Assembly: GCF_019285735.1 (NCBI RefSeq)
Contig: NZ_CP079107.1
Location: 1,488,001-1,552,000 of the forward strand
Reading direction: 5' to 3'
Length of the DNA stretch: 64,000 nt
From: Paeniglutamicibacter sp. Y32M11
GTDB taxonomy: Bacteria > Actinomycetota > Actinomycetes > Actinomycetales > Micrococcaceae
The translations under genes were made by a program, and so were the position numbers. The notes beneath the pieces are model-generated. The model was not told the origin of the DNA, made no database searches, and was given only the letters and a program-made list of their open reading frames with translations. Positions 1-64,000 of this stretch are shown piece after piece (positions within the stretch are counted from its first letter, which is position 1; every line of letters begins with the position of its first letter).

Positions 1-1
1 G

Positions 2-616
2 TTGAACCTCAAGCAGCTCTACCCGATTTCGATCACCATCGACGAGGTGAGCGAAGAAGCCGGCCACCGTGACGCTATCACCGCCGACCTGCTTGAGCGT
101 GAAATCCTTTCCGATGCACGCCTGCAATACGAAGCGCGCACGGAGGCTGTCGGCGAAAAGAATATGCGTGAACTCGAACGTCGTGTGGTGCTTTCGGTGA
201 TTGGCCGTAAATGGCAGGAACACCTCTATGAGATGGACTACCTCAAGGAAGGTATCGGCCTGCGTGCCATGGCCCAGCGTGACCCGCTGGTCGAGTACCA
301 GCGTGAGGGCTTCGTGATGTTCCAGACCATGATGGAATCGATTCGCGAAGAAAGCATTGGAATGCTCTTCAACATTGAGGTCGAAACTCGTCAGGAGCCG
401 CAAATCTCGCTACCGGGTGTCACGGATGCCCGTTCGATGACCTCCGAGCCGGTGCTCAATACTCCGGGGCTGGCAGCCCCGGCTAAACCATCAACATTGC
501 GCTACACCGCACCGGAAGAAACCGGCGAGGCGGTAACGCACACCGAGCGCACCGCTGGTGCCCCGGAAGCCGCAGATAAGAAGGCCAACAAAAAGAAGAA
601 GGGCAAGCGCAGCTAG
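2..616 (+). CDS. secA: Preprotein translocase ATPase SecA, C-terminal part (5' end outside window)
   Basis: This is the C-terminal 204 residues of SecA, the ATPase motor that pushes unfolded preproteins through SecYEG. The segment with [21 protein letters not shown], followed by [12 protein letters not shown] and MMESIREE, matches the helical scaffold and wing region of SecA. The tail is Pro/Thr/Ala-rich and ends in a lysine/arginine-rich run. The C-terminal cysteine zinc motif that binds SecB in proteobacteria is absent, as is usual in actinobacterial SecA1. The TAG stop shares the palindrome CTAG with the stop of the convergent downstream gene. A strong intrinsic terminator follows at 645-689. 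The N-terminal DEAD motor lies before the window. Confidence 0.96.
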
Positions 617-1284
617 CCAATCTCCAAGGCAGTAATCTGCCAGCGTCCGTGCCACCGCTCTACTCGTAGAGCGGTGGCACGGACTTTTTGCATGTCGCGC
701 AGGATCACCGCTGCCTCAAAGACCATCGGCAGCACCTGGGTGACTCGCATGCACATCACCCGTGGGTTGGAGTAGCAGCGCGTGGTGGGATCAGGACGCA
801 TGGGATCACTCAGGAGCATATGGGCCTCCAATTTTCCGAGGCAATCCGGACTCAGCGCCCGATTCAGCTGACGGACCGGACGGGCACCGGCCAGGACCTC
901 AAGAACCGCCGGTGCCGCGGCATGAACAACCGCGGCTACCGATTCCCGTGGAGCCAGCGGGCTGATCTCTGGCGGGAAGAGCTTCTCAAATACCTGTTGC
1001 GCGGCCATGCTGGGGGAGTTCTCCGGTGGGTCTTCCTCAAGGCCGCGCCGTGCCTCAGGAACGTCCCGCAGCGCAGATCCGGGAAGTGAGCGGAGGGCAG
1101 GAGGCGCCGTGGCATCGAGCAGGCAGCGACGTCTGCGGGCAACGGCGGGAGCTCGAAATGCTTCGGGAAAACGTCTGGCCGTGGTTCGAGGTGCCCGCAG
1201 GTCGGCGCCGGGAAGCGGGTTATTTCTGAATACGTGGATCGGCTCGGTGGTTTGAATGGATGGTTGAACTGCAATGGCGGACAT
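613..1284 (-). CDS. Rv3235-family small protein
   Basis: A 223-residue protein resembling the actinobacterial Rv3235 family, which is often found beside secA; its function is unknown. The first ~90 residues are Pro/Arg-rich and probably disordered. The conserved part is C-terminal, from about [12 protein letters not shown] onward (helical, small alpha/beta domain) and ends with [17 protein letters not shown]. The start chosen (ATG at 1284, protein MSAIAVQ) has AGGAG five bases upstream; a longer reading frame to 1395 lacks a better site. There is no signal peptide or membrane segment. It follows the LysM gene on the same strand (58 bp gap) and could be co-transcribed with it. Family assignment is by resemblance only. 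Confidence 0.75.
645..689 (+). terminator. Intrinsic terminator of secA, inside the convergent coding sequence
   Basis: A perfect 18-bp stem (arms 645-662 and 667-684) with the 4-nt loop CTCG is followed by TTTTT at 685-689. It sits 28 bp after the secA stop. The same bases encode the last part of the convergent gene (613-1284). Confidence 0.93.
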
Positions 1285-1342
1285 CGGTAGCTCCTGATGG
1301 ACGAATGATACTTTCTCGACGAGCGGTGTTGCACAGCGGAGC

Positions 1343-2134
1343 TTATGAGCGCTGCGCATTCTGGTGAGGTGCCCGCAAGATGGTTCCGACGGCAAGGCGG
1401 TTGGGGTTCGAACCGATCAGCTGGCGGTTCGCCTCGTACCAGCGAGGCCAGGCCTCGGCGATGTCCCTAACGGAGGCATCGTCGGGGAGGTTGCGCGCGG
1501 CGATGGCCCATAGGCTGTCGCCCGGACGGACCACCACCTCGATGGCGGTGCGTGTGGATTCGCCACCGAGCAGGCGCTGCAACGGCAACGGAACGCGATG
1601 CGGGATCCAGCCGGGGCTCAGAAGCTCATTGCCATTCTGGCTGGACTCGGCAGCGCCCGGATCAGTTGATGTGAATGCGGTGTCGGCCAGGGGAGATGTT
1701 GGTGGTGATATCTCGCTGACGGGCTGGTAGTCGGCCGCGACGGTCACCGCGGGGCCAGCCACGGCCGGGGGAGCGGCGAGAGCGATCGTTGTCAACGCCA
1801 ATGAACCACTTAACCCCGCCAATGTCAGACGGGCCACAAAACCCGGTACCAGCGCAGCCAGGGCCGCAGATTCCCGGCGCCGCCCAAGCGCTAATGCTAG
1901 GCGGGCGCCCAGTGCGCACGCGAAAGCGGCGACCAACCACAGCAAGACCATGGCGCCAAGCAGACCGAGGGCCACGCCCGTGAGGCGTTCAAGGGATGAA
2001 AGGTCCAACGGTGCCTCGGCGAGTGAATGTGCGCCCACGGCTGCCCAGAGCACCCTGCTGGCGCACAGCATGCCCAGGGAGAGGAGTGTGAGTGCCATGA
2101 GTGTCAGGGCGTCCCTACCGCTTCGGGTGCGCAT
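1343..2134 (-). CDS. Membrane protein with C-terminal LysM domain
   Basis: A 263-residue membrane-anchored protein. Two hydrophobic helices lie near residues 10-32 and 55-80, and a third near 100-120. A Ser/Pro/Thr-rich linker follows, then a LysM domain (about 203-258, starting VVVRPGDSLWAIAARN). LysM modules bind GlcNAc in peptidoglycan, so the likely role is in the cell envelope, tethering or sensing the wall; no catalytic domain is present. The ATG at 2134 is preceded by GAGG. The gene runs toward the Rv3235-like gene and is divergent from 2255. Its upstream region carries a 10-bp direct repeat array (2148-2197). Confidence 0.82.
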   Translation of the reverse strand: MRTRSGRDALTLMALTLLSLGMLCASRVLWAAVGAHSLAEAPLDLSSLERLTGVALGLLGAMVLLWLVAAFACALGARLALALGRRRESAALAALVPGFVARLTLAGLSGSLALTTIALAAPPAVAGPAVTVAADYQPVSEISPPTSPLADTAFTSTDPGAAESSQNGNELLSPGWIPHRVPLPLQRLLGGESTRTAIEVVVRPGDSLWAIAARNLPDDASVRDIAEAWPRWYEANRQLIGSNPNRLAVGTILRAPHQNAQRS

Positions 2135-2147
2135 CGCGACCTCTTTA

Positions 2148-2197
2148 GATGTTGTTTGATGTTATTTGATGGCGTTTGTAAATGTATGATGTCACTT
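2148..2197. repeat. Five 10-bp phased repeats upstream of LysM gene
   Basis: Units begin at 2148, 2158, 2168, 2178 and 2188: GATGTTGTTT, GATGTTATTT, GATGGCGTTT, a degenerate GTAAATGTAT, and GATGTCACTT. The array lies 13 to 63 bp upstream of the LysM start codon, in the divergent promoter region. One-helical-turn spacing suggests cooperative head-to-tail binding by a regulator. Confidence 0.7.
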
Positions 2198-2254
2198 CAT
2201 CTCCGAAGTTGCTAGGGGTAGGCGCGAACGTTTTTTTGGATCTATGGTGTGCAC

Positions 2255-2803
2255 ATGAGATGGGAATCGCTCTTCGCCGACCTAGAAGCGCAATTCGCGG
2301 CCGCGGCCGCGCGCGACCAGGTTAGTGAGGTCCGGGAGATCGTGCGGATCGAACGCGCCCGCCAGACACTCGTGCAGCGCCTGGCCGGTGCCGTGGGTGG
2401 TGACGTTGATCTGCAACTACTCGGTGGGGAACGATTGGGCGGGCGGCTAGCGGGCATCGGGAAGGACTGGCTGATGCTCAACCGCGCGGGCACCGAGGAG
2501 CTCGTCCCGATCAACGCGGTGAGCTGGTGGATGGCCCGGGAGCGGACCCGGACGTTGGCGGAGCCAACGGAGAGTCGCGTGAAGTTTTCCCAAGCACTAC
2601 GCGTGCTGGTGCGCGACCGGGCGCGCGTCTCGGTTGGTGGCATCGACGGAAGCTTGCTGGCCAGCGGAACCCTCGACCAGGTCGGTCAGGACTTCGTGGA
2701 GGTGGCCTTGCACCCGAACGACGAATTCCGCCGAACTCCGGCGGTCAACGGGCGGGTGAGTATTCCCTTTCACGCCATCGCCCGGGTGCGCAGCGGGTCA
2801 TGA
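2255..2803 (+). CDS. Uncharacterised actinobacterial protein
   Basis: A 182-residue soluble protein that I do not recognise beyond a general resemblance to actinobacterial proteins encoded before SAF-domain genes. The N-terminal ~45 residues form a charged helix rich in Glu, Arg and Ala (LFADLEAQFAAAAARDQV). Two similar beta-rich blocks follow (about 48-90 and 112-180; compare GGERLGGRLAGIGKDWLML with GIDGSLLASGTLDQVGQDFVEV), suggesting a duplicated small barrel fold. The ATG at 2255 was chosen because TATGGT ends six bases before it, the layout of a leaderless transcript; a GTG at 2249 is also in frame. It may be transcribed together with the SAF/ATPase pair downstream (130 bp gap). Confidence 0.72.
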   Translation: MRWESLFADLEAQFAAAAARDQVSEVREIVRIERARQTLVQRLAGAVGGDVDLQLLGGERLGGRLAGIGKDWLMLNRAGTEELVPINAVSWWMARERTRTLAEPTESRVKFSQALRVLVRDRARVSVGGIDGSLLASGTLDQVGQDFVEVALHPNDEFRRTPAVNGRVSIPFHAIARVRSGS

Positions 2804-2861
2804 GGTACCCGCGGCACCAAATACAACAGCGTTGATATCCACAACCGCACATCGGCCCCTT

Positions 2862-2875
2862 CTCAGGGCCCTGAG
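2862..2875. other. 14-bp perfect palindrome between 2255 gene and SAF gene
   Basis: CTCAGGGCCCTGAG is a perfect palindrome in the 130-bp gap. No T-run follows it, so it is not a typical intrinsic terminator. It could be an operator or just a weak hairpin. Confidence 0.4.
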
Positions 2876-2933
2876 CGCGGCGTAGGGTGACCCACAAGGG
2901 GCACCGGTGGGCATCGACCGAGGGGGACTTGGC

Positions 2934-3590
2934 ATGGGGAAGGCGAAGGACGCTGGCACGCCGATGGCCCAAAGGTTGGGTAAACCCAGCTGGAAGGATC
3001 CGCGACTCCTGCTGGGCATTCTGATCGTGTTGGCATCCTGCGTCGGGGTCATTACGCTGATCAGCTCCATGGACCGCACCACCCCCATGTATGCGGCCAA
3101 GGCCGATATTTCCCTCGGCGAGGAAATTACCGCCGAGAAGCTCTTGGTGGTGAACGTGAAGCTTGACTCTCTGGAGGAACGCTACGTGCCGGCGGACCCC
3201 GCGCTGCTGAAAGGTACACGTGCCAATAGCTTGGTCAGATCGGGACAGCTGGTGCCGCGCAGCGCACTTGGTCTCTCGGATGGATCCAACCGGCGTCCGG
3301 TGTCCATCAACCTGCCAGATACCCTGCCAGCGGCCATCACCTCCGGCGCCCACGTAGATGTTTGGGTATCACTGAAGGACCGGACCGCCAACGCCTTCGC
3401 CCCACCTTCGCTGCTATTACCCTCCGCCGAGGTCACGGCCCGTACCGAGCGTGCCACAGGATTCGGCGGCACCGATGGCACCCTGGTGGAGATCTTGGTG
3501 GTTGATGAATCGCTGGCCGATCTCTTGGAGGCGATGGCCAACGAGGCTCGCATCACCGTGGTCTTTAACCCGCAGGCCAGTGCCTCGTGA
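2934..3590 (+). CDS. SAF-domain membrane protein (CpaB/RcpC-like)
   Basis: A 218-residue protein with a cytoplasmic N-terminus, one membrane helix (about 23-45, LLLGILIVLASCVGVITLI) and an extracytoplasmic SAF domain (about 52-115, containing ADISLGEEITAEKL and VRSGQLVPRSAL). The rest is beta-rich and RcpC-like (VSINLPDTLPAAITSGAHVDVWV). SAF/CpaB proteins are usually part of Flp/Tad pilus assembly, but no other pilus gene lies in this window. The start at 2934 has AGGGGG upstream; an in-frame GTG at 2907 lacks such a site. The stop overlaps the GTG start of the CpaE-like ATPase (GTGA), so the two are translationally coupled and probably work together. Confidence 0.85.
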   Translation: MGKAKDAGTPMAQRLGKPSWKDPRLLLGILIVLASCVGVITLISSMDRTTPMYAAKADISLGEEITAEKLLVVNVKLDSLEERYVPADPALLKGTRANSLVRSGQLVPRSALGLSDGSNRRPVSINLPDTLPAAITSGAHVDVWVSLKDRTANAFAPPSLLLPSAEVTARTERATGFGGTDGTLVEILVVDESLADLLEAMANEARITVVFNPQASAS

Positions 3591-4837
3591 GTATTTCGGT
3601 GGTGGTCCATGGCGACGACGGTGCGGTCATTGAGCGATTAGAACGTCACCGCGGCGCGCTCACGGTCGCCCGCAGTTGCACCGAAATGTCTGAAACTATC
3701 GCTCTGTGTGAAACCGGGCTCGCCGATGCCGTGATTCTGGCCGGGGACCCCGCCCTGGTGGAGACGGCGGACATCGATGCCATGGCCGAGCGCGGGGTTC
3801 CGGTGGTGGTCTTGTGCGACGACGGCGCCCAGGGTGCACGGCTCGGCGCGGCCGGGGCCTACGTGGCAGCCGTCTCGATTAGCGCCGAAGACTTAGGCAT
3901 TTTGGTCGCTCGGGCCAGGGCGGAACTGGGGCACCGCGAACCCGGAGAAAATCCGGCCGCGGAACGAAAACCGGCGGCGCCGGCGTCTGCAAACAAGGCC
4001 CGCGTGGTGGTGTTTTGGGGACCCGTCGGATCACCCGGACGGTCGTTGCTGGCGCTGAATTATGCGGTGGAGCGAGCCCTGGGTGGTCATGACGTGGTGT
4101 TGCTGGATGCCGACACCTACGGAGCCTCCCAGGCCGTGCAGTTGGGCCTGCTCGATGAGGCGGCCGGCATCGCGCAGATGTGCCGGATCGTCGACGCCGG
4201 GCGATTTGATGCGCGAACCTTGGAACGCATCTGCGCGCCCGTGGTGATAGCCGGCGCTCGCATGCGGGTGGCCACCGGGTTGCCGCGCGCCAGCCGGTGG
4301 CCGGAGCTGCGTCCCACGGCATTACGCCGCGCGGTGCTGGCATTGCAGGAGATCTGTGACGACATCGTGATCGATGTGGCTGCTCCCGTGGAACTTGATG
4401 AGGAATTGACCTTTGATACCGCGGCCCCGCAACGTAATGGTGTCACGACCGCCATGCTGCGAATGGCCGATGAGATTTATGCCGTGGGTACGGCCAGCAG
4501 TATCGGGGTACCGCGGTTGGTGCGGGCCCTAGAAGAAATGCATGAGGTGCTCGGCGATGTGGATACCAAGGTCTTGTTTAATCGAGTCTCGGCCGCCAAC
4601 GTGGGGGCCTCGCCGCGCACGGCGCTGGCCGAGACCTGGGCGCGGTTTGGGCCGAAAGTTCCCATTGCCGGATACCTGCCACAGGATGCGCCGGCGGTCG
4701 ATGCGGCGTTGTTGGCGGGCAGCGCGCTAGCAGAAATAGCTCCGAATTCGCAGTTGCGGTTGGCCATCTCTGCCCTTGCGGGGCAGCATCCGCGGTCGAA
4801 AATGCCGATCTTGCGCAGATTCTCGCGTTCGATGTGA
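3587..4837 (+). CDS. CpaE/MinD-like P-loop protein with altered Walker A
   Basis: A 416-residue protein. Residues 1-115 look like a CheY-like receiver-type N-domain, as in CpaE. A Pro/Ala linker follows, then a MinD/ParA-type domain from about 138 (ARVVVFWGPVGSPGRSLLALNYA). Strands LLDADTYGASQAVQLGL and IVIDVAAPVELDEEL match the switch regions of the family. The P-loop reads GPVGSPGRS, with arginine where a Walker A lysine is expected and no KGGxxKT lysine, so ATP hydrolysis may be weak or absent. The C-terminus is basic (RSKMPILRRFSRSM). It is coupled to the SAF gene. It may localise or regulate an envelope complex. Confidence 0.82.
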   Translation: MSISVVVHGDDGAVIERLERHRGALTVARSCTEMSETIALCETGLADAVILAGDPALVETADIDAMAERGVPVVVLCDDGAQGARLGAAGAYVAAVSISAEDLGILVARARAELGHREPGENPAAERKPAAPASANKARVVVFWGPVGSPGRSLLALNYAVERALGGHDVVLLDADTYGASQAVQLGLLDEAAGIAQMCRIVDAGRFDARTLERICAPVVIAGARMRVATGLPRASRWPELRPTALRRAVLALQEICDDIVIDVAAPVELDEELTFDTAAPQRNGVTTAMLRMADEIYAVGTASSIGVPRLVRALEEMHEVLGDVDTKVLFNRVSAANVGASPRTALAETWARFGPKVPIAGYLPQDAPAVDAALLAGSALAEIAPNSQLRLAISALAGQHPRSKMPILRRFSRSM

Positions 4838-4920
4838 CGTCCGTAACGGGGCGGGATAGTGTTGTAATACAAGCAGTGCGCAATGACGCGCAAAGCACTT
4901 CAATCCACGGAGGCGTTCTT

Positions 4921-7900
4921 TTGAACTCGTCGGAGTCCAGCATGTCCGAAACATTCATCGCTGAGACACTCACGCCCACATTGGTCGGCACATACTATGC
5001 GCAATTGGCACCGGAAGATGCTGCGTCCTACACGCCAGCGCAATTGCATGCTCGGGTGGCGGCACACCTCACCGCCGGCTGGCAACGGCAGGCGAAAACC
5101 GCCCGTGTCGCGGTGTCCCGGCACAATGGAGTCAGCCTCGTTTACGTGGTCACAGACGACATGCCGTTTTTGGTGGACTCTGTCACCGCCGAGATCGTGC
5201 GCCAGAAGCAGGCCATCAACGTGGTGGTGCACCCCACCTTCCTCGTGGGCAGGGACAGCGTTGATGGACACATCACCTCCTTTGACTCCGTGACTGCCAA
5301 CGAACACATCGCCAGCGGTGATACCGCCGCGCTTCCGGATATCTCCGCGTTGGTGGCCCGCAGCCGTGACACGGCCATCGAATCCTGGATTTCGGTGGAG
5401 CTGGGCGGAGAACCCAGCGACGAGGCACTGGCGGCACTCGTCGCGGGCCTGGAACGGATCCTGCGTGATGTGCGTGCGGCGGTTGATGACTGGCCAGCGA
5501 TGCGCAACAAGGCCCACGAGATTGCCGATTCGCTGAGCACCGTCACCGGTGCCGGTGAGATCCCGGACCTCGACGGTGCCGTGGACTTGCTGCACTGGTT
5601 GGACAACGGGAACTTCACCTTCCTGGGGTACCGCGAATACGACTTGATCACCGAAAACCACGAAGATGTGCTGCGCTTGCAGGTTGAATCGGGTCTGGGG
5701 CTCATGCGCAATACCGAATCGGCCAGCGGGCTTCAGCACCTGACCAAGCGCGGCCGGGCCATGGCCCGTGACAAGCGCGCCCTGGTAATCACCAAGGCCA
5801 ACTCCCGATCGACGGTGCACCGTGGGGTCTACCTGGACTACGTGGGTGTAAAGCGTTTTGACGCTGCGGGCAACGTCAACGGTGAACGCCGTTTCATCGG
5901 GCTCTTCGCCTCGAGTGTTTACACCTCCTCGGTGCGCAGCGTCCCGGTGGTCAAAGACAAGGTCGCCGCGGTGCTCGAGCGTGCCGGATTCGCCCCGGAC
6001 TCGCACTCCGGCAAGGACATCGTCACCATTCTGGAGACCTACCCGCGAGATGAGCTCTTCCAAATCTCCGTGGAGGATTTGACCAGCACGGTGCTGGGCA
6101 TCTTGCGCCTGCAGGAACGCCGCCGCACCTCCCTCTTCCTGCGACCCGACGTCTACGGGCGCTTTATGTCGGCAATCGTCTACCTGCCGCGTGACCGTTT
6201 CACCACCGGGGTACGTCTGCGCATCGAGAAGGAACTTTCGGCCGCCTTCAACGCGGAGTCGATGGACTTCGAAACACGCATGAGCGAATCCTCCCTGGTC
6301 CGTTTGTTCTACCGAATCCGCCTCCAGCGCCACGGACTGACCCCCGTGGTGGATCGCGCGGCCCTCGAAACGCGCTTGGTCGCAGCGGTGCGTTCCTGGT
6401 CCGAGGGCATCGGCATGGCCGCCAATGAACGCTATGGAGCGTTGAAGGGCGCCGAAGTGGCCTCCGGCTGGGCCGAGGCCTTCCCCGCCGCCTACCGCGT
6501 TGACTTTGAGGTGGAAGACGCGCTGGCCGACATCGAACGCTTTGGCCAGTACGAGGAGCCCGACCAGCAGGGCCCGGTGGTGCAGTTTGCCGTCCCCGAC
6601 GAGGATATCGATTCCGAGGTTAACGCCCGGATGAAGCTCTACCTCACGGCACCGCTCTCCCTGTCCAAGATCCTTCCGGTACTCCAGCACCTGGGCCTGG
6701 AAGTGGTGGAGGAACGACCCTTCGCCATCACCCCGGCCGACGCCGAACCGCGCTACCTCTACGACCTGGGACTGAAATTCCCGGCGGGTATCGACCCGCT
6801 GCAGGCAGCCCCACTGCTCGGCGAGGCCTATTCCGCGGTGGTCAGAGGCAAGGCCGAGTCGGACACCATGAACCGGTTGGTGCTCCTGGAGGCCGTTTCC
6901 TGGCAGCAGGTAGCGCTGCTGCGGGCCTACTCCCGGTACCTGCATCAGCTGGGGGTATCAAACTCCTACACGTTCATCTCCGACACCCTGGTGGCCAACC
7001 CGGATGTCACCCGCGGCATCATTGCCCTCTTCGAGGGAACCTTTGACCCGGCGCTGAGCGCCGAGCAGTCGGCCGCAGCCATCGCGAAGGCCCAGACAAT
7101 TCTCGAGGAATCCTTGGAAAAGGTCCCGACGTTGGATGCGGATAAGTTGCTGCGCCGCTTTGTGAACCTCATCGAGTCCACCCTGCGCACCAACTACTTC
7201 ACCGATCCCGCGGCGCTGGCCTTCAAGCTGTCCCCGCGCACCATCGATGATGCCCCGTTCCCGCGGCCCAAGTACGAAATCTGGGTCTGCTCCCCGCGCC
7301 TCGAGGGGGTGCACCTGCGCTTCGGCGAGGTGGCCCGCGGTGGTCTGCGGTGGAGTGATCGTCGTGAAGACTTCCGCACCGAGGTTTTGGGCCTGGTCAA
7401 GGCGCAGATGGTGAAGAACGCTGTCATCGTTCCCACCGGCGCCAAGGGTGGCTTCTTCGCCAAACAGCTGCCCAATCCCGGTGAAGACCGTGTGGCCTGG
7501 ATGGAAGAGGGCAAGGCCGCGTACCGAATCTTCATTCGTTCGCTGCTGGAGATCACCGACAATTTGGTCGCCGATGACAACGGCGAACGCGTGGTGCCAC
7601 CGGCCAACGTGGTGCGCCTGGACGGGGACGACACCTACCTGGTGGTGGCCGCCGATAAGGGGACGGCGTCCTTCTCCGACATCGCCAACGAGATCTCCGC
7701 CGACCGTGGCCACTGGCTCGGTGACGCCTTCGCCTCCGGCGGCTCGGTGGGCTATGACCACAAGGCCATGGGCATCACCGCCCGCGGCGCCTGGGAATCG
7801 GTGAAGCGCCACTTCACCGAATTCGGTGTTGACACCCAGACCCAGCCGTTCAGCGCCGTGGCGGTGGGCGACATGTCCGGGGACGTGTTTGGTAACGGCA

Positions 7901-9756
7901 TGCAACGTACGCGCACCATCGGACTGCTCGCGGCCTTTGATCACCGCGATATCTTCCTGGATCCCACCCCGGATTCTTCCGCGGCATTTGACGAACGCCA
8001 GCGCCTCTTTGAGCTGCCACGTTCCTCTTGGGCCGACTACAACAGGGAATTGATCTCCGCCGGTGGTGGGGTCTTCTCCCGCTCGCTGAAGTCCATCCCG
8101 ATTTCCCCCGAGGTCCGCAACGTGTTGGGATTGGGCAGCACCGTGAGCACCATGGCCCCGAATGAGCTGTTGCGCGCCATCCTCGGTGCGCCGGTTGATC
8201 TGCTCTACAACGGTGGCATCGGCACCTATGTGAAGGCCAGCGACGAGTCCCACGCCGAGGTGGGGGACCGCGCGAACGATGCCATCCGGGTGGATGGTCA
8301 TCAGGTGCGGGCCCGCGTGATTGGCGAGGGCGGAAACCTGGGCATGACCCAGCGTGGGCGCATCGAAGCGGCGCTGCATGGAGTCATCCTGAACACCGAC
8401 GCCATCGATAACTCCGCAGGTGTTGACTGCTCGGACCACGAGGTGAACATCAAGATCTTCGTGGACCGCATGGTCGTTGCCGGCAAGCTGGCGGCGGGGG
8501 AGCGCGCCGACTTCCTGCACTCGATGACCGATGAGGTCGCCCGACTGGTCCTGAAAACCAACTATGACCAGAACGTCCTGTTGGTCACCGACAAGCAGGA
8601 ACTCGCCGCCATGTCACCGGCCTACGAACGGCTGATGGACTGGCTCGAGGAGCACGCGGAGTTGGATCGTGCCCTGGAGTTCTTGCCTTCCACCGAGGTG
8701 CTCGAGGAGCGGCTGGGTAACGGCGGCTCGCTGACCACCCCGGAGCTGTCGGTGCTGGTCGCCTACGCGAAGATCCAGCTGGCTGGCGCCTTGGCGCTCT
8801 CGGATCTGCCCGATGACCCGTATTTTGCGCAGACGCTGCGCAATTACTTCCCCACACAGTTGGCCGAGCGTTTTGGCGCGGAACTCGATTCCCATCCCTT
8901 GCGTCGTGAAATCATCGCCACGGTGGTGGCCAACGACATGGTGAACATCGGCGGCACCACCTTCGCCTTCCGCGTGATGGAGGAGACCGGGGCCTCGGAG
9001 TCCCAGGTGGCCAAGGCCTTTGTGGCGCTGCGCGAGATTTACAAGTTTGATGAGCAGATCGATGCGATCAATGCGCTTCCGGCCGCCTTCGACTCGGCGC
9101 ACTGGTGCCGTCTGCACCTGGATCTGCGTCGTTTGTTGGATCGAGCCACCCGCTGGTACGTCCACCACGTGGATCGCGAACGCGGCGTCCAGGGGGCCAT
9201 CGACGCACTGGCCCCCACCGTGCAGTCACTGCGCCCGGGGATCGGGGAGCTGCTGCGTGGCACCGACGCCGAACGTGTGGCCGCGCTGGCCGCCGAGGGC
9301 AGGAGCTGGGGTCTGGGCGAAGCGCTGGCCGGGCGCTGGTCCGAGCAATTCGAATCATTTGTGCTGCTGGACATCGCCGAGCTGGCCACCCGCACCGGGA
9401 CCGAGCCCAGCGAACTGGCCAAGGTCTACTACGTGCTCTATGACCGCTTCGGCATCGACTCGCTGCTCGAACGGATCACCGCGCTGCCACGTGATGATCG
9501 GTGGAAGGCACTGGCTCGCGCGGCCCTACGTGATGACCTGTACTCGACGGTCATCGACTTCACCCGGGACGTGGTGAGTGCAACGGATTCGAGCGAAGTT
9601 GATGCGGCGGCGCGTGTGAATGCGTGGATGGAAGCGAACGCGGCTAATCTTGATCGTGCACAGAACATGTTCGCGGAAGTGAACCGACTGGAACGCGATG
9701 ATATGGCGTCACTGTCGGTAGCCCTGCGGCTGTTGCGTTCCATCGTACGGAGGTAA
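4921..9756 (+). CDS. gdh: NAD-dependent glutamate dehydrogenase, large (~180 kDa) type
   Basis: A ~1611-residue enzyme of the large NAD-GDH class that deaminates glutamate to 2-oxoglutarate and ammonium, feeding carbon from amino acids into the TCA cycle. The long N-terminal region contains ACT-like segments (for example DMPFLVDSVTAEIVRQ). The catalytic core around residues 800-860 has RGGLRWSDRREDFRTE, KAQMVKNAVIVPTGAKGGF with the expected lysines, and later a nucleotide-binding part (VIGEGGNLGMTQRGR). The TTG at 4921 has GGAGG seven bases upstream; ATG at 4942 is an alternative, also with GGAG. The frame is open to 4834 but that overlaps the previous gene. It ends 4 bp before pdtaS. Confidence 0.94.
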   Translation: MNSSESSMSETFIAETLTPTLVGTYYAQLAPEDAASYTPAQLHARVAAHLTAGWQRQAKTARVAVSRHNGVSLVYVVTDDMPFLVDSVTAEIVRQKQAINVVVHPTFLVGRDSVDGHITSFDSVTANEHIASGDTAALPDISALVARSRDTAIESWISVELGGEPSDEALAALVAGLERILRDVRAAVDDWPAMRNKAHEIADSLSTVTGAGEIPDLDGAVDLLHWLDNGNFTFLGYREYDLITENHEDVLRLQVESGLGLMRNTESASGLQHLTKRGRAMARDKRALVITKANSRSTVHRGVYLDYVGVKRFDAAGNVNGERRFIGLFASSVYTSSVRSVPVVKDKVAAVLERAGFAPDSHSGKDIVTILETYPRDELFQISVEDLTSTVLGILRLQERRRTSLFLRPDVYGRFMSAIVYLPRDRFTTGVRLRIEKELSAAFNAESMDFETRMSESSLVRLFYRIRLQRHGLTPVVDRAALETRLVAAVRSWSEGIGMAANERYGALKGAEVASGWAEAFPAAYRVDFEVEDALADIERFGQYEEPDQQGPVVQFAVPDEDIDSEVNARMKLYLTAPLSLSKILPVLQHLGLEVVEERPFAITPADAEPRYLYDLGLKFPAGIDPLQAAPLLGEAYSAVVRGKAESDTMNRLVLLEAVSWQQVALLRAYSRYLHQLGVSNSYTFISDTLVANPDVTRGIIALFEGTFDPALSAEQSAAAIAKAQTILEESLEKVPTLDADKLLRRFVNLIESTLRTNYFTDPAALAFKLSPRTIDDAPFPRPKYEIWVCSPRLEGVHLRFGEVARGGLRWSDRREDFRTEVLGLVKAQMVKNAVIVPTGAKGGFFAKQLPNPGEDRVAWMEEGKAAYRIFIRSLLEITDNLVADDNGERVVPPANVVRLDGDDTYLVVAADKGTASFSDIANEISADRGHWLGDAFASGGSVGYDHKAMGITARGAWESVKRHFTEFGVDTQTQPFSAVAVGDMSGDVFGNGMQRTRTIGLLAAFDHRDIFLDPTPDSSAAFDERQRLFELPRSSWADYNRELISAGGGVFSRSLKSIPISPEVRNVLGLGSTVSTMAPNELLRAILGAPVDLLYNGGIGTYVKASDESHAEVGDRANDAIRVDGHQVRARVIGEGGNLGMTQRGRIEAALHGVILNTDAIDNSAGVDCSDHEVNIKIFVDRMVVAGKLAAGERADFLHSMTDEVARLVLKTNYDQNVLLVTDKQELAAMSPAYERLMDWLEEHAELDRALEFLPSTEVLEERLGNGGSLTTPELSVLVAYAKIQLAGALALSDLPDDPYFAQTLRNYFPTQLAERFGAELDSHPLRREIIATVVANDMVNIGGTTFAFRVMEETGASESQVAKAFVALREIYKFDEQIDAINALPAAFDSAHWCRLHLDLRRLLDRATRWYVHHVDRERGVQGAIDALAPTVQSLRPGIGELLRGTDAERVAALAAEGRSWGLGEALAGRWSEQFESFVLLDIAELATRTGTEPSELAKVYYVLYDRFGIDSLLERITALPRDDRWKALARAALRDDLYSTVIDFTRDVVSATDSSEVDAAARVNAWMEANAANLDRAQNMFAEVNRLERDDMASLSVALRLLRSIVRR

Positions 9757-9760
9757 ACCC

Positions 9761-11236
9761 TTGGCCATCTTCACTGACCAACTGCGAGAGACAGCGGATT
9801 TTGGTCCGGGAGATGAAGACTGGTTACACCTTTTGGTGGGGGACTGGCAGCTCGTCGCCGATCTAGCATTTGCGGATCTGGTGTTGTGGTTCCCGGTCCC
9901 CGGTGGGACGTACATGGCGCTTGCCCATGTGCGTCCCTCCACCTCCCACACGGTCTTCCATACCGACTTTGTGGGGGAGCGGATCCGTAAGGATCTTAAA
10001 CCCTTGGTGGATGCGGCCTGGCAGTCCCAAGACATCGTGCGTTCGGATGCCGGAGACACGAGCGCCGGGGAGCACTCGATGCTCATCGAGGCGGTGCCGA
10101 TGGTCCGCAATGGGCGGACCTTGGCGGTGCTCTCGGTGCACGTTGATCTTGCCGGGACACGGATGCCCTCGCAGATGGAACTAACCTACAAACAATGCGC
10201 CGAGGACCTTCTGCGCATGTGTACCCGAGGGCTGTGGCCGGACTTCGCCACGCCCACCGGTTCGCGGCGCGGCGCGCCACGTGTGGGGGACGGCTTTATC
10301 CGCCTAGATGCCAAGGCCGTGGTGCAATATGCCAGCCCCAATGCCGTCTCCGCCTACCGTCGCCTGGGCGCGGCACCAACGCTCGAGGGCAAGTCGCTCT
10401 CCGAGGCGACCATGGCGCTGGTCAAGGACCGCAGAATGACCGATGAGGCGCTGCCCCTGGTGGTATCGGGCAAGATGCCGTGGCGCACCGAGATTGAGTC
10501 GATGGGGGTGACCCTGTCCCTGCGCTCAATTCCGTTGCGTAATTCTCAGGGGCGCTACGGTGCCCTGGTCTTGTGTCGCGATGTCAGTGAGCTACGACGG
10601 CGGGAAAAGGAGCTGGTGTCCAAGGACGCCACGATTCGCGAGATTCACCACCGGGTGAAGAACAACCTGCAGACGGTAGCTGCCTTGCTGCGGATGCAGT
10701 CACGCCGCATGAAATCCGAGGAGGGTCGGCAGGGCCTGGATCAGGCCATGCGTCGAGTCGCCACGATTGCCGCGGTCCACGAGACGCTCTCGCAGGGTTT
10801 GAGTGAGAGCGTGGACTTTGATGAGTTGATTGATCGGCAATTCCGCATGATCGTGGAGATCGCCTCACCGGGGCAGCACGTGACCACCGAACGGACGGGT
10901 TCCTTCGGCCAGTTGCCGGCCGAACTGGCCACCCCGTTGTCCCTGGTTATCAACGAGTTGGTAACCAACGCCGTGGAACATGGACTGGTCGATCGCGATG
11001 GGACGGTGGGACTAGATGCCGAGCGCCGGCGTAATGCCGGAGGCGAGGACATCCTCATCGTCACCATCACCGATGACGGGGTGGGACTACCCGCCGGTCC
11101 GCGGCAGGAAGGGCTAGGCCTGCAGATTGTGCGCACACTCGTCAGCAGCGAATTAAGCGGAAATATTGACTGGGAAGATCGCACCGGGCCCGGAACTCGG
11201 GTCTTGATCGAGTTACCGGTATTAGCTAAGCGTTAG
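9761..11236 (+). CDS. pdtaS: Sensor histidine kinase PdtaS
   Basis: A 491-residue cytosolic histidine kinase. An N-terminal GAF-like domain (about 10-150) is followed by a PAS domain (about 175-280) and a HisKA_2-type dimerisation domain with EIHHRVKNNLQTVAALLRMQSRRM (phosphoacceptor near His 296). An HATPase domain then shows ELVTNAVEHG and DDGVGLP. In mycobacteria PdtaS phosphorylates the ANTAR RNA-binding response regulator PdtaR; no PdtaR gene lies next to it here, which is normal for this orphan pair. TTG start at 9761 with GGAGG upstream. It follows gdh by 4 bp, so it may be cotranscribed. It is convergent with the transglycosylase gene. Confidence 0.9.
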   Translation: MAIFTDQLRETADFGPGDEDWLHLLVGDWQLVADLAFADLVLWFPVPGGTYMALAHVRPSTSHTVFHTDFVGERIRKDLKPLVDAAWQSQDIVRSDAGDTSAGEHSMLIEAVPMVRNGRTLAVLSVHVDLAGTRMPSQMELTYKQCAEDLLRMCTRGLWPDFATPTGSRRGAPRVGDGFIRLDAKAVVQYASPNAVSAYRRLGAAPTLEGKSLSEATMALVKDRRMTDEALPLVVSGKMPWRTEIESMGVTLSLRSIPLRNSQGRYGALVLCRDVSELRRREKELVSKDATIREIHHRVKNNLQTVAALLRMQSRRMKSEEGRQGLDQAMRRVATIAAVHETLSQGLSESVDFDELIDRQFRMIVEIASPGQHVTTERTGSFGQLPAELATPLSLVINELVTNAVEHGLVDRDGTVGLDAERRRNAGGEDILIVTITDDGVGLPAGPRQEGLGLQIVRTLVSSELSGNIDWEDRTGPGTRVLIELPVLAKR

Positions 11237-11270
11237 CCAGCGCCCCGGATAAGACGGGAAAGAGAAAAAG

Positions 11271-11318
11271 CGAAGGGCGGTGTGCGGATTTCTTTCGAAA
11301 TCCGCACACCGCCCTTCG
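11271..11318 (-). terminator. Intrinsic terminator between pdtaS and transglycosylase gene
   Basis: A perfect 22-bp stem (11271-11292 and 11297-11318) with the loop TTTC. On the minus strand it is followed by CTTTTTCTCT, so it mainly ends the transglycosylase transcript, though it can also stop pdtaS read-through. Confidence 0.92.
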
Positions 11319-11332
11319 CCGTTCGGCGGGTA

Positions 11333-12853
11333 TTAGCTGAAGTTCTTCATATGCGAGAGGATGCTGGCGACGTAGTGCTTGGTGTCCTCGTACATGCCAT
11401 TGCGCTCCACACCAGCGGCACCCTGGTAGTAGTAGGCAATTCCCTTTTCGCGAGATCCGGCGCTGTTCTGGTGTGCACGAATGATCGCAACGCCGGCCGT
11501 GACATTGTCCTGTGGGTTCAGCAGGTCCAGCTGACGCCCGACCAGGCCTTCGGCCCACTCGCCGGCTGCAGGGATAACCTGCATGACGCCCACGGCGTTT
11601 GCCGGGGAGACCGAATCCATGTCGAAGCTAGATTCCTGGAAGGCGTGTGCCATGGCCAGTGCCGGGTTAACACCCATTTGTCGTGCGGTGCTGGCAACCA
11701 TCGACTTCATCTGTGCCCGGGAGGGAAGATCACGGGACAGAAGTTCGGCCTTGTTCTCATTGGCGCTGTGGTTGGTTGAAGAACCATAGCTGCGGCCCAG
11801 GAACGAGTCCTTAATCCGCGGGGCGTTGCTGGTCGGCTTCACCGAGGAGGGAGCGGAGCTACTTGATCCGCCACCGTTAACCTTCAGCACCCGACCAATA
11901 CGCAGGACTGTGGAATACGTCAATCCGGAGTTCAGTTTGAGCAGCGTGTTCTGCGGGGTGTTGGTCTTCACCGCGATGTGGCCCAGGGTGTCACCCGAAA
12001 CCACGGTGTAGCTGCTGCTACCGGAGGTCTTGGTGGGTGTCGACGTTGATTTGGATCCGTTGGAGCTGCCCTTTGACGAACCGCTGACCTTCAACTTGTC
12101 ACCGGGGTAGATCCGGTCAGTGGCCGAAAGGTTGTTCAACGACATGAACGCCGAGACCGACATGTTGTGACGGATGGCTATGGTGGAGGGGAAATCTCCG
12201 GACTTGACCGTATAGGTGCTGGAACTCGACGAGTTTGAGCTGTTGCTAGAGCTCTTGGAGTTTCCGGAACCCGACTTGCTGGACCCGAAACGAAGGGTCT
12301 GACCAACCATAATGGTGTCGCCGGAAGGGTTTCCGGCCGCGTTGCGCACCGCCGAGAGTGAGACGCCAAGCTTCTTGGCGATGGTCCCCATGACATCGCC
12401 GTTCTTCACTGTGTAGCTCTGTGCCTTGTCGGATGACGATGAGTTGCCCGAGGACGATGACTTTGATGAGCTTCCGCTGAGCTTGAGCACCTGACCGGGG
12501 TAAATCCGATCGGAGGAGAGCTTGTTAAACTTTTTCAGTTCGGCGATCGAAAGATCGGTCCGTACAGAGATGTGGGATAGGGTGTCGCCGTTCTTCACGG
12601 TCGTGGTGCCACCCTTGGCCGCCATATGAATGTTGACGCCGGGCACCTGGACGGCAACCAGATTGGCGCTGATGCGGGCCTCTGCGGCCTTGACCATCGC
12701 TGGGGTAGCCGCCTTGGGCTGCAACAGGTTCCGGGCTGGGAGCTCTGCCGCTTCTGCGGGTACAGCGAGGGATCCGAGGACAACTGCGGGGATTGCGACT
12801 GTAGCGACTGCGCTGCCAATGGCTCTAACGCGATTGTTGTGTGCAAGGGACAT
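11333..12853 (-). CDS. Secreted lytic transglycosylase with four LysM domains
   Basis: A 506-residue exported peptidoglycan hydrolase. The signal peptide is about residues 1-34 (hydrophobic VATVAIPAVVLGSLAVPAEA, cleavage after AEA). Four LysM modules start at TTTVKNGDTLSHIS, SYTVKNGDVMGTIA, TYTVKSGDFPSTIA and SYTVVSGDTLGHIA, separated by Ser/Gly/Lys-rich linkers. The C-terminal SLT domain contains AHAFQESSFDMDSVSPANAVGVMQVIP, where the Glu of ESSF is the expected catalytic acid, plus AYYYQGA. It probably cleaves glycan strands during wall growth or resuscitation. The ATG at 12853 has AAAGGATC upstream and gives a proper signal peptide; the frame extends to 12940. A 9-bp repeat array lies 66-110 bp upstream. 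Confidence 0.92.
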   Translation of the reverse strand: MSLAHNNRVRAIGSAVATVAIPAVVLGSLAVPAEAAELPARNLLQPKAATPAMVKAAEARISANLVAVQVPGVNIHMAAKGGTTTVKNGDTLSHISVRTDLSIAELKKFNKLSSDRIYPGQVLKLSGSSSKSSSSGNSSSSDKAQSYTVKNGDVMGTIAKKLGVSLSAVRNAAGNPSGDTIMVGQTLRFGSSKSGSGNSKSSSNSSNSSSSSTYTVKSGDFPSTIAIRHNMSVSAFMSLNNLSATDRIYPGDKLKVSGSSKGSSNGSKSTSTPTKTSGSSSYTVVSGDTLGHIAVKTNTPQNTLLKLNSGLTYSTVLRIGRVLKVNGGGSSSSAPSSVKPTSNAPRIKDSFLGRSYGSSTNHSANENKAELLSRDLPSRAQMKSMVASTARQMGVNPALAMAHAFQESSFDMDSVSPANAVGVMQVIPAAGEWAEGLVGRQLDLLNPQDNVTAGVAIIRAHQNSAGSREKGIAYYYQGAAGVERNGMYEDTKHYVASILSHMKNFS

Positions 12854-12909
12854 GAAGCGATCCTTTGGGTTGGGGCAAGGACGTATCAACAGCCGGCATC
12901 GGGACACGT

Positions 12910-12963
12910 GAGATGCACTCATGTGCCCAATGTGACTCAAGTTGCGGATGTGACTAATGTGAA
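12910..12963 (-). promoter_or_regulatory. 9-bp direct repeat array, MtrA-like, upstream of transglycosylase gene
   Basis: On the coding (minus) strand six successive 9-mers run TTCACATTA, GTCACATCC, GCAACTTGA, GTCACATTG, GGCACATGA, GTGCATCTC. Two carry a perfect GTCACA, two have one change, and the third and sixth are degenerate. The published M. tuberculosis MtrA motif is a direct repeat of GTCACAgcg-like 9-mers. MtrA controls cell wall hydrolase genes in related bacteria, which fits the target here. Binding is inferred. Confidence 0.6.
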
Positions 12964-13051
12964 TTTACACCACGGCCAGTGCTTTGTGAAAGATCCCACG
13001 AACTAAATTTCCATTTGGCTCCAGATCGACCCTCGAATGTGGGACGCTGGA

Positions 13052-13408
13052 ATGGTGAGCAATCTTGAGAAACTTGTGGCCGACTGGCTGCCCCTGCCCG
13101 ACCTAGCCGAAGCGCTGAACGTATCGATTAAAGGCGTGCATAGCCTCATCGACGAACGCGCCATCATCGCCGTCCGTGTGGGCGCGCGAAATATTCGCAG
13201 CGTACCCGCAGCCTTCCTGTTTGACGGCGGCATTGTCGAGAGCCTGAAGGGCACGATTTCCGTGCTGCAAGACTCCGGCTATAACGATGAAGAGCTGATG
13301 GTGTGGCTCTTCACCCCGGACGAGTCCCTGAACGGAACTCCCATGGACGCGCTGCGCGCTGGACGCAAGACGGAGATCCGTCGTCGCGCCCAGTCCCTGA
13401 GCTGGTAG
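13052..13408 (+). CDS. Rv2175c-family DNA-binding protein
   Basis: A 118-residue protein related to M. tuberculosis Rv2175c, a DNA-binding substrate of the Ser/Thr kinase PknL. It has an N-terminal winged helix-turn-helix (LPDLAEALNVSIKGVHSLIDERAI followed by the strand VRVGARNIRSVPAAF) and a C-terminal helical half that ends WLFTPDESLNGTPMDALRAGRKTEIRRRAQSL. It lies convergent to a polyprenyl synthase gene, the same neighbourhood as Rv2173-Rv2175c. The start is uncertain: ATG 13052, GTG 13055 and ATG 13037 are all in frame and none has a strong ribosome site. Kinase regulation is inferred from the family only. Confidence 0.87.
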   Translation: MVSNLEKLVADWLPLPDLAEALNVSIKGVHSLIDERAIIAVRVGARNIRSVPAAFLFDGGIVESLKGTISVLQDSGYNDEELMVWLFTPDESLNGTPMDALRAGRKTEIRRRAQSLSW

Positions 13409-13453
13409 CCAATAACCTTTCGATGATATTCGTCTCTGCATGAGGGACAACGT

Positions 13454-13512
13454 AAAACGGCGACGTGCATCAATTCCCCCTTCCGGTGGGAATGTCAGCA
13501 CGTCGCCGTTTT
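13454..13512. terminator. Bidirectional terminator between Rv2175c-like gene and polyprenyl synthase
   Basis: Perfect 15-bp arms at 13454-13468 and 13498-13512 begin with AAAA and end with TTTT, so both strands end in a T-run. The apical part (CCCCCTTCCGGTGGG) can pair further. Confidence 0.88.
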
Positions 13513-13522
13513 GCTGTCCGTA

Positions 13523-14629
13523 TTAGGAGGTGCGGCGGATGGCCGCTAGGCCCAGAGTGCGCAGCCCGTGGCGAGCCAGCGGAGGAACACTGAGTCCATC
13601 CAGTGCCCCGAGTCCCTGATCTGAGAGCTCGGCGATGGAACGCTCGGTAGCAGCGAGGGCTCCACAGGATTCCAAAAGAGCACTCATGCGCTCGACCTCA
13701 TCGTCGCGAAGGTCATCGGCACCGAGTCGGGACTGAATGAATTCCTGATCGGCTGGGGATGCGAGTGTGAGTGCGTGGGCGATGATTTCCGTGCGCTTGC
13801 CTTCACGAAGGTCATCGCCAGCAGGCTTGCCCGTGACGCTAGGATCTCCAAAGACGCCCAAAACATCATCGCGCAGCTGGAAAGCCTCACCCAACGGAAG
13901 CGCGAACTGAGAGTATTCCTCCAACAGATTCGCGTCAGCCCCGGCCAGCGCACCGCCTAATAGCGTCGGATTTTCCACCGAGTACTTCGCCGATTTATAG
14001 CGCACGATCGTTCGGGCACGCTTGACCGCTTCGGCCGGGCCGTAGGACGGGCCGGCGGACTCTTCCAACACATCAAGGTATTGGCCGGCCATGACCTGCG
14101 CCCGCATTCGATCAAAGATCGTGCGTGCTTCGGGAACCACCGGGTTGATCGTTGCAAAAAGTTGTTCGCTGAGGGACAGGCACAAATCCCCGGCCAAGAC
14201 CGATGCCGCCTCACCGAACCGCTGAGCGTCTCGCTGCCAGCCCGAGGCGCGGTGCAGGGACTCAAACCGGCGATGTACGCTCGGCTGGCCGCGACGGGTG
14301 TCGGAACGGTCAATCAGATCATCGTGAATGAGAGCTGCTGCCTGGAAGAGTTCCAGAGCGGCACCGGCGATGACGATGTCATTGGCCTCGGGATCGCCGC
14401 CGGCCCCCAGATATCCCCAAAAGGCAAAGAGCGGGCGTAGGCGCTTTCCTCCCTTGGTGAGATCATCAATGGCGGTGACGATTTGGGCAGCTGCGGGTGC
14501 AATCTCGGAGATGACTTCATGCTGCTGCGCGAGGAACGTCGAAAGTAATCTTTCTAGCCGTTCCGAGAATTCTGCGGAAAGTTCCCGTGCCGCTTTCGAG
14601 TCGGAAGTGTCCGCGGCATTAAGAGTCAT
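13523..14629 (-). CDS. Polyprenyl (geranylgeranyl-type) diphosphate synthase
   Basis: A ~368-residue trans-prenyltransferase that condenses IPP with allylic diphosphates to make C20 or longer chains for menaquinone, carotenoids or lipid carriers. The first aspartate-rich motif is IHDDLIDRSDTRRG, the second LRDDVLGVFGD. GGKRLRP (substrate Lys/Arg) and KSAKYSVENP are also present. It resembles IdsA/Rv2173-type enzymes. The chain length cannot be told from sequence with certainty. ATG 14629 (protein MTLNAAD) has GGGA upstream; a TTG at 14653 preceded by AAGGAA is an alternative. It is divergent from dinB. Confidence 0.88.
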   Translation of the reverse strand: MTLNAADTSDSKAARELSAEFSERLERLLSTFLAQQHEVISEIAPAAAQIVTAIDDLTKGGKRLRPLFAFWGYLGAGGDPEANDIVIAGAALELFQAAALIHDDLIDRSDTRRGQPSVHRRFESLHRASGWQRDAQRFGEAASVLAGDLCLSLSEQLFATINPVVPEARTIFDRMRAQVMAGQYLDVLEESAGPSYGPAEAVKRARTIVRYKSAKYSVENPTLLGGALAGADANLLEEYSQFALPLGEAFQLRDDVLGVFGDPSVTGKPAGDDLREGKRTEIIAHALTLASPADQEFIQSRLGADDLRDDEVERMSALLESCGALAATERSIAELSDQGLGALDGLSVPPLARHGLRTLGLAAIRRTS

Positions 14630-14728
14630 GATTCCCATCCAGAGATTGCGCAAAGTGAGGTTTCCTTAACTCTAGCTGGGCCACCGTCACCCAGTGGATT
14701 GTCGGAGTCTTTGGCTAGACTTCAAAAT

Positions 14729-15913
14729 ATGGTTCAGGGTAAGGTTCGAGCGATTTTGCACGTCGACATGGATGCCTTTTTCGTGTCCGTCGAACTACTC
14801 ACTCGCCCCGAGCTGGTGGGGAAACAAATCATCGTTGGGCATGTGGGGGAGCGCTCGGTGGTCCTTTCGGCCTCCTATGAATGCCGCGCGCTGGGCGTGA
14901 AATCGGCCATGCCGATGTCTATTGCTATCCGCATGGCGCCGCAGGCGATAGTGATCGAACCAACACAAGGGCTGTACCGTACGTACTCCGCAAGAATCAT
15001 GGAGATCTTCCGCGAGGTGACACCTCTGGTGGAGCAACTCAGTGTGGACGAGGCCTTCCTGGATGTGACGGGAAGCATGCGACGTCTGGGCCCGCCACCG
15101 GTCATTGGCACCATGATTCGAAAACGACTTCGCGATGAGCTTGGGCTGCCAGCCAGCGTGGGGATTGCTTCTTCCAAGTTCGTGGCAAAGGTTGCTTCAA
15201 CCGGCGCGAAACCCGATGGCATGCTGGTAATTCAGCCAGAACGTACCTTGGAATATCTCCACACGCTGCCCGTGGGTGCACTTTGGGGCGTTGGAGCCAA
15301 AACGGCTGAGGTGCTTCGGGAGATGGGCATCGGCACCGTGGCACAGCTGGCCGCGACGCCGGAGAACACGTTAAGTAGGAGACTTGGCACGACGGGGAAC
15401 CACCTTTACGCGCTGGCGTGGGGACGCGACGACCGCGCAGTAGAAACCGAGCGTGAGGAAAAGAGTATCGGTGCCGAAGAGACCTTCGCCGTGGATCTAT
15501 GGGACGAAGAGGCACTGCGGCGTGAAATTCTTCATCTGGGTCATCGAGTCGCTGCCCGGCTACGCCAAGCCAACAAGGTCGCTGGGGTTGTAGCCCTGAA
15601 ATTGCGGTACAGCGATTTCTCCACACTTTCGCGTAGCAGAACCCTCCCTGTGCCCAGCAACGCGGCCGGCGAGCTGGTGGGAGCCATCGAAGGCTTACTC
15701 GAAAAACTTGGAGCCCGGCCCCAAGCGGTACGTCTGGTCGGGATTCGGGCCGAAAAATTGACGGAGGCTGGAGGGGGAATGCAATTGAGTTTTGATCCAC
15801 GTGATGACAATTGGCGACAAGCGGAAGCGACCATGGATCTAATCAGTTCGCGGTTCCCTGCTGGCGCTCTGCGACCAGCATCTTTGCTTGAACGCGGTCA
15901 AAAGGACAAATAG
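14729..15913 (+). CDS. dinB: DNA polymerase IV (Y-family translesion polymerase)
   Basis: A 394-residue error-prone polymerase. The catalytic metal-binding motifs are HVDMDAFFVSVE (near the N-terminus) and SVDEAFLDVT. Also present are SYECRALGVKSAMP in the fingers, GIASSKFVAKVAS in the palm, a helix-hairpin-helix thumb (LWGVGAKTAEVLREMGIGTVAQL) and a little-finger domain. There is no clear C-terminal beta-clamp motif. ATG 14729 was chosen since TAGACT (14716-14721) lies seven bases upstream, as in leaderless transcripts; the frame opens with TTG at 14699. I see no LexA box before it, so SOS control is not supported by the sequence. Confidence 0.92.
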   Translation: MVQGKVRAILHVDMDAFFVSVELLTRPELVGKQIIVGHVGERSVVLSASYECRALGVKSAMPMSIAIRMAPQAIVIEPTQGLYRTYSARIMEIFREVTPLVEQLSVDEAFLDVTGSMRRLGPPPVIGTMIRKRLRDELGLPASVGIASSKFVAKVASTGAKPDGMLVIQPERTLEYLHTLPVGALWGVGAKTAEVLREMGIGTVAQLAATPENTLSRRLGTTGNHLYALAWGRDDRAVETEREEKSIGAEETFAVDLWDEEALRREILHLGHRVAARLRQANKVAGVVALKLRYSDFSTLSRSRTLPVPSNAAGELVGAIEGLLEKLGARPQAVRLVGIRAEKLTEAGGGMQLSFDPRDDNWRQAEATMDLISSRFPAGALRPASLLERGQKDK

Positions 15914-16105
15914 ACTGAGTAACCCGCTGACTCATTAGCCGTGAGTATGCTCAGAGTTGAATCCTGACTACCTTATTAGGAAGTTTCGGGACTATTCTGG
16001 AAGAAGTAGCCAGCCAGCCTGATCGGCCGGGAACATTGCCAAGACGTTATACGTTCAAGTAGGTATAGGCGAGAGCCTTGACCGAGAAGTGAAAGGGAAG
16101 AGACG

Positions 16106-16483
16106 ATGCCACTTTCCGAGCATGAGCAACGTCTTCTGGAGCAGCTGGAGAAGCAGCTACATGAGGATCATCGCTTTGCCTCGACGATGAAGTCTGCGTC
16201 GACGGCGGGGAACTACTCAACGCGAAACCTAGCTTTGGGTGCTTTGACCGGCATCGTAGGACTCGGAGTGCTGATCTACGGGGTTTCGAGTCAACTAATC
16301 CTTATCGGTGTTCTTGGGTTCATCGTGATGTTTGCCGGTGTGTACCTAGCGCTCTCTCGGCGTGGTGGAACCAAGAAGAATGGCTTGCCAGGCACCCCAA
16401 AAGCGCCGCAGAAATCAGGATTCATGAGCGATCTCGAAAACAAGTGGGAACAGCGTAAACGCGACGAACACGGTTCTTCCTAG
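16106..16483 (+). CDS. DUF3040 membrane protein
   Basis: A 125-residue actinobacterial protein of the DUF3040 family, function unknown. The N-terminus is MPLSEHEQRLLEQLEKQLHEDHRF, the family hallmark, predicted to be an amphipathic helix. Two adjacent membrane helices (about 43-63 and 65-83) follow, then a basic cytoplasmic tail (KWEQRKRDEH). GGGAAGAG lies five bases before the ATG. It stands alone upstream of the mraZ promoter region, with its own terminator, in a position commonly seen in Actinobacteria between dinB and mraZ. The 190-bp upstream gap may hold its promoter, but I see no strong element there. Confidence 0.9.
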   Translation: MPLSEHEQRLLEQLEKQLHEDHRFASTMKSASTAGNYSTRNLALGALTGIVGLGVLIYGVSSQLILIGVLGFIVMFAGVYLALSRRGGTKKNGLPGTPKAPQKSGFMSDLENKWEQRKRDEHGSS

Positions 16484-16534
16484 GCCGGTACCGGCTAACC
16501 CTTCGGAGAACTAGCGCTCCGGACCTATAACTTC

Positions 16535-16569
16535 AGCCAAGGCTCATTTTCATGAGCCTTGGCTTTTTT
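16535..16569 (+). terminator. Intrinsic terminator of DUF3040 gene
   Basis: Perfect 13-bp stem (16535-16547 and 16552-16564) with loop TTTC, followed by a six-T run ending at 16569. It insulates the dcw cluster from upstream transcription. Confidence 0.93.
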
Positions 16570-16719
16570 ATGCCCCAAAGGTCGTCAAGACAATTCTGAC
16601 GAACGGGGTCGGCATCGAGCCATGCTGCCAAATTGTTCATCGTGAACGACGACGCGCCCAATATCACTAATCGACGTAATTTATATTTCTGGGCTTTTGG
16701 CGCCCCCTCCTAGCGTGGA

Positions 16720-16754
16720 TTCCCATGTCCTCCACTTTGCTCCCTACTGCTCGG
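16720..16754 (-). repeat. Inverted second array of MraZ-like decamers
   Basis: At 10-bp steps (16720, 16730, 16740, 16750) the minus strand reads GGGAA, TGGAG, GGGAG and CCGAG. Its sequence GGAGCAAAGTG also occurs in the main array at 17008-17018 on the plus strand. A further AGTGGAG (minus) is at 16763-16769. Confidence 0.5.
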
Positions 16755-16959
16755 GGTGAACTCTCCACTGGTCACGAGCTCGGGCGGAACACCCACGTGA
16801 AGCCGCGGATTTCCGCAGATGACGATGTGCCCTTCGTCACGGCTCGCTTTCTGGGAGTTTGATCTGAATCTAAAACCCTCCACCCCGCACCACGGCTCGT
16901 ATGCCCCGGAAAATCAACAGTTTTCGCTAGATTTTCACCGCAAAATGCCGAATCGTTCG

Positions 16960-16987
16960 TTGACAGTGGAGGCTTGTGGAGTAAAGT
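16960..16987 (+). promoter_or_regulatory. Promoter of the mraZ/dcw operon
   Basis: A consensus -35 TTGACA (16960-16965) is followed after 16 bp by TAAAGT (16982-16987). The expected transcript start near 16994 leaves a ~50-nt leader before mraZ. The decamer operator array overlaps it. Confidence 0.75.
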
Positions 16988-17014
16988 GGAGCGAAATAGA
17001 GGGAATTGGAGCAA
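16965..17014 (+). promoter_or_regulatory. MraZ-type operator: five TGGAG decamers
   Basis: TGGAG occurs at 16967, 16977, 16987 and 17007, with the degenerate TAGAG at 16997, all exactly 10 bp apart. MraZ of other bacteria binds direct repeats of TGGGN spaced by 5 nt, which is the same geometry. The array runs from just after the -35 to past the start site, as expected for autorepression. Confidence 0.78.
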
Positions 17015-17044
17015 AGTGCTTCTTCTAGCCGGAAGGCGGTAGGT

Positions 17045-17470
17045 ATGTTCCTCGGAACGTATACCCCGCGTCTGGATGAGAAGGGGCGTTTGATCCTCCC
17101 GGCCAAGTATCGGGACGAATTAGCCAATGGTTTAGTTCTGACGCGAGGCCAGGAACGTTGCATTTACGTCTTTAGTCAACGTGAGTTTGAGAAGCAGCAT
17201 GAGCAAATGAGCCAGGCTCCGATCTCTTCACGACAGGCACGAGACTATGCGCGTGTTTTCCTCTCCGGTGCTTCGGATGAATTGCCGGATAAGCAGGGGC
17301 GGGTCACCATTCCGTCGATGCTTCGTTCATATGCGGGGCTGGACCGAGAGGTTACAGTGATCGGCGCGGGCAACCGAGTCGAGATTTGGGATTCCACGGC
17401 GTGGAATACCTACCTCGTTGAACAGGAGAACGTGTTCTCCGAAACGGACGACGAAGCACTTCCGGGCTAA
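17045..17470 (+). CDS. mraZ: MraZ transcriptional regulator of the dcw cluster
   Basis: A 141-residue protein with two AbrB-like swapped-hairpin halves. The first contains [21 protein letters not shown] and the second [21 protein letters not shown]; the DxKGR motifs bind DNA. MraZ forms a ring-shaped oligomer that represses its own operon in E. coli and other bacteria. The ATG at 17045 follows GGAAGGCGGTAGGT and starts the family's usual [11 protein letters not shown]; the frame opens earlier at 17006. It is the first gene of the division and cell wall cluster, directly after the TGGAG decamer array. Confidence 0.96.
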
Positions 17471-17528
17471 ATAGTTACCAACACGGTGACTCAAGGCTCA
17501 ACAGTGGCTTGGACGAGATCTCCAGCCG

Positions 17529-17585
17529 CCCGTGCAACGCGCATCCTGACTCCACTTCCCCGGAGCCAGGCTGGGTGGACGCGGG
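17529..17585 (+). ncRNA. mraW-type RNA hairpin in the leader of rsmH
   Basis: A hairpin with stem CCTG-A-CTCC (17545-17553) and GGAG-C-CAGG (17562-17570) carries the terminal loop ACTTCCCC (17554-17561). An outer stem CCCGTG/CGCGGG (17529-17534 and 17580-17585) can close it. The mraW RNA motif known from Actinobacteria lies upstream of mraW (rsmH) and is marked by a CUUCCCC terminal loop. Location and loop match; function of the motif is unknown. Confidence 0.72.
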
Positions 17586-17648
17586 TCGGAGGGGGATCTG
17601 GTCTCAGCCAAAACTCATAGGTAGTAGGCCCACGCGAAAGGGGGAGCG

Positions 17649-18644
17649 GTGAACTTAGATGGATCCGCAGATCGGCCAACATCCGAACGCCACGTTCCGG
17701 TGTTGCTCGAACGTTGCGTAGGGCTTTTGGCGGACGGTATCGAGGCAGGCATTGCCGCCCGTGGCCGTGCGGTTGTTGTGGACTGCACCTTGGGGATGGG
17801 TGGGCATTCTGAAGCACTCCTCCAGCGTTTCCCCGATCTGCACCTCATCGGGTTGGATCGCGACGAGCAGGCCTTGGCCTTGGCCGGGGCACGCTTAGCT
17901 GGATTTGCCGAGCGCACCGACCTGGTCCACGCAATCTATGACGAGATCGCCGACGTCGTCGCCGACTTGGGCTTTGATGGTATTGATGGAGTGCTCTTCG
18001 ACCTCGGGGTTTCTTCCCTGCAGTTGGACGAGCGGGACCGCGGCTTCGCCTATTCCTACGACGCTCCGCTGGATATGCGTATGGATACCTCGCAAGGGCC
18101 CACCGCCGCAGACATTATTAATGAGTACAGCGAAACCGAATTGGTCCGCATTATCCGCGCTTGGGGCGAGGAAAAGTTCGCCGGGCGTATCGCCTCTTCC
18201 ATCGTTGAAGCTCGCAAGCTCAAGCCCTTCAGCACCACCGAAGAACTCGTGACGGCAATCCGATCCGTGGTTCCGGCAGCTGCAGCACGCACCGGGGGAC
18301 ACCCCGCCAAGCGGACATTCCAGGCACTGCGCATTGAAGTCAACGAGGAACTCGACGTCTTGGATCGAGCCATCCCCGCTGCCATGGGCGCACTGCATGT
18401 TGGTGGCCGGGTTGTGGTGATGAGTTATCACTCGCTGGAGGACAAGATCACCAAGCGGCACTTCGCCGCCGGTTCAAAATCCTCGGCACCTGCTGGCTTC
18501 CCCGTGGAGTTGGAAGAACACAAGGCGCAATTCAAGGTCCTCACCCGAGGAACCGAAAAGCCAACTGACCAAGAAATCGCAGAAAACTCGCGGGCAGCTT
18601 CAGCAAAGCTGCGAGCCGTGGAACGCATCCTGAAGAGGAGCTGA
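17649..18644 (+). CDS. rsmH: 16S rRNA (cytosine1402-N4)-methyltransferase RsmH
   Basis: A 331-residue SAM-dependent methyltransferase (old name MraW) that modifies C1402 in the ribosomal P site. Motifs seen are [13 protein letters not shown] near the N-terminus, [14 protein letters not shown] (SAM binding), [25 protein letters not shown] and PLDMRMD. The C-terminus has [17 protein letters not shown]. The GTG at 17649 follows GGGGGAG. A 178-bp gap after mraZ carries an mraW-type RNA hairpin. It is followed 2 bp later by ftsL. Confidence 0.97.
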
Positions 18645-18646
18645 GA

Positions 18647-19411
18647 ATGAGCAACCGGACCCCCAGCCGCGTACGTTCGCGCGTTATCGAACATCCGGCA
18701 ACGCAGGGTGCCAATGCGCTCAGCCATGCCCCGCGACCCATCCCAGCCTCGCGTCCGGAAGAGTCCACCGCCAAGCGCCGCACGACGCTCTCGGTGGTCC
18801 CGGAGATCGGTTCCTCGCGACGGATTCCCTTCCTCGTCACCATCCTTGGTTTGGTTATTGCCTCGGTTGTTGCGGTTCTGCTCATCAACGTCGCCATTGC
18901 CAACGGCCAGTACACCGCGGTGGATCTGCGCGGACAGGAACGTTCGCTCTCCCAGGAGAACGAGGCATTGCGTCAGAAGGCGTTGTACCTCGAAGCTCCT
19001 CAGGTGGTAGCCGCAAAGGCTGAAAAATTGGGCATGGTGAAACCGGGAGCTCCGGCGGCCATCAACATTGAGTCCGGAAAGGTCTCTGGCACTCCGACAG
19101 CGGCCAAAAAGCCCGACGCTGATGCCAAGGCAAGCAATGTTTCCCTAGACTCTCCGGTCAAACCCGAGCCGCCGGTGGAAAAGGTTGTTTCCGCGCCCAT
19201 CGTTCAGCCGGCACCGGCTCCCGTTGCGGCCGAAGTCCCTGCCAGTGAGCCGGAGGCAGTCGAACAGCCTGCCACCACGCAGGAGGCAACCAAGAGCATC
19301 GTCAGCGAGCCATCCGAGCAGGCCGGCACCGATAAGCGTCCGGACTTTTCCGCGGCAGAGCTCAACGGGGGAACGATTCCCGCTCCGAGCTTGAAGACAC
19401 CGGGGCAGTAA
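18647..19411 (+). CDS. ftsL: Cell division protein FtsL
   Basis: A 254-residue bitopic membrane protein of the divisome, partner of FtsQ and FtsB/DivIC and regulator of FtsWI. The cytoplasmic N-terminus is about 60 residues, the membrane helix about 62-84 (FLVTILGLVIASVVAVLLINVAI has the typical profile), and a short coiled coil follows (VDLRGQERSLSQENEALRQKALYL). The remaining ~120 residues are Pro/Ala/Glu-rich and probably disordered, which makes it longer than proteobacterial FtsL (~120). Identification rests on position between rsmH and ftsI and on topology. Confidence 0.88.
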   Translation: MSNRTPSRVRSRVIEHPATQGANALSHAPRPIPASRPEESTAKRRTTLSVVPEIGSSRRIPFLVTILGLVIASVVAVLLINVAIANGQYTAVDLRGQERSLSQENEALRQKALYLEAPQVVAAKAEKLGMVKPGAPAAINIESGKVSGTPTAAKKPDADAKASNVSLDSPVKPEPPVEKVVSAPIVQPAPAPVAAEVPASEPEAVEQPATTQEATKSIVSEPSEQAGTDKRPDFSAAELNGGTIPAPSLKTPGQ

Positions 19412-19484
19412 ACACCCAGACTTGAACCGTCCACTAACCACCTAGAGCACCACCAACCCACGCCCGGTATGAGCTGAGGACCGC

Positions 19485-21317
19485 ATGTCAAAATTATCCC
19501 CAACCACCACCGGAGCAACGCATCCACGCTTACGCATGGTTTTGGGCATTGCGTTGGTGCTCTTGTTGGCCATTGGTGGGCGGTTGTTTTTTGTACAATC
19601 ACTCAACGCCAAGGCCGTCGCTGCAGCAGCTGTTGATAACCGCACGCGGGTCCAAGAAACCCAGCCCAAGCGTGGACAGATCCTTGACGCAAGCGGTGCC
19701 ATCATGGCCACCAGTGTTGACCGTTATGACTTGGTTGTAGACCAACGCAAAGTCGAGGCGGCCAAGCCGATCGTGCGCGCCCCCATCTCCGGCGGTGCCA
19801 AGCGTGAAACGGTTTCGGTTGAACAGACGGTGAGCGAGTTGGCCGACATCCTCAACCAAGACGTCGCCACGGTGCGCAACGCGGTGGTGGGCGCCGAGGG
19901 AGCAAAACCCAACGCCTATTCCGTTGTTGCCAAGGGCGTGACTCCCGAGGTGCGTAACGCGGCCATGGAACTAGGTATCCGCACCCTAACCGGCCAATTG
20001 CGCAGCGAACGCCAGTACCCCAACGGGGTGGTCGCCGGACCGGTCCTGGGATTCGTGAAGAACTCCGATAACCAAGAAACCCATGTGGGTGCCGAGGGCC
20101 TTGAACTGAGCCAAAACGATCATTTGACCGGAGAAGCCGGAACCAAAACCTACGAGGTTGGTGCCGACGGCGTCAGAATCCCGGTGGCCGAGACGACCGA
20201 AGTTCCTGCAGTTGACGGCCAAGACGTTAAACTCACGCTCGACAGCGACATCAACTTCATCGCCCAAGAAGCGGCATTAAAGAAGCAGAAGCAGTTTAAC
20301 GCCGAATGGGTCTCGGTCTTGGTCACCGAGGTGAAGACAGGTCGCATCATCGCCATCGGGGATTCGAACCAGATGGACCCCAACGACCCCAGCGCGACCG
20401 AAGGGAAGTTTCGCACCTCGGCATCGATCACCCAGGCCTTTGAGCCCGGCTCCACCGGCAAGATGGCCACCTTTGCCTCCGCATTAGAGGAGGGCGTGAT
20501 CAAGCCCACCGACGCCTTCAGGGTCCCGAATGCCTACAAGATCAACAACGAAGTCATCAACGACTCAAAAAAGCACACCACCTATGACATGACGGCCGCG
20601 GGAATCTTCGCTCGCTCATACAACACCGGTACCGTGATGATCGGCAACAAGATGAGCAACGAGACTCGCTTCAACTACTTGAAGAAACTTGGCATTGGTT
20701 CCGCCATCGACATCGGCCTCGGCGGTGCCAGCAAGGGCATCTTGGCCCCGGCCGAGGACTGGGAACGCCGCCAGCAGTACGCGATCATGTTTGGTCAGGG
20801 CTACACCCAGACGGCACTTCACACGGCACAGGTCGCCCAAACCATCGCCAATGGCGGGGTTCGCATCACGCCGACGCTGATCGATTCCTACATCAATCCC
20901 GATGGAAGCATCGAAACACCTGCCGCACCAACGAGTGAGCGCGTTTTCTCCAAGGCGACCACCGATCAGATGCTCAGGATGATGGAAACCGTGGTCTTGG
21001 AGGGCACTGGCACTAAGATGGCTGTGTCCGGTTACCGCGTTGGCGGTAAATCGGGCACCGGCCAAGCTGCCGGCGAATCCGGCGGATACGACGGATATAC
21101 CAGCTCGTTTGCCGGTGTGGCTCCACTGGATGACCCCCAATTTGCCGTCGTGGTGACCATGTATCGTCCGAAGGGCGACTGGATCTCCTGGAGCGTCGGT
21201 GACACCTTCAGCGAAGTCATGGGCAAGACTCTTAATGCCTACAACGTTGCTCCGAGCGATTCAAAGCCCAACGGCTACAAAGTGTTCATCGGATCCGAAC
21301 AAAAGAAATCTTGGTAA
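19485..21317 (+). CDS. ftsI: Septal penicillin-binding protein FtsI (PBP3, class B)
   Basis: A 610-residue class B transpeptidase that cross-links septal peptidoglycan with FtsW. One N-terminal membrane helix (about 15-37) is followed by the non-catalytic dimerisation domain and the transpeptidase domain. Active-site motifs are STGK (Ser 323, Lys 326), SYN (Ser 378) and KSGTG (Lys 522), so the third box is KSG instead of the commoner KTG. No PASTA domains are present. The ATG at 19485 starts after a 73-bp gap from ftsL. Its TAA stop overlaps the murE ATG. Confidence 0.96.
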   Translation: MSKLSPTTTGATHPRLRMVLGIALVLLLAIGGRLFFVQSLNAKAVAAAAVDNRTRVQETQPKRGQILDASGAIMATSVDRYDLVVDQRKVEAAKPIVRAPISGGAKRETVSVEQTVSELADILNQDVATVRNAVVGAEGAKPNAYSVVAKGVTPEVRNAAMELGIRTLTGQLRSERQYPNGVVAGPVLGFVKNSDNQETHVGAEGLELSQNDHLTGEAGTKTYEVGADGVRIPVAETTEVPAVDGQDVKLTLDSDINFIAQEAALKKQKQFNAEWVSVLVTEVKTGRIIAIGDSNQMDPNDPSATEGKFRTSASITQAFEPGSTGKMATFASALEEGVIKPTDAFRVPNAYKINNEVINDSKKHTTYDMTAAGIFARSYNTGTVMIGNKMSNETRFNYLKKLGIGSAIDIGLGGASKGILAPAEDWERRQQYAIMFGQGYTQTALHTAQVAQTIANGGVRITPTLIDSYINPDGSIETPAAPTSERVFSKATTDQMLRMMETVVLEGTGTKMAVSGYRVGGKSGTGQAAGESGGYDGYTSSFAGVAPLDDPQFAVVVTMYRPKGDWISWSVGDTFSEVMGKTLNAYNVAPSDSKPNGYKVFIGSEQKKSW

Positions 21318-22945
21318 TGCCTGAAGCACTCTCCCCCCGGGCGGCCGAAGCACTGCTTCGCCCCACCCGAGCAAGCAACACACCACTGAACGCCATGCTC
21401 GAGTACCTGCATGAAACCGGACGTGGGGCCACCGTCGTTGGCGACGGTCGACTAGGTGTCACCGGGGTCTGCCTCGACTCTCGTGCCGTATTGCCGGGAG
21501 ACCTGTACGTCGGCGCCCCCGGGGCTCGCTTTCACGGGGCACAGTTTGCCCAGGATGCGGCTCGCGCCGGGGCCGCGGCGATCCTCACCGATGAGGAGGG
21601 CGCCTCGGCCGCCTCAGCGCTGGGGCTTCCGATGCTGCTGGTTGATGCTCCGCGTGAAGTCATCGGCGAAATTTCCGCGCTGGTCTACGGGACCGATGAA
21701 AAATGCCCCGAGCTCTTTGGCCTGACCGGAACCAACGGCAAGACCACCACCAGCTACATGATCCGTTCGGTGCTCCGCGCCCTGGGTAAGGAAACGGGCT
21801 TGGTGGGAACCATTGAAATTTCCGCCGGCCAAACCCCGATTCCCAGCATCCTCACCACCCCGGAGGCACCCCAGCTGCATGGGTTGATGTCGCGGATGCG
21901 CGAGTTGGGCGTTAACGCCGCCACCATGGAGGTCTCCTCCCACTCACTGGCCTACCACCGGGTGGACGGGCTACGCTTCGCCGTCTCCGGCTTCACCAAC
22001 TTGACCCAGGACCATCTTGATCTGCACGGGTCGATGGAAGAGTACTTCGCTATCAAGGCGATGCTCTTTGACTTAGAACGCAGCGACCGAGCGGTCGTCA
22101 TCGTTGATGATCACTGGGGCAGCAAAATGGCGGCGCACGCCACCGCCGAGGTCATAACGCTGTCCACCGGCCCCGAGGTAGTTGAAGCCGACTGGGCCGT
22201 GACGGATGTACGTCCGGCCGGTCTGGGACACCACTTCACCCTGAGCGGCCCGAATGGACTTCGACTCACCGCGAAGACCGGGCTACCGGGAGACTTTAAT
22301 ATCTCCAACGCCGCGCTGGCCGTCCTGATGGTGCTGGCCTCCGGCGTAGATCCGCAGACGCTGCAGCAGGCACTGGATCGAGCCGATCCGCTCACCGTAG
22401 AGGTTCCCGGGCGCATGCAGGTCATCGCGTCGGAACCGGCCGCCATCGTCGACTTCGCCCATAACCCCGACGCCTTGGCCCGGGCACTTTCCTCCGTGCG
22501 CCGTGACGAGGAAGGATCGCGCGTCTTCGTGGTCTTCGGAGCCACCGGTGAACGTGATGCCACCAAACGCCCGATCATGGGTGCGGTGGCCGCCCGGCAT
22601 GCCGATGTGGTCATTGTCACCGACGACGATCCGCACTCCGAAGACCCGGCCCCGATCCGCGCAGCGTTGGTCGCGGGCGCACGCGCTGAGATCAAAGCTC
22701 ACGGCCTCACCGCGGTCGTACACGAGATCTACCCGCGCGCCGCCGCAATCGCCGCAGCGGTGGCCATGGCGGGGGAGAAGGACACTATTTTGGTGGCCGG
22801 ACGTGGCCACGAAGTCTTCCAAGAGGTCATGGGTGTGAACCTTGAGCTCGATGACCGCGAGGAATTGCGTCATGCCCTCCGCGCCAATGGCTTCACGCCC
22901 TTGGGCTCGTCGTCCGATTCCTTCGAACCAACGGATGAAGGGTAA
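21317..22945 (+). CDS. murE: UDP-MurNAc-tripeptide synthetase MurE, probably L-lysine-adding
   Basis: A 542-residue Mur ligase that adds the third residue of the stem peptide in the cytoplasm. The P-loop is FGLTGTNGKTTTSYM; MEVSSHSLA and the Mur ligase C-domain motif DFAHNPDAL are present. The specificity loop reads DDPHSEDP (near residue 436) in place of DNPR, which marks meso-diaminopimelate enzymes. DDP-type loops occur in lysine-adding MurE, which agrees with the Lys-type walls of Micrococcaceae. ATG 21317 lies in TAATG, overlapping the ftsI stop; a TTG six bases earlier is less likely. Confidence 0.95.
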   Translation: MPEALSPRAAEALLRPTRASNTPLNAMLEYLHETGRGATVVGDGRLGVTGVCLDSRAVLPGDLYVGAPGARFHGAQFAQDAARAGAAAILTDEEGASAASALGLPMLLVDAPREVIGEISALVYGTDEKCPELFGLTGTNGKTTTSYMIRSVLRALGKETGLVGTIEISAGQTPIPSILTTPEAPQLHGLMSRMRELGVNAATMEVSSHSLAYHRVDGLRFAVSGFTNLTQDHLDLHGSMEEYFAIKAMLFDLERSDRAVVIVDDHWGSKMAAHATAEVITLSTGPEVVEADWAVTDVRPAGLGHHFTLSGPNGLRLTAKTGLPGDFNISNAALAVLMVLASGVDPQTLQQALDRADPLTVEVPGRMQVIASEPAAIVDFAHNPDALARALSSVRRDEEGSRVFVVFGATGERDATKRPIMGAVAARHADVVIVTDDDPHSEDPAPIRAALVAGARAEIKAHGLTAVVHEIYPRAAAIAAAVAMAGEKDTILVAGRGHEVFQEVMGVNLELDDREELRHALRANGFTPLGSSSDSFEPTDEG

Positions 22946-22958
22946 AGTCCTAGGTGCC

Positions 22959-24437
22959 ATGATTGATCTTCTTTCCGCCGAAATCGCCGAAATTACTGGC
23001 GGGCGACTCACTTCAACGGCTAGCGCCGACCAACTTATTCGCGGAGTCGATACCGACTCACGATCCTGTGAAACCGGATGGCTTTTTGTTGCCAAGCCGG
23101 GGGAGTCCTCGGATGGACACCACTTCATCGGATCGGCCATGAGTAGGGGCGCCGTGCTGGCCCTTGCCGAGCACGAAACCCACGCCGAGGACGGTTCCGT
23201 TCACCCGGCCATCATCGTCCCCGATGCCGTTATCGCCATGGGGGACCTCGCCGCGGCCATCGTGGCCCGGCTTAAGGCCTCCAACTCCCTGCGTGTGGTC
23301 GGTATTACCGGTTCGGCCGGCAAGACCACCACCAAGGACCTGTTGGCCTCCCTGCTCTCGCAGCTGGGTCCGACGGTTGCCCCGGTGGGTTCCTACAACG
23401 GCGAAGTCGGCGTACCGCTGACCGTCTTCCGGGCCACCTCCGAAACCAAGTACCTGGTCGTTGAGATGGGTGCCACCGGCGTGGGACACATTGCCTACCT
23501 CACCGAGATGGTGAAGCCCGAAGTGGGTGTGGTGCTCGGAGTCGGTTCGGCACACGCCGGCGAATTCGGTGGCATCGCGAACATCGCCAAGGCCAAGGGC
23601 GAAATGGTTGAGTCGCTCTCCGCCGACGGACTTGCGGTGCTCAACCTCGATGACAATCTGGTGGCCGCCATGTCCGCGCGGACCACCGCCGTGGTGCGTA
23701 ACTTTGGTGTGCAACGCACCAACGACGCCAACGCGGTGGGCGTTTGGGCCCAGGGCCTCGAGGTCAATGCGGAGGGTCACCCAGAATTTACCCTGGTCTT
23801 CGCCGATCACTCGGCACACCGAATCACCTCCGGCCTCATCGGCCGTCACCACGTGACCAATATTCTTGCCGCGGCCACCGTCGCGGAATACCTCGGTGTG
23901 GCTCCGGCTATCATCGCCGCGACGTTGCAGGGCCTTGGCCCGGCCAGCCGCTGGCGGATGGAACGGTTTGAGCGCGCCGACGGGGTGAGCATCATCAACG
24001 ATGCCTACAACGCCAACCCAGATTCGATGCGGGCAGCGCTTCGCACCCTGGCCGAACTCGGCCTGCCGGACGCGACGGGCAAAACTCGACGCACCTGGGC
24101 GGTGCTCGGCGAAATGCTTGAACTCGGTGATGAATCACGGCACGAACACGACTTACTGGGTCGTGTTGCCGTCCGGATGAACATCAAGAAGCTGCTGGTC
24201 ATCGGCCGCGGTGCCAAGTTGGCCTACAACTCTGCGGTGCTCGAGGGCAGCTGGGGAGACGAGGCCTACTACGCCGAGAACATCGAGGACGCAACACAAA
24301 TCCTTACGGAGAACCTTCTTCCCGGGGACATCGTGCTTTTCAAATCGTCCAACGGCTCCGGCCTGCGGCACCTAGGCGATGCCATCGCCGGAATCAATAG
24401 CGGTGCTACCACCGCAGAGGGAGGTTCGGCACTGTGA
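22959..24437 (+). CDS. murF: UDP-MurNAc-pentapeptide synthetase MurF
   Basis: A 492-residue Mur ligase that adds D-Ala-D-Ala to the UDP-MurNAc-tripeptide. Motifs seen are GVDTDSRSCETGWLFVA (N-domain), GITGSAGKTTTKDLL (P-loop) and YNGEVGVPLT. VVEMGATGVGHIAYL and INDAYNANPDSMRAAL are also typical of MurF. The ATG at 22959 begins MIDLLSAEIAEITGG, as in related proteins; the frame runs back into murE but that part is out-of-frame shadow. A 13-bp gap follows murE, and the GTG of mraY overlaps its stop. Confidence 0.96.
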   Translation: MIDLLSAEIAEITGGRLTSTASADQLIRGVDTDSRSCETGWLFVAKPGESSDGHHFIGSAMSRGAVLALAEHETHAEDGSVHPAIIVPDAVIAMGDLAAAIVARLKASNSLRVVGITGSAGKTTTKDLLASLLSQLGPTVAPVGSYNGEVGVPLTVFRATSETKYLVVEMGATGVGHIAYLTEMVKPEVGVVLGVGSAHAGEFGGIANIAKAKGEMVESLSADGLAVLNLDDNLVAAMSARTTAVVRNFGVQRTNDANAVGVWAQGLEVNAEGHPEFTLVFADHSAHRITSGLIGRHHVTNILAAATVAEYLGVAPAIIAATLQGLGPASRWRMERFERADGVSIINDAYNANPDSMRAALRTLAELGLPDATGKTRRTWAVLGEMLELGDESRHEHDLLGRVAVRMNIKKLLVIGRGAKLAYNSAVLEGSWGDEAYYAENIEDATQILTENLLPGDIVLFKSSNGSGLRHLGDAIAGINSGATTAEGGSAL

Positions 24438-25537
24438 TTGCCCTCATCGCCGGATCCGGCATCGCCATGGTTTTCACCATGGTCATGATGCCGTTGTTTA
24501 TCCGCCTACTGACGCTTAAGCAATACGGCCAGGTCGTCCGCGACGACGGACCAACCAGCCACGCGACGAAGTCTGGCACGCCCACCATGGGCGGTGTCAT
24601 CATCATCGCCGCGGTGATCCTGAGCTACTTCATCACCCACGGGTTGCTGGCCCTGCTGGGTCGGCCCAGCGCCGGGGTGAGCGCCAGCGGGTTACTGGTG
24701 TTGTTGCTCTTTGCCGGCATGGGACTCGTTGGCTTCCTTGATGACTTCATCAAGATCGCCAAGAAGCGCTCGCTGGGACTGCGTGCCTGGCAGAAGATCG
24801 TGCTGCAGGCCGTGGTGGGCATCGGCTTCGCCGTCCTGGCGCTGAACTTCCCCAACGCCCAGGGACTGACTCCTGCCTCCACGGCCATCTCCTTCTTGCG
24901 TGACACCTCCATCGATCTGGCCTTCGCCGGACCGCTGATTGGCTTGATCCTCTTTGTGCTGTGGTCCAACCTCATCGTCACCGCCACCACTAACGGTGTG
25001 AACCTCACCGACGGTCTGGACGGGCTGGCCACCGGCGCCGCCATCATGGTCTTTGGCGCCTATACCCTCATCGGTATCTGGCAGCAGAATCAGGCCTGCG
25101 GTATCCATGAGGTAAAAAACGTTTGTTACACCGTGCGTGACCCCATGGATTTGGCCCTGCTCGGGGCGATCTTCTGCGGCGCGTTGATCGGCTTCCTCTG
25201 GTGGAACGCCAAACCGGCAAAGATCTTCATGGGTGATACCGGATCCTTGGCCATCGGCGGCGCGATTGCCGCGTTCGCCATCCTCTCGCGCACCCAGATT
25301 CTGCTGCTTGTCTTGGCCGGACTCTTCGTGATCATCGCCCTTTCGGTGATCATTCAGGTCGGCTTCTTCAAACTCTCCGGCGGCAAACGTGTCTTCAAGA
25401 TGGCACCGCTGCAGCACCACTTTGAACTCTCCGGCTGGGCCGAGGAGAACGTGGTGGTTCGGTTCTGGATTCTTGGTGGGCTCTTTGTTGCCGCGGGTCT
25501 GGGCATCTTCTATTCCGAATGGGTCGTGGCACTCTAA
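24434..25537 (+). CDS. mraY: Phospho-N-acetylmuramoyl-pentapeptide transferase MraY
   Basis: A 367-residue polytopic membrane enzyme that transfers phospho-MurNAc-pentapeptide to undecaprenyl phosphate to make lipid I. About ten membrane helices are predicted. The family motifs are GTPTMGGVIII, GFLDDFIKIAKKRSLGL (Asp pair), NLTDGLDGLATG and KIFMGDTGSLAIGG. LQHHFELSGW near the end is also conserved. It starts with GTG inside GTGA, coupled to murF, and its stop overlaps the murD start (TAATG). Confidence 0.97.
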   Translation: MIALIAGSGIAMVFTMVMMPLFIRLLTLKQYGQVVRDDGPTSHATKSGTPTMGGVIIIAAVILSYFITHGLLALLGRPSAGVSASGLLVLLLFAGMGLVGFLDDFIKIAKKRSLGLRAWQKIVLQAVVGIGFAVLALNFPNAQGLTPASTAISFLRDTSIDLAFAGPLIGLILFVLWSNLIVTATTNGVNLTDGLDGLATGAAIMVFGAYTLIGIWQQNQACGIHEVKNVCYTVRDPMDLALLGAIFCGALIGFLWWNAKPAKIFMGDTGSLAIGGAIAAFAILSRTQILLLVLAGLFVIIALSVIIQVGFFKLSGGKRVFKMAPLQHHFELSGWAEENVVVRFWILGGLFVAAGLGIFYSEWVVAL

Positions 25538-27063
25538 TGCTTAACAACCTTGATCACCTCACTCGCTGGGAATCTGACTGGAAGGGACTGCGGGTAGTTG
25601 TTGCGGGCCTGGGACTTTCCGGGTTCTCCGCCGCCGATACCTTGATCGAACTCGGTGCCCACGTTGTGGTCATCGACGGCGCTGACACCGAAGTGAACCA
25701 ATCACGGGGCGAGACCCTGAAGATCGTCGGAGCCACCGATGTGCTGCTCGGCGCGGCGCACCTTGATGAGCTGCCGCTGATCAACGGGCTGGCACCGCAA
25801 CTGCTGATTGCCTCTCCGGGATGGAATCCGCGCCAACCACTGCTGGTGGCAGCGGCACAAGCCGGGATCGAAATCTGGGGCGACGTTGAGTTGGCCTGGC
25901 GCGTGCGCGAAAAAGAGGGCCGCAAGCTCGCCGAGTGGGTAGTGATCACCGGGACCAACGGCAAGACCACCACCGTGTCCATGACCGAAGCGATCTTCCA
26001 GGCCGCGGGCCTGCGGGCCATCGCCGCGGGCAACGTGGGTACCCCAATTCTTGATGCCATCCGTGACCCCGAGGGGTTCGACGTCATCGCCGTGGAGCTT
26101 TCCTCCTTCCAACTGCATTACACCCACACCATGTCCCCGCTGGCCTCCGTGGTGCTGAACATCGCCGAGGACCATGTCGATTGGCACGGTGGGTTTGAGT
26201 TCTACAAGGCCGACAAGGCCAAGATTTATGAGCGCACCCGGGTTGCGGCGATCTACAACGCCGAGGAAGCCGTGGTTGAGGCCATGGTCGAAAATGCCGA
26301 CGTGACCGAGGGCTGCCGCGCCATCGGCTTCACCACTAACGTTCCCGGGCTGAGCATGGTGGGTGTGGTGGATGGACTGCTGGTTGACCGCGCCTTTATC
26401 GAGGACCGGAAGAATTCGGCCGCGGAGCTGATTGCCCTTGACCAAATCGGTGAGGTGGTTCCGCGGCACACCGCGTCGAACGCCGCAGCCGCAGCCGCCT
26501 TGGCCCGAGCCTTCGGGGTTGAACCGGAGGCCGTGGCCAAGGGACTAAGCTCTTTCGATTCGGGAGATCACCGCATTCAGGCCGTCGCCCGCCGCGATGA
26601 CGTGCTCTGGATTAACGATTCCAAGGCCACCAACCCGCACGCGGCAAACGCCGCCTTGGGTGCCTTCTCCTCGGTGGTGTGGATCGCCGGAGGACTATCC
26701 AAGGGAGTGGAATACGACGATCTTGTCACCGCCCACGTCAAGCGCCTCAAAGCGGTGATCGTCATCGGAACCGACACCACAGCATTGCTCGGTGCCCTAC
26801 AGCGACACGCGCCGCAAGTACCGGTGATCATGGCCGAGGTGCGCGAAACTGGTGTGGAGACGCCGACAGGATCCGCCGTGGCCGGGGATGGCTCAGCAGT
26901 CATGGCGCAGGCCGTGAAGCTAGCGGCCGAGATTGCCACGGCGGGGGACACCGTGCTGATGGCTCCGGCGGCGGCATCCATGGATCAATTCACTTCATAC
27001 GCACAACGCGGAAACGCCTTCATCGACGCGGTACGCGCGTTAATGGGGGAAGAAACTAGCTAA
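25537..27063 (+). CDS. murD: UDP-MurNAc-L-alanine--D-glutamate ligase MurD
   Basis: A 508-residue cytoplasmic Mur ligase that adds D-glutamate as the second residue. An N-terminal Rossmann-like domain (VVVAGLGLSGFSAADTL) is followed by the ATPase domain with ITGTNGKTTTVSM and the segment AVELSSFQL. Then come NIAEDHVDWHGGF and the C-domain with INDSKATNPHAANAAL and WIAGGLSKG. ATG 25537 is in TAATG at the mraY stop; the upstream in-frame ATG at 25519 lies inside mraY. A 9-bp gap with AAGGAG leads into ftsW. Confidence 0.96.
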   Translation: MLNNLDHLTRWESDWKGLRVVVAGLGLSGFSAADTLIELGAHVVVIDGADTEVNQSRGETLKIVGATDVLLGAAHLDELPLINGLAPQLLIASPGWNPRQPLLVAAAQAGIEIWGDVELAWRVREKEGRKLAEWVVITGTNGKTTTVSMTEAIFQAAGLRAIAAGNVGTPILDAIRDPEGFDVIAVELSSFQLHYTHTMSPLASVVLNIAEDHVDWHGGFEFYKADKAKIYERTRVAAIYNAEEAVVEAMVENADVTEGCRAIGFTTNVPGLSMVGVVDGLLVDRAFIEDRKNSAAELIALDQIGEVVPRHTASNAAAAAALARAFGVEPEAVAKGLSSFDSGDHRIQAVARRDDVLWINDSKATNPHAANAALGAFSSVVWIAGGLSKGVEYDDLVTAHVKRLKAVIVIGTDTTALLGALQRHAPQVPVIMAEVRETGVETPTGSAVAGDGSAVMAQAVKLAAEIATAGDTVLMAPAAASMDQFTSYAQRGNAFIDAVRALMGEETS

Positions 27064-27072
27064 GGAGCTCTT

Positions 27073-28371
27073 GTGAGCGGCACATCCCGTACTCCACCAG
27101 GCAAGGGCGCAAAGGCCGGCACGCCGGGCCGCAAGCCCGGCCGGGGTTCGGAATCCCGCGGCTTGAGCAAGTGGTTCACCCGCATTGAGGATCCCACGCT
27201 GCGCGGGGCCCAAATCAACTACTACGTGGTGCTCGGCACCACCCTGGCGTTGACCTTTATGGGTCTGATCATGGTCCTGTCCTCCTCCTCCGTAGAGGCC
27301 ATCGCCAAGAACAAGTCCGCCTTCGGCGATTTTTCCAAACAATCGCTGTGGGCAGTGGTCGGCGTCATTTGCATGATGGCCCTGCAACAGGTTCCAGTGG
27401 CGAAGCTGAAAAAACTTGCGTGGCCGGCGTTAATCATTGCCACGGCACTCTTGATGCTGGTATTGATCATCGGCAAGGAAATCTACGGCAATAAGAACTG
27501 GATTTACATCGGTCCATTCTCGATCCAGCCCTCCGAGTTTGCCAAGGTCGCACTCGCACTCTGGGGCGCCTGGGTGGTGGAACGCAAGGCCAAGCTGATG
27601 GACCAGTGGAAGCACGCGGTGATTCCCTTGCTGGTGCCCTTTGGGCTGCTGGCCGTGGGCCTGGTGCTGATCGGCCGCGACCTCGGCACCGCCCTGATCT
27701 TGCTGCTGATCCTCGCGGTGGTGATGTTTGTAGGTGGCGCCAATGCTCGGATCTTCGGGATTGCGGGGATAGCCGGACTGGTCGGGGTGGTGCTGATGGT
27801 TATTCTGGCGCCGAACCGCATGGGCCGAATCTTGGCCTGGCTGCATATCGCCTGTGGCGACACCAACGACTACTGCTATCAGGCGGAGCAGGGCCTGTAC
27901 GCCCTGGCCTCCGGTGGCTGGTTTGGCGTGGGCTTGGGCCAATCGCGACAAAAGTGGTCACACATTCCGGAGGCTCAAAATGACTTCATCTTCGCGGTGC
28001 TTGGCGAAGAATTGGGGCTCCTGGGCACCATCTTTGTGATCGTTCTCTATGGCATGCTGGCGGTGGCGATGTACCGGATCGCCGTGCGCGCCGGAACCAT
28101 CTTTGGTCGTGTTGCCATCAGTGGCATCATGGCCTGGATCATTGGCCAGGCGTTCATCAATATCGGTATGGTCACCGGACTGTTGCCGGTCATCGGTCTG
28201 CCGCTGCCCTTTATTTCCTCGGGCGGTTCGGCGCTTCTCGCCACCTTCTTAGGCGTCGGGGTGGTGCTCTGCTTCGCTCGCGATCAGCGCTCCAGGCTTC
28301 AACGCCCCGGAACCCGTAACGGACTGCGTGCGCTGCTGGCTAAGTCCCGCGGCACCACTCCCACCAGCTGA
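27073..28371 (+). CDS. ftsW: Septal peptidoglycan polymerase FtsW (SEDS family)
   Basis: A 432-residue SEDS glycosyltransferase with about ten membrane helices that polymerises lipid II at the septum together with FtsI. The N-terminus is a basic cytoplasmic tail (GKGAKAGTPGRKPGRGSES). Recognisable SEDS segments are NWIYIGPFSIQPSEFAKVAL, GRDLGTALILLLI, IPEAQNDFIFAVLGEELGLLG and PVIGLPLPFISSGGSALL. GTG start at 27073 with AAGGAG upstream. It sits between murD and murG as in most actinobacterial dcw clusters. Confidence 0.96.
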   Translation: MSGTSRTPPGKGAKAGTPGRKPGRGSESRGLSKWFTRIEDPTLRGAQINYYVVLGTTLALTFMGLIMVLSSSSVEAIAKNKSAFGDFSKQSLWAVVGVICMMALQQVPVAKLKKLAWPALIIATALLMLVLIIGKEIYGNKNWIYIGPFSIQPSEFAKVALALWGAWVVERKAKLMDQWKHAVIPLLVPFGLLAVGLVLIGRDLGTALILLLILAVVMFVGGANARIFGIAGIAGLVGVVLMVILAPNRMGRILAWLHIACGDTNDYCYQAEQGLYALASGGWFGVGLGQSRQKWSHIPEAQNDFIFAVLGEELGLLGTIFVIVLYGMLAVAMYRIAVRAGTIFGRVAISGIMAWIIGQAFINIGMVTGLLPVIGLPLPFISSGGSALLATFLGVGVVLCFARDQRSRLQRPGTRNGLRALLAKSRGTTPTS

Positions 28372-28428
28372 CCCCACCACAAGACAAAAATGCCGATGAA
28401 ACCCGTTGAAGGAAGCACACAGAATCCC

Positions 28429-29559
28429 ATGACTGAGCCATTACGCGTGGTGATCGCCGGCGGCGGAACGGCCGGACACATCACCCCCATGATCGCCATC
28501 GCCGATGCCCTGCGCGAGCAGGACCCCGCGACGAGTATCACCGCCGTGGGTACGGCCCTCGGGCTTGAAACCCGCCTGGTACCCGAAGCCGGCTACGAGC
28601 TGCGCACCATCAACAAGGTGCCCATGCCGCGGCGGCCCTCGCTGGATTTGCTGAAGCTACCCTTCCGCTTCAGCGCCGCGATCAAGGCCGCCGGCGCCAT
28701 TCTGGATCAGACCAAGGCTCAGGCGGTGCTCGGGGTCGGCGGTTACGTCTGCACCCCGGTCTACTTGGCCGCAAAAAAGCGTCAGCTGCCCATCTTTGTT
28801 CACGAGGCCAACGCCCGTGCCGGATTGGCCAACAAGGTAGGCGCCAGATACGCGAAGGGTGTTGGCGCAGCCTTCAGCGGAACCGGGCTGCCCGGAGCCA
28901 AAGTGGTGGGCATGCCGATGCGCGGTTATGTGGCGAAAATGGACCGGGCCGCGATGCGCGAATCCGCCCGAGCCGCGCTGGGCTTCTCCGCGAAGGCTCC
29001 GGCACTGGTGGTCACCGGAGGCTCATCGGGAGCCGCCTCAATTAATGCCGCCATCGGCGCTGCCCTGCCCACGCTCAGCGCCAAGGGGATCGAGATCTTG
29101 CACATCACCGGTCGGGACAAGGTGGTGCTGGATGCGGCCGGGGAGCCACTCACGGCACCGGGTTACCGTCAGGTCGAATACGTTGACTCGATGGAGCAGG
29201 CCTACGCCGCGGCAGATTTGCTGGTGGCCCGTTCCGGGGCTGGCACGGTCTGCGAGCTGGCGGTCGCCGGTACCCCCTCGGTCTTGGTGCCACTTCCCAT
29301 CGGCAACGGCGAACAGCGCCTGAACGCCACCGACCTCGTGGCCGCTGGCGGCGCAGTGCTGGTCAACGATGCCGAATTCACGGCCGAGTTCATCAACTCC
29401 ACCGTGCTGAACCTGCTCCTCGATCGCCCGGCACTGGCGAGAATGGGGGCCGCCGCGAAGGCCCAGGGTCGCACCGACGCTGCAGCAGCGATGGCCACCA
29501 TGATCCGTACGGGTCTGGGACACAGCGCACCGCCACTCACCTCCAGAACGGAAAGCTAG
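28429..29559 (+). CDS. murG: MurG N-acetylglucosaminyltransferase
   Basis: A 376-residue GT28 enzyme that adds GlcNAc to lipid I on the inner face of the membrane, giving lipid II. Motifs are VIAGGGTAGHITPMIAIADAL (first G-loop), GVGGYVCTPVYLAA, and VTGGSSGAASIN in the C-domain. RSGAGTVCELAVAGTPSVLVPLP (UDP-GlcNAc binding) and NGEQRLNA also appear. ATG 28429 starts the family's usual sequence; ATG 28390 is in frame but has no ribosome site. GAAGGAAG lies 13 bases before 28429, longer than ideal. Confidence 0.95.
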   Translation: MTEPLRVVIAGGGTAGHITPMIAIADALREQDPATSITAVGTALGLETRLVPEAGYELRTINKVPMPRRPSLDLLKLPFRFSAAIKAAGAILDQTKAQAVLGVGGYVCTPVYLAAKKRQLPIFVHEANARAGLANKVGARYAKGVGAAFSGTGLPGAKVVGMPMRGYVAKMDRAAMRESARAALGFSAKAPALVVTGGSSGAASINAAIGAALPTLSAKGIEILHITGRDKVVLDAAGEPLTAPGYRQVEYVDSMEQAYAAADLLVARSGAGTVCELAVAGTPSVLVPLPIGNGEQRLNATDLVAAGGAVLVNDAEFTAEFINSTVLNLLLDRPALARMGAAAKAQGRTDAAAAMATMIRTGLGHSAPPLTSRTES

Positions 29560-29563
29560 CATC

Positions 29564-30964
29564 ATGCAGGAACAACACACACTTCAGCAGCTGGGCAACG
29601 TCCACCTCCTGGGCATCGGCGGCGTGGGCGTCTCGGCCGTCGCCAGGCTCATGGTGGCCCGCGGGCTCAATGTCTCGGGCACCGATGCCAAGGACCTGCC
29701 GGTGCTCCACGATCTTCGAGAAGCAGGTGCCCGCATCAACGTGGGATACGCCGCGGGGAACCTCGGGGACGCCGATACCGTGGTGATCTCCTCGATCATC
29801 AAGGCCGGTAACCCGGAGTATGACGAGGCGGTCGCCCGCGGGCTGAGAATCCTGCACCGTTCACAGGGGTTGGCCGCCGTCATGGAGGGCCACCGGGTCA
29901 TCACCGTTGCCGGTACCCATGGCAAGACCACCACCACCTCGCTGATCGCCAGCATGCTGCGCACGGCGGGAGCTTCCCCGACGTTTGCGATCGGAGCCAA
30001 CATTGCGGCGCTGGGTACCAACGCCGAATTCGGTGAGGGTCGAATCTTTGTCGCCGAGGCCGATGAATCCGATGCGTCCTTCCTGAATTACTCCCCGGAT
30101 GTCGCGGTGGTAACGAACATCGAGGCAGATCACCTGGATCACTACGGCAGTGTTGAGGCGGTGCACCGCGCCTTCTACGATTTCGCGTCCTTGCTTCCGG
30201 AAGACGGGCTACTGATTTGCTGTGCCGATGATCCGGGGTCCCTCGCCCTGGCCACGCGCATGCGCAAGGAACGTCCGGCGCTGCGGGTGCAGACCTATGG
30301 GTTCGCGCCCGATGCGGATCGCCGTCTGGTGGATCCGCATCCGCGCGGGCAGCGTTTTGCCTGCTCCTTGGAATGGGGCAGCGGGGAAAACATCGATCTT
30401 GAGCTCGCACTGCCGGGAAACCATAATCTGCTGAATGCTGCTGCGGCCTTCTGTGTTGGGTTGGATGCCGGGTTGGACCCCGAAGCCGTGACGGCGGGAC
30501 TTGGTGCGTTCACCGGTGCCGCACGCCGCTTCGACTTCCGCGGTGAGGCCGGGGGAGTGCGGGTCTTTGATGACTATGCACATCACCCCACCGAGGTCTT
30601 GGCCGCGTTGCGCGCCGCGCGTGCCGTTGCCGGCACCGGTGCCGTTCACGTGTTGTTCCAGCCCCACCTCTTCTCGCGCACTAAGGAGTTCTACAAGGAA
30701 TTCGCCGCCTCGCTGTCGCTGGCTGACTCGGCCTATGTGCTGGAGATCTACCCGGCACGCGAGTCGCCGATTCCGGGGGTTACCAGCGAACTTGTCAGCG
30801 GCGAGCTGGCTACCGCCGGCGGACTGGTCTCCATGGGGCAGGCTGCGGCCGTGGTTGCCGGTGTAGCGGCCTCGGGAGACGTGATCATGACCATCGGTGC
30901 CGGAGACGTCACCGAGCAGGGCAGCGCCATCTTGGCGGCCTTGGAAGAGCGTCTGGGTCACTGA
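29564..30964 (+). CDS. murC: UDP-MurNAc--L-alanine ligase MurC
   Basis: A 466-residue cytoplasmic Mur ligase that adds the first residue, L-alanine, to UDP-MurNAc. The N-terminal Rossmann domain shows HLLGIGGVGVSAVARLM; the ATPase domain has VAGTHGKTTTTSLIASML and VAEADESDASFL. The C-domain has FDDYAHHPTEVLAAL and VLFQPHLFSRTKEF. The start is 4 bp after the murG stop. The last base of its TGA is the first base of the ftsQ ATG, which suggests coupled translation. Confidence 0.97.
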   Translation: MQEQHTLQQLGNVHLLGIGGVGVSAVARLMVARGLNVSGTDAKDLPVLHDLREAGARINVGYAAGNLGDADTVVISSIIKAGNPEYDEAVARGLRILHRSQGLAAVMEGHRVITVAGTHGKTTTTSLIASMLRTAGASPTFAIGANIAALGTNAEFGEGRIFVAEADESDASFLNYSPDVAVVTNIEADHLDHYGSVEAVHRAFYDFASLLPEDGLLICCADDPGSLALATRMRKERPALRVQTYGFAPDADRRLVDPHPRGQRFACSLEWGSGENIDLELALPGNHNLLNAAAAFCVGLDAGLDPEAVTAGLGAFTGAARRFDFRGEAGGVRVFDDYAHHPTEVLAALRAARAVAGTGAVHVLFQPHLFSRTKEFYKEFAASLSLADSAYVLEIYPARESPIPGVTSELVSGELATAGGLVSMGQAAAVVAGVAASGDVIMTIGAGDVTEQGSAILAALEERLGH

Positions 30965-31719
30965 TGGTCACCAAGCCAGGGCAGAGCAGGGGCAATTCGA
31001 ACGTCCTGGACCTGCCCGAGGACCCCAGGCGACGCACCAAACGGCGCTGGATCATCGGTGGTTCGGTGGTGGCTGCCGTGGTGGTGATCCTGATGCTGGT
31101 GCTCAACTTTTCCCCCATCTTGGCCATCAAGAACGTCCAGGTGAACGGCAATACGTTGGTCACCGACGCGACGGTGCAAAAGGCGCTTGAGCCGCTGCAT
31201 GGCGTTCCGCTCTCACGCGTGGGAACGGGGCGAGTGATGGAATTGTTGGCCGGTGAGCCGGCCGTGCAGGACGCCATCGTCCAGGCCGAGGCCCCCAACA
31301 CGCTGCACGTTCAGATTGTTGAATATGTGCCCGTTGCGCTGCTCATCGAGGGCAAGAAGCGTTCGCTCGTGGGCCCTGAAGGCCAAGTCCTGGCGCAATT
31401 GTCGGCCAAGGCGAAGCCGAAGCTGCCCACCATTGAGTCCTCGAAAGCGACGAAGGACCCAAAGGTCTTTGCCATCGTGACGCGAGTTCTCTCCGAACTA
31501 CCGGATAAGCTGTTGGCGACCGTGGATCATGCAACGGCCACCAGCAAGGACTTCGTGGAGCTCACGCTCAACGACGGAACACTGGTGGTTTGGGGTGATG
31601 CTCAGGATGCGGCACTGAAGAACAGTGTTCTTCAAGCCCTTCTGGCAGCGCCCAAGGACAAGGAAGCACCCATCAAGGTGTACGACATTTCTAGTCCGCA
31701 GCACCCTGTGGCCCGGTAA
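30964..31719 (+). CDS. ftsQ: Cell division protein FtsQ
   Basis: A 251-residue bitopic divisome protein. A cytoplasmic Arg-rich tail (LPEDPRRRTKRRW) precedes one membrane helix (about 29-50). The POTRA domain follows (about 54-125, FSPILAIKNVQVNGNTLV and LPHG-like VPLSRVGTGRVMELL), then the FtsQ C-domain with VEYVPVALLIEGKKRSLVGPEGQVL. It anchors FtsL and FtsB/DivIC. It is the last gene of the tightly packed murE-ftsQ run; a 199-bp gap follows before ftsZ. Confidence 0.93.
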   Translation: MVTKPGQSRGNSNVLDLPEDPRRRTKRRWIIGGSVVAAVVVILMLVLNFSPILAIKNVQVNGNTLVTDATVQKALEPLHGVPLSRVGTGRVMELLAGEPAVQDAIVQAEAPNTLHVQIVEYVPVALLIEGKKRSLVGPEGQVLAQLSAKAKPKLPTIESSKATKDPKVFAIVTRVLSELPDKLLATVDHATATSKDFVELTLNDGTLVVWGDAQDAALKNSVLQALLAAPKDKEAPIKVYDISSPQHPVAR

Positions 31720-31918
31720 CGGGCCGCAAAAGACGGCAATAGAAGAAAAATGAACGACTTTGCGGCGACACGCGGCCGTGGTCGTTGCATGTACGAACTC
31801 CGAACCATAGCGTTTTCATAGCGGTTGCTTGACATAACTATAACCTTCGAGTTGAGGGTTAACGTTGGTCCGGTTGAGCTTCCTCGGTCAGCAGCACATC
31901 GAACAAGGGAATCAGGAC
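31720..31918 (+). promoter_or_regulatory. ftsZ upstream region with possible promoter elements
   Basis: The 199-bp gap holds AT-richer DNA with TTGACA at 31829-31834 and TATAAC at 31839-31844, which are too close to form one promoter, so the two may belong to different start sites. It is the likely place of separate ftsZ promoters. GTTGAG recurs at about 31851 and 31873. Confidence 0.4.
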
Positions 31919-33091
31919 GTGGCAGCTCCACAGAACTACCTCGCCGTCATCAAGGTCGTCGGCATCGGCGGTGGTGGCGTCAACGCCGTCAACCGCATGA
32001 TCGAAGTTGGCCTGCGAGGCGTCGAATTTATTGCAATCAACACGGATGCGCAGGCATTGCTCATGAGCGATGCCGACGTCAAACTCGATGTGGGACGCGA
32101 ACTTACCCGTGGCCTGGGCGCCGGCGCCAACCCCGATGTGGGTCGCCAGGCGGCCGAGGATCACGCCGAGGAAATCGAGGAAGTGCTGCGCGGGGCCGAT
32201 ATGGTCTTCGTCACCGCTGGTGAAGGCGGTGGCACCGGTACCGGTGGCGCACCGGTCATCGCACGCATTGCCCGCGGCCTTGGCGCACTGACCATTGGTG
32301 TGGTTACCCGTCCGTTCACCTTCGAAGGCCGTCGCCGCGCAACCAGCGCCGACAACGGTATCGAAGCACTGCGCGACGAAGTCGACACCCTCATCGTCAT
32401 CCCGAACGACCGCTTGCTCTCGATCTCCGATCGCAACGTCTCGGTCCTTGACGCCTTCCGCCAAGCGGACCAGGTACTGCTCTCGGGCGTACAGGGCATC
32501 ACCGACCTGATCACCACCCCGGGCTTGATCAACCTCGACTTCGCCGACGTGAAGTCGGTCATGCAGGGCGCAGGCTCGGCATTGATGGGCATCGGTTCGG
32601 CACGAGGTGAGGATCGCGCGGTCAAGGCCGCCGAGCTTGCCATCGCTTCACCGTTGCTCGAAGCCTCCATCGATGGTGCTCACGGCGTGCTGCTCTCCAT
32701 CCAGGGTGGCTCGGATCTCGGTCTGTTCGAAATCAACGAGGCCGCACGCCTCGTGCAAGAAGTTGCTCACCCCGAGGCCAACATCATCTTCGGTGCCGTC
32801 ATTGACGATGCCCTGGGTGACGAGGCTCGCGTGACGGTTATTGCCGCTGGTTTTGACCAGGTTGATGCCACCAGCACCCCGGCTGCCCCGCAGCCGATCG
32901 TGCGCAGCGCGCCGGCAGCACCCGCGTCGGCACCGGCAGCACCGGCCACGGCGCCCGCCGCAGCACCTCGTCAAGAAGTTCGCTCGTCGGTAGCAACCGC
33001 CGAGCAGGGCTTTGAGGAACTGCCCGCCATTGTTGAGCCGGACCTCTCGGCGACCAATGACGACCTGGATGTCCCCGACTTCCTCAAGTAG
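31919..33091 (+). CDS. ftsZ: Cell division GTPase FtsZ
   Basis: A 390-residue tubulin homologue that polymerises into the Z-ring. The GTPase domain has [17 protein letters not shown], the tubulin signature GGGTGTG (near residue 105) and NTDAQAL. The synergy loop region contains [21 protein letters not shown]-like residues with the catalytic Asp pair. A Pro/Ala-rich linker (about 305-355) leads to the conserved C-terminal peptide [11 protein letters not shown] that binds SepF. GTG 31919 has AAGGGA upstream and gives the standard N-terminus; the frame opens at 31865. FtsA is absent, as is normal in Actinobacteria. Confidence 0.98.
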
Positions 33092-33129
33092 GGACAAACA
33101 CTCACCGGAACGGAACCCTTCCACAGCCC

Positions 33130-33852
33130 ATGTTGCGATACGAATCAGCACTCGCTCCGCGAGTGCACGTTGCGTTCACTTCCACGGCCGAGGGAAACCT
33201 GGCCTTCCACGTTCCCGATGATCGCGACGCCGTGCTGCTGCGGCGTCGCGATCTCGAGCGGGGGCTCGGTCTGGGTGAATCTCGATTCACCTACATGAAT
33301 CAAGTTCACTCGGCAACAGTGGTTGAGCTCACCGGCGATGAGTCTGAGGGTCAGGGCCCCACCTGCGATGCGCTGGTTTCGGCCACCGCAGCGGTGCCGC
33401 TGGCCGTCATGGTCGCCGACTGCGTTCCGGTGGTCTTCGTGGGGGCAACTCCGCGCGGAGGAATCAGTGCCGTAGCCCACGCGGGAAGGCGCGGATTGCT
33501 TGACGGCATTCTCACCGCCACCGTGGAACGTCTACGTTCGGGGGGAGCGACCAGCATTGAAGCCTGGATCGGTCCGGCCATCTGTGGCAGCTGCTACGAG
33601 GTCCCCGAATCCATGGCAAAGGAAGCCACCATTCAGCGGCCCGGAATTCAAAGCACCACCCATCACGGCACCACGGGGCTGGATTTGCCCGGCGCCGCGG
33701 CCACCGAATTATCCGAGCTGGGTGTAGTGGTCAACCAATCCGGAATCTGCACGCTCGAGGATGAGAACTACTTTTCCTACCGACGTGATTCACAAACCGG
33801 TCGTTTGGCGGGACTTGTCTGGCAGGACGTTGAGGCTTCGGCCGCAACGTAA
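33130..33852 (+). CDS. pgeF: YfiH/PgeF-family multicopper-like protein (peptidoglycan editing factor)
   Basis: A 240-residue laccase-domain (YfiH/YlmD) protein. Members act as purine nucleoside phosphorylases or deaminases in vitro and, in E. coli, correct errors in peptidoglycan stem peptides. Metal ligand motifs are QVHSATVVEL, VADCVPVVF and AVAHAGRRGLLDGIL. GPAICGSCYEVP matches the family signature. Its place between ftsZ and sepF is standard for Actinobacteria and fits a wall-related role. The start ATG 33130 has only a weak GGAACGGAAC upstream; no better start is visible. Confidence 0.9.
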   Translation: MLRYESALAPRVHVAFTSTAEGNLAFHVPDDRDAVLLRRRDLERGLGLGESRFTYMNQVHSATVVELTGDESEGQGPTCDALVSATAAVPLAVMVADCVPVVFVGATPRGGISAVAHAGRRGLLDGILTATVERLRSGGATSIEAWIGPAICGSCYEVPESMAKEATIQRPGIQSTTHHGTTGLDLPGAAATELSELGVVVNQSGICTLEDENYFSYRRDSQTGRLAGLVWQDVEASAAT

Positions 33853-34013
33853 GAACATCAGCCCTCGTGGAGCGCAATAATTCTGCGGGGCGACACACCG
33901 AGCGATTCTCCCCGATGTCCTCAAGCACCGACAATTGGTGCTGTAGCGTCGAGTTAGCGGAGAGACTTGCGGTCCGGCAATCGTCGACCGCAAACGATTA
34001 AAAGGAGAAGACC

Positions 34014-34547
34014 ATGGCTGGCGCATTGCGCAAGACAATGATCTACCTGGGACTCGCCGAGGGTGACGAGAACTTCGAGGCCGAGAAGCAAGACATTCAA
34101 GCGCGTGAAGAAGTGCGCTTAGTCGAGCCGGTTCGCGAAGAGTCGGTCGCCGCACAGCCTGCACCGGTAGCACCAGTGGCACCCCGAGCTGTCATCGAAA
34201 ACGAATACCGGGCTCCGGTAACACCCATCAAGCGCGCACCTTCAGCACGGGACGAGGACTCTTCATTGCGTCAGATCACCACCGTTCATCCACGGTCCTA
34301 CAATGATGCGAAAATCATTGGGGAGAACTTCCGTGATGGCATACCTGTCATCATGAATGTCACCGATATGGGCGAAGCGGACGCCAAGCGTCTGGTCGAT
34401 TTCTCTGCGGGTCTCGCCTTTGCCCTGCACGGCAGCATCGAGCGGGTCACCAACAAGGTTTTCCTGCTCTCCCCGTCGACGGTAGAGGTACTCGGTGAGG
34501 ACAAAAAGCAGTCCGAAGACCAAGCCACCTTTTTCAACCAAAGCTAG
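34014..34547 (+). CDS. sepF: Cell division protein SepF
   Basis: A 177-residue FtsZ-membrane anchor. The N-terminal [16 protein letters not shown] is the amphipathic helix that binds membrane. A Pro/Ala/Glu linker follows (about 20-75) and then the SepF core (about 85-165) with [39 protein letters not shown] and [11 protein letters not shown]. It replaces FtsA as the Z-ring tether in Actinobacteria. AAAGGAGAAG lies just before the ATG. A 161-bp gap upstream may contain its own promoter. YggT follows after 21 bp. Confidence 0.96.
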
Positions 34548-34568
34548 AACCAGGGGTTCGAAGTAAAC

Positions 34569-34874
34569 GTGGAGCTAATTTTCGCCCTACTTTATGTGCT
34601 GCTCACGGTGCTGCAAGTCATGCTACTTTTACGCATAGTGCTTGATATCACTGAATCTTTTGCGCGTAGCTGGAGGCCACAGGGCATTTCCTTGGTTGCC
34701 GTTACACTGATCGCCAAGACCACGGATCCACCCATGCGGTGGTTACGCTCACGTATTAAACCGCTTGATCTCGGGGGAATTCGCCTTGATCTTGCGTTCA
34801 TCATTTTATTCTTCGCCGTCATAGTGCTCAAACTTGTTGTCAACAACTTGGGCGTAGCGGCGGCGTTGAGATAA
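34569..34874 (+). CDS. YggT-family membrane protein
   Basis: A 101-residue protein with two membrane helices (about 3-25 and 72-95) of the YggT family. Between them is the conserved region SLVAVTLIAKTTDPPMRWLRSRIKPLDLGGIRLDLAF. Function is unknown; it regularly lies between sepF and divIVA and may take part in division or membrane-protein assembly. GTG start at 34569, 21 bp after sepF, so very probably in its operon. Confidence 0.9.
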   Translation: MELIFALLYVLLTVLQVMLLLRIVLDITESFARSWRPQGISLVAVTLIAKTTDPPMRWLRSRIKPLDLGGIRLDLAFIILFFAVIVLKLVVNNLGVAAALR

Positions 34875-35091
34875 GCCTTCAAAGAGGCTAGTTTTTCGGT
34901 CGCGACAAGGGCTAAGGGCATCACTTTCCGGTAAGAAAGTCCGTTGCTTTTAGCCTTTACCCGGTCAGTCGTTATAGTGTTGTCACAATGAGCGCAGCGA
35001 CTGCACCGGGCTGCGTTCTAGTAAAACGGTAAGTGTACTCGTGCCGCACTTCAGCGGTTCGGGGAGAAGAACCAAGTATCGAGGTGACCAG

Positions 35092-35784
35092 ATGGCTCTC
35101 ACGCCAGAAGATGTAGTCAACAAACGATTTCAGCCAACGAAGTTCCGCGAAGGCTACGATCAGGATGAGGTTGACGATTTCCTAGACGAGATCGTTGTCG
35201 AGCTACGTCGTCTGACGCAGGAGAACGACGATCTGCGTCGTCGCCTGTCGGAAGCCGGCGTCAGCGAAGGCGCTCAGTCCGTTCCTGCGCCAGTAGCAGC
35301 CGCACCTGCGGCCAAGCCGGCCGAAGCCGACAAGGCCAAGGAAGCCGCCAAGGCTCCCGAGGTTAAGAAGGAAGAGACCAAAGCTCCGGAGGCCCCCAAG
35401 GCAGCCGAGCCGGCCAAGGTCGTTGCAGCGGCCCCGGTCGCAGCAGCAGCTCCGGCTACTTCCGCCGAATCCGCCGCGGGCGTTTTGGCCATGGCACAGC
35501 GCCTGCACGACGAATACGTCTCCGCAGGTGTTGAGCAGCGCGACAAGATCATTGCTGAAGCACAGGTTGAGGCCACTGGCCTTGTCACCGATGCCGAAGA
35601 GAAGAGCCGTAAGACGCTCTCCGCACTGGAACAGCAGAAAACTGTTCTGGAGCGCAAGGTTGAGCAACTGCGAGGCTTCGAGCGCGACTACCGTGCACGT
35701 CTGAAGACTTACATTGAAGGCCAGCTGCGCGACCTGGAAGCCAAGGGGTCCATGGACACCACGGAAGCCAAGGGCAACAGCTAA
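35092..35784 (+). CDS. divIVA: DivIVA/Wag31 polar growth scaffold
   Basis: A 230-residue coiled-coil protein that marks negatively curved poles and recruits the elongation machinery in Actinobacteria. The N-terminal lipid-binding domain (1-60) has LTPEDVVNKRFQPTKFREGYDQDEVDDFLDEI. An Ala/Pro/Lys/Glu-rich linker covers about 62-125, and a long C-terminal coiled coil runs from about 130 to 220. The ATG at 35092 follows GAGGTGACCAG; upstream in-frame codons to 35041 are not supported. TATAGT at 34973-34978 is a likely -10, so it seems to have its own promoter with a ~110-nt leader. Confidence 0.95.
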   Translation: MALTPEDVVNKRFQPTKFREGYDQDEVDDFLDEIVVELRRLTQENDDLRRRLSEAGVSEGAQSVPAPVAAAPAAKPAEADKAKEAAKAPEVKKEETKAPEAPKAAEPAKVVAAAPVAAAAPATSAESAAGVLAMAQRLHDEYVSAGVEQRDKIIAEAQVEATGLVTDAEEKSRKTLSALEQQKTVLERKVEQLRGFERDYRARLKTYIEGQLRDLEAKGSMDTTEAKGNS

Positions 35785-35822
35785 TCTGCTTCACCATTTG
35801 CCACACATATTGATGGCTTAAG

Positions 35823-35856
35823 ATTGTTGGCGGTCGGAACTCCGGCCGCCAACAAT
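35823..35856 (+). terminator. Hairpin between divIVA and lspA
   Basis: Arms ATTGTTGGCGG (35823-35833) and CCGCCAACAAT (35846-35856) enclose a further CGG/CCG pairing. No long T-run follows. It ends 16 bp before the lspA start, so it could be a partial terminator for divIVA or a structure limiting lspA expression. Confidence 0.55.
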
Positions 35857-35871
35857 TCGTTAAAGGACACG

Positions 35872-36474
35872 ATGGAAAACAGCTCCGTACCCCCTGCGTC
35901 TCAGGGTTCGACCACGCCGGGGTCCGGCCGGGGAAACACCCGAACCCTCATGATCGCCACCAGTGCCCTTGCCGTGCTCGGGCTGCTCTTGGACCAGATC
36001 ACCAAGCGCATCGTGGTGTCCACCATGTTTGAAGGCCAAGTCATTGACGTCTTGCCGCCGCTATTGCGTTGGTATTTCATCAAGAACTCTGGCGCAGCAT
36101 TTTCCATGGGTGAGGGATTTACCTGGGTCTTCACCATCATTCAGGCGGCGGTTTTGCTCTATGTGGCAATCATGCTGGTTCGCAAAATTCGCATCTGGCC
36201 CTGGGCGCTTGCTCTGGGCGGACTGATGGGCGGGGTGGCGGGCAACCTCACCGACAGGCTCTTCCGGGCCCCCTCCTTCGGCCACGGCCATGTGGTTGAC
36301 TTCATTGCTCTACCCAACTTCGCCATCTTCAACGTTGCGGATATGTTCATCGTTTGCTCGATGATCGGCATCTGCCTCCTGCTTCTTAGCGGCCGCGAAC
36401 TGGATGGACAAAAGAACTCAGCAAAGAACACCACCGAACCGGGCGCCGGTCCGGACATGAAGGATCAGCCGTGA
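35872..36474 (+). CDS. lspA: Lipoprotein signal peptidase LspA
   Basis: A 200-residue aspartic protease of the membrane that removes the signal peptide from prolipoproteins. Four membrane helices are visible. The catalytic motifs are GGVAGNLTDRLF and FNVADMFIV (one Asp in each), and FIKNSGAAFSMG is also conserved. The charged N- and C-termini are longer than in E. coli. ATG 35872 has AAAGGAC seven bases upstream; an in-frame codon at 35824 lies inside the hairpin region and is unlikely. Its TGA overlaps the rluD GTG (GTGA). Confidence 0.95.
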   Translation: MENSSVPPASQGSTTPGSGRGNTRTLMIATSALAVLGLLLDQITKRIVVSTMFEGQVIDVLPPLLRWYFIKNSGAAFSMGEGFTWVFTIIQAAVLLYVAIMLVRKIRIWPWALALGGLMGGVAGNLTDRLFRAPSFGHGHVVDFIALPNFAIFNVADMFIVCSMIGICLLLLSGRELDGQKNSAKNTTEPGAGPDMKDQP

Positions 36475-37409
36475 ATGCCGAACGTAACGAATCCCTGCTG
36501 GTCGAGCCCGAAGAGGCCGACCAGCGCATCGACGCTTTCCTCGTTGCGCGTTTAGGTCTTTCTCGTGTCCAGGCAGCTCTCTTGTGCACCGAAGGCAACG
36601 TGAGCGTTGCTGGCAAAGCCTTGTCCAAGTCGAAGAAAATCGTGGCCGGCACCACCGTCGATGTCTTTCTCCCGCTTCGACCGGATCCATTAGAAATCAG
36701 GGTAGAACTCGTGGAAGATCTCAAGATCATTGCCGACGATGACGATTACGTTGTCATTGACAAGCCGGTCGGCGTCGCCGCACATCCATCGCCAGGTTGG
36801 GTCGGACCCACTGTGGTTGGCGCACTGATCGCTGCCGGCTACCGGATCTCCACCTCGGGCGCTGCCGAACGTCAGGGCATCGTTCACCGCTTGGACGTGG
36901 GAACCAGCGGGTTGATGGTTGTCGCCAAGACCGAGCGCGCCTACACCGCATTGAAGCGGGCCTTCAAGGAACGTACCCCCAAGAAGATCTACCACGCAGT
37001 GGTTCAGGGACTACCAGATCCACTCGAGGGCACCATTAACGCTCCGCTGGGGCGCCACCCAGGCTACGACTGGAAGTTCGCCGTAGTGGAGGATGGTCGC
37101 CCGTCGGTGACTCACTATAAGGTCATCGAGGCCTTCGGCCGTGCCTCCCTGGTGGAGGTCACCTTGGAAACCGGGCGCACCCACCAGATTCGTGTGCACT
37201 TCGGTGCCATGCGTCACCCCTGCGCGGGGGACCAGACCTATGGGGCCGACCCGAAGCTGTCCGCAGCACTAGGGCTGACCCGCCAATGGCTCCACGCCCA
37301 GCGACTGGGCTTCTTCCATCCCGTTAACGGTGAATGGGTGGAGTACACCAGCTCGTATCCGCTGGACCTGGTCAGCTCGTTGGAGTTGTTGCGCGAGGGC
37401 AATTTCTAG
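36471..37409 (+). CDS. rluD: 23S rRNA pseudouridine synthase RluD-type
   Basis: A 312-residue RluA/RluD-family enzyme that converts uridines of 23S rRNA helix 69 into pseudouridine. An S4 RNA-binding domain covers about 15-75 (RIDAFLVARLGLSRVQAALL). The catalytic motif GIVHRLDVGTSGLMVVAKT contains the essential Asp near residue 142. TGRTHQIRVHF and LHAQRLGFFHP are also typical. It starts with GTG in GTGA, translationally coupled to lspA, a pairing seen in many Gram-positive bacteria. A hairpin terminator follows. Confidence 0.94.
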   Translation: MNAERNESLLVEPEEADQRIDAFLVARLGLSRVQAALLCTEGNVSVAGKALSKSKKIVAGTTVDVFLPLRPDPLEIRVELVEDLKIIADDDDYVVIDKPVGVAAHPSPGWVGPTVVGALIAAGYRISTSGAAERQGIVHRLDVGTSGLMVVAKTERAYTALKRAFKERTPKKIYHAVVQGLPDPLEGTINAPLGRHPGYDWKFAVVEDGRPSVTHYKVIEAFGRASLVEVTLETGRTHQIRVHFGAMRHPCAGDQTYGADPKLSAALGLTRQWLHAQRLGFFHPVNGEWVEYTSSYPLDLVSSLELLREGNF

Positions 37410-37429
37410 CCCCACCTGAACATCATTGG

Positions 37430-37457
37430 AGGCACCCACACACCCGTGTGGGTGCCT
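37430..37457 (+). terminator. Terminator hairpin after rluD
   Basis: Perfect 12-bp stem (37430-37441 and 37446-37457) with loop ACCC, followed by the weak pyrimidine tract CTTCCC. It likely ends the divIVA/lspA/rluD transcript. Confidence 0.75.
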
Positions 37458-37516
37458 CTTCCCACAACCGGTGTCGGTGGCGGGCGCAGGCGTGGAAGAG
37501 GGCCTAGACTGGATCG

Positions 37517-40500
37517 GTGGCTAGCTCTAATCGCGATGGATTCGTACACCTTCACACGCATACCGAATACTCAATGCTTGACGGTGCTGCGCGCCTGACT
37601 GAACTCTTTGAGGAGACCAACAGGCTTGGCATGACCGCCCTGGCCACCACCGACCATGGTTATCTATTCGGTGCCTTCGACTTCTGGTCCAAGGCCACAG
37701 CAGCCGGGGTCAAGCCGATCATCGGCATCGAGGCCTACGTCACCCCGGGTACCGCGCGCGATGACAAGACCCGCGTGAAGTGGCGCACCGACGAAAGCCA
37801 GAAGCGCGATGACGTCTCCGGCGGTGGTCTCTACACCCACATGACGTTGCTGAGCTACAACAACACCGGCATGAAAAACCTTTTTAAGGCCTCCTCATTG
37901 GCTTCCCTTGACTCGGTATTTGGCAAGTATCCCCGGCTCGACCGGGATCTGCTGGACACCTACCATGAGGGCATCATCGCCACCACCGGTTGTCCCTCAG
38001 GCGAGGTGCAGACGAAGCTGCGCCTCGGGCAATACAACGAGGCCAAGGCCGCCGCGGCGGAATTTCAGGACCTTTTCGGCAAGGAAAACTATTTCTGCGA
38101 GTTCATGGACCACGGGCTGGACATTGAACGTCGGGTCACGCAGGACCTCTTGCGTCTGGCCAAGGAACTAAACATCCCGCGGGTTGCCACCAACGACCTG
38201 CATTACACCCACGAGCACGACGCCAAGGCCCACGAGGCCCTGCTGGCCATCAACTCCGGTTCCACACTCGATGAGCCGACCTACGACCAGGGCGGCTCGC
38301 GCTTCGCCTTCTCGGGGTCCGGCTACTACCTCAAGAGCCCGGCCGAAATGCGCCACCTCTTCCGTGAGATGCCTGATGCTTGTGACAACACCCTGCTGAT
38401 CGCCGAACGCGCGGAGGTGTCCTTTGATACCAGTGCCAACTACATGCCTCGTTTCCCCTGCCCGGAGGGCGAGGACGAAACCAGCTGGCTGATCAAGGAA
38501 GTCGACAAGGGGATGCACTACCGCTATCCCAACGGCGTCCCGGAGGCATCGCGCAAGCAGGCGGACTTCGAACTCGACGTCATCATCAAGATGGGCTTCC
38601 CCGGCTACTTCCTGGTCGTTGCCGACTTCATCAACTGGTCCAAGGACAATGGCATTCGCGTTGGACCCGGCCGTGGTTCTGGTGCCGGTTCTATGGTTGC
38701 CTACGCCATGCGCATCACCGACCTTGACCCGCTGGTCCATGGTTTGATCTTCGAGCGTTTCTTGAACCCCGAGCGTGTTTCGATGCCCGACTTCGATGTC
38801 GACTTCGATGATAGGCGCCGCTCGGAGGTCATCAGGTACGTGACCGAAAAGTATGGCGACGAGCGCGTGTCGATGATCGTGACCTACGGGTCGATCAAAA
38901 CCAAGCAGGCGTTGAAAGACTCTTCGCGTGTGCTTGGCTACCCCTTCTCGATGGGTGAATCCCTGACGAAGGCGCTGCCACCCGCCGTAATGGCCAAGGA
39001 CATCCCACTCAATGACATTGAGGACCCCAAGTCCAAGCGGTACTCCGAGGCCGGGGACTTCCGCCAGCTAGTCGCCACCGATCCCGAGGCTGCTCGTGTT
39101 TTCGAAACCGCGAAGGGCATCGAGGGGCTCAAGCGCCAGTGGGGCGTGCACGCCGCCGGCGTGATCATGAGCTCTGATCCCATCATCGACGTCATCCCGA
39201 TCATGCGCCGCATCCAGGACGGACAGGTGATCACCCAGTTCGACTACCCGACCTGTGAAGGCCTGGGGCTGATCAAGATGGACTTCTTGGGACTGAGAAA
39301 CCTCACCATCATTTCGGACGCGCTGGAGAACATCAAGGCGAATCAGGGCGTGGAACTGGACCTCGAGCGTCTGGAGCTTGACGACGCGGGCGCCTATGAG
39401 CTGATGGCCCGTGGCGACACCCTGGGCGTCTTCCAGCTCGATGGTGGGCCCATGCGCTCGCTGCTCAAGCTCATGCGCCCGGATAACTTTGAAGACATCT
39501 CCGCTGTGCTCGCGCTCTATCGCCCGGGCCCCATGGGCGCAAACTCGCACAACAACTACGCGTTGCGCAAGAACAAACTCCAGGAAGAAACCCCGATCCA
39601 CCCCACGCTCTTGGAACCGTTGCGGGAGATCCTCGGTGGCACCTACGGCCTGATCGTGTACCAGGAGCAGGTCATGTCCATTGCGCAGAAGCTGGCCGGC
39701 TTCTCGCTGGGCCAAGCCGACATCCTGCGCCGCGCCATGGGCAAGAAGAAGAAGTCCGAGTTGGACAAGCAGTTCGCCGGCTTCTCCCAGGGCATGATCG
39801 ACAACGGGTACACCAAGGAGGCCATCAAGGCCCTCTGGGACATCCTGTTGCCCTTCTCCGACTATGCCTTCAACAAGGCGCACTCGGCCGCCTACGGGGT
39901 GATCTCCTACTGGACCGCCTACCTCAAGGCCCACTACCCGTCCGAGTACATGGCAGCACTCTTAACGTCCGTGGGTGACGATAAGGACAAGACGGCCATG
40001 TACCTGAACGAATGTCGTCACATGGGCATCACCGTTTTTGCTCCCGACGTCAACGAATCCGCGCTGAATTTCACCCCGGTCGGCAACGACATTCGCTTCG
40101 GCATGGGCGCCATCCGCAACGTCGGCGCCAACGTGGTCAACGCGTTGGTCGAGGCCCGTGTGGAAAAGGGCAACTTTGAGAACTTCGCAGATTTCCTGCA
40201 GAAGGTCCCGGCCGTGGTCTGCAACAAGCGCACCATCGAATCCCTGATCAAGTCCGGCGCCTTTGACACGATGGGCCATGCCCGACGCGCCCTGGTGGCC
40301 ATCCACGAAGAGGCCGTGGACTCGGTTATTGCCGTGAAACGTAATGAGGCGGCCAACCAATTTGACCTCTTCAGCGCCTTTGATGATCCCACCGCCGCGG
40401 CCGGCATGACGGTAGCGGTTCCGGATATGCCCGACTGGGAAAAGAAGGACAAGCTGGCCTTTGAGCGCGACATGCTCGGTCTCTACGTCTCGGACCACCC

Positions 40501-41083
40501 GCTGAAGGGTTTGGGTGGCCTGCTGGAACAAAATGCCGACATGTCTGTCACCCAGGTGCTCTCTGATGACGGACCGCAGGACGGCCACACCGTGACCGTC
40601 TGCGGGATGATCACCTCACTACAGCGCCGCATTGCCAAGAAGAGTGGCAACCCGTATGCGCGCTGTGAGATCGAGGACCTTTCCGGGTCCATCGAAACCA
40701 TGTTCTTTGGCAACGCCTACGCGCCGATTGCTAACGTGTTGGCCGAGGACCTCATCGTCGTGGTGAAGGGGCGGGTACAGAAACGTGACGACGGATCAAT
40801 CACGCTTAACGCTCAGGAACTCACGGTTCCGGAAATCAGTGAGGACGGCGAGGGAGGCCCGGTGGTCATCTCGATGGCTAACCATAAGGCGACCGAGGAA
40901 GTCATCTCCGCCCTCGGGGAGGTGCTGCGCGTTCACCAAGGCACCACCGAGGTGCGGGTGAAGCTACACAGCACCCGTGGGGTATCGCTGATGCGCCTGG
41001 GCATGGAATACCGCGTGAACCCGAACTCGGCACTCTTCGGCGACCTCAAGGTCCTGCTGGGCCCGACCTGCTTGGACGGCTAG
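37517..41083 (+). CDS. dnaE: DNA polymerase III alpha subunit DnaE1
   Basis: The 1188-residue replicative polymerase. The N-terminal PHP domain begins FVHLHTHTEYSMLDGAARL, with metal-binding His residues intact, as in actinobacterial DnaE1 where PHP gives proofreading. The polymerase palm has GPGRGSGAGSMVAYAM and PDFDVDFDD (catalytic Asp residues). KQWGVHAAGVI-like and YQEQVMSIAQKLAGFSLGQADILRRAMGKKK follow. A helix-hairpin-helix region and an OB fold (VTVCGMITSLQRRIAKKSGNPYARCEIED) complete the C-terminal part. The GTG at 37517 has no ribosome site but TAGACT lies six bases upstream, suggesting a leaderless transcript. Confidence 0.97.
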   Translation: MASSNRDGFVHLHTHTEYSMLDGAARLTELFEETNRLGMTALATTDHGYLFGAFDFWSKATAAGVKPIIGIEAYVTPGTARDDKTRVKWRTDESQKRDDVSGGGLYTHMTLLSYNNTGMKNLFKASSLASLDSVFGKYPRLDRDLLDTYHEGIIATTGCPSGEVQTKLRLGQYNEAKAAAAEFQDLFGKENYFCEFMDHGLDIERRVTQDLLRLAKELNIPRVATNDLHYTHEHDAKAHEALLAINSGSTLDEPTYDQGGSRFAFSGSGYYLKSPAEMRHLFREMPDACDNTLLIAERAEVSFDTSANYMPRFPCPEGEDETSWLIKEVDKGMHYRYPNGVPEASRKQADFELDVIIKMGFPGYFLVVADFINWSKDNGIRVGPGRGSGAGSMVAYAMRITDLDPLVHGLIFERFLNPERVSMPDFDVDFDDRRRSEVIRYVTEKYGDERVSMIVTYGSIKTKQALKDSSRVLGYPFSMGESLTKALPPAVMAKDIPLNDIEDPKSKRYSEAGDFRQLVATDPEAARVFETAKGIEGLKRQWGVHAAGVIMSSDPIIDVIPIMRRIQDGQVITQFDYPTCEGLGLIKMDFLGLRNLTIISDALENIKANQGVELDLERLELDDAGAYELMARGDTLGVFQLDGGPMRSLLKLMRPDNFEDISAVLALYRPGPMGANSHNNYALRKNKLQEETPIHPTLLEPLREILGGTYGLIVYQEQVMSIAQKLAGFSLGQADILRRAMGKKKKSELDKQFAGFSQGMIDNGYTKEAIKALWDILLPFSDYAFNKAHSAAYGVISYWTAYLKAHYPSEYMAALLTSVGDDKDKTAMYLNECRHMGITVFAPDVNESALNFTPVGNDIRFGMGAIRNVGANVVNALVEARVEKGNFENFADFLQKVPAVVCNKRTIESLIKSGAFDTMGHARRALVAIHEEAVDSVIAVKRNEAANQFDLFSAFDDPTAAAGMTVAVPDMPDWEKKDKLAFERDMLGLYVSDHPLKGLGGLLEQNADMSVTQVLSDDGPQDGHTVTVCGMITSLQRRIAKKSGNPYARCEIEDLSGSIETMFFGNAYAPIANVLAEDLIVVVKGRVQKRDDGSITLNAQELTVPEISEDGEGGPVVISMANHKATEEVISALGEVLRVHQGTTEVRVKLHSTRGVSLMRLGMEYRVNPNSALFGDLKVLLGPTCLDG

Positions 41084-41105
41084 CGGCCAATGGAGAAGCG
41101 GATCC

Positions 41106-41603
41106 TCAGTGGTCCGTAGTGGTATAGCTGGGGGCCAGTGCTGGGTAGTACTGGTCCCACTGCACGGTGGTGACGTCGCCTCCGCGCAGGTGCACGAGGG
41201 CCCGCTCCAGGTAGTACTCCCATCCCGGTCCGATCGAGCTTGGGTCCTCACCTGGACCCAGATCCTGAGTGAACCGGATGATTCCGGCGCCGGGCGTCCC
41301 GGAGATCTCCCATCCAAGGTTCCAGGATCCATACTCGCTTACCGTGGATAAGCTCAGCTCATGTGGGGCACGGCAACGCAGGATCTGCACGTCCGCCGGT
41401 GTGGCTTCGACGTCGTCTTCGACCATTGAAAAGGTCAAATCACCACCCTCGGTGGAACCGCGCAGGATCCCCACCCACCCGGCCAGACCCGGAGCGGTGG
41501 TGAAGGCCTCCCACAGCTGCTGGGGGTCATGGGTGGTGTGGCGCTCGATGGTGATTCGAACCCCGTCGGTGGTCGACTCCAGGGAGCCGTATGGTTTTAT
41601 CAT
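41106..41603 (-). CDS. SRPBCC (AHSA1-like) domain protein
   Basis: A 165-residue protein with a START/Bet v1-like fold of the SRPBCC superfamily. RITIERHTTHDPQQLWEAFTTAPGLAGWVG is the typical first strand and helix pair of AHSA1-type members. ILRCRAPHELSL and RFTQDLGPGED follow on the sheet, and the last helix is GWEYYLERALVHLRGG. Such proteins bind hydrophobic ligands; the ligand here is unknown. ATG 41603 has AAGGAG upstream; the frame extends to 41732 without a better start. It is convergent with dnaE (22 bp gap) and divergent from hisD. Confidence 0.82.
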   Translation of the reverse strand: MIKPYGSLESTTDGVRITIERHTTHDPQQLWEAFTTAPGLAGWVGILRGSTEGGDLTFSMVEDDVEATPADVQILRCRAPHELSLSTVSEYGSWNLGWEISGTPGAGIIRFTQDLGPGEDPSSIGPGWEYYLERALVHLRGGDVTTVQWDQYYPALAPSYTTTDH

Positions 41604-41753
41604 CAATACTCCTTGTGTGGTGGTGTGACGCGCATGAGGTGACTCTTTCACAACTGAGCTTTGCGCGGAAGTCACAGCGCGAATAACGAATATTAAGCCG
41701 GTCGGGTCCACGGTTTTCGCGGCCGCGACCACCTGACCCTATAAACTGATCTG

Positions 41754-43112
41754 GTGACCAGCAACGTACGCCCCCAGACCTTTTCCGCGCTCCAAGACCT
41801 TGACCTGCGAGGTACAGCCCTTGACCATGCGAGCCTCAAGGCGGTGCTGCCGCGCCCCGAGTTGAACTTCGCCACCGCCGCCGAGGCCGTGGAGTCGATC
41901 ATTGGCCGCGTGCGCACCGAGGGCTTCGCCGCCCTGTCCGAGCTGGCCGAGAAGTTCGACGGTGTCCAACAGGACTACACCCGCGTCCCTGCCGAGGCCA
42001 TGGAACGTGCCCTGGCGGAGCTTGATCCCCAGGTCCGTGCCGGCCTAGAGGAATCAATCACTCGGGCCCGTGCCTTTGCCGCGGCCCAGGTGCCTGAAGA
42101 CACGTCCGTGGAATACGGGACGGGTGCAACCGTCACCCAGCGCTGGGTAGCTGTGCGCCGGGTGGGTCTCTATGTTCCGGGCGGCCTAGCGGTATACCCG
42201 AGCTCGGTGATCATGAACGCCGTGCCTGCCCTGGCCGCCGGTGTTGGATCCCTGGCCATTGCCTCGCCCCCGCAAAAGGAATTCGGCGGACTGCCCCACC
42301 CCACGATCTTGGCCGCTGCCAAGCTCTTGGGAGTCGAGGAGGTCCACGCCATGGGTGGTGCGCAGGCCATCGCCGCACTCGCCTACGGCGTCGCCGTGCC
42401 CGGAGGCGTAGACCCGGCTCTGGCCATCGAGCCGGTTGACGTGGTCACCGGCCCCGGAAACCTCTTTGTCGCCACCGCCAAGCGCCTGGTCAAGGGCGTG
42501 GTCGGTATCGATGCGGAAGCCGGCCCCACCGAAATTGCCATCCTGGCCGACGCTACGGCGAACCCCGAGTATGTAGCAGCGGATATGATCTCGCAGGCAG
42601 AACACGACCCGAACGCGGCGGCCGTGTTGGTCACCGACTCACCCGACTTGGCCGAAGCCGTTCGGAAAGCGCTGGAGAACCAGTGCCGCACCACCAAGCA
42701 CGCAGAACGTGTTGGCCTTGCCCTGGGTGGCAAGCAGTCGGCCATCATCCTGGTATCGAACATCGACGCGGGTATTGCGGTCTGCAACGTCTACGCAGCG
42801 GAGCACCTGGAAATCCACACGGCTAACGCGCACGCGGATGCGGCAAGAATTTCCGCTGCCGGGGCCATCTTCATTGGGTCCCACGCTCCCGTATCACTTG
42901 GTGACTACTGCGCCGGATCCAACCACGTGCTGCCCACCAGCGGCACCGCGGCCTTTGCCTCGGGCTTGAACGTTAATACCTTCCTCAAAGCCATACAGGT
43001 CATCGACTATGACCGCGCGGCGTTGCAGGTGGTGGCGCCCCACGTGGTGGCGCTGGCCAACGCCGAGGATCTGCCGGCCCACGGTGATGCGGTGGCCATC
43101 CGCTTCGCCTGA
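41754..43112 (+). CDS. hisD: Histidinol dehydrogenase HisD
   Basis: A 452-residue NAD- and zinc-dependent enzyme that oxidises L-histidinol to L-histidine, the last step of histidine synthesis. Motifs include VPGGLAVYPSSVIMNAVPA, GVEEVHAMGGAQAIAALAYG and DVVTGPGNLFVATAKR. The signature from IDAEAGPTEIAILAD to SQAEHDPNAAAVLVT and AGSNHVLPTSGTAAF are also present. No other his gene is in the window. TAAACT (41742-41747) lies six bases before the GTG at 41754 and there is no ribosome site, so it is probably leaderless. Confidence 0.96.
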   Translation: MTSNVRPQTFSALQDLDLRGTALDHASLKAVLPRPELNFATAAEAVESIIGRVRTEGFAALSELAEKFDGVQQDYTRVPAEAMERALAELDPQVRAGLEESITRARAFAAAQVPEDTSVEYGTGATVTQRWVAVRRVGLYVPGGLAVYPSSVIMNAVPALAAGVGSLAIASPPQKEFGGLPHPTILAAAKLLGVEEVHAMGGAQAIAALAYGVAVPGGVDPALAIEPVDVVTGPGNLFVATAKRLVKGVVGIDAEAGPTEIAILADATANPEYVAADMISQAEHDPNAAAVLVTDSPDLAEAVRKALENQCRTTKHAERVGLALGGKQSAIILVSNIDAGIAVCNVYAAEHLEIHTANAHADAARISAAGAIFIGSHAPVSLGDYCAGSNHVLPTSGTAAFASGLNVNTFLKAIQVIDYDRAALQVVAPHVVALANAEDLPAHGDAVAIRFA

Positions 43113-43187
43113 GATTGCCCGGTGCCCCGAGATTGTCTGGCACTGTGTTAAAGACCACTGCGCATGGTAATGACCGTGTTGTGATTA

Positions 43188-43201
43188 GGCTATATGTAGC
43201 C
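43188..43201. promoter_or_regulatory. Palindrome GGCTATATGTAGCC upstream of nrdR
   Basis: An inverted repeat with 5-bp arms 56 bp before the nrdR start, overlapping AT-rich promoter-like DNA. It is not a clear match to the NrdR box. A second small palindrome ACACTTGTGT lies at about 43219-43228. Either could be an operator. Confidence 0.35.
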
Positions 43202-43256
43202 ATAAACTGATCGCGGGCACACTTGTGTCTTGAAAATGTCCCGAGGAAGGGGTGCC

Positions 43257-43745
43257 ATGTACTGTCCCTATTGCAGGCACACCGATTCGCGTGTTGTTGA
43301 CAGTCGCTTGACCGACGACGGTACCGCGATCCGCCGTCGTAGACAATGCGCAGAATGCGGACGACGGTTCAGCACCGCGGAGACCACGAGCCTGAACGTG
43401 CTTAAGCGTTCGGGGGTGGCCGAGCCATTTAGTCGCGCCAAGGTCATCAACGGAGTGCGCAAGGCGTGCCAGGGTCGCCCGGTGACCGACGATGATTTGG
43501 CCTTGCTGGCTCAGGAAGTCGAAGAAGCCGTGCGTTCCAGCGGCGCCGCGGAGATTAACGCTCGCGAGGTTGGTCTGGCGATCCTCACACCCTTGCAGCG
43601 CCTCGACGAGGTGGCATACCTGCGCTTCGCCAGTGTTTACCAAGACTTCAAATCTCTTGAGGATTTTGAGGCTGCCATTAAAAAGTTGCGGACCGAACGC
43701 GAGAACCGGCCGGTCGGCCCACAACGTCCACTGAGCGCGCGATAG
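43257..43745 (+). CDS. nrdR: Ribonucleotide reductase repressor NrdR
   Basis: A 162-residue transcriptional repressor of ribonucleotide reductase genes. An N-terminal zinc ribbon (Cys 3, 6, 31 and 34, MYCPYCRH and QCAECGRRF) is followed by an ATP-cone domain ([25 protein letters not shown]) that senses ATP and dATP. ATG 43257 follows GAGGAAGGGG and gives the invariant start MYCPYC; an in-frame codon at 43230 is not needed. No nrd gene is adjacent, so its targets lie elsewhere. A strong terminator follows. Confidence 0.96.
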
Positions 43746-43791
43746 CGGCTTAGGCCTTTGCCTCCAGCACAAACCCTGCAGAACAAACAAC

Positions 43792-43859
43792 GGCGGGTCA
43801 GCTTCCTTCTACAACTAGTTTTCGTTGTAGAAGGAAGCTGACCCGCCATTAGTTTTTTA
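43792..43859 (+). terminator. Intrinsic terminator of nrdR
   Basis: Perfect 24-bp stem (43792-43815 and 43824-43847), 8-nt loop, then TTTTTT at 43854-43859. It also separates nrdR from the convergent ppgK. Confidence 0.92.
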
Positions 43860-43868
43860 CCGGATTAA

Positions 43869-44657
43869 TTAGGCCCGATCGAGGCCCTGCTGCAATGCGG
43901 CACCAACGATGCCCGCATTGTTTTTGGAGGTAGCCACCGTGATCGGGGTGTTCAGGCTGAGGCGTGGCAGGTAATCCTCGGCGCGCTTGGAAATCCCGCC
44001 GCCAATGATGAACAGTGTGGGGGAGAAGAGGAACTCAACGTGGGAGAAGAAGCGCTGTAGGCGCTTGGAATATTCCTTCCACGACAGGTCCTCTCGTTCC
44101 CGCGCCGAGGCCGAGGCCCTGGATTCGGCGACGGCCGAATCAATTTCCAGGTGTCCCAGTTCCACATTGGGAACCAAGACACCATTGTGGATGAGTGCCG
44201 ATCCGATGCCAGTACCCAGGGTGATCACCAGGACCGTGCCAGCAACGCCGGCTCCGGCACCAAAGTGTGCCTCGGCGAGGCCGGCGGCATCGGCGTCGTT
44301 CATCACGTGGACCTCGCGACCCAGTCGCTCGGTGAACAATTTATCGACGTCGGTGCCGATCCACGATTTATCCACATTGGACGCGGAGCGAGCAACGCCC
44401 TGGTGGATGATCGCCGGGAAGGCCACGCCAACGGCACTGTTTGTATCCGGAGCTTCGGCTCGGGTGGCCAACTCGGCAACAATCTGCGCCACAACCTCGG
44501 CGACCGCAGCCGGCGTGGCCGGCTTGGGGGTATCGAAGCGGACACGATCGCCAATGAGCGTTCCGGTGGCTAAGTCAACGATGCCGCCCTTCATACCGGT
44601 GCCGCCGATATCGATGCCAATGGCTGTGGGCGATGGGTTCAGTGCGCGTTCAGACAT
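43869..44657 (-). CDS. ppgK: Polyphosphate glucokinase
   Basis: A 262-residue ROK-type kinase that phosphorylates glucose with polyphosphate (and often ATP), an enzyme typical of Actinobacteria. IGIDIGGTGMKGGIVDLATG is the phosphate-binding motif. HVMNDADAAGLAEAHFGAG contains the catalytic Asp, and VLVITLGTGIGSALIHNG is the second phosphate motif. ELGHLEIDS replaces the zinc-binding ROK motif, and FLFSPTLFIIGGGISK closes the fold, as in PpgK. It follows map by 50 bp on the same strand and may share its transcript. Confidence 0.93.
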   Translation of the reverse strand: MSERALNPSPTAIGIDIGGTGMKGGIVDLATGTLIGDRVRFDTPKPATPAAVAEVVAQIVAELATRAEAPDTNSAVGVAFPAIIHQGVARSASNVDKSWIGTDVDKLFTERLGREVHVMNDADAAGLAEAHFGAGAGVAGTVLVITLGTGIGSALIHNGVLVPNVELGHLEIDSAVAESRASASAREREDLSWKEYSKRLQRFFSHVEFLFSPTLFIIGGGISKRAEDYLPRLSLNTPITVATSKNNAGIVGAALQQGLDRA

Positions 44658-44707
44658 ACGAGTCGAGATCTTTCTCTAAGGATGGGCTAAAACGGGTTCC
44701 CTGATTT

Positions 44708-45583
44708 TTAGGCCAGGGTCAGGATTTCGGCGCCGTCCTCATTGACGAGCAGTGTGTGTTCAAACTGTGCTGTGCGCTTGCGGTCCTTGGTGGTGGCAGT
44801 CCATCCGTCGTCCCACATGTCCCACTCAATGGTTCCCAAGGTCAGCATGGGTTCAATGGTGAAGGTCATGCCGGGTTCGATGAGCTGGCTGTAGGCCGGT
44901 GCTGCATCGTAGTGGGGGATGATCAATCCAGTATGGAAGGATTCTGCCACGCCGTGGCCTGTGAAGTCGCGCACCACGCCATAACCGAAGCGTTTTGCGT
45001 AGGCGGAAATGGTGCGGCCGATGACATTGATCTCGCGTCCCGGCATGACGGCGCGGATGGCCCGACGCAAAGATTCCTCGGTGCGTTCTACCAAGAGGCG
45101 TGATTCTTCATCAACGTCTCCGGCGAAGAAGGTGGCATTGGTGTCGCCGTGGACTCCGCCGATGAAGGCGGTGATATCGATATTAACGATGTCACCCTCC
45201 TGCACCACGGTGGTATCGGGGATGCCGTGGCAGATGACCTCATTGATCGATGCGCACAATGACTTGGTGAATCCGCGGTAGCCCAGCGTGGACGGGTACG
45301 CCTTGTGATCAAGCAGGAATTCGTGCCCGATTTTGTCCAACTCATCGGTGGTGATGCCCGGAACAACCGCCCGTCCGACCTCGGCCAGTGCCTGCGCGGC
45401 GATCTTTGACGCCACGCGCATCTTGGCGATGATCTCCGCCGAACGAACTTCGGGGGCATCGGACTTCCGCGGTGCGGGACGGCCAACATATTCCGGACGC
45501 GCGATCGAGTTGGGGACGGTTCGTTGCGGGGTCGGCGTCCCGGGCTTAAGGGATCCGATGGGTGCGGTTGTTGCTGAAGACAT
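44708..45583 (-). CDS. map: Type I methionine aminopeptidase
   Basis: A 291-residue metalloprotease that removes the initiator methionine. The first ~45 residues are an N-terminal extension with PxxP segments, as in actinobacterial MapB. The catalytic domain shows [33 protein letters not shown] (metal Asp residues), [11 protein letters not shown] and [25 protein letters not shown] closes the site. ATG 45583 was chosen because TAGAAT (minus strand, 45591-45596) lies seven bases upstream, a leaderless layout; ATG 45592 is three codons earlier. Confidence 0.95.
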
Positions 45584-45725
45584 GTCTTTCATTCTAGCGG
45601 GGCAGGATCAGCCGATGGCCACGCACATTGTTCATTTTATTCCGCTGGGATTGAGTCGGCGGATGTAGTGTGGTGGGCAAGGAGCGCCGACGGCGCCACG
45701 AAAACGAACGGTGGGACGGATAAAC

Positions 45726-45923
45726 ATGAGTGACGCATTGCCCGGCGAGGGCGAATTCTGGTTCAACATCACCACCGGCGTGGTAGAGACCGGACCCCAA
45801 ACGGATTGGTCCCAGCTCTTGGGCCCATACGCATCAAGGGCCGAGGCCGAGGCCGCCCTGAGCAAGGTGCGCGAGCGCAACGAGCAGTGGGACGAAGAAG
45901 ACGAAAAGGAAGAGGAAAACTAA
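45726..45923 (+). CDS. Small SPOR-domain-like protein
   Basis: A 65-residue acidic protein. GEFWFNITTGVVETGPQTDWSQLLGPYASRAEAEAALSKV resembles a short SPOR-like repeat that in larger proteins binds denuded glycan strands; here there is no signal peptide or membrane segment, so that role is doubtful. The C-terminus is very acidic (DEEDEKEEEN). GGGACGG lies before the ATG at 45726. Similar short proteins occur next to map in related bacteria. Its stop is 17 bp from the convergent panB stop, with a small GGGGC/GCCCC hairpin between. Confidence 0.8.
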   Translation: MSDALPGEGEFWFNITTGVVETGPQTDWSQLLGPYASRAEAEAALSKVRERNEQWDEEDEKEEEN

Positions 45924-45940
45924 GGGGGCGAATACTGCCC

Positions 45941-46798
45941 CTAGCTTTCCGGGAACTCGTGCTCGGTCGCCGGGAAGGTGCCCCGAAGGACATCCTCACG
46001 GTAGGCGGTTGCCGCACCGGCTACCACCGAGCGTAAGTCCGCGTACTTTTTGACAAAGCGTGCGCTCTTCCCGCTGCCTAAACCGAGCATGTCCTGCCAG
46101 ACCAGCACCTGTCCGGTGGTGGCGCCACCGGCGCCGATGCCCACGGTGGGTACATGCAGTGCTTCATCAACACGACGGGCCGTGCTGGTGGGGACCATTT
46201 CCATGAGCACAGCAAAAGCGCCTGCGGCCTCAAGGGCCTGGGCATCGGTGATCATAAGGTCCCCGGCATCGCCGCGACCCTGAACTCGGTAGCCGCCCAG
46301 AGCATGTTCGGATTGTGGGGTGAAACCAATATGCGCCATCACCGGCACGCCGGCAGCCACCAGTGCGCGCACATGCGGCGCGAAGATAGCACCACCTTCG
46401 AGTTTCACTGCGTGCACACCGCCCTCCTTCATTAATCGCACGGCCGAGGACACCGCCTGCTCGGGGGAGACCTCGTAGGAACCGAAGGGCATATCGCACA
46501 CCACCAAAGCGTGCGAGGCACCGGATACCACCGACTTGGCAAAGACGATCATGTCGTCCATGGTGATCGGCAGCGTTGAGGAATAGCCCATCACGGTATT
46601 GGCCGCCGAATCTCCCACCAACAGGACCTCAATGCCACTGGCATCGAAGATGCCCGCCATCATGGTGTCGTAGGCGGTTAACATGGCAAATTTCCTCCCC
46701 TGATCTTTGGCAGCTTGGAGGTGATGCAGACGGATTCTGGGCCGTGCGGCGCCCTCTGCGGACGCCGGATTCGTGGGTGTTGAAGGATGTGCGCTCAT
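45941..46798 (-). CDS. panB: Ketopantoate hydroxymethyltransferase PanB
   Basis: A 285-residue enzyme that transfers a hydroxymethyl group from methylene-tetrahydrofolate to ketoisovalerate, the first step of pantothenate and CoA synthesis. The TIM barrel shows MLTAYDTMMAGIFDASGIEVLLVGDS, ALVVCDMPFGSYEVSPEQA and VKLEGG. PVMAHIGFTPQS and VGIGAGGATTGQVLVWQDMLGL are also typical. ATG 46798 has TAGTCT seven bases upstream on its strand (46806-46811), again leaderless; the frame opens at 46846. It is divergent from glnA2, as panB is near glnA2 in mycobacteria. Confidence 0.95.
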   Translation of the reverse strand: MSAHPSTPTNPASAEGAARPRIRLHHLQAAKDQGRKFAMLTAYDTMMAGIFDASGIEVLLVGDSAANTVMGYSSTLPITMDDMIVFAKSVVSGASHALVVCDMPFGSYEVSPEQAVSSAVRLMKEGGVHAVKLEGGAIFAPHVRALVAAGVPVMAHIGFTPQSEHALGGYRVQGRGDAGDLMITDAQALEAAGAFAVLMEMVPTSTARRVDEALHVPTVGIGAGGATTGQVLVWQDMLGLGSGKSARFVKKYADLRSVVAGAATAYREDVLRGTFPATEHEFPES

Positions 46799-46933
46799 GT
46801 GCAGAAGACTAATGCACAACGCAAGAATGACTCCCTTCCATGTCATGAGGGAAATTCGAGATAAAGACCGTATAAAGTGGGTAAGTGGGGCGGAAATCGC
46901 CGCCGTTGCACCCCCTTGTGGAAGGAACCCGCC

Positions 46934-48274
46934 GTGGATCGCCAGCAGGAATTCGTCCTGAGAACCATTGAGGAAAGAGACGTACGTTTTGTGCGTCTGT
47001 GGTTTACGGACGTTGTGGGTTCCATGAAATCGGTGGCGCTTGCCCCGGCGGAGGTCGAAGGCGCCTTTGAGGAGGGCCTCGGCTTTGATGGTTCCTCCAT
47101 CGAAGGACTTTCGCGCATTTACGAGTCCGACATGCTCTTGCAGCCGGATCCCTCGACCTTCCAGATCCTCCCGTGGCGTGGTGAAACCGAACCCACCTCA
47201 CGGATGTTCTGTGACATTCAGACCCCCGATGGTCTGCCCGCCGCGGCCGACCCGCGCCACGTCCTGAAGCGCCAGCTGGCCGCCGCAGCAGACATGGGCT
47301 TCACCTGCTACACGCACCCGGAAATTGAATTCTATTTGTTGCGTTCCTCCGAGCTGGGCGCCGAGGGCTACCCGGTACCGGTTGACCGGGGCGGATACTT
47401 TGACCACGTCACCGGCGGCGTCGCTCAGGACTTCCGCCGCACCGCGGTGACCATGCTCGAAGCCGTGGGGATCTCGGTGGAGTTCAGCCACCATGAAAAC
47501 GGTCCGGGACAAAACGAAATCGACCTGCGCTACGCGGATGCGTTGCAGACGGCCGACAACATCATGACCTTCCGGACGGTGATCAAAGAGGTCGCGATCC
47601 AGCAGGGCATCTACGCCACCTTCATGCCCAAACCGTTCTCCGATGAGGCCGGCAGCGGCATGCATACGCACTTCTCGCTCTTCGAGGGCGACACCAACGC
47701 CTTCTTCGAGGCCGGACGCGAATTCCAGCTCTCGGACACGGCACGACAGTTTATTGCCGGTATCCTGCGTCACGCACCGGAATTCACCGCCGTCACCAAC
47801 CAGTTTGTGAACTCCTACAAGCGCCTGTGGGGTGGGGGAGAAGCCCCCAGCCACCGCTCGTGGGGACATAACAACCGGTCGGCCCTGGTGCGGGTGCCGT
47901 TGTACAAGCCGGGCAAGGGTCAGTCGGCGCGTGTTGAATACCGCGGCATTGATTCCGCGGCCAACCCCTACCTGGCCTACGCCTGCCTCCTGGGCGCCGG
48001 TCTGAAGGGTATCCAAGAAGGTTACGAACTCGAGCCGCAGGCCGAAGACGACGTCTGGGGTTTGAGCAGCGCAGAGCGCCGAGCCAGCGGGCACGATCCG
48101 CTGCCGGGCTCACTGCACGATGCGATTCGTGCCATGGAGGAGTCCGAGCTGGTGGCCGAGATTCTCGGCGAGCAGGTCTTCACCTCCTTCCTGCGTAACA
48201 AGCGTGATGAATGGGAAGCCTACCGGCAGAACGTCAGCCCGTTCGAGCTGCGCCGCTACCTGGGGATCCTCTAG
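46934..48274 (+). CDS. glnA2: Glutamine synthetase paralogue GlnA2
   Basis: A 446-residue type I glutamine synthetase paralogue, equal in length to M. tuberculosis GlnA2. Conserved parts are WFTDVVGSMKSVALAP, GLGFDGSSIEGLSRI, HPEIEFYLL and HHENGPGQNEIDLRYADAL. The second metal/ATP part is TFMPKPFSDEAGSGMHTHFSL. Where GlnA1 has DLYELP with the adenylylated Tyr, this protein has DVWGLS, so GlnE cannot modify it there. GTG 46934 follows GGAAGGAAC. TATAAA at 46871-46876 is a possible -10. glnE follows 7 bp later. Confidence 0.94.
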   Translation: MDRQQEFVLRTIEERDVRFVRLWFTDVVGSMKSVALAPAEVEGAFEEGLGFDGSSIEGLSRIYESDMLLQPDPSTFQILPWRGETEPTSRMFCDIQTPDGLPAAADPRHVLKRQLAAAADMGFTCYTHPEIEFYLLRSSELGAEGYPVPVDRGGYFDHVTGGVAQDFRRTAVTMLEAVGISVEFSHHENGPGQNEIDLRYADALQTADNIMTFRTVIKEVAIQQGIYATFMPKPFSDEAGSGMHTHFSLFEGDTNAFFEAGREFQLSDTARQFIAGILRHAPEFTAVTNQFVNSYKRLWGGGEAPSHRSWGHNNRSALVRVPLYKPGKGQSARVEYRGIDSAANPYLAYACLLGAGLKGIQEGYELEPQAEDDVWGLSSAERRASGHDPLPGSLHDAIRAMEESELVAEILGEQVFTSFLRNKRDEWEAYRQNVSPFELRRYLGIL

Positions 48275-48281
48275 GAACGTG

Positions 48282-51200
48282 GTGCCGGTGATGCCCACGA
48301 GGCAGCTGATTGCGGCAGGTTTCGACGACCTCGAGCGCGCCAAGCGCTTCCTGGCCGATAAGGAACTGATCGGCCTCGATTTGGGTGTTCTGGTGGGCCA
48401 CCTCTCCCACGCCGCGGACCCGGATCAGGCCCTGCTGTCCCTGCTAAGGGTCATTGAGCACGCACCGGACGCACTGAAGCTTGTGAAGGATCCGAGCCTC
48501 GCCCCGGGATTCATGCGCTTGTTGGGTGCCTCCGACGCCTTGGCGGGATTCTTGATCCGCGAACCTTCCGCACTGCAGGTCTTGGCGGCACCGGCGCCAC
48601 AGGTGATGCGCGGACGCAGCGCCATGGAATTGCGGGCCGAGTTATTGCGCGCCGTCGGCGCCGATCCGTCCGCTGGGATGCCCCCGGTGGCCACGGTCAG
48701 GGGCGAAGATGGTTATCGAATGTTGCGGGTGGCTTACCGCCGCGCGGTGCTCAGCCTGGCCCACCGTGACCTCGGGGCCGCCGACGCACTGGAGGCCATG
48801 CCCGCTGTAGGGCGCGAACTGGCCGACCTTGCTGCGGCCGCCATCGATGGTGCGCTGGCGATCAGCCGCGCCGAGGCCGCCGAACGCTTTGACCCCGCAG
48901 ATATCGCCGATCTTCGACTGGCGGTCATCGGCATGGGTAAGTGTGGCGCCCAGGAACTGAACTACGTCTCGGATGTCGACGTCATTTATGTGCATTCCAG
49001 TGATCAACTGGAGGACGAGCTGGCCCACACCATCGCCACGGAACTGGCGGTGGGCATCTCCCGGGCCATCGACAGCTCGGGTATCGAACCTGGTCTGTGG
49101 GAGGTAGACGCCAACCTGCGTCCCGAAGGCAAAGATGGTGCCCTCAGCCGTACTCTCGAGTCGCATGCGGCATATTACGCACGCTGGGCCGCGTCTTGGG
49201 AATTCCAGGCACTGCTGAAGGCTCGTGCCATTGCCGGTGACGCACTTCTGGGTGCAGCTTACGAAGCCATGGTCGCGCCGCTGATCTGGTCTTCCTCGGA
49301 ACGCGACGGGTTTGTTGATTCGGTCCAGCGCATGCGCCGCAGAGTGACGGCAAACATCAAGCCCACCGAGGTGGCGTTCCAGCTGAAGCTGGGTCCCGGT
49401 GGACTGCGGGATGTTGAATTCACCGTTCAACTGCTCCAGCTGGTCCACGGTCGCGTGGATGAAACCTTGCGCGTACGCTCAACCACCAAGGCCATCGAGG
49501 CACTGAGCATGGCCGGATACATTGGCCGCGACGATGCGCAAAAATTTGATAGTTCCTACCGCTTCCTGCGTGTCCTAGAGCACCGCATCCAGCTGGTGAA
49601 CCTGCGTCGGACGCACCTGATGCCGCACAAGGAGGCCGGCCAACGAGTTTTGGCTCGGGCCGTGCGATCGAGTGTGGGAGGCAAAATATCGACCGCTGCG
49701 GGTCTGCTCCAGCGCTGGAGCGAGACCAAACGGCTGGTACGCCAGTTGCACGAACGAATCTTCTACCGCCCCCTGCTGAGCAACTCCGCAAACTTGTCGG
49801 CCGACGAGGTCCGGCTTTCCCCGGAAGCGGCGCAATCACGCTTGCGCGCCCTCGGTTATGCCGATCCGAAGGCAGCAATGCGCCATATCGAGGCACTGAC
49901 CGGCGGAGTGCGCCGACGTGCAGCCCTGCAACGGCAGCTGCTTCCGGTGTTGCTGGGGTGGATTGCCGAAGGGGTCAACCCGGACGCCGGCTTGCTAGGG
50001 TTCAGGCGCCTGAGCGAATCATTGGGGGAGTCGCACTGGTACCTGGGGATGCTGCGCGACTCCAATGCTGCAGCCGAGCGGCTGTGCCGCATCCTGTCTA
50101 ATTCCCGTTTCATTACCGATCTGTTGGAGGTCTCGCCCGAGTCCACCGCGTGGTTGGGCGACAACAAACAGTTGGTCCCGCTGAGCTCCGAGGCCTTGTG
50201 GGCGGAAATCTCCGCAAAACTGAAGCGCAATCCCGCCGCCGAGCAGGCCATGCGGCTGATTCGACTGGTGCGCCGACGTGAAATTTTGCGCATCGCGTTG
50301 GCCGACGGTGCAGAAGCGATCGATCAGGACACGGTGGGCCGTGCCCTGGCCGAAAATGACCGGGCCGCGGTGCGCGGTGCCTTGGAAGTTGCCCAGCGCA
50401 CCGAATTTGCCAAGACCCCGCAGCTCGGTGAATTCCTGGTGGTGGCCATGGGGCGCCAGGGTGGAAAGGAAATAGGCTACTGTTCGGACGCCGACGTCAT
50501 GTTCGTCCAGCGCCCCTTCAAGGATTCGTCGCCGGAAGATGCCCAAGCGCAGGCGCTGCGCATTGCCACAGCAGTGGGTTCCTTGTTGGGCAAGGCCATG
50601 GTGCCGGCGATCGCTGCAGAACCGCGGCTAGAAATTGATGCTGCGCTGCGCCCCGAGGGCAAGAGCGGTCCGCTGGTGCGCTCCATCGAATCCTATGAGG
50701 AGTATTACCGCCGGTGGTCCCAGATCTGGGAGCAGCAGGCGCTGCTGCGTGCTGCCCCCATGGCAGGGTCCGAAGCGCTGGCGGAAGACTTTATGGCGAT
50801 GGTCCAGCCCCTGCGTTATGAGCAGGTCATGGGCGAGGATCAGGTACGCGAGATCCGCCGGATCAAGGCCCGAGTGGAGGCCGAAAGGTTGCCCCGCGGT
50901 GCCGAACCGGAGCGTCACCTGAAATTGGGCCGTGGCTCGCTCAGCGATGTGGAATGGCTGGTCCAGCTCATTCAGCTGCAGCACGCCAAGGAACACCCCG
51001 ACTTACGCACCACCTCTACGCGTCCGGCGCTTAAAGCCATCGGCGCGGCGGGACTCATTCCCGAAGACGACCTAGAGACGCTGGATACTGCATGGTCATT
51101 GGCCACTAGGATCCGCAGTGCCGGGTTGATCTGCACCGGTCGGGTCAGCGATGTGCTGCCGACCTCTTGGCCCGATATGGAGGCTGTGGCGCGTTGGTGT

Positions 51201-51305
51201 GGTTATGCTCCCGGGGAGGCCTCGGTGATGGAAGACGACTATCTCAAGGCCACGCGCCGGGCCAGAAACGTTTTTGAGCGCTACTTCTACGGCTTCGAGG
51301 ATTAA
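48282..51305 (+). CDS. glnE: Glutamine synthetase adenylyltransferase/deadenylylase GlnE
   Basis: A ~1007-residue bifunctional enzyme that adenylylates and deadenylylates GlnA1. Two nucleotidyltransferase domains are visible. The N-terminal one (deadenylylating half) has VIGMGKCGAQELNYVSDVDVIYV and the C-terminal one has VAMGRQGGKEIGYCSDADVMFV. Each is followed by a GlnD-type UR helical region, with KLGPGGLRDVEFTVQLLQL and KLGRGSLSDVEWLVQLIQL. Start is uncertain: GTG 48282 has AGGA five bases upstream; GTG 48288 and ATG 48291 are also possible. It lies between glnA2 and glnA1. Confidence 0.94.
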   Translation: MPVMPTRQLIAAGFDDLERAKRFLADKELIGLDLGVLVGHLSHAADPDQALLSLLRVIEHAPDALKLVKDPSLAPGFMRLLGASDALAGFLIREPSALQVLAAPAPQVMRGRSAMELRAELLRAVGADPSAGMPPVATVRGEDGYRMLRVAYRRAVLSLAHRDLGAADALEAMPAVGRELADLAAAAIDGALAISRAEAAERFDPADIADLRLAVIGMGKCGAQELNYVSDVDVIYVHSSDQLEDELAHTIATELAVGISRAIDSSGIEPGLWEVDANLRPEGKDGALSRTLESHAAYYARWAASWEFQALLKARAIAGDALLGAAYEAMVAPLIWSSSERDGFVDSVQRMRRRVTANIKPTEVAFQLKLGPGGLRDVEFTVQLLQLVHGRVDETLRVRSTTKAIEALSMAGYIGRDDAQKFDSSYRFLRVLEHRIQLVNLRRTHLMPHKEAGQRVLARAVRSSVGGKISTAAGLLQRWSETKRLVRQLHERIFYRPLLSNSANLSADEVRLSPEAAQSRLRALGYADPKAAMRHIEALTGGVRRRAALQRQLLPVLLGWIAEGVNPDAGLLGFRRLSESLGESHWYLGMLRDSNAAAERLCRILSNSRFITDLLEVSPESTAWLGDNKQLVPLSSEALWAEISAKLKRNPAAEQAMRLIRLVRRREILRIALADGAEAIDQDTVGRALAENDRAAVRGALEVAQRTEFAKTPQLGEFLVVAMGRQGGKEIGYCSDADVMFVQRPFKDSSPEDAQAQALRIATAVGSLLGKAMVPAIAAEPRLEIDAALRPEGKSGPLVRSIESYEEYYRRWSQIWEQQALLRAAPMAGSEALAEDFMAMVQPLRYEQVMGEDQVREIRRIKARVEAERLPRGAEPERHLKLGRGSLSDVEWLVQLIQLQHAKEHPDLRTTSTRPALKAIGAAGLIPEDDLETLDTAWSLATRIRSAGLICTGRVSDVLPTSWPDMEAVARWCGYAPGEASVMEDDYLKATRRARNVFERYFYGFED

Positions 51306-51377
51306 GCGCCTAGGCTGAGGTCACCGACGCGGTGATCCGCCCCGCGCCATCATCTTTGAAAGGACGGGGAGAAGGCC

Positions 51378-51707
51378 ATGCATCTTTCCAGCGCAGAACT
51401 CGATGACTTATTGACCACGGAGGCCCAGAAGGCCAAGGCCTCACACAATGGCCGCAGCGCGGTCGCTGTGCTCAAGGACGGCCATCTGCGCCACACGCTC
51501 ATTACCTTGCTTGAGGGCTCCCGGCTCAACGAGCACGCCAAACCGCTGGCCGCGACGCTGCAGGTGTTGCGCGGCACAATCGTGGTTAATTGGGCCGGTG
51601 AATCACGCGTCATTGAACATGGGGGACTGTTTGTGTTGCCCGATGCCCTGCATGATGTTGTGGCCAACGAGGACAGTGCCTTCCTACTGACCACCGTGGT
51701 CGGCTGA
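51378..51707 (+). CDS. Small cupin-fold protein
   Basis: A 109-residue single-domain protein with a cupin-like beta barrel pattern. HLRHTLITLLEGSRLNEHAKPLAATLQVLRGTIVVNWAGESRVIEHGGLFVLPDALHDVVANEDSAFLLTTVV has the order of strands and the two cupin motif regions (HAK..., PxxxHDV). Only part of the metal ligands is retained, so metal binding is uncertain. Function is unknown. GGGGAGAAGG lies before the ATG. It sits between glnE and the convergent glnA1, ending 112 bp before their shared terminator. Confidence 0.8.
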   Translation: MHLSSAELDDLLTTEAQKAKASHNGRSAVAVLKDGHLRHTLITLLEGSRLNEHAKPLAATLQVLRGTIVVNWAGESRVIEHGGLFVLPDALHDVVANEDSAFLLTTVVG

Positions 51708-51820
51708 GGCCTTGCGCGCTCATCCGACCACGAGGTGAGGACCAAGTGAAGATGTTGGCGACGTACAGCAAGATAAATGGCTGTGGCTGAACAGATTTTT
51801 GACCGGCCAAAGCGAACACA

Positions 51821-51880
51821 AAAAAGTCCGTGTGGAGAACGTCGGCTTCATTTGAAGCGACTCATCCACACGGACTTTTT
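51821..51880. terminator. Bidirectional terminator between cupin gene and glnA1
   Basis: Perfect 16-bp arms at 51821-51836 (starting AAAAA) and 51865-51880 (ending TTTTT), with a nested GCTTCATTTGAAGC hairpin at the top. Both strands end in a T-run. Confidence 0.92.
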
Positions 51881-51910
51881 AGTAGTTACCGAGGATTCTC
51901 GGCGTGCTGC

Positions 51911-53335
51911 TTAGCAGCCGTAGTACAGCTCAAACTCGTACGGGTTCGGGCGCAGCGACAGCGGCTTGATTTCAACTTCACGCTTGTATTCGATCCAGGT
52001 GCGGATCAGGTCCTCGGTGAAGACGTCGCCCTCGAGCAGGAAGTCGAAGTCGTTTTCCAGTGCCTCGAGTGCCTCGTCGAGGGAACCCGGAGCCTTCTGG
52101 ATATCCTTGGCTTCTTCGGCCGGGAGCTCGTAGAGGTCCTTATCGATCGGGTCTGCCGGCTCGATGCGGTTCTTGATGCCGTCAAGGCCAGCCATCAGCT
52201 GGGCTGCGAAGGCCAGGTACGGGTTCGAAGCGGCATCCGGTGCGCGGAACTCGATGCGCTTGGCCTTCGGGTTCGAGCCGGTGATCGGGATACGGATACC
52301 AGCGGAGCGGTTGCCCTGTGAGTACACCATGTTGACCGGTGCTTCGTAACCCTTGACCAGACGACGGTAGGAGTTCACGGTCGGGTTGGTGAAGGCAAGA
52401 ACTGCCGAAGCGTGCTTCAGCAGGCCACCAATGTACCAGCGAGCGGTGTCGGACAGGCCGGCGTAGCCCTTCTCGTCATAGAACAACGGGATGCCATTGG
52501 CCCACAGCGACTGGTGGCAGTGCATGCCCGAGCCGTTGTCACCGAAGATCGGCTTCGGCATGAAGGTAGCTGACTTGCCCCAGGCGTCGGCAACGTTCTT
52601 GACGATGTACTTGAACTTCAAGATGTCATCGGCCGAGTGCGTCAGCGTGTTGAACTTGTAGTTGATTTCAGCCTGACCGGCAGCGCCAACCTCGTGGTGG
52701 CTGCGCTCGACCTCAAGGCCTGCTGCTTCGAGTTCGAGGCAGATGGCGTCGCGCAGGTCGGCCTGCTTGTCGGTCGGGGAGACCGGGAAGTAACCGCCCT
52801 TGAAGGGGGTCGTGTAACCCTGGTTGCCGCCCTCGATCTTCTTGCCGCTGTTCCACGGTGCCTCGATGGAGTCAACCTTGTAGAACGAGCCCTGGGGCTT
52901 CGATTCGTACTGAACGTTATCGAAGATGAAGAATTCGGCTTCGGGGGCGAAGAATGCGGTGTCAGCGATACCGGTCGAGGACAGGTAGGACTCTGCGCGC
53001 TCGGCCACACCACGCGGATCGCGGTGGTACGGCTCGCCGGTGCGCGGGTTCACGATGGAGAAGATGAAGGCAAGAGTCTTCTCAAGACGGAACGGGTCGA
53101 GGTAACCGGAAGTCACATCGGGGATGAGCTGCATGTCAGAGTCGGCGATGCCAGCGAAGCCGGCGATCGAGGAACCATCAAAGAGCTGGCCGTTGAGGAA
53201 GAAATCTGCATCAACCGTGCGGGCCGGAACGTTGAAGTGCTGCTGGACGCCGGGGAGGTCGGTGAATCGGATGTCAACAAACTTGACATCTTCTTCGGCA
53301 ATATATGCGATGACTTCTTCTGGGCTCTTGAACAT
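51911..53335 (-). CDS. glnA: Glutamine synthetase type I, adenylylatable GlnA1
   Basis: The 474-residue main ammonium-assimilating enzyme. Motifs are [58 protein letters not shown] and [40 protein letters not shown] follows. [14 protein letters not shown] carries the tyrosine that GlnE adenylylates. The first five bases after the start region contain AGGAGTC-like sequence on the minus strand (GGGACTCCT at 53341). The upstream region carries a GlnR-type box at 53463-53478, so nitrogen control by GlnR is likely. It lies convergent to the glnE-cupin pair. Confidence 0.97.
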
Positions 53336-53462
53336 TGTCAGGGACTCCTGTGTGGGATTTCTACATTGACGGCTTGGGTGCCGTCACTGGGAAACGTCCT
53401 ACGACGTTTCTTCCTGTGTTATCAACACTAGCCTTAAGCGATTACTCTCCTGTGTCTCGATT

Positions 53463-53478
53463 GTTTCCGTTACGTTAC
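53463..53478 (-). promoter_or_regulatory. GlnR-type box upstream of glnA1
   Basis: On the minus strand the sequence reads GTAAC-gtaacg-GAAAC, which fits the actinobacterial GlnR consensus GTnAC-n6-GAAAC. It lies 128-143 bp before the glnA1 start. A -10-like TAGTGT follows about 40 bp downstream, so the site is placed for activation. Confidence 0.72.
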
Positions 53479-53614
53479 ATAGGCAGCAAATAGAGGCCTT
53501 GTATTGTGGCGTGAATCACTTAGGTGTAGTGGGGTCACTCAACCAAGACGAAGCGAATATAAATAGGGGGAGCCGGGAATCTCTCGCCCGGTTCTTGCCC
53601 GGTAGGCTGGGGAT

Positions 53615-54049
53615 GTGGAAAGAAAAGATTTTGGCTCGTGGCTCGAGGGCCCGCCGCAGTTAAGTGATCAGGAATGGCCCGGCAAGAGATTGGGGCGCCC
53701 GGAAAGGGGCCCCGGTTCTGTTGCGCGCATCGGTCGGCGTGTCGGCGCTCTATTGGTGGACTGGGGGATCGCGATGCTGATTTCCATGTTCTTCTTTAAA
53801 TCTGATCCCGCGGCGAACTTGGTGATCTTCGCCGCGACGCAAATGCTCTTTGTTGGTGTTACCGGGCATTCAATCGGCCACCGCATCTTCGGGATGCAGG
53901 TCCAGGGGCTTGATGGAAGTGCTGTGCGGCCGCTGACCGGAATCATTCGCACCGCGTTATTGTGCCTGGTGATTCCGGTCTTCTTCACCGACTCGGATCA
54001 GCGTGGATTCCATGATCGGATCCGCAAGACGATTCTGGTTCGCATCTGA
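53615..54049 (+). CDS. RDD-family membrane protein
   Basis: A 144-residue membrane protein of the RDD family with two to three membrane helices (about 42-62, 65-85 and 105-125). Family residues include VGALLVDWGIAMLIS (R/D pattern near the first helix) and GHSIGHRIFGMQVQGLDG, followed by a C-terminal DQRGFHDRIRKTILV. Function is unknown; RDD proteins are suspected transporters. The 280-bp gap to glnA1 is divergent promoter space. TAGGCT (53603-53608) ends six bases before the GTG, which suggests a leaderless transcript. Confidence 0.88.
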   Translation: MERKDFGSWLEGPPQLSDQEWPGKRLGRPERGPGSVARIGRRVGALLVDWGIAMLISMFFFKSDPAANLVIFAATQMLFVGVTGHSIGHRIFGMQVQGLDGSAVRPLTGIIRTALLCLVIPVFFTDSDQRGFHDRIRKTILVRI

Positions 54050-54080
54050 TTCTTCCTCGCGGTGCGTGGAGATGAACTTA

Positions 54081-54133
54081 AACAAGTAATGCGGGTGTTC
54101 GAACCAATGGTTCGGACACCCGCATTACTTGTT
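54081..54133. terminator. Bidirectional terminator between RDD and DUF4191 genes
   Basis: Arms 54081-54098 and 54116-54133 pair perfectly for 18 bp and continue with one G-U pair through CGAACC/GGTTCG to a 3-nt loop. About 25 bp in total. Confidence 0.87.
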
Positions 54134-54154
54134 GGTGGCTGTTGCTGTTAAGCG

Positions 54155-54910
54155 TTAGCGCATTTGCTTACGGTTGGGGCGAGCCCGGTTCGGGTCAATG
54201 CCCTTGGGGATCGGCAGCTTTGCGCTACCCAGGGTGCTCAAGCGCTTGTCAACGGCGCTGATCTCCAACTTGGTGATGGACTTCGGTAGCTTCTTCATCG
54301 CCTTGCCGACCTCGGCCAACTTGGTTTGACCCTCGTCGTTGCCGGAGTGGATCACGTGGATGGGCACGTTGGGAAGAACGCGGCCCATGCGCCTGCGCTC
54401 GGCATCAACCAGCGAGCGAACGCGGGCGGTTGGTCCCTCGGTCACCAATACGACGCCGGCTCGGCCGATGCCCATGAACACCAGATCCTTGGATCGAGGG
54501 TTCACCGCCACTGGCTCTTCCTTCAGGATCCAGCCACGGCGCAAAACGCTCATGGCCGCTCCCGCGGCTCCGGGGCGACCCTCGAGCTGGGTGAACGCAG
54601 CCTTTTCGGCACGTCGCGAAAGAATCATTGTCGCTGCGAGCAGCGCCACGGGAATCGCGATCAATACGGTCGTGACCCAGTTGTTGATGATCAGGCCGAT
54701 GACCAGACCTACAACAAGGACACCAAGGGCAGCCAGAAGCATCAGCCAGACGACCATAGGGTCATTCTTGCGAGTCATCTGGAAGACCTGGCCCAGCTGT
54801 TTCAGCCGGCCCGGTTCCTTGTTGGCCTTTTCGGCCTTGGGCTTGCGCGAGAACAGTCCGCGCTTAGGACTTGCAGCCTCAGACGAGGCGTTATCGGTGT
54901 TTTTGGCCAT
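54155..54910 (-). CDS. DUF4191 membrane protein (Rv2219-like)
   Basis: A 251-residue protein. The N-terminus is Lys-rich (RGLFSRKPKAEKANKEPGRLKQLGQVFQMTRKNDP), followed by two membrane helices (about 52-75 and 78-97). A cytoplasmic domain carries AAMSVLRRGWILKEEPVAVNPRSKDLVFMGIGRAGVVLV, and the C-terminus is basic. It matches the DUF4191 family seen next to lipA and lipB in Actinobacteria (Rv2219 in M. tuberculosis); function unknown. It probably belongs to the lipB-lipA transcript, although TAGAAT lies nine bases before its ATG and could give a near-leaderless start of its own. Confidence 0.88.
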   Translation of the reverse strand: MAKNTDNASSEAASPKRGLFSRKPKAEKANKEPGRLKQLGQVFQMTRKNDPMVVWLMLLAALGVLVVGLVIGLIINNWVTTVLIAIPVALLAATMILSRRAEKAAFTQLEGRPGAAGAAMSVLRRGWILKEEPVAVNPRSKDLVFMGIGRAGVVLVTEGPTARVRSLVDAERRRMGRVLPNVPIHVIHSGNDEGQTKLAEVGKAMKKLPKSITKLEISAVDKRLSTLGSAKLPIPKGIDPNRARPNRKQMR

Positions 54911-54941
54911 AGTGGTTCAATTCTACGTGATCGCGGAACGC

Positions 54942-55943
54942 CTAGGCGCCGACCAGCGAAGAAGCCTCCTGGCGAGTGTCGCCGGAGCTGGCGATGTGGG
55001 CCAGCGCCTCCGGGATGACGTTGCCCTTTTTGCGCATTGCTGCTGCCCAGAGTCGTCCCGCACGGTAGGAGGAACGAACCAAGGGACCACTCATGACGCC
55101 CAAAATGCCCAATTCTTCGGCTTCCTGCTGCAATTCCACGAATTCCTGTGGCTTAACCCAGCGTTCAACCGGGTGGTGACGCTCGGTGGGACGCAGGTAT
55201 TGCGTGATGGTGAGCAGGTCGCAACCCGCCTCCACGAGATCCTGGATGGCCTCGGTAATTTCCTCACGCGTCTCGCCCATGCCCAAGATCAGGTTCGACT
55301 TGGTGATCATGCCATTGGCTCGACCCTGGGAGATGACATCAAGCGAGCGTTCGTAACGGAAGGCCGGGCGGATCGACTTGAACAGGCGCGGCACGGTTTC
55401 GAGGTTGTGTGCGTAGACCTCGGGGGCGGAAGCACAAATCTCGTCGAGGTACTCGGGCTTGCCGGAGAAGTCAGGAATCAAGAGTTCCACACCGGTGCCG
55501 GGGTTCAGTTGGTGAATGCGGCGGACCGTCTCGGCATAAAGCCAGGTGCCCTCGTCGGGGAGATCATCGCGGGCAACACCCGTGACGGTGGCATAACGCA
55601 GTCCCATTTTCTTCACGCTCATGGCGACCTTAAACGGTTCCGCGCGATCCAAAGCTGCCGGTTTGCCGGTGTCGATCTGGCAGAAGTCACAGCGACGGGT
55701 ACATTCCGAACCGCCGATGAGAAATGTTGCTTCTTTGTCTTCCCAGCATTCGAAGATGTTCGGGCAGCCTGCTTCTTCGCAGACGGTGTTCAAGCCTTCG
55801 GACTTGACGAGCTTCTTCAAGTTAACGTATTCGGGGCCGATATTGATCTTGGCCTTGATCCATTCGGGCTTCCGCTCGACGGGAGTCTCGGTATTTCGCT
55901 GCTCAATACGCAGCAGGCGGCGACCTTCGGGTGCGGCACTCAT
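54942..55943 (-). CDS. lipA: Lipoyl synthase LipA
   Basis: A 333-residue radical SAM enzyme that inserts two sulfurs into octanoyl groups on lipoyl domains. Two iron-sulfur sites are visible: the auxiliary cluster Cys in [16 protein letters not shown] and the radical SAM motif [13 protein letters not shown]. Later conserved parts include [26 protein letters not shown] and [12 protein letters not shown]. Its start overlaps the lipB stop by 4 bp, and DUF4191 follows after 31 bp. Its products serve the 2-oxoacid dehydrogenase E2 encoded at 59529. Confidence 0.97.
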
Positions 55944-56620
55944 GAACGGGCTCCTTCGGGGGTTGTAGCAGTCAGCGCGACGATCGGACTCAATAGCGCT
56001 TCAAGTTCTTTTTCAACGCGGTCTAGGACATCGGCCGGATTGACGGTAAGACCGGTTTCCTGGCTGATGCTCGTGGTTCCGGCGTCGGTGATGCCGCAGG
56101 CAATGATCTGGGCGTAGGGCGCGAGATCATTGGAGCAGTTAAGAGCGAAGCCATGCATTGTTACACCGTGGTCAACGCGGATACCGATGGCAGCCAGTTT
56201 CCGGTCTTGGGCACCGTCGGTTCCTGCCACCCATACGCCGCTGCGGCCCTTGATGCGGGTTGCGGGGATTCCGTAGTCGACGGCCACCTTGATGAGGGCT
56301 TCTTCGAGTGTTTCAACGTACTCCCGAATACCCTTCATATCTCGTAACCGAACGATGGGGTAGCCGACCAATTGCCCGGGGCCGTGCCAGGTGAGCTTCC
56401 CGCCGCGATCCACGTCGATCACGGGGGTGCCGTCCGTTGGCAAATCTTCGGGTTCGGTTCGTCGACCCGCGGTGTAAACCGAAGCGTGCTCCAGCAATAG
56501 CACCACGGGACCAGACTGCCCGTCGGTTACCTCACCGTGTATTTGGCGTTGCATGTCCCATGCGACGCGGTAATCAACCAGCTCGGGGGCATGGCCGATT
56601 CTCTCGAATTTGATGGTCAT
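55940..56620 (-). CDS. lipB: Octanoyltransferase LipB
   Basis: A 226-residue enzyme that transfers octanoate from acyl-carrier protein to lipoyl domains. The core motifs are [41 protein letters not shown] and [35 protein letters not shown] holds the catalytic Lys and Cys. ATG 56620 has TACTGT seven bases upstream on its strand (56628-56633), a leaderless layout; GTG 56629 is also in frame. It is the first gene of the lipB-lipA-DUF4191 group. Confidence 0.96.
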
Positions 56621-56723
56621 GGGAACCACAGTACGCGGTTTGCCACTTGCCCTCGAATCGTCTACACACTGTTTCTTGTGGATAACTTAAGCGCCACGAA
56701 ACCATGAGGCGTAGAACGGATTT

Positions 56724-58367
56724 ATGGAATCCTACGACAAGCCTCCGGCTTTCCCCAGCATGGTTGGCTACCGCACGCTACGGCACCTTGATGATGGAGC
56801 TCATGGCCTCGTTTTTGTCGTCGAAGAAGAAGCGACACATGTAGAGCTGGCCATTAAAATCCTGCGCGGAGTGGCCAGTGAAATGGCGGGGGAGATCGAT
56901 TGGAGCCCACTGGAACATGAGTTCTTGGTTGATGTTCTGGGAACCATCGAGACAAGCCTAGGCCCGGGCATGCTGATGGAATATTGCCCCGCCGGGTCCG
57001 CCGCAAACGTCGTTTCGGTGCGTGGTCCATTAAGCGTGGGGGAGACCATCACGGTCATGGCACCGATTGCCGAGGCTCTGGATTTCTTGCATGCCAGGGG
57101 GCTGACCCATGGTGATCTGAGCCCCCGTAATATTTTGTTTACGGCCGAGGGTAAACCGAAGTTGGGGGACTACGGAATGCATCGGAGTCTGGGCCAGGCT
57201 CCGGGCGACTTTGCGACAACCGGCTTCTGCGCACCGGAGAGTTCTCAGCAGAGCATCTCCGGAATTCTTGAACCCGCACGCGACATCTACGCCTTGGCTG
57301 CGTGCACGTGGTACCTGCTGACGGGAAGACCGCCGAGCACCACGGTTAATAGAACGCCTTTGGGCGCGATGGTTCCTGAAGTGAACGACGAATTTGCGCG
57401 ATTGTTGGAGCAGTGTCTGGATATCGATCCGGAGAATCGGCCGACAGCCGCACAATTTGGACAACGCATCTTTGTTGCCGGGGAACCTCTAGCGGTTGAA
57501 CTCAGTTCGGCTGTGGAACCCGAAGCGCTGAAGCACATGACGACCACGCGCCAAGTTCCCGCAGGAACTGGCTTTCTGGGCTGGCATCGCCGCCAAGGTC
57601 ATCGGTCTGTCGCGGACAAGGAACTGCTCAAGCAGCGCACAGCGCAGATCAAGGCCCAACAGCGCCGCGTGCCTCGTCGGCTCCGAGCCGTGATCGGCAA
57701 AACGGTCATTTTGCCCGAGCAAGATGTGCTAGATCAACAATCCGCGGAAGCTCCGTGGACCACAATGCATAAGGTTCACGGGTTGAGGCACGGGAACAGG
57801 CGCATTGTTCTTGGTGCTTTTGCTGGTCTGCTGGTGGTGATCATCGCCGGTTCGGGTGCATATGCTTTCAAACGCTCGAGCGACCAGCATGTTTTGGTGA
57901 ATCCCACCGATCAGGTGGCAAGTCAAAGCGTCATCCATGATCCGTTAGCGGGAGCCACGCAGCAGCGAACGCCGGGAAACGTTCAGGAAATCATTCTTGC
58001 CGCCGCCGAACTGAGTTCGGGCCGGGACAAGGCGCTGATGAAGGGGGACTCCAAGCAATTGGAACGTTTGCATGTTGAAGGAGCTCCGGCGCTGGCCACG
58101 GACGGGGAGGTCATGGGCCGGATGAAAAAACTGGGGGTGCATCTTGAAGGTCTGCAGACCCGGCTCAGCGACGTGGTCGTGCTGCCCGCAAGCGCAGAAA
58201 ACGAGGTGATATTGGATGCGACGAGCGTGCAAAGCAGTTACCGCTATTTGGATGCGAGCGGGGAGGTTATTGTCAGCGTGAAGCAGCCCGAAATGCAGCG
58301 CATACAAATGATATTGCGGCGCGTCAACGGGGTTTGGAGACTGTGGCAGGTATCCGCTGCACGGTAA
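56724..58367 (+). CDS. Ser/Thr kinase-like membrane protein with NTF2-like outer domain
   Basis: A 547-residue transmembrane protein. Residues 10-250 form a Hanks-type kinase fold. The glycine loop is degenerate (DDGAHG), the ATP-binding Lys is present (AIKIL, Lys 45), and the catalytic loop is HGDLSPRN (Asp 131 present, usual Lys replaced by Ser). The metal loop is DYG instead of DFG (Asp 149), and APE is present. About 100 cytoplasmic basic residues lead to one membrane helix (about 360-383). The outer ~150 residues look like an NTF2-like fold (QRIQMILRRVNGVWRLWQV at the end). It lacks PASTA domains. TAGAAC six bases before the ATG suggests a leaderless transcript. Confidence 0.75.
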   Translation: MESYDKPPAFPSMVGYRTLRHLDDGAHGLVFVVEEEATHVELAIKILRGVASEMAGEIDWSPLEHEFLVDVLGTIETSLGPGMLMEYCPAGSAANVVSVRGPLSVGETITVMAPIAEALDFLHARGLTHGDLSPRNILFTAEGKPKLGDYGMHRSLGQAPGDFATTGFCAPESSQQSISGILEPARDIYALAACTWYLLTGRPPSTTVNRTPLGAMVPEVNDEFARLLEQCLDIDPENRPTAAQFGQRIFVAGEPLAVELSSAVEPEALKHMTTTRQVPAGTGFLGWHRRQGHRSVADKELLKQRTAQIKAQQRRVPRRLRAVIGKTVILPEQDVLDQQSAEAPWTTMHKVHGLRHGNRRIVLGAFAGLLVVIIAGSGAYAFKRSSDQHVLVNPTDQVASQSVIHDPLAGATQQRTPGNVQEIILAAAELSSGRDKALMKGDSKQLERLHVEGAPALATDGEVMGRMKKLGVHLEGLQTRLSDVVVLPASAENEVILDATSVQSSYRYLDASGEVIVSVKQPEMQRIQMILRRVNGVWRLWQVSAAR

Positions 58368-58376
58368 CGATCGTGG

Positions 58377-58418
58377 AGTGTGCGCCAGCGCGGGCACCTG
58401 CCGCAGCCGGCGCACACT
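58377..58418. terminator. Hairpin between kinase-like gene and osmC
   Basis: Arms AGTGTGCGCC (58377-58386) and GGCGCACACT (58409-58418) form a 10-bp stem with a 22-nt GC-rich top. No T-run follows, so termination is inferred from its place between convergent genes. Confidence 0.55.
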
Positions 58419-58430
58419 ACCGGATGAGAC

Positions 58431-58868
58431 CTAGGTCAGGCTTGCATCGAGGGTGATCGAGGGGACGGCAGCGAGTGCGGCCGATACCGGGCAGCCCTCT
58501 TTTGCCGAGAGAGCGAGCTTCTGGAATTCCGCGTCCTCTAGACCGGGGATGGTGGCCTTGAGTGTCAGCCTGATGGCACTGATCTTGGCGCCATCGCTGG
58601 TATCAAAGTCCACCGCTGCGCTGGTTTCTAGTTTGTCGGCAACGTGGCCGGCCTGCTTGAGAATATTGCTCAGTGCCATGGAGAAGCACGATGCGTGGGC
58701 GGCTGCAATCAGTTCTTCCGGGCTGGTCTTACCCTCGGCGGCTTCGGTGCGGGCTCGCCAGGTTACCGGGAACGTGCCGATACCCGATGTCTCAAAGGTG
58801 GTTTCCCCCGAGCCGGACGCCAAATCTCCGGTCCAAACGGTACTTGCGCTTCTAGTGGTGACTGCCAT
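58431..58868 (-). CDS. OsmC/Ohr-family peroxiredoxin
   Basis: A 145-residue OsmC-family protein that reduces organic hydroperoxides through two conserved cysteines. These are in AAHASCFSMALSNIL and AKEGCPVSAALA. TSPEELIAAAH is another family element. Members of this group can use lipoylated E2 and Lpd as electron donors, and both are encoded nearby, but that link is inference here. ATG 58868 (MAVTTRSAS) has GGAG upstream; the frame opens at 58916. It is convergent with the kinase-like gene. Confidence 0.92.
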   Translation of the reverse strand: MAVTTRSASTVWTGDLASGSGETTFETSGIGTFPVTWRARTEAAEGKTSPEELIAAAHASCFSMALSNILKQAGHVADKLETSAAVDFDTSDGAKISAIRLTLKATIPGLEDAEFQKLALSAKEGCPVSAALAAVPSITLDASLT

Positions 58869-58963
58869 GGTGACAACTCCTTGAATCTGCAATGGGACGA
58901 AGGCGAACGCCTCCACGGTAATCCTATGGCCCGGGGGAGTAGAACGACAGAACCGGGCTTAAC

Positions 58964-59012
58964 AGCAATGGCGGTGTGTCGGCGGGAAACCCGCTGGCAC
59001 ACCGCCATTGCT
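58964..59012 (-). terminator. Terminator hairpin after membrane protein gene 59051
   Basis: Perfect 15-bp arms at 58964-58978 and 58998-59012, with an inner GGCGGG/CCCGCT pairing. The T-run on the minus strand is weak. It lies between the 59051 gene and osmC, which share a strand. Confidence 0.7.
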
Positions 59013-59050
59013 CTGTAGGCATGAGACCTACCGATACTTCAAATACTTTA

Positions 59051-59401
59051 TTAGACCCAGAGGGTCGCCACAGCGATGGCAATCAGGGCAGTGCCGCCGG
59101 TGCCATGGGCCAGACCGGTGGGTACCTCTTGGCCATTTTTGATCTTGCGGCGGCCCAGAAGTGCTGCCACGAAGACGCCGATGGCCAGCAAGAGTTTGAC
59201 GGCGATCTTGGCGTGGTTCACCTCGCCGTCACCGGCTTCAGCGACGCCAACCAGCGCTAGGCCGGTGACCAGCTGGGCTATGGAACCGTAGAACTGCCAA
59301 ATATTGACGGTGGGTGTCTTGAAGTTGGCCAGCCAGCCGCCAAAGATCGCAGCCGCACCCAATACGTGCAGGAAAACCAGGATTGGAGTCAAAAAAGTCA
59401 T
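59051..59401 (-). CDS. Small four-helix membrane protein
   Basis: A 116-residue membrane protein with four helices (about 2-22, 38-56, 66-84 and 97-115). His residues are near the first and third helices (FLHVLGAAAIF, VNHAKIAVKLL). The pattern resembles short CopD/DUF2269-like proteins, but I do not assign a function. TAGGCT (minus, 59408-59413) ends six bases before the ATG, a leaderless layout. It lies between the osmC gene and the E2 gene on the same strand, but terminators on both sides suggest its own transcript. Confidence 0.72.
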   Translation of the reverse strand: MTFLTPILVFLHVLGAAAIFGGWLANFKTPTVNIWQFYGSIAQLVTGLALVGVAEAGDGEVNHAKIAVKLLLAIGVFVAALLGRRKIKNGQEVPTGLAHGTGGTALIAIAVATLWV

Positions 59402-59462
59402 GATGTCAGCCTAATCGAAATTCGACGGGTTGTAGAATTCCAGCCCTCCATGGGGGAGAACA

Positions 59463-59516
59463 AATAGGCCGAGGGCGGTACATCCCCATATGGGGGTGTA
59501 CCGCCCTCGGCCTATT
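59463..59516 (-). terminator. Intrinsic terminator of the E2 gene
   Basis: Arms 59463-59487 and 59492-59516 form a 25-bp stem with one G-U pair and loop ATAT. On the minus strand the stem is followed by a short T-rich stretch (TTGTTCTCC). Confidence 0.88.
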
Positions 59517-59528
59517 AGTGACTCGAGC

Positions 59529-61214
59529 TTAGAGGCCGAGGTCGGCTTCGAAAGCGCCTTCTTCAAGGCGAGCCTTCAGCGTCTGCAGGAAGCGTCCTGC
59601 ATCGGCGCCGTCAACCAAGCGGTGATCGTACGTCAGCGACAGGTACATCATGTGGCGGATGGCGATGGTGTCATCGCCGTCAACGCCGCTCACGACAACT
59701 GCGCGCTTGACGATTGCGCCGGTGCCCAAGATGGCAACCTGCGGCTGGTTGATGATCGGGGTGTCGAAGAGCGCGCCGACCGAACCAATGTTCGTGATCG
59801 AGAACGTTCCGCCGGACAGCTCGTCCGGTCCGATCTTGTTGTCGCGAGTACGCTTCGCCACGTCAGCGATCTTGCCGGCCAAGCCAGCGAGATTCAGGTC
59901 GCCAGCGTTGGAGATAACAGGAACCAGCAGGCCCTTGTCGGTGTCAACCGCAATCGCCAGGTGCTCGGCGTTGTGGTAGGTGATCTCCTGCTTGGCCTCG
60001 TCGTACTCGGCGTTCAGCTTCGGGTGCTGCTTCAATGCTTCGGCAACGGCCTTGGCAATGAACGGCAGGAAGGTCAACTTGGAGCCGTTGACGGCAGCAA
60101 ACTGGTTCTTAGCCGAATTACGCAGGTTGGCGACGCGAGTCATGTCGACCTCGTGCACCTGGGTCAGCTGAGTGGAAACATCCAGCGACTCGCGCATGCG
60201 ACGAGCGATGACCTGGCGGATACGCGGTGCCTTGGCAACGGTGCCACGCAGCGAAGATGCAACCACGGGTGCAGCAGCCTTGGCTGCCGGAGCTGCAGGT
60301 GCCGAAGCAACTGCTGCGGCCGGAGCAGCGGGAGCAGTTGCGTCAATGACGTCCTGCTTGCGGATGCGTCCGCCAACACCGGTGCCGGTGACGGTGGAGA
60401 GATCAACATTGTTCTGGTTTGCCAAGCGGCGAACCAACGGGGTTACGTAACCGTCGTTGCCAGCGGCAGGAGCGGCAGCGGCAGCCGGTGCGGCCGGAGC
60501 AGCAGCAGGAGCCGGAGCGGCAACTGGAGCCGGAGCGGCAACTGGTGCCGGAGCAGCAGCGGGAGCCGGAGCAGCAGCGGCGCCTGCGGCACCAACGATG
60601 GCCAGAACGGTACCAACCTCAACGGTCTCGTCTTCCGGAACGCGAATTTCCAGCAAGGTACCGGCAACCGGGGAAGGCACCTCGGTGTCGACCTTGTCGG
60701 TGGAAACCTCGAGCAGCGGTTCGTCAACGGCAACTTCGTCGCCAACGGCCTTGAGCCAGCGGGTGACGGTGCCTTCGGTGACGGATTCGCCCAAGGCCGG
60801 GAGAGTGATCTCGGCGCCCGACGCGGCGGCTGCGGGGGCAGCGGCCGGAGCCGGTGCTGCTGCGGGAGCTTCGGCCGGTGCTGCCGGAGCCTCTGCCGGT
60901 GCTGCCGGAGCCTCTGCCGGTGCTGCCGGCGCTTCTTCGGCCGGTGCGGCGGCCGCGGGTGCTGCGGCTGAGCCGGAACCATCACCGATGCGAACCAGTG
61001 CGGCTCCAACTTCGGCGGTCTCGTCCTCGGCCACGAGGATTTCCTCAATGACGCCGGCAACCGGCGAAGGGATTTCGGTGTCGACCTTGTCGGTCGAAAC
61101 TTCCAGCAACGGCTCGTCGACCTCTACGCGGTCGCCAACCTGCTTGAGCCAGCGTGTAACGGTGCCTTCGGTGACGCTTTCACCCAGGGCGGGCAAGTTC
61201 ACGGTTTCAGACAT
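59529..61214 (-). CDS. sucB: 2-oxoacid dehydrogenase E2 (dihydrolipoamide acyltransferase)
   Basis: A 561-residue E2 component with two lipoyl domains (about 2-76 and 120-195, each with [10 protein letters not shown] as lipoyl-lysine site). A peripheral subunit-binding domain follows (about 265-300, [21 protein letters not shown]), then the acyltransferase core ending in [17 protein letters not shown] with the catalytic His. Ala/Pro-rich linkers join them. It could be the succinyl- or acetyltransferase; the M. tuberculosis homologue DlaT serves pyruvate dehydrogenase and peroxide defence. No E1 gene is nearby. GGAG before the ATG at 61214. lpd lies upstream on the same strand. Confidence 0.94.
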
Positions 61215-61311
61215 CTTGTTCCCGTTCTCCTATAACTAAAAAATTTGTGTGCAAGAGATGAGCGGTATCCCGCGCTTCTCTGTGGGAGGGCATTGCCTCC
61301 GAGCTTAGTGC

Positions 61312-61348
61312 ACCGGGTACGCGTTCCGAGCTGGAACGCGTACCCGGT
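61312..61348 (-). terminator. Terminator hairpin between lpd and E2 gene
   Basis: Perfect 16-bp arms at 61312-61327 and 61333-61348 with loop GAGCT, just after the lpd stop. No T-run follows on the minus strand, so it may only attenuate read-through into the E2 gene, which has AT-rich promoter-like DNA at 61235-61250. Confidence 0.65.
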
Positions 61349-61361
61349 TAAGCGTTTGTGA

Positions 61362-62741
61362 CTAACCGTGCAGTGGCTTGCCGGCCAGGGCCATAGCGGC
61401 CTCGCCGAGCGATTCGTTCTGCGTGGGGTGTGCGTGGATGAGCTGAGCAACATCCTCGGGGTAGGCTTCCCAGTTCACGATGAGCTGTGCTTCACCGATC
61501 TGCTCGCCGATACGTCCGCCGATGCCGTGAACGCCCACGATGGGACCGTTCTTGACGCGGACCATCTTGATCAGGCCGCTGGTGCCCAGGATCGAAGACT
61601 TGCCGTTGCCAGCCAGGTTGTACTCGGTGATCTCAATCTGGTCATCGCCGAACTTGGCCTTGGCGGCCGGCTCGGAGTAACCAACCGAAGCAATCTCCGG
61701 TTCGCAGAAGGTGACCTTCGGGATGTTGATGTCCTCAACAACCACCGGCTTCTGGCCGGCGATTTCCTCGGCAACAAAGATGCCGTGCTGGTAACCGCGG
61801 TGTGCCAGCTGGACGCCCGGGACGATGTCGCCGATCGCGTAGATGTTGCCCACGCCGGTGTGGCAGCGCTCATTGGTGAGCACGAATCCGCGGTCCATTG
61901 GGATGCCCTGAGCTTCGTAGCCCAGACCCGCGGTGACCGGTCCACGGCCAACGGCAACCAAAACGATGTCTGCTTCAAGGGTCTTGCCATTGGCCAGGGA
62001 AACCTTGACTCCGTTGTCGTCCTGTTCAACTTTTTCGAAGAAGACGCCGGTGTTGAACTTGATGCCACGCTTCTTGAAAGCGCGCTCCAAGTGCTTGATG
62101 ATCGCCGGATCTTCGTTCGGGACCAGTGAGGGCAGGCCCTCAACGATGGTGACGTCTACGCCGAAGGACTTCCACACGGAAGCGAATTCAACGCCGATGA
62201 CGCCGCCGCCGAGCACGATGGCGCTCTTGGGAAGGGTGTCCATGTTCAGTGCCTCGGTGCTCGTGAGCACACGACCGCCGATTTCCAGGCCGAAGGTCTT
62301 CGACTCGGAACCGGTAGCGAGGATGATGTTCTTGCCCTTGTATGGCACGCCGTCAACGTCGATGGTGTCCTTGGAAACCAGGCGGCCGTTACCTTCGATG
62401 ACGGTGACCTTCTTCATCTTCAGCAGACCGGTCAGGCCCTTGTACTTGCCAGCGACAATATTGTCCTTGTAGCTACGCACGGCGCCGAGGTCGATCGACT
62501 CAAGGGTGGTGTTGATGCCGTACTTGGCACCTTCACGAGCATTTTCGGCCAATTCGGCCGAGTGCAGGTACGCCTTGGTAGGGATGCAACCCCAATGCAG
62601 GCAGGTGCCACCGAGCTTGGCCTTTTCAATCAGACCGACGGTGAAGCCCAGCTGCACGGCGCGCAATGCTGCCGAGTAGCCGGCAGAACCGCCGCCGAGA
62701 ATGAGGATGTCGAATTCTTGCGTTGCTGCCGATTCGGCCAC
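61362..62741 (-). CDS. lpd: Dihydrolipoamide dehydrogenase (E3)
   Basis: A 459-residue flavoprotein that reoxidises dihydrolipoamide of E2 enzymes with NAD+. Motifs are ILILGGGSAGYSAALRA (FAD), GGTCLHWGCIPTKAYL (redox cysteines), VLGGGVIGVEFASVW (NAD) and GNIYAIGDIV. The C-terminal His-Glu pair is in IHAHPTQNESLGEA. GTG 62741 has GAGGGAG seven bases upstream and gives MAESAATQEF; the frame extends to 62834 but has no better start. It serves the E2 encoded directly downstream. Confidence 0.95.
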   Translation of the reverse strand: MAESAATQEFDILILGGGSAGYSAALRAVQLGFTVGLIEKAKLGGTCLHWGCIPTKAYLHSAELAENAREGAKYGINTTLESIDLGAVRSYKDNIVAGKYKGLTGLLKMKKVTVIEGNGRLVSKDTIDVDGVPYKGKNIILATGSESKTFGLEIGGRVLTSTEALNMDTLPKSAIVLGGGVIGVEFASVWKSFGVDVTIVEGLPSLVPNEDPAIIKHLERAFKKRGIKFNTGVFFEKVEQDDNGVKVSLANGKTLEADIVLVAVGRGPVTAGLGYEAQGIPMDRGFVLTNERCHTGVGNIYAIGDIVPGVQLAHRGYQHGIFVAEEIAGQKPVVVEDINIPKVTFCEPEIASVGYSEPAAKAKFGDDQIEITEYNLAGNGKSSILGTSGLIKMVRVKNGPIVGVHGIGGRIGEQIGEAQLIVNWEAYPEDVAQLIHAHPTQNESLGEAAMALAGKPLHG

Positions 62742-63032
62742 GTGAACGCTCCCTCGTAATGAGTTATGGCCGACGTCGTGGTCGACCAGGGGGTCTATTG
62801 GGTGTGTCTTTGCTGGCCCAATCCGGGTCGACAAACACGGTAAAGCAGTGATCTTTCACGTTCACCTTATCCCCCCAAATCGTACGGAGCCACATGTCGT
62901 GAGCCAGATTGCGGACTCCTGTGACCGGCCCCACAGCGGTGGCGGCCAAAGTGGCCGACACCGCCGCGATTCCGGCCATTTCTACTACGAGAAGTAGAAA
63001 AGGGGGATTGTGTGTGCGCTTGTTGGTCTTCC
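62742..63032 (-). other. 291-bp gap between pepA and lpd
   Basis: This gap carries a possible 71-codon frame at 62764-62979 (minus) with no ribosome site and no family resemblance; I do not call it a gene. A small hairpin TTCTACT/AGTAGAA at 62979-62999 may end pepA. CATAACT at about 62761-62767 is a weak candidate -10 for lpd on the minus strand. Confidence 0.5.
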
Positions 63033-64000
63033 CTACTTGGCCGCGGACATTTCCTCGGCCAGCGCTACCAGGGTGCGCACCGAAGATCCGGTGCCATTCT
63101 TATGGGTGTATCCGAAGGGTGCCGACTCGTTAAATGCGGGACCGGCAATGTCCATATGGGCCCACGGAATCTTGACCCCATCGACCTCACCTACGAACTC
63201 ATTCAAGAACACCGCTGCGGTCATCATGCCGCCCATGCGCTCACCGATGTTGGCCAGATCGGCAACCTGAGAATCGATGGTGGCGCGCAGTTCCTCGGGA
63301 AGCGGCATGGCCCATGCACCCTCGCCGGCACGGGTAGCGGCGGCAACCACGGCATCACGTAGTGTGTCATCGCCCATGATTCCGGCGGTGCGAAGGCCGA
63401 GAGCGACCATCTGGGCGCCGGTCAGGGTGGCGATATCAATCAACGCGTCGGGCTTTTCGAGGCTAGCTGCCGCCAGTCCATCACCCATGACCAAACGGCC
63501 CTCGGCGTCGGTGTTGAGTACCTCGACGGTCTTGCCACCGAACATGGTGATCACATCGCCCGGGCGGGTGGAGGCACCACCTGGCATGTTTTCCGCAAGG
63601 CAGAGCCATCCGGTGACCTTGATCGGCAGGCCAAGAGCGGCAATGGCGGTAACGGTCTGGAAGACTGTTGCTGCGCCGGCCATGTCCGACTTCATGGCGT
63701 GCATGCCGGCGGCCGGCTTGATGGAGATTCCGCCGGTGTCGAAGGTGATGCCCTTGCCGACCAACGCTAGGTGCTTGGTGGCCTTGGCGGGGGAGTACTC
63801 GACCTTGACCATGCGTGGCTTGCGTACCGAGCCTCCGCCGACGCCCATAAGGCCGCCGTAGCCATCCTTCTCAAGCTTCTTCTCGTCGATGATCGTGACC
63901 TTCAGGCCTGCGCCCTTGGTGGTGTCCTTAACTTCTTGGGCGAAGGACTCCGGGTACAAGACGTTGGGAGCGGTGTTGACCAGATCGCGCGTGGCGCGCA
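63033..64000 (-). CDS. pepA: Leucyl aminopeptidase PepA, C-terminal part (5' end outside window)
   Basis: The catalytic domain of an M17 cytosol aminopeptidase, open to the window edge (the visible start reads ARDLVNTAPNVLYPESFAQ in frame). Metal-binding motifs are GKGITFDTGGISIKP, MKSDMAGAATVF, and the family signature NTDAEGRLVMGDGL, with a catalytic Arg. It trims N-terminal residues from peptides in the cytoplasm and usually forms hexamers. The last residues are LVALAEEMSAAK. It is on the same strand as lpd and E2 but 291 bp upstream of lpd. Confidence 0.96.
   Translation of the reverse strand, partial: RATRDLVNTAPNVLYPESFAQEVKDTTKGAGLKVTIIDEKKLEKDGYGGLMGVGGGSVRKPRMVKVEYSPAKATKHLALVGKGITFDTGGISIKPAAGMHAMKSDMAGAATVFQTVTAIAALGLPIKVTGWLCLAENMPGGASTRPGDVITMFGGKTVEVLNTDAEGRLVMGDGLAAASLEKPDALIDIATLTGAQMVALGLRTAGIMGDDTLRDAVVAAATRAGEGAWAMPLPEELRATIDSQVADLANIGERMGGMMTAAVFLNEFVGEVDGVKIPWAHMDIAGPAFNESAPFGYTHKNGTGSSVRTLVALAEEMSAAK

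Follow-up and report, generated by a model that had tools for sequence, protein, structure and literature searches.

Bidirectional terminators have reportedly been described by Ju et al. in 2019. In the parts considered here of the four papers cited next, bidirectional terminators are documented in E. coli and Zymomonas (PMC7566282), and the stems of Bacillus cereus terminators evolve by compensatory change (PMC5381666). The program TransTermHP scores in-gene structures and, in short tail-to-tail regions, extends its search to 500 nt past the stop (PMC1852404), and in Rickettsia prowazekii convergent transcripts run into each other without termination (PMC3027695).

The locus described here lies in the window, the whole 64,000-nt stretch of Paeniglutamicibacter sp. 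Y32M11 DNA that was analysed, where secA converges with a gene of the DUF6459 family (the 'Rv3235-like gene' of an earlier note made from the sequence). It is composed of the following features:

2..616, plus strand: 3' part of secA, with the wing/scaffold domain and the Lys-rich C-terminal tail (SecA_SW PF07516, E 1e-32; open reading frame)
614-616, plus strand: secA stop codon TAG (sequence)
613..616, both strands: CTAG common to the two convergent stop codons (sequence)
613..1284, minus strand: DUF6459 (PF20060) gene, stop at 613-615 (PF20060 E 1.1e-22; open reading frame)
645..662, plus strand: 5' arm of the stem in the secA sense; its minus strand encodes the E-R-W-H-G-R part (folding)
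663..666, plus strand: hairpin loop (folding)
667..684, plus strand: 3' arm of the stem in the secA sense; its minus strand encodes V-R-A-T-A-L (folding)
685..689, plus strand: U-tract TTTTT of the secA RNA; on the minus strand AAAAA from the codons CAA AAA (Q K) (sequence)
1343..2134, minus strand: LysM-domain gene upstream of DUF6459 (PF01476, E 4e-5)

The DUF6459 protein matched PF20060 with 80.8 bits against a cut-off of 27. The ATG at 1284 is the probable start; the mechanical open reading frame extends to a TTG at 1395, which would result in an overlap with the LysM-domain gene. The latter may possibly share a transcript with DUF6459. A literature search, largely outside subscription journals, found no paper on DUF6459.

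Positions 645-684 read GTCCGTGCCACCGCTCTA CTCG TAGAGCGGTGGCACGGAC and are followed by TTTTT at 685-689. The stem (645-662 with 667-684) is perfect over 18 bp with the loop at 663-666, or 19 bp long if a 2-nt loop is allowed, and begins 28 nt after the secA stop codon. On the minus strand the bases of the hairpin encode 13 DUF6459 residues and supply the opening base of the R codon that follows. The earlier note had reported a perfect 18-bp stem with a T-run within the last codons of the convergent gene and stop codons sharing CTAG, both of which sequence and folding bear out; the hairpin and T-run do lie within that coding end, in its last 25 sense codons and not the 26 given there. As it had also pointed out, the DUF6459 mRNA can fold into the same hairpin, though without a U-tract on that side.

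From the sequence evidence we consider it very likely that the hairpin ends secA transcription as an intrinsic (Rho-independent) terminator working in one direction, and that it does so from an antisense position within the last codons of the opposing DUF6459 gene. It has a stable GC-rich stem, an adjoining U-tract, a position close to the gene end, and compensatory changes in the stem among relatives. RNA polymerase leaving secA would transcribe the hairpin 28 nt beyond the stop codon. Once the 18-bp hairpin folds, with the RNA-DNA hybrid weakened by the U-tract, the secA mRNA would be expected to end near 689-692, with the efficiency of termination likewise a prediction. Polymerase arriving from DUF6459 would pass the hairpin, because no U-tract follows on its side; it must also do so because the hairpin precedes the DUF6459 stop codon, which termination at this site would remove from the message. 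Beyond this point the DUF6459 message probably either continues antisense into secA or is terminated by Rho.

All 137 DUF6459 loci retrieved were examined (15 of 15 genomes of the genus and 130 of 149 of the family, with 8 genomes counted in both). A hairpin in the same register, with pairing always at i+j=-103 from the DUF6459 stop, was present in 45 of these 137 Micrococcaceae genomes. It was found in all 15 genomes of Paeniglutamicibacter (g1), 7/7 of Glutamicibacter (g23), 7/7 of the A. gandavensis group (g32), 6/7 of the A. agilis/A. ruber group (g31), 5/6 of g8, 3/3 of the Arthrobacter rhombi group (g18), and the single genomes of Zafaria (g30) and g9. P. terrestris adjoins the genome of the window, with 90% protein identity. 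On a tree of 121 rows the hairpin state changed at least five times, and the hairpin appears to be old, with losses, since the rows that carry it form two large groups. A covariance model of the hairpin had matches in 39 of 297 genomes of the order; the six strongest (E 6.8e-23 to 2.3e-17) were Micrococcaceae, at DUF6459 ends already among the loci examined, and the two best matches outside the family (L228 and L229) lacked both the DUF6459 motif and a secA end. Two sequences stood out during this work. An entry titled Vibrio cholerae strain 35D (L193, WNZI01000011.1) contains an Arthrobacter-like DUF6459/secA locus, i.e. a mislabelled or contaminated assembly, and one DUF6459 gene (L124, genome G033) has an in-frame TAG where the codon of a conserved tryptophan is expected.

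The stem was analysed in a gap-free alignment of 46 rows from seven genus codes, which were included regardless of whether they carry the hairpin. Over 22 pairs, 81.1% of the cells were paired, compared with 30-43% in slid registers. The earlier note had asked whether the bases co-vary so as to keep the stem, and they do: changes on both sides were found in 7 of the 22 pairs, and double-change cells numbered 80, where shuffles gave 29.4. The covariation score was 0.217 vs 0.130, and none of 500 shuffles scored as high. The same coupling is visible in single codons, as the VRA arginine codon of the hairpin genomes was CGT when facing His (19/24) and CGC when facing Arg (20/21). Rare codons build both the stem and the U-tract. 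At the stem base, AGA was used in 7/7 genomes of g32 (0/217 arginine codons elsewhere in the fetched loci) and in 5/6 of g8 (7/210 elsewhere); in the tail, AAA was used in 10/10 K codons of Paeniglutamicibacter (34/219 elsewhere) and TTT in 7/7 Glutamicibacter genomes (3/56 elsewhere), these rows being related genomes and hence not independent events.

The strand on which the hairpin acts was considered from its flanks and from the pairs within it. In the 45 hairpin genomes the 8 nt after the stem contained a mean of 4.00 T on the secA side vs 1.33 on the DUF6459 side, and at least 3 T of 8 were present in 42/45 on the secA side and in 0/45 on the DUF6459 side. Four or more T occurred on the secA side in only 30/45, and the Glutamicibacter and Arthrobacter agilis groups had weak tails beginning 3-4 nt past the stem. 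The codons under the U-tract were enriched in A in the hairpin genomes (253 vs 189.7 expected), and contained 237 vs 215.1 expected in the 91 others. Since a G.U pair on one strand is an A.C mismatch on the other, the third-position changes that are tolerated reveal the strand. In the core stem, changes of the type that yields G.U in the secA RNA were better tolerated (41 of 169, expected 81.8) than the type that yields A.C (15 of 258, expected 85.4), an asymmetry that was clear in 5 of 7 genus codes, tied in g32 and reversed in g18. This tolerance of G.U leans towards the secA strand rather than proves it.

These data bear directly on the possibility that the hairpin acts in the DUF6459 mRNA, by protecting its 3' end, pausing translation or controlling decay, and that its proximity to secA is incidental. 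The same stem also folds on the minus strand, T is a little commoner on the DUF6459 side of Paeniglutamicibacter than would be expected from codon usage (3.47 vs 2.23 in 12 nt), and three genomes (L112 and L115 of g32, L053 of g30) have a strong hairpin even though secA ends 46-53 nt away. Against such a role, the T-rich side faces secA alone, the G.U tolerance favours the secA strand, the hairpin is missing from all 32 genomes in which the stop codons are more than 60 nt apart, and the site lies in translated codons, where ribosomes would be expected to unfold the stem. We therefore regard a function in the DUF6459 mRNA as improbable.

The distance between the two stop codons was compared with the type of hairpin found. 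With the stops no more than 10 nt apart (n=49), 35 genomes had the register hairpin, 2 another in-gene hairpin and 12 none detected; with 11-60 nt (n=40), the corresponding numbers were 9, 7 and 17, with 6 hairpins spanning the DUF6459 stop and 1 in the gap; with more than 60 nt (n=32), there were 23 gap hairpins, 1 spanning hairpin, 8 genomes with none and no register hairpin. The genomes with an undetected secA end (n=16) were kept apart (1 register, 3 gap, 12 none), and terminator-like hairpins were seen in 6/137 coding control segments. The pattern fits a terminator that moves, but the association of hairpin with gap length is clumped on the tree of 121 rows, which yields only 3 independent pairs and no significance. 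Because 12 of the 49 short-gap genomes have no detected hairpin, it is dispensable in some lineages. The earlier note had named relatives that keep the protein end and lack the stem as speaking against its claim, and such relatives exist, in other Micrococcaceae genera as well as in Cellulomonas and Sanguibacter. Cellulomonas and Sanguibacter keep a VRAxALRxE..RGxW motif without the hairpin, with gaps of at least 51 nt, and g25, g8 L073 and g31 L037 have the VRAxALRxE..(W/R)(H/R)G motif, likewise without it. As secA mostly ends farther away in stemless relatives, often with a gap hairpin, they look like cases of terminator turnover rather than a refutation.

Other hairpins were noticed at the ends of secA and of other convergent genes. 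In g26, a hairpin unlike the register one has appeared within the DUF6459 coding end, at -44..-9 (L085, L089 and L130); its tail is rich in T, which makes it another candidate for an in-gene secA terminator. A survey of 384 kb of the genome called 280 genes and 50 convergent pairs, with DUF6459 missed by the gene caller and the secA pair consequently entered with a wrong gap; among 7 other convergent pairs with gaps of at most 10 nt, 1 (L219) had a hairpin in a coding end. Where convergent genes are tightly packed, hairpins within their coding ends were seen at L219 18040-18065 and L208 4870-4907, both in the same genome. A further long hairpin, with TTTTT on the minus strand, lies at 11270-11319 of the window in the space separating convergent genes and looks like an ordinary intergenic terminator.

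A bidirectional terminator serving both secA and DUF6459 is, in our estimate, very improbable. Such terminators are common between convergent genes according to the parts of two papers cited here (PMC7566282, PMC5381666), and the 612 nt downstream of DUF6459 hold no convincing intrinsic terminator of its own that would do better, the best hairpin having 8 pairs at 464-482 and no T-run. A U-tract on both sides is what a bidirectional terminator should have, and none of the 45 DUF6459-side tails has 3 T or more; termination in the DUF6459 direction would also precede the stop codon of that gene. The hairpin at 464-482 is itself a short, perfect GC hairpin, located in codons of the secA C-terminal tail.

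The proposed one-way terminator of secA also has to be distinguished from a structure that arises by chance or from the protein sequence. The 81-nt stretch around the hairpin had an MFE of -42.8 kcal/mol (z -6.61), and 0/200 dinucleotide shuffles were as good. Synonymous sequences were drawn with the DUF6459 protein held fixed and the codon usage of the host genome itself. Draws of this kind still gave a mean of 10.2 of the 18 pairs and moderately stable folds, as would be expected if the hairpin were a by-product of the protein, the VRAxALRxE..(W/R)(H/R)G codons being self-complementary; all 18 Watson-Crick pairs, on the other hand, were obtained in a fraction of only 1e-6 of 1,000,000 draws. 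In relatives, 20 codons were shuffled in each of 136 of the 137 genomes (L124, with the in-frame TAG, was dropped). With 300 draws per genome, folds as stable as the native one were found in 0/300 in 40 of the 45 register-hairpin genomes and in 1-7/300 in the other 5, which supports the protein-keeping side of the check that the earlier note had proposed. None of the 91 genomes without the register hairpin was at 0/300, and 3 were at 7/300 or fewer (L125, L135, L100). Two outgroup genomes gave 1/300 (L198, Nesterenkonia) and a borderline 9/300 (L196, Cellulomonas). With the motif occurring without a hairpin in the genomes named above, and with the rare codons AGA, AAA and TTT placed at the stem base and tail, a by-product of the protein sequence is rejected by the codon shuffles and is hardly tenable, unless some other cause biases the codons chosen at this site. 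Equally hard to sustain is a DNA-level palindrome, such as a protein binding site or a replication or recombination element, for which the perfectly palindromic arms might speak, since the arms change with compensation that a binding site does not need, the sequence occurs once in the genome, and the T-run is one-sided.

Both the window and the 4.17-Mb genome contain a single copy of the hairpin. A repeat or mobile element was ruled out, as the arms have no second copy in either, and blastn found no plasmid relatives. Comparison with the structured RNAs of Rfam 15 gave no match at the gathering score; the two matches at chance level had 20.4 and 19 bits, against 168 and 50 required.

On the protein side, the DUF6459 domain was predicted from 86 sequences (mean pLDDT 84.7), with its final strands at residues 126-136 and 139-147 and a tight turn between them. 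The top matches of the model in the PDB were weak, none having E <=0.001, and many were NTF2-like folds. By this model the bases under the hairpin would code for the final beta-hairpin of a putative NTF2-like domain. One arm of the stem corresponds to the start of strand 126-136 and the other to the end of this strand plus the turn, and therefore the RNA hairpin would run through the protein beta-hairpin. The turn varies between genera, which may be the reason why the protein can pay for the RNA hairpin.

We suggest only tentatively that the antisense terminator has shaped the residues of DUF6459 as well as its codons, certain residue changes having been fixed along with, or on account of, the needs of pairing and of the U-tract in the secA RNA. 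These changes would be from R to W-H at the beta-turn, from A/V to T on the strand that faces it, and from R to K/N before VRA. Counts were made in 130 genomes in register, with 7 of the 137 left out as out of register. T at the x of VRAxA was found only together with W (10/10) and only in hairpin genomes, and the residue before VRA was other than R in 15/45 hairpin genomes vs 4/85 others, counts that may stem from very few independent events. The 15 hairpin genomes with a non-R residue were all Paeniglutamicibacter (K in 10, N in 4, S in 1).

The locus would be a clear natural case of bases with two uses, maintained across several genera: read from one strand they would form a regulatory RNA hairpin, and from the other they encode a conserved protein end. 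The cost of tight convergent packing becomes measurable in this way, as codons, and perhaps amino acids, that are given up for the terminator of a neighbour. Such ends will be misread by measures of codon bias and by programs that mask coding sequence when predicting terminators or genes.

A search of titles and the openings of abstracts, largely outside subscription journals, found no report of a terminator conserved in the codon register of the facing gene. Like the intrinsic terminators of convergent genes, the secA hairpin is GC-rich, is followed by a U-tract soon after the stop codon, and shows compensatory stem evolution (PMC5381666, in the part cited); unlike them, it lies wholly in conserved codons of the opposite gene and not in the gap. 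With bidirectional terminators it shares a convergent pair and overlapping transcripts (PMC7566282, as far as the cited part describes them), but its tail is on one side, and transcription the other way has to pass the hairpin before the stop codon is reached. In-gene terminators are a category foreseen by TransTermHP (PMC1852404), and the cited part of that paper describes no case that is deeply conserved in one codon register. As in the portion of the Rickettsia prowazekii study cited here (PMC3027695), transcription of DUF6459 probably continues antisense into the neighbouring gene, but in our case one direction has a strong terminator-like signal. Terminators that reach into a convergent gene are known, and what is new at this locus is the fixed codon register and the depth of conservation.
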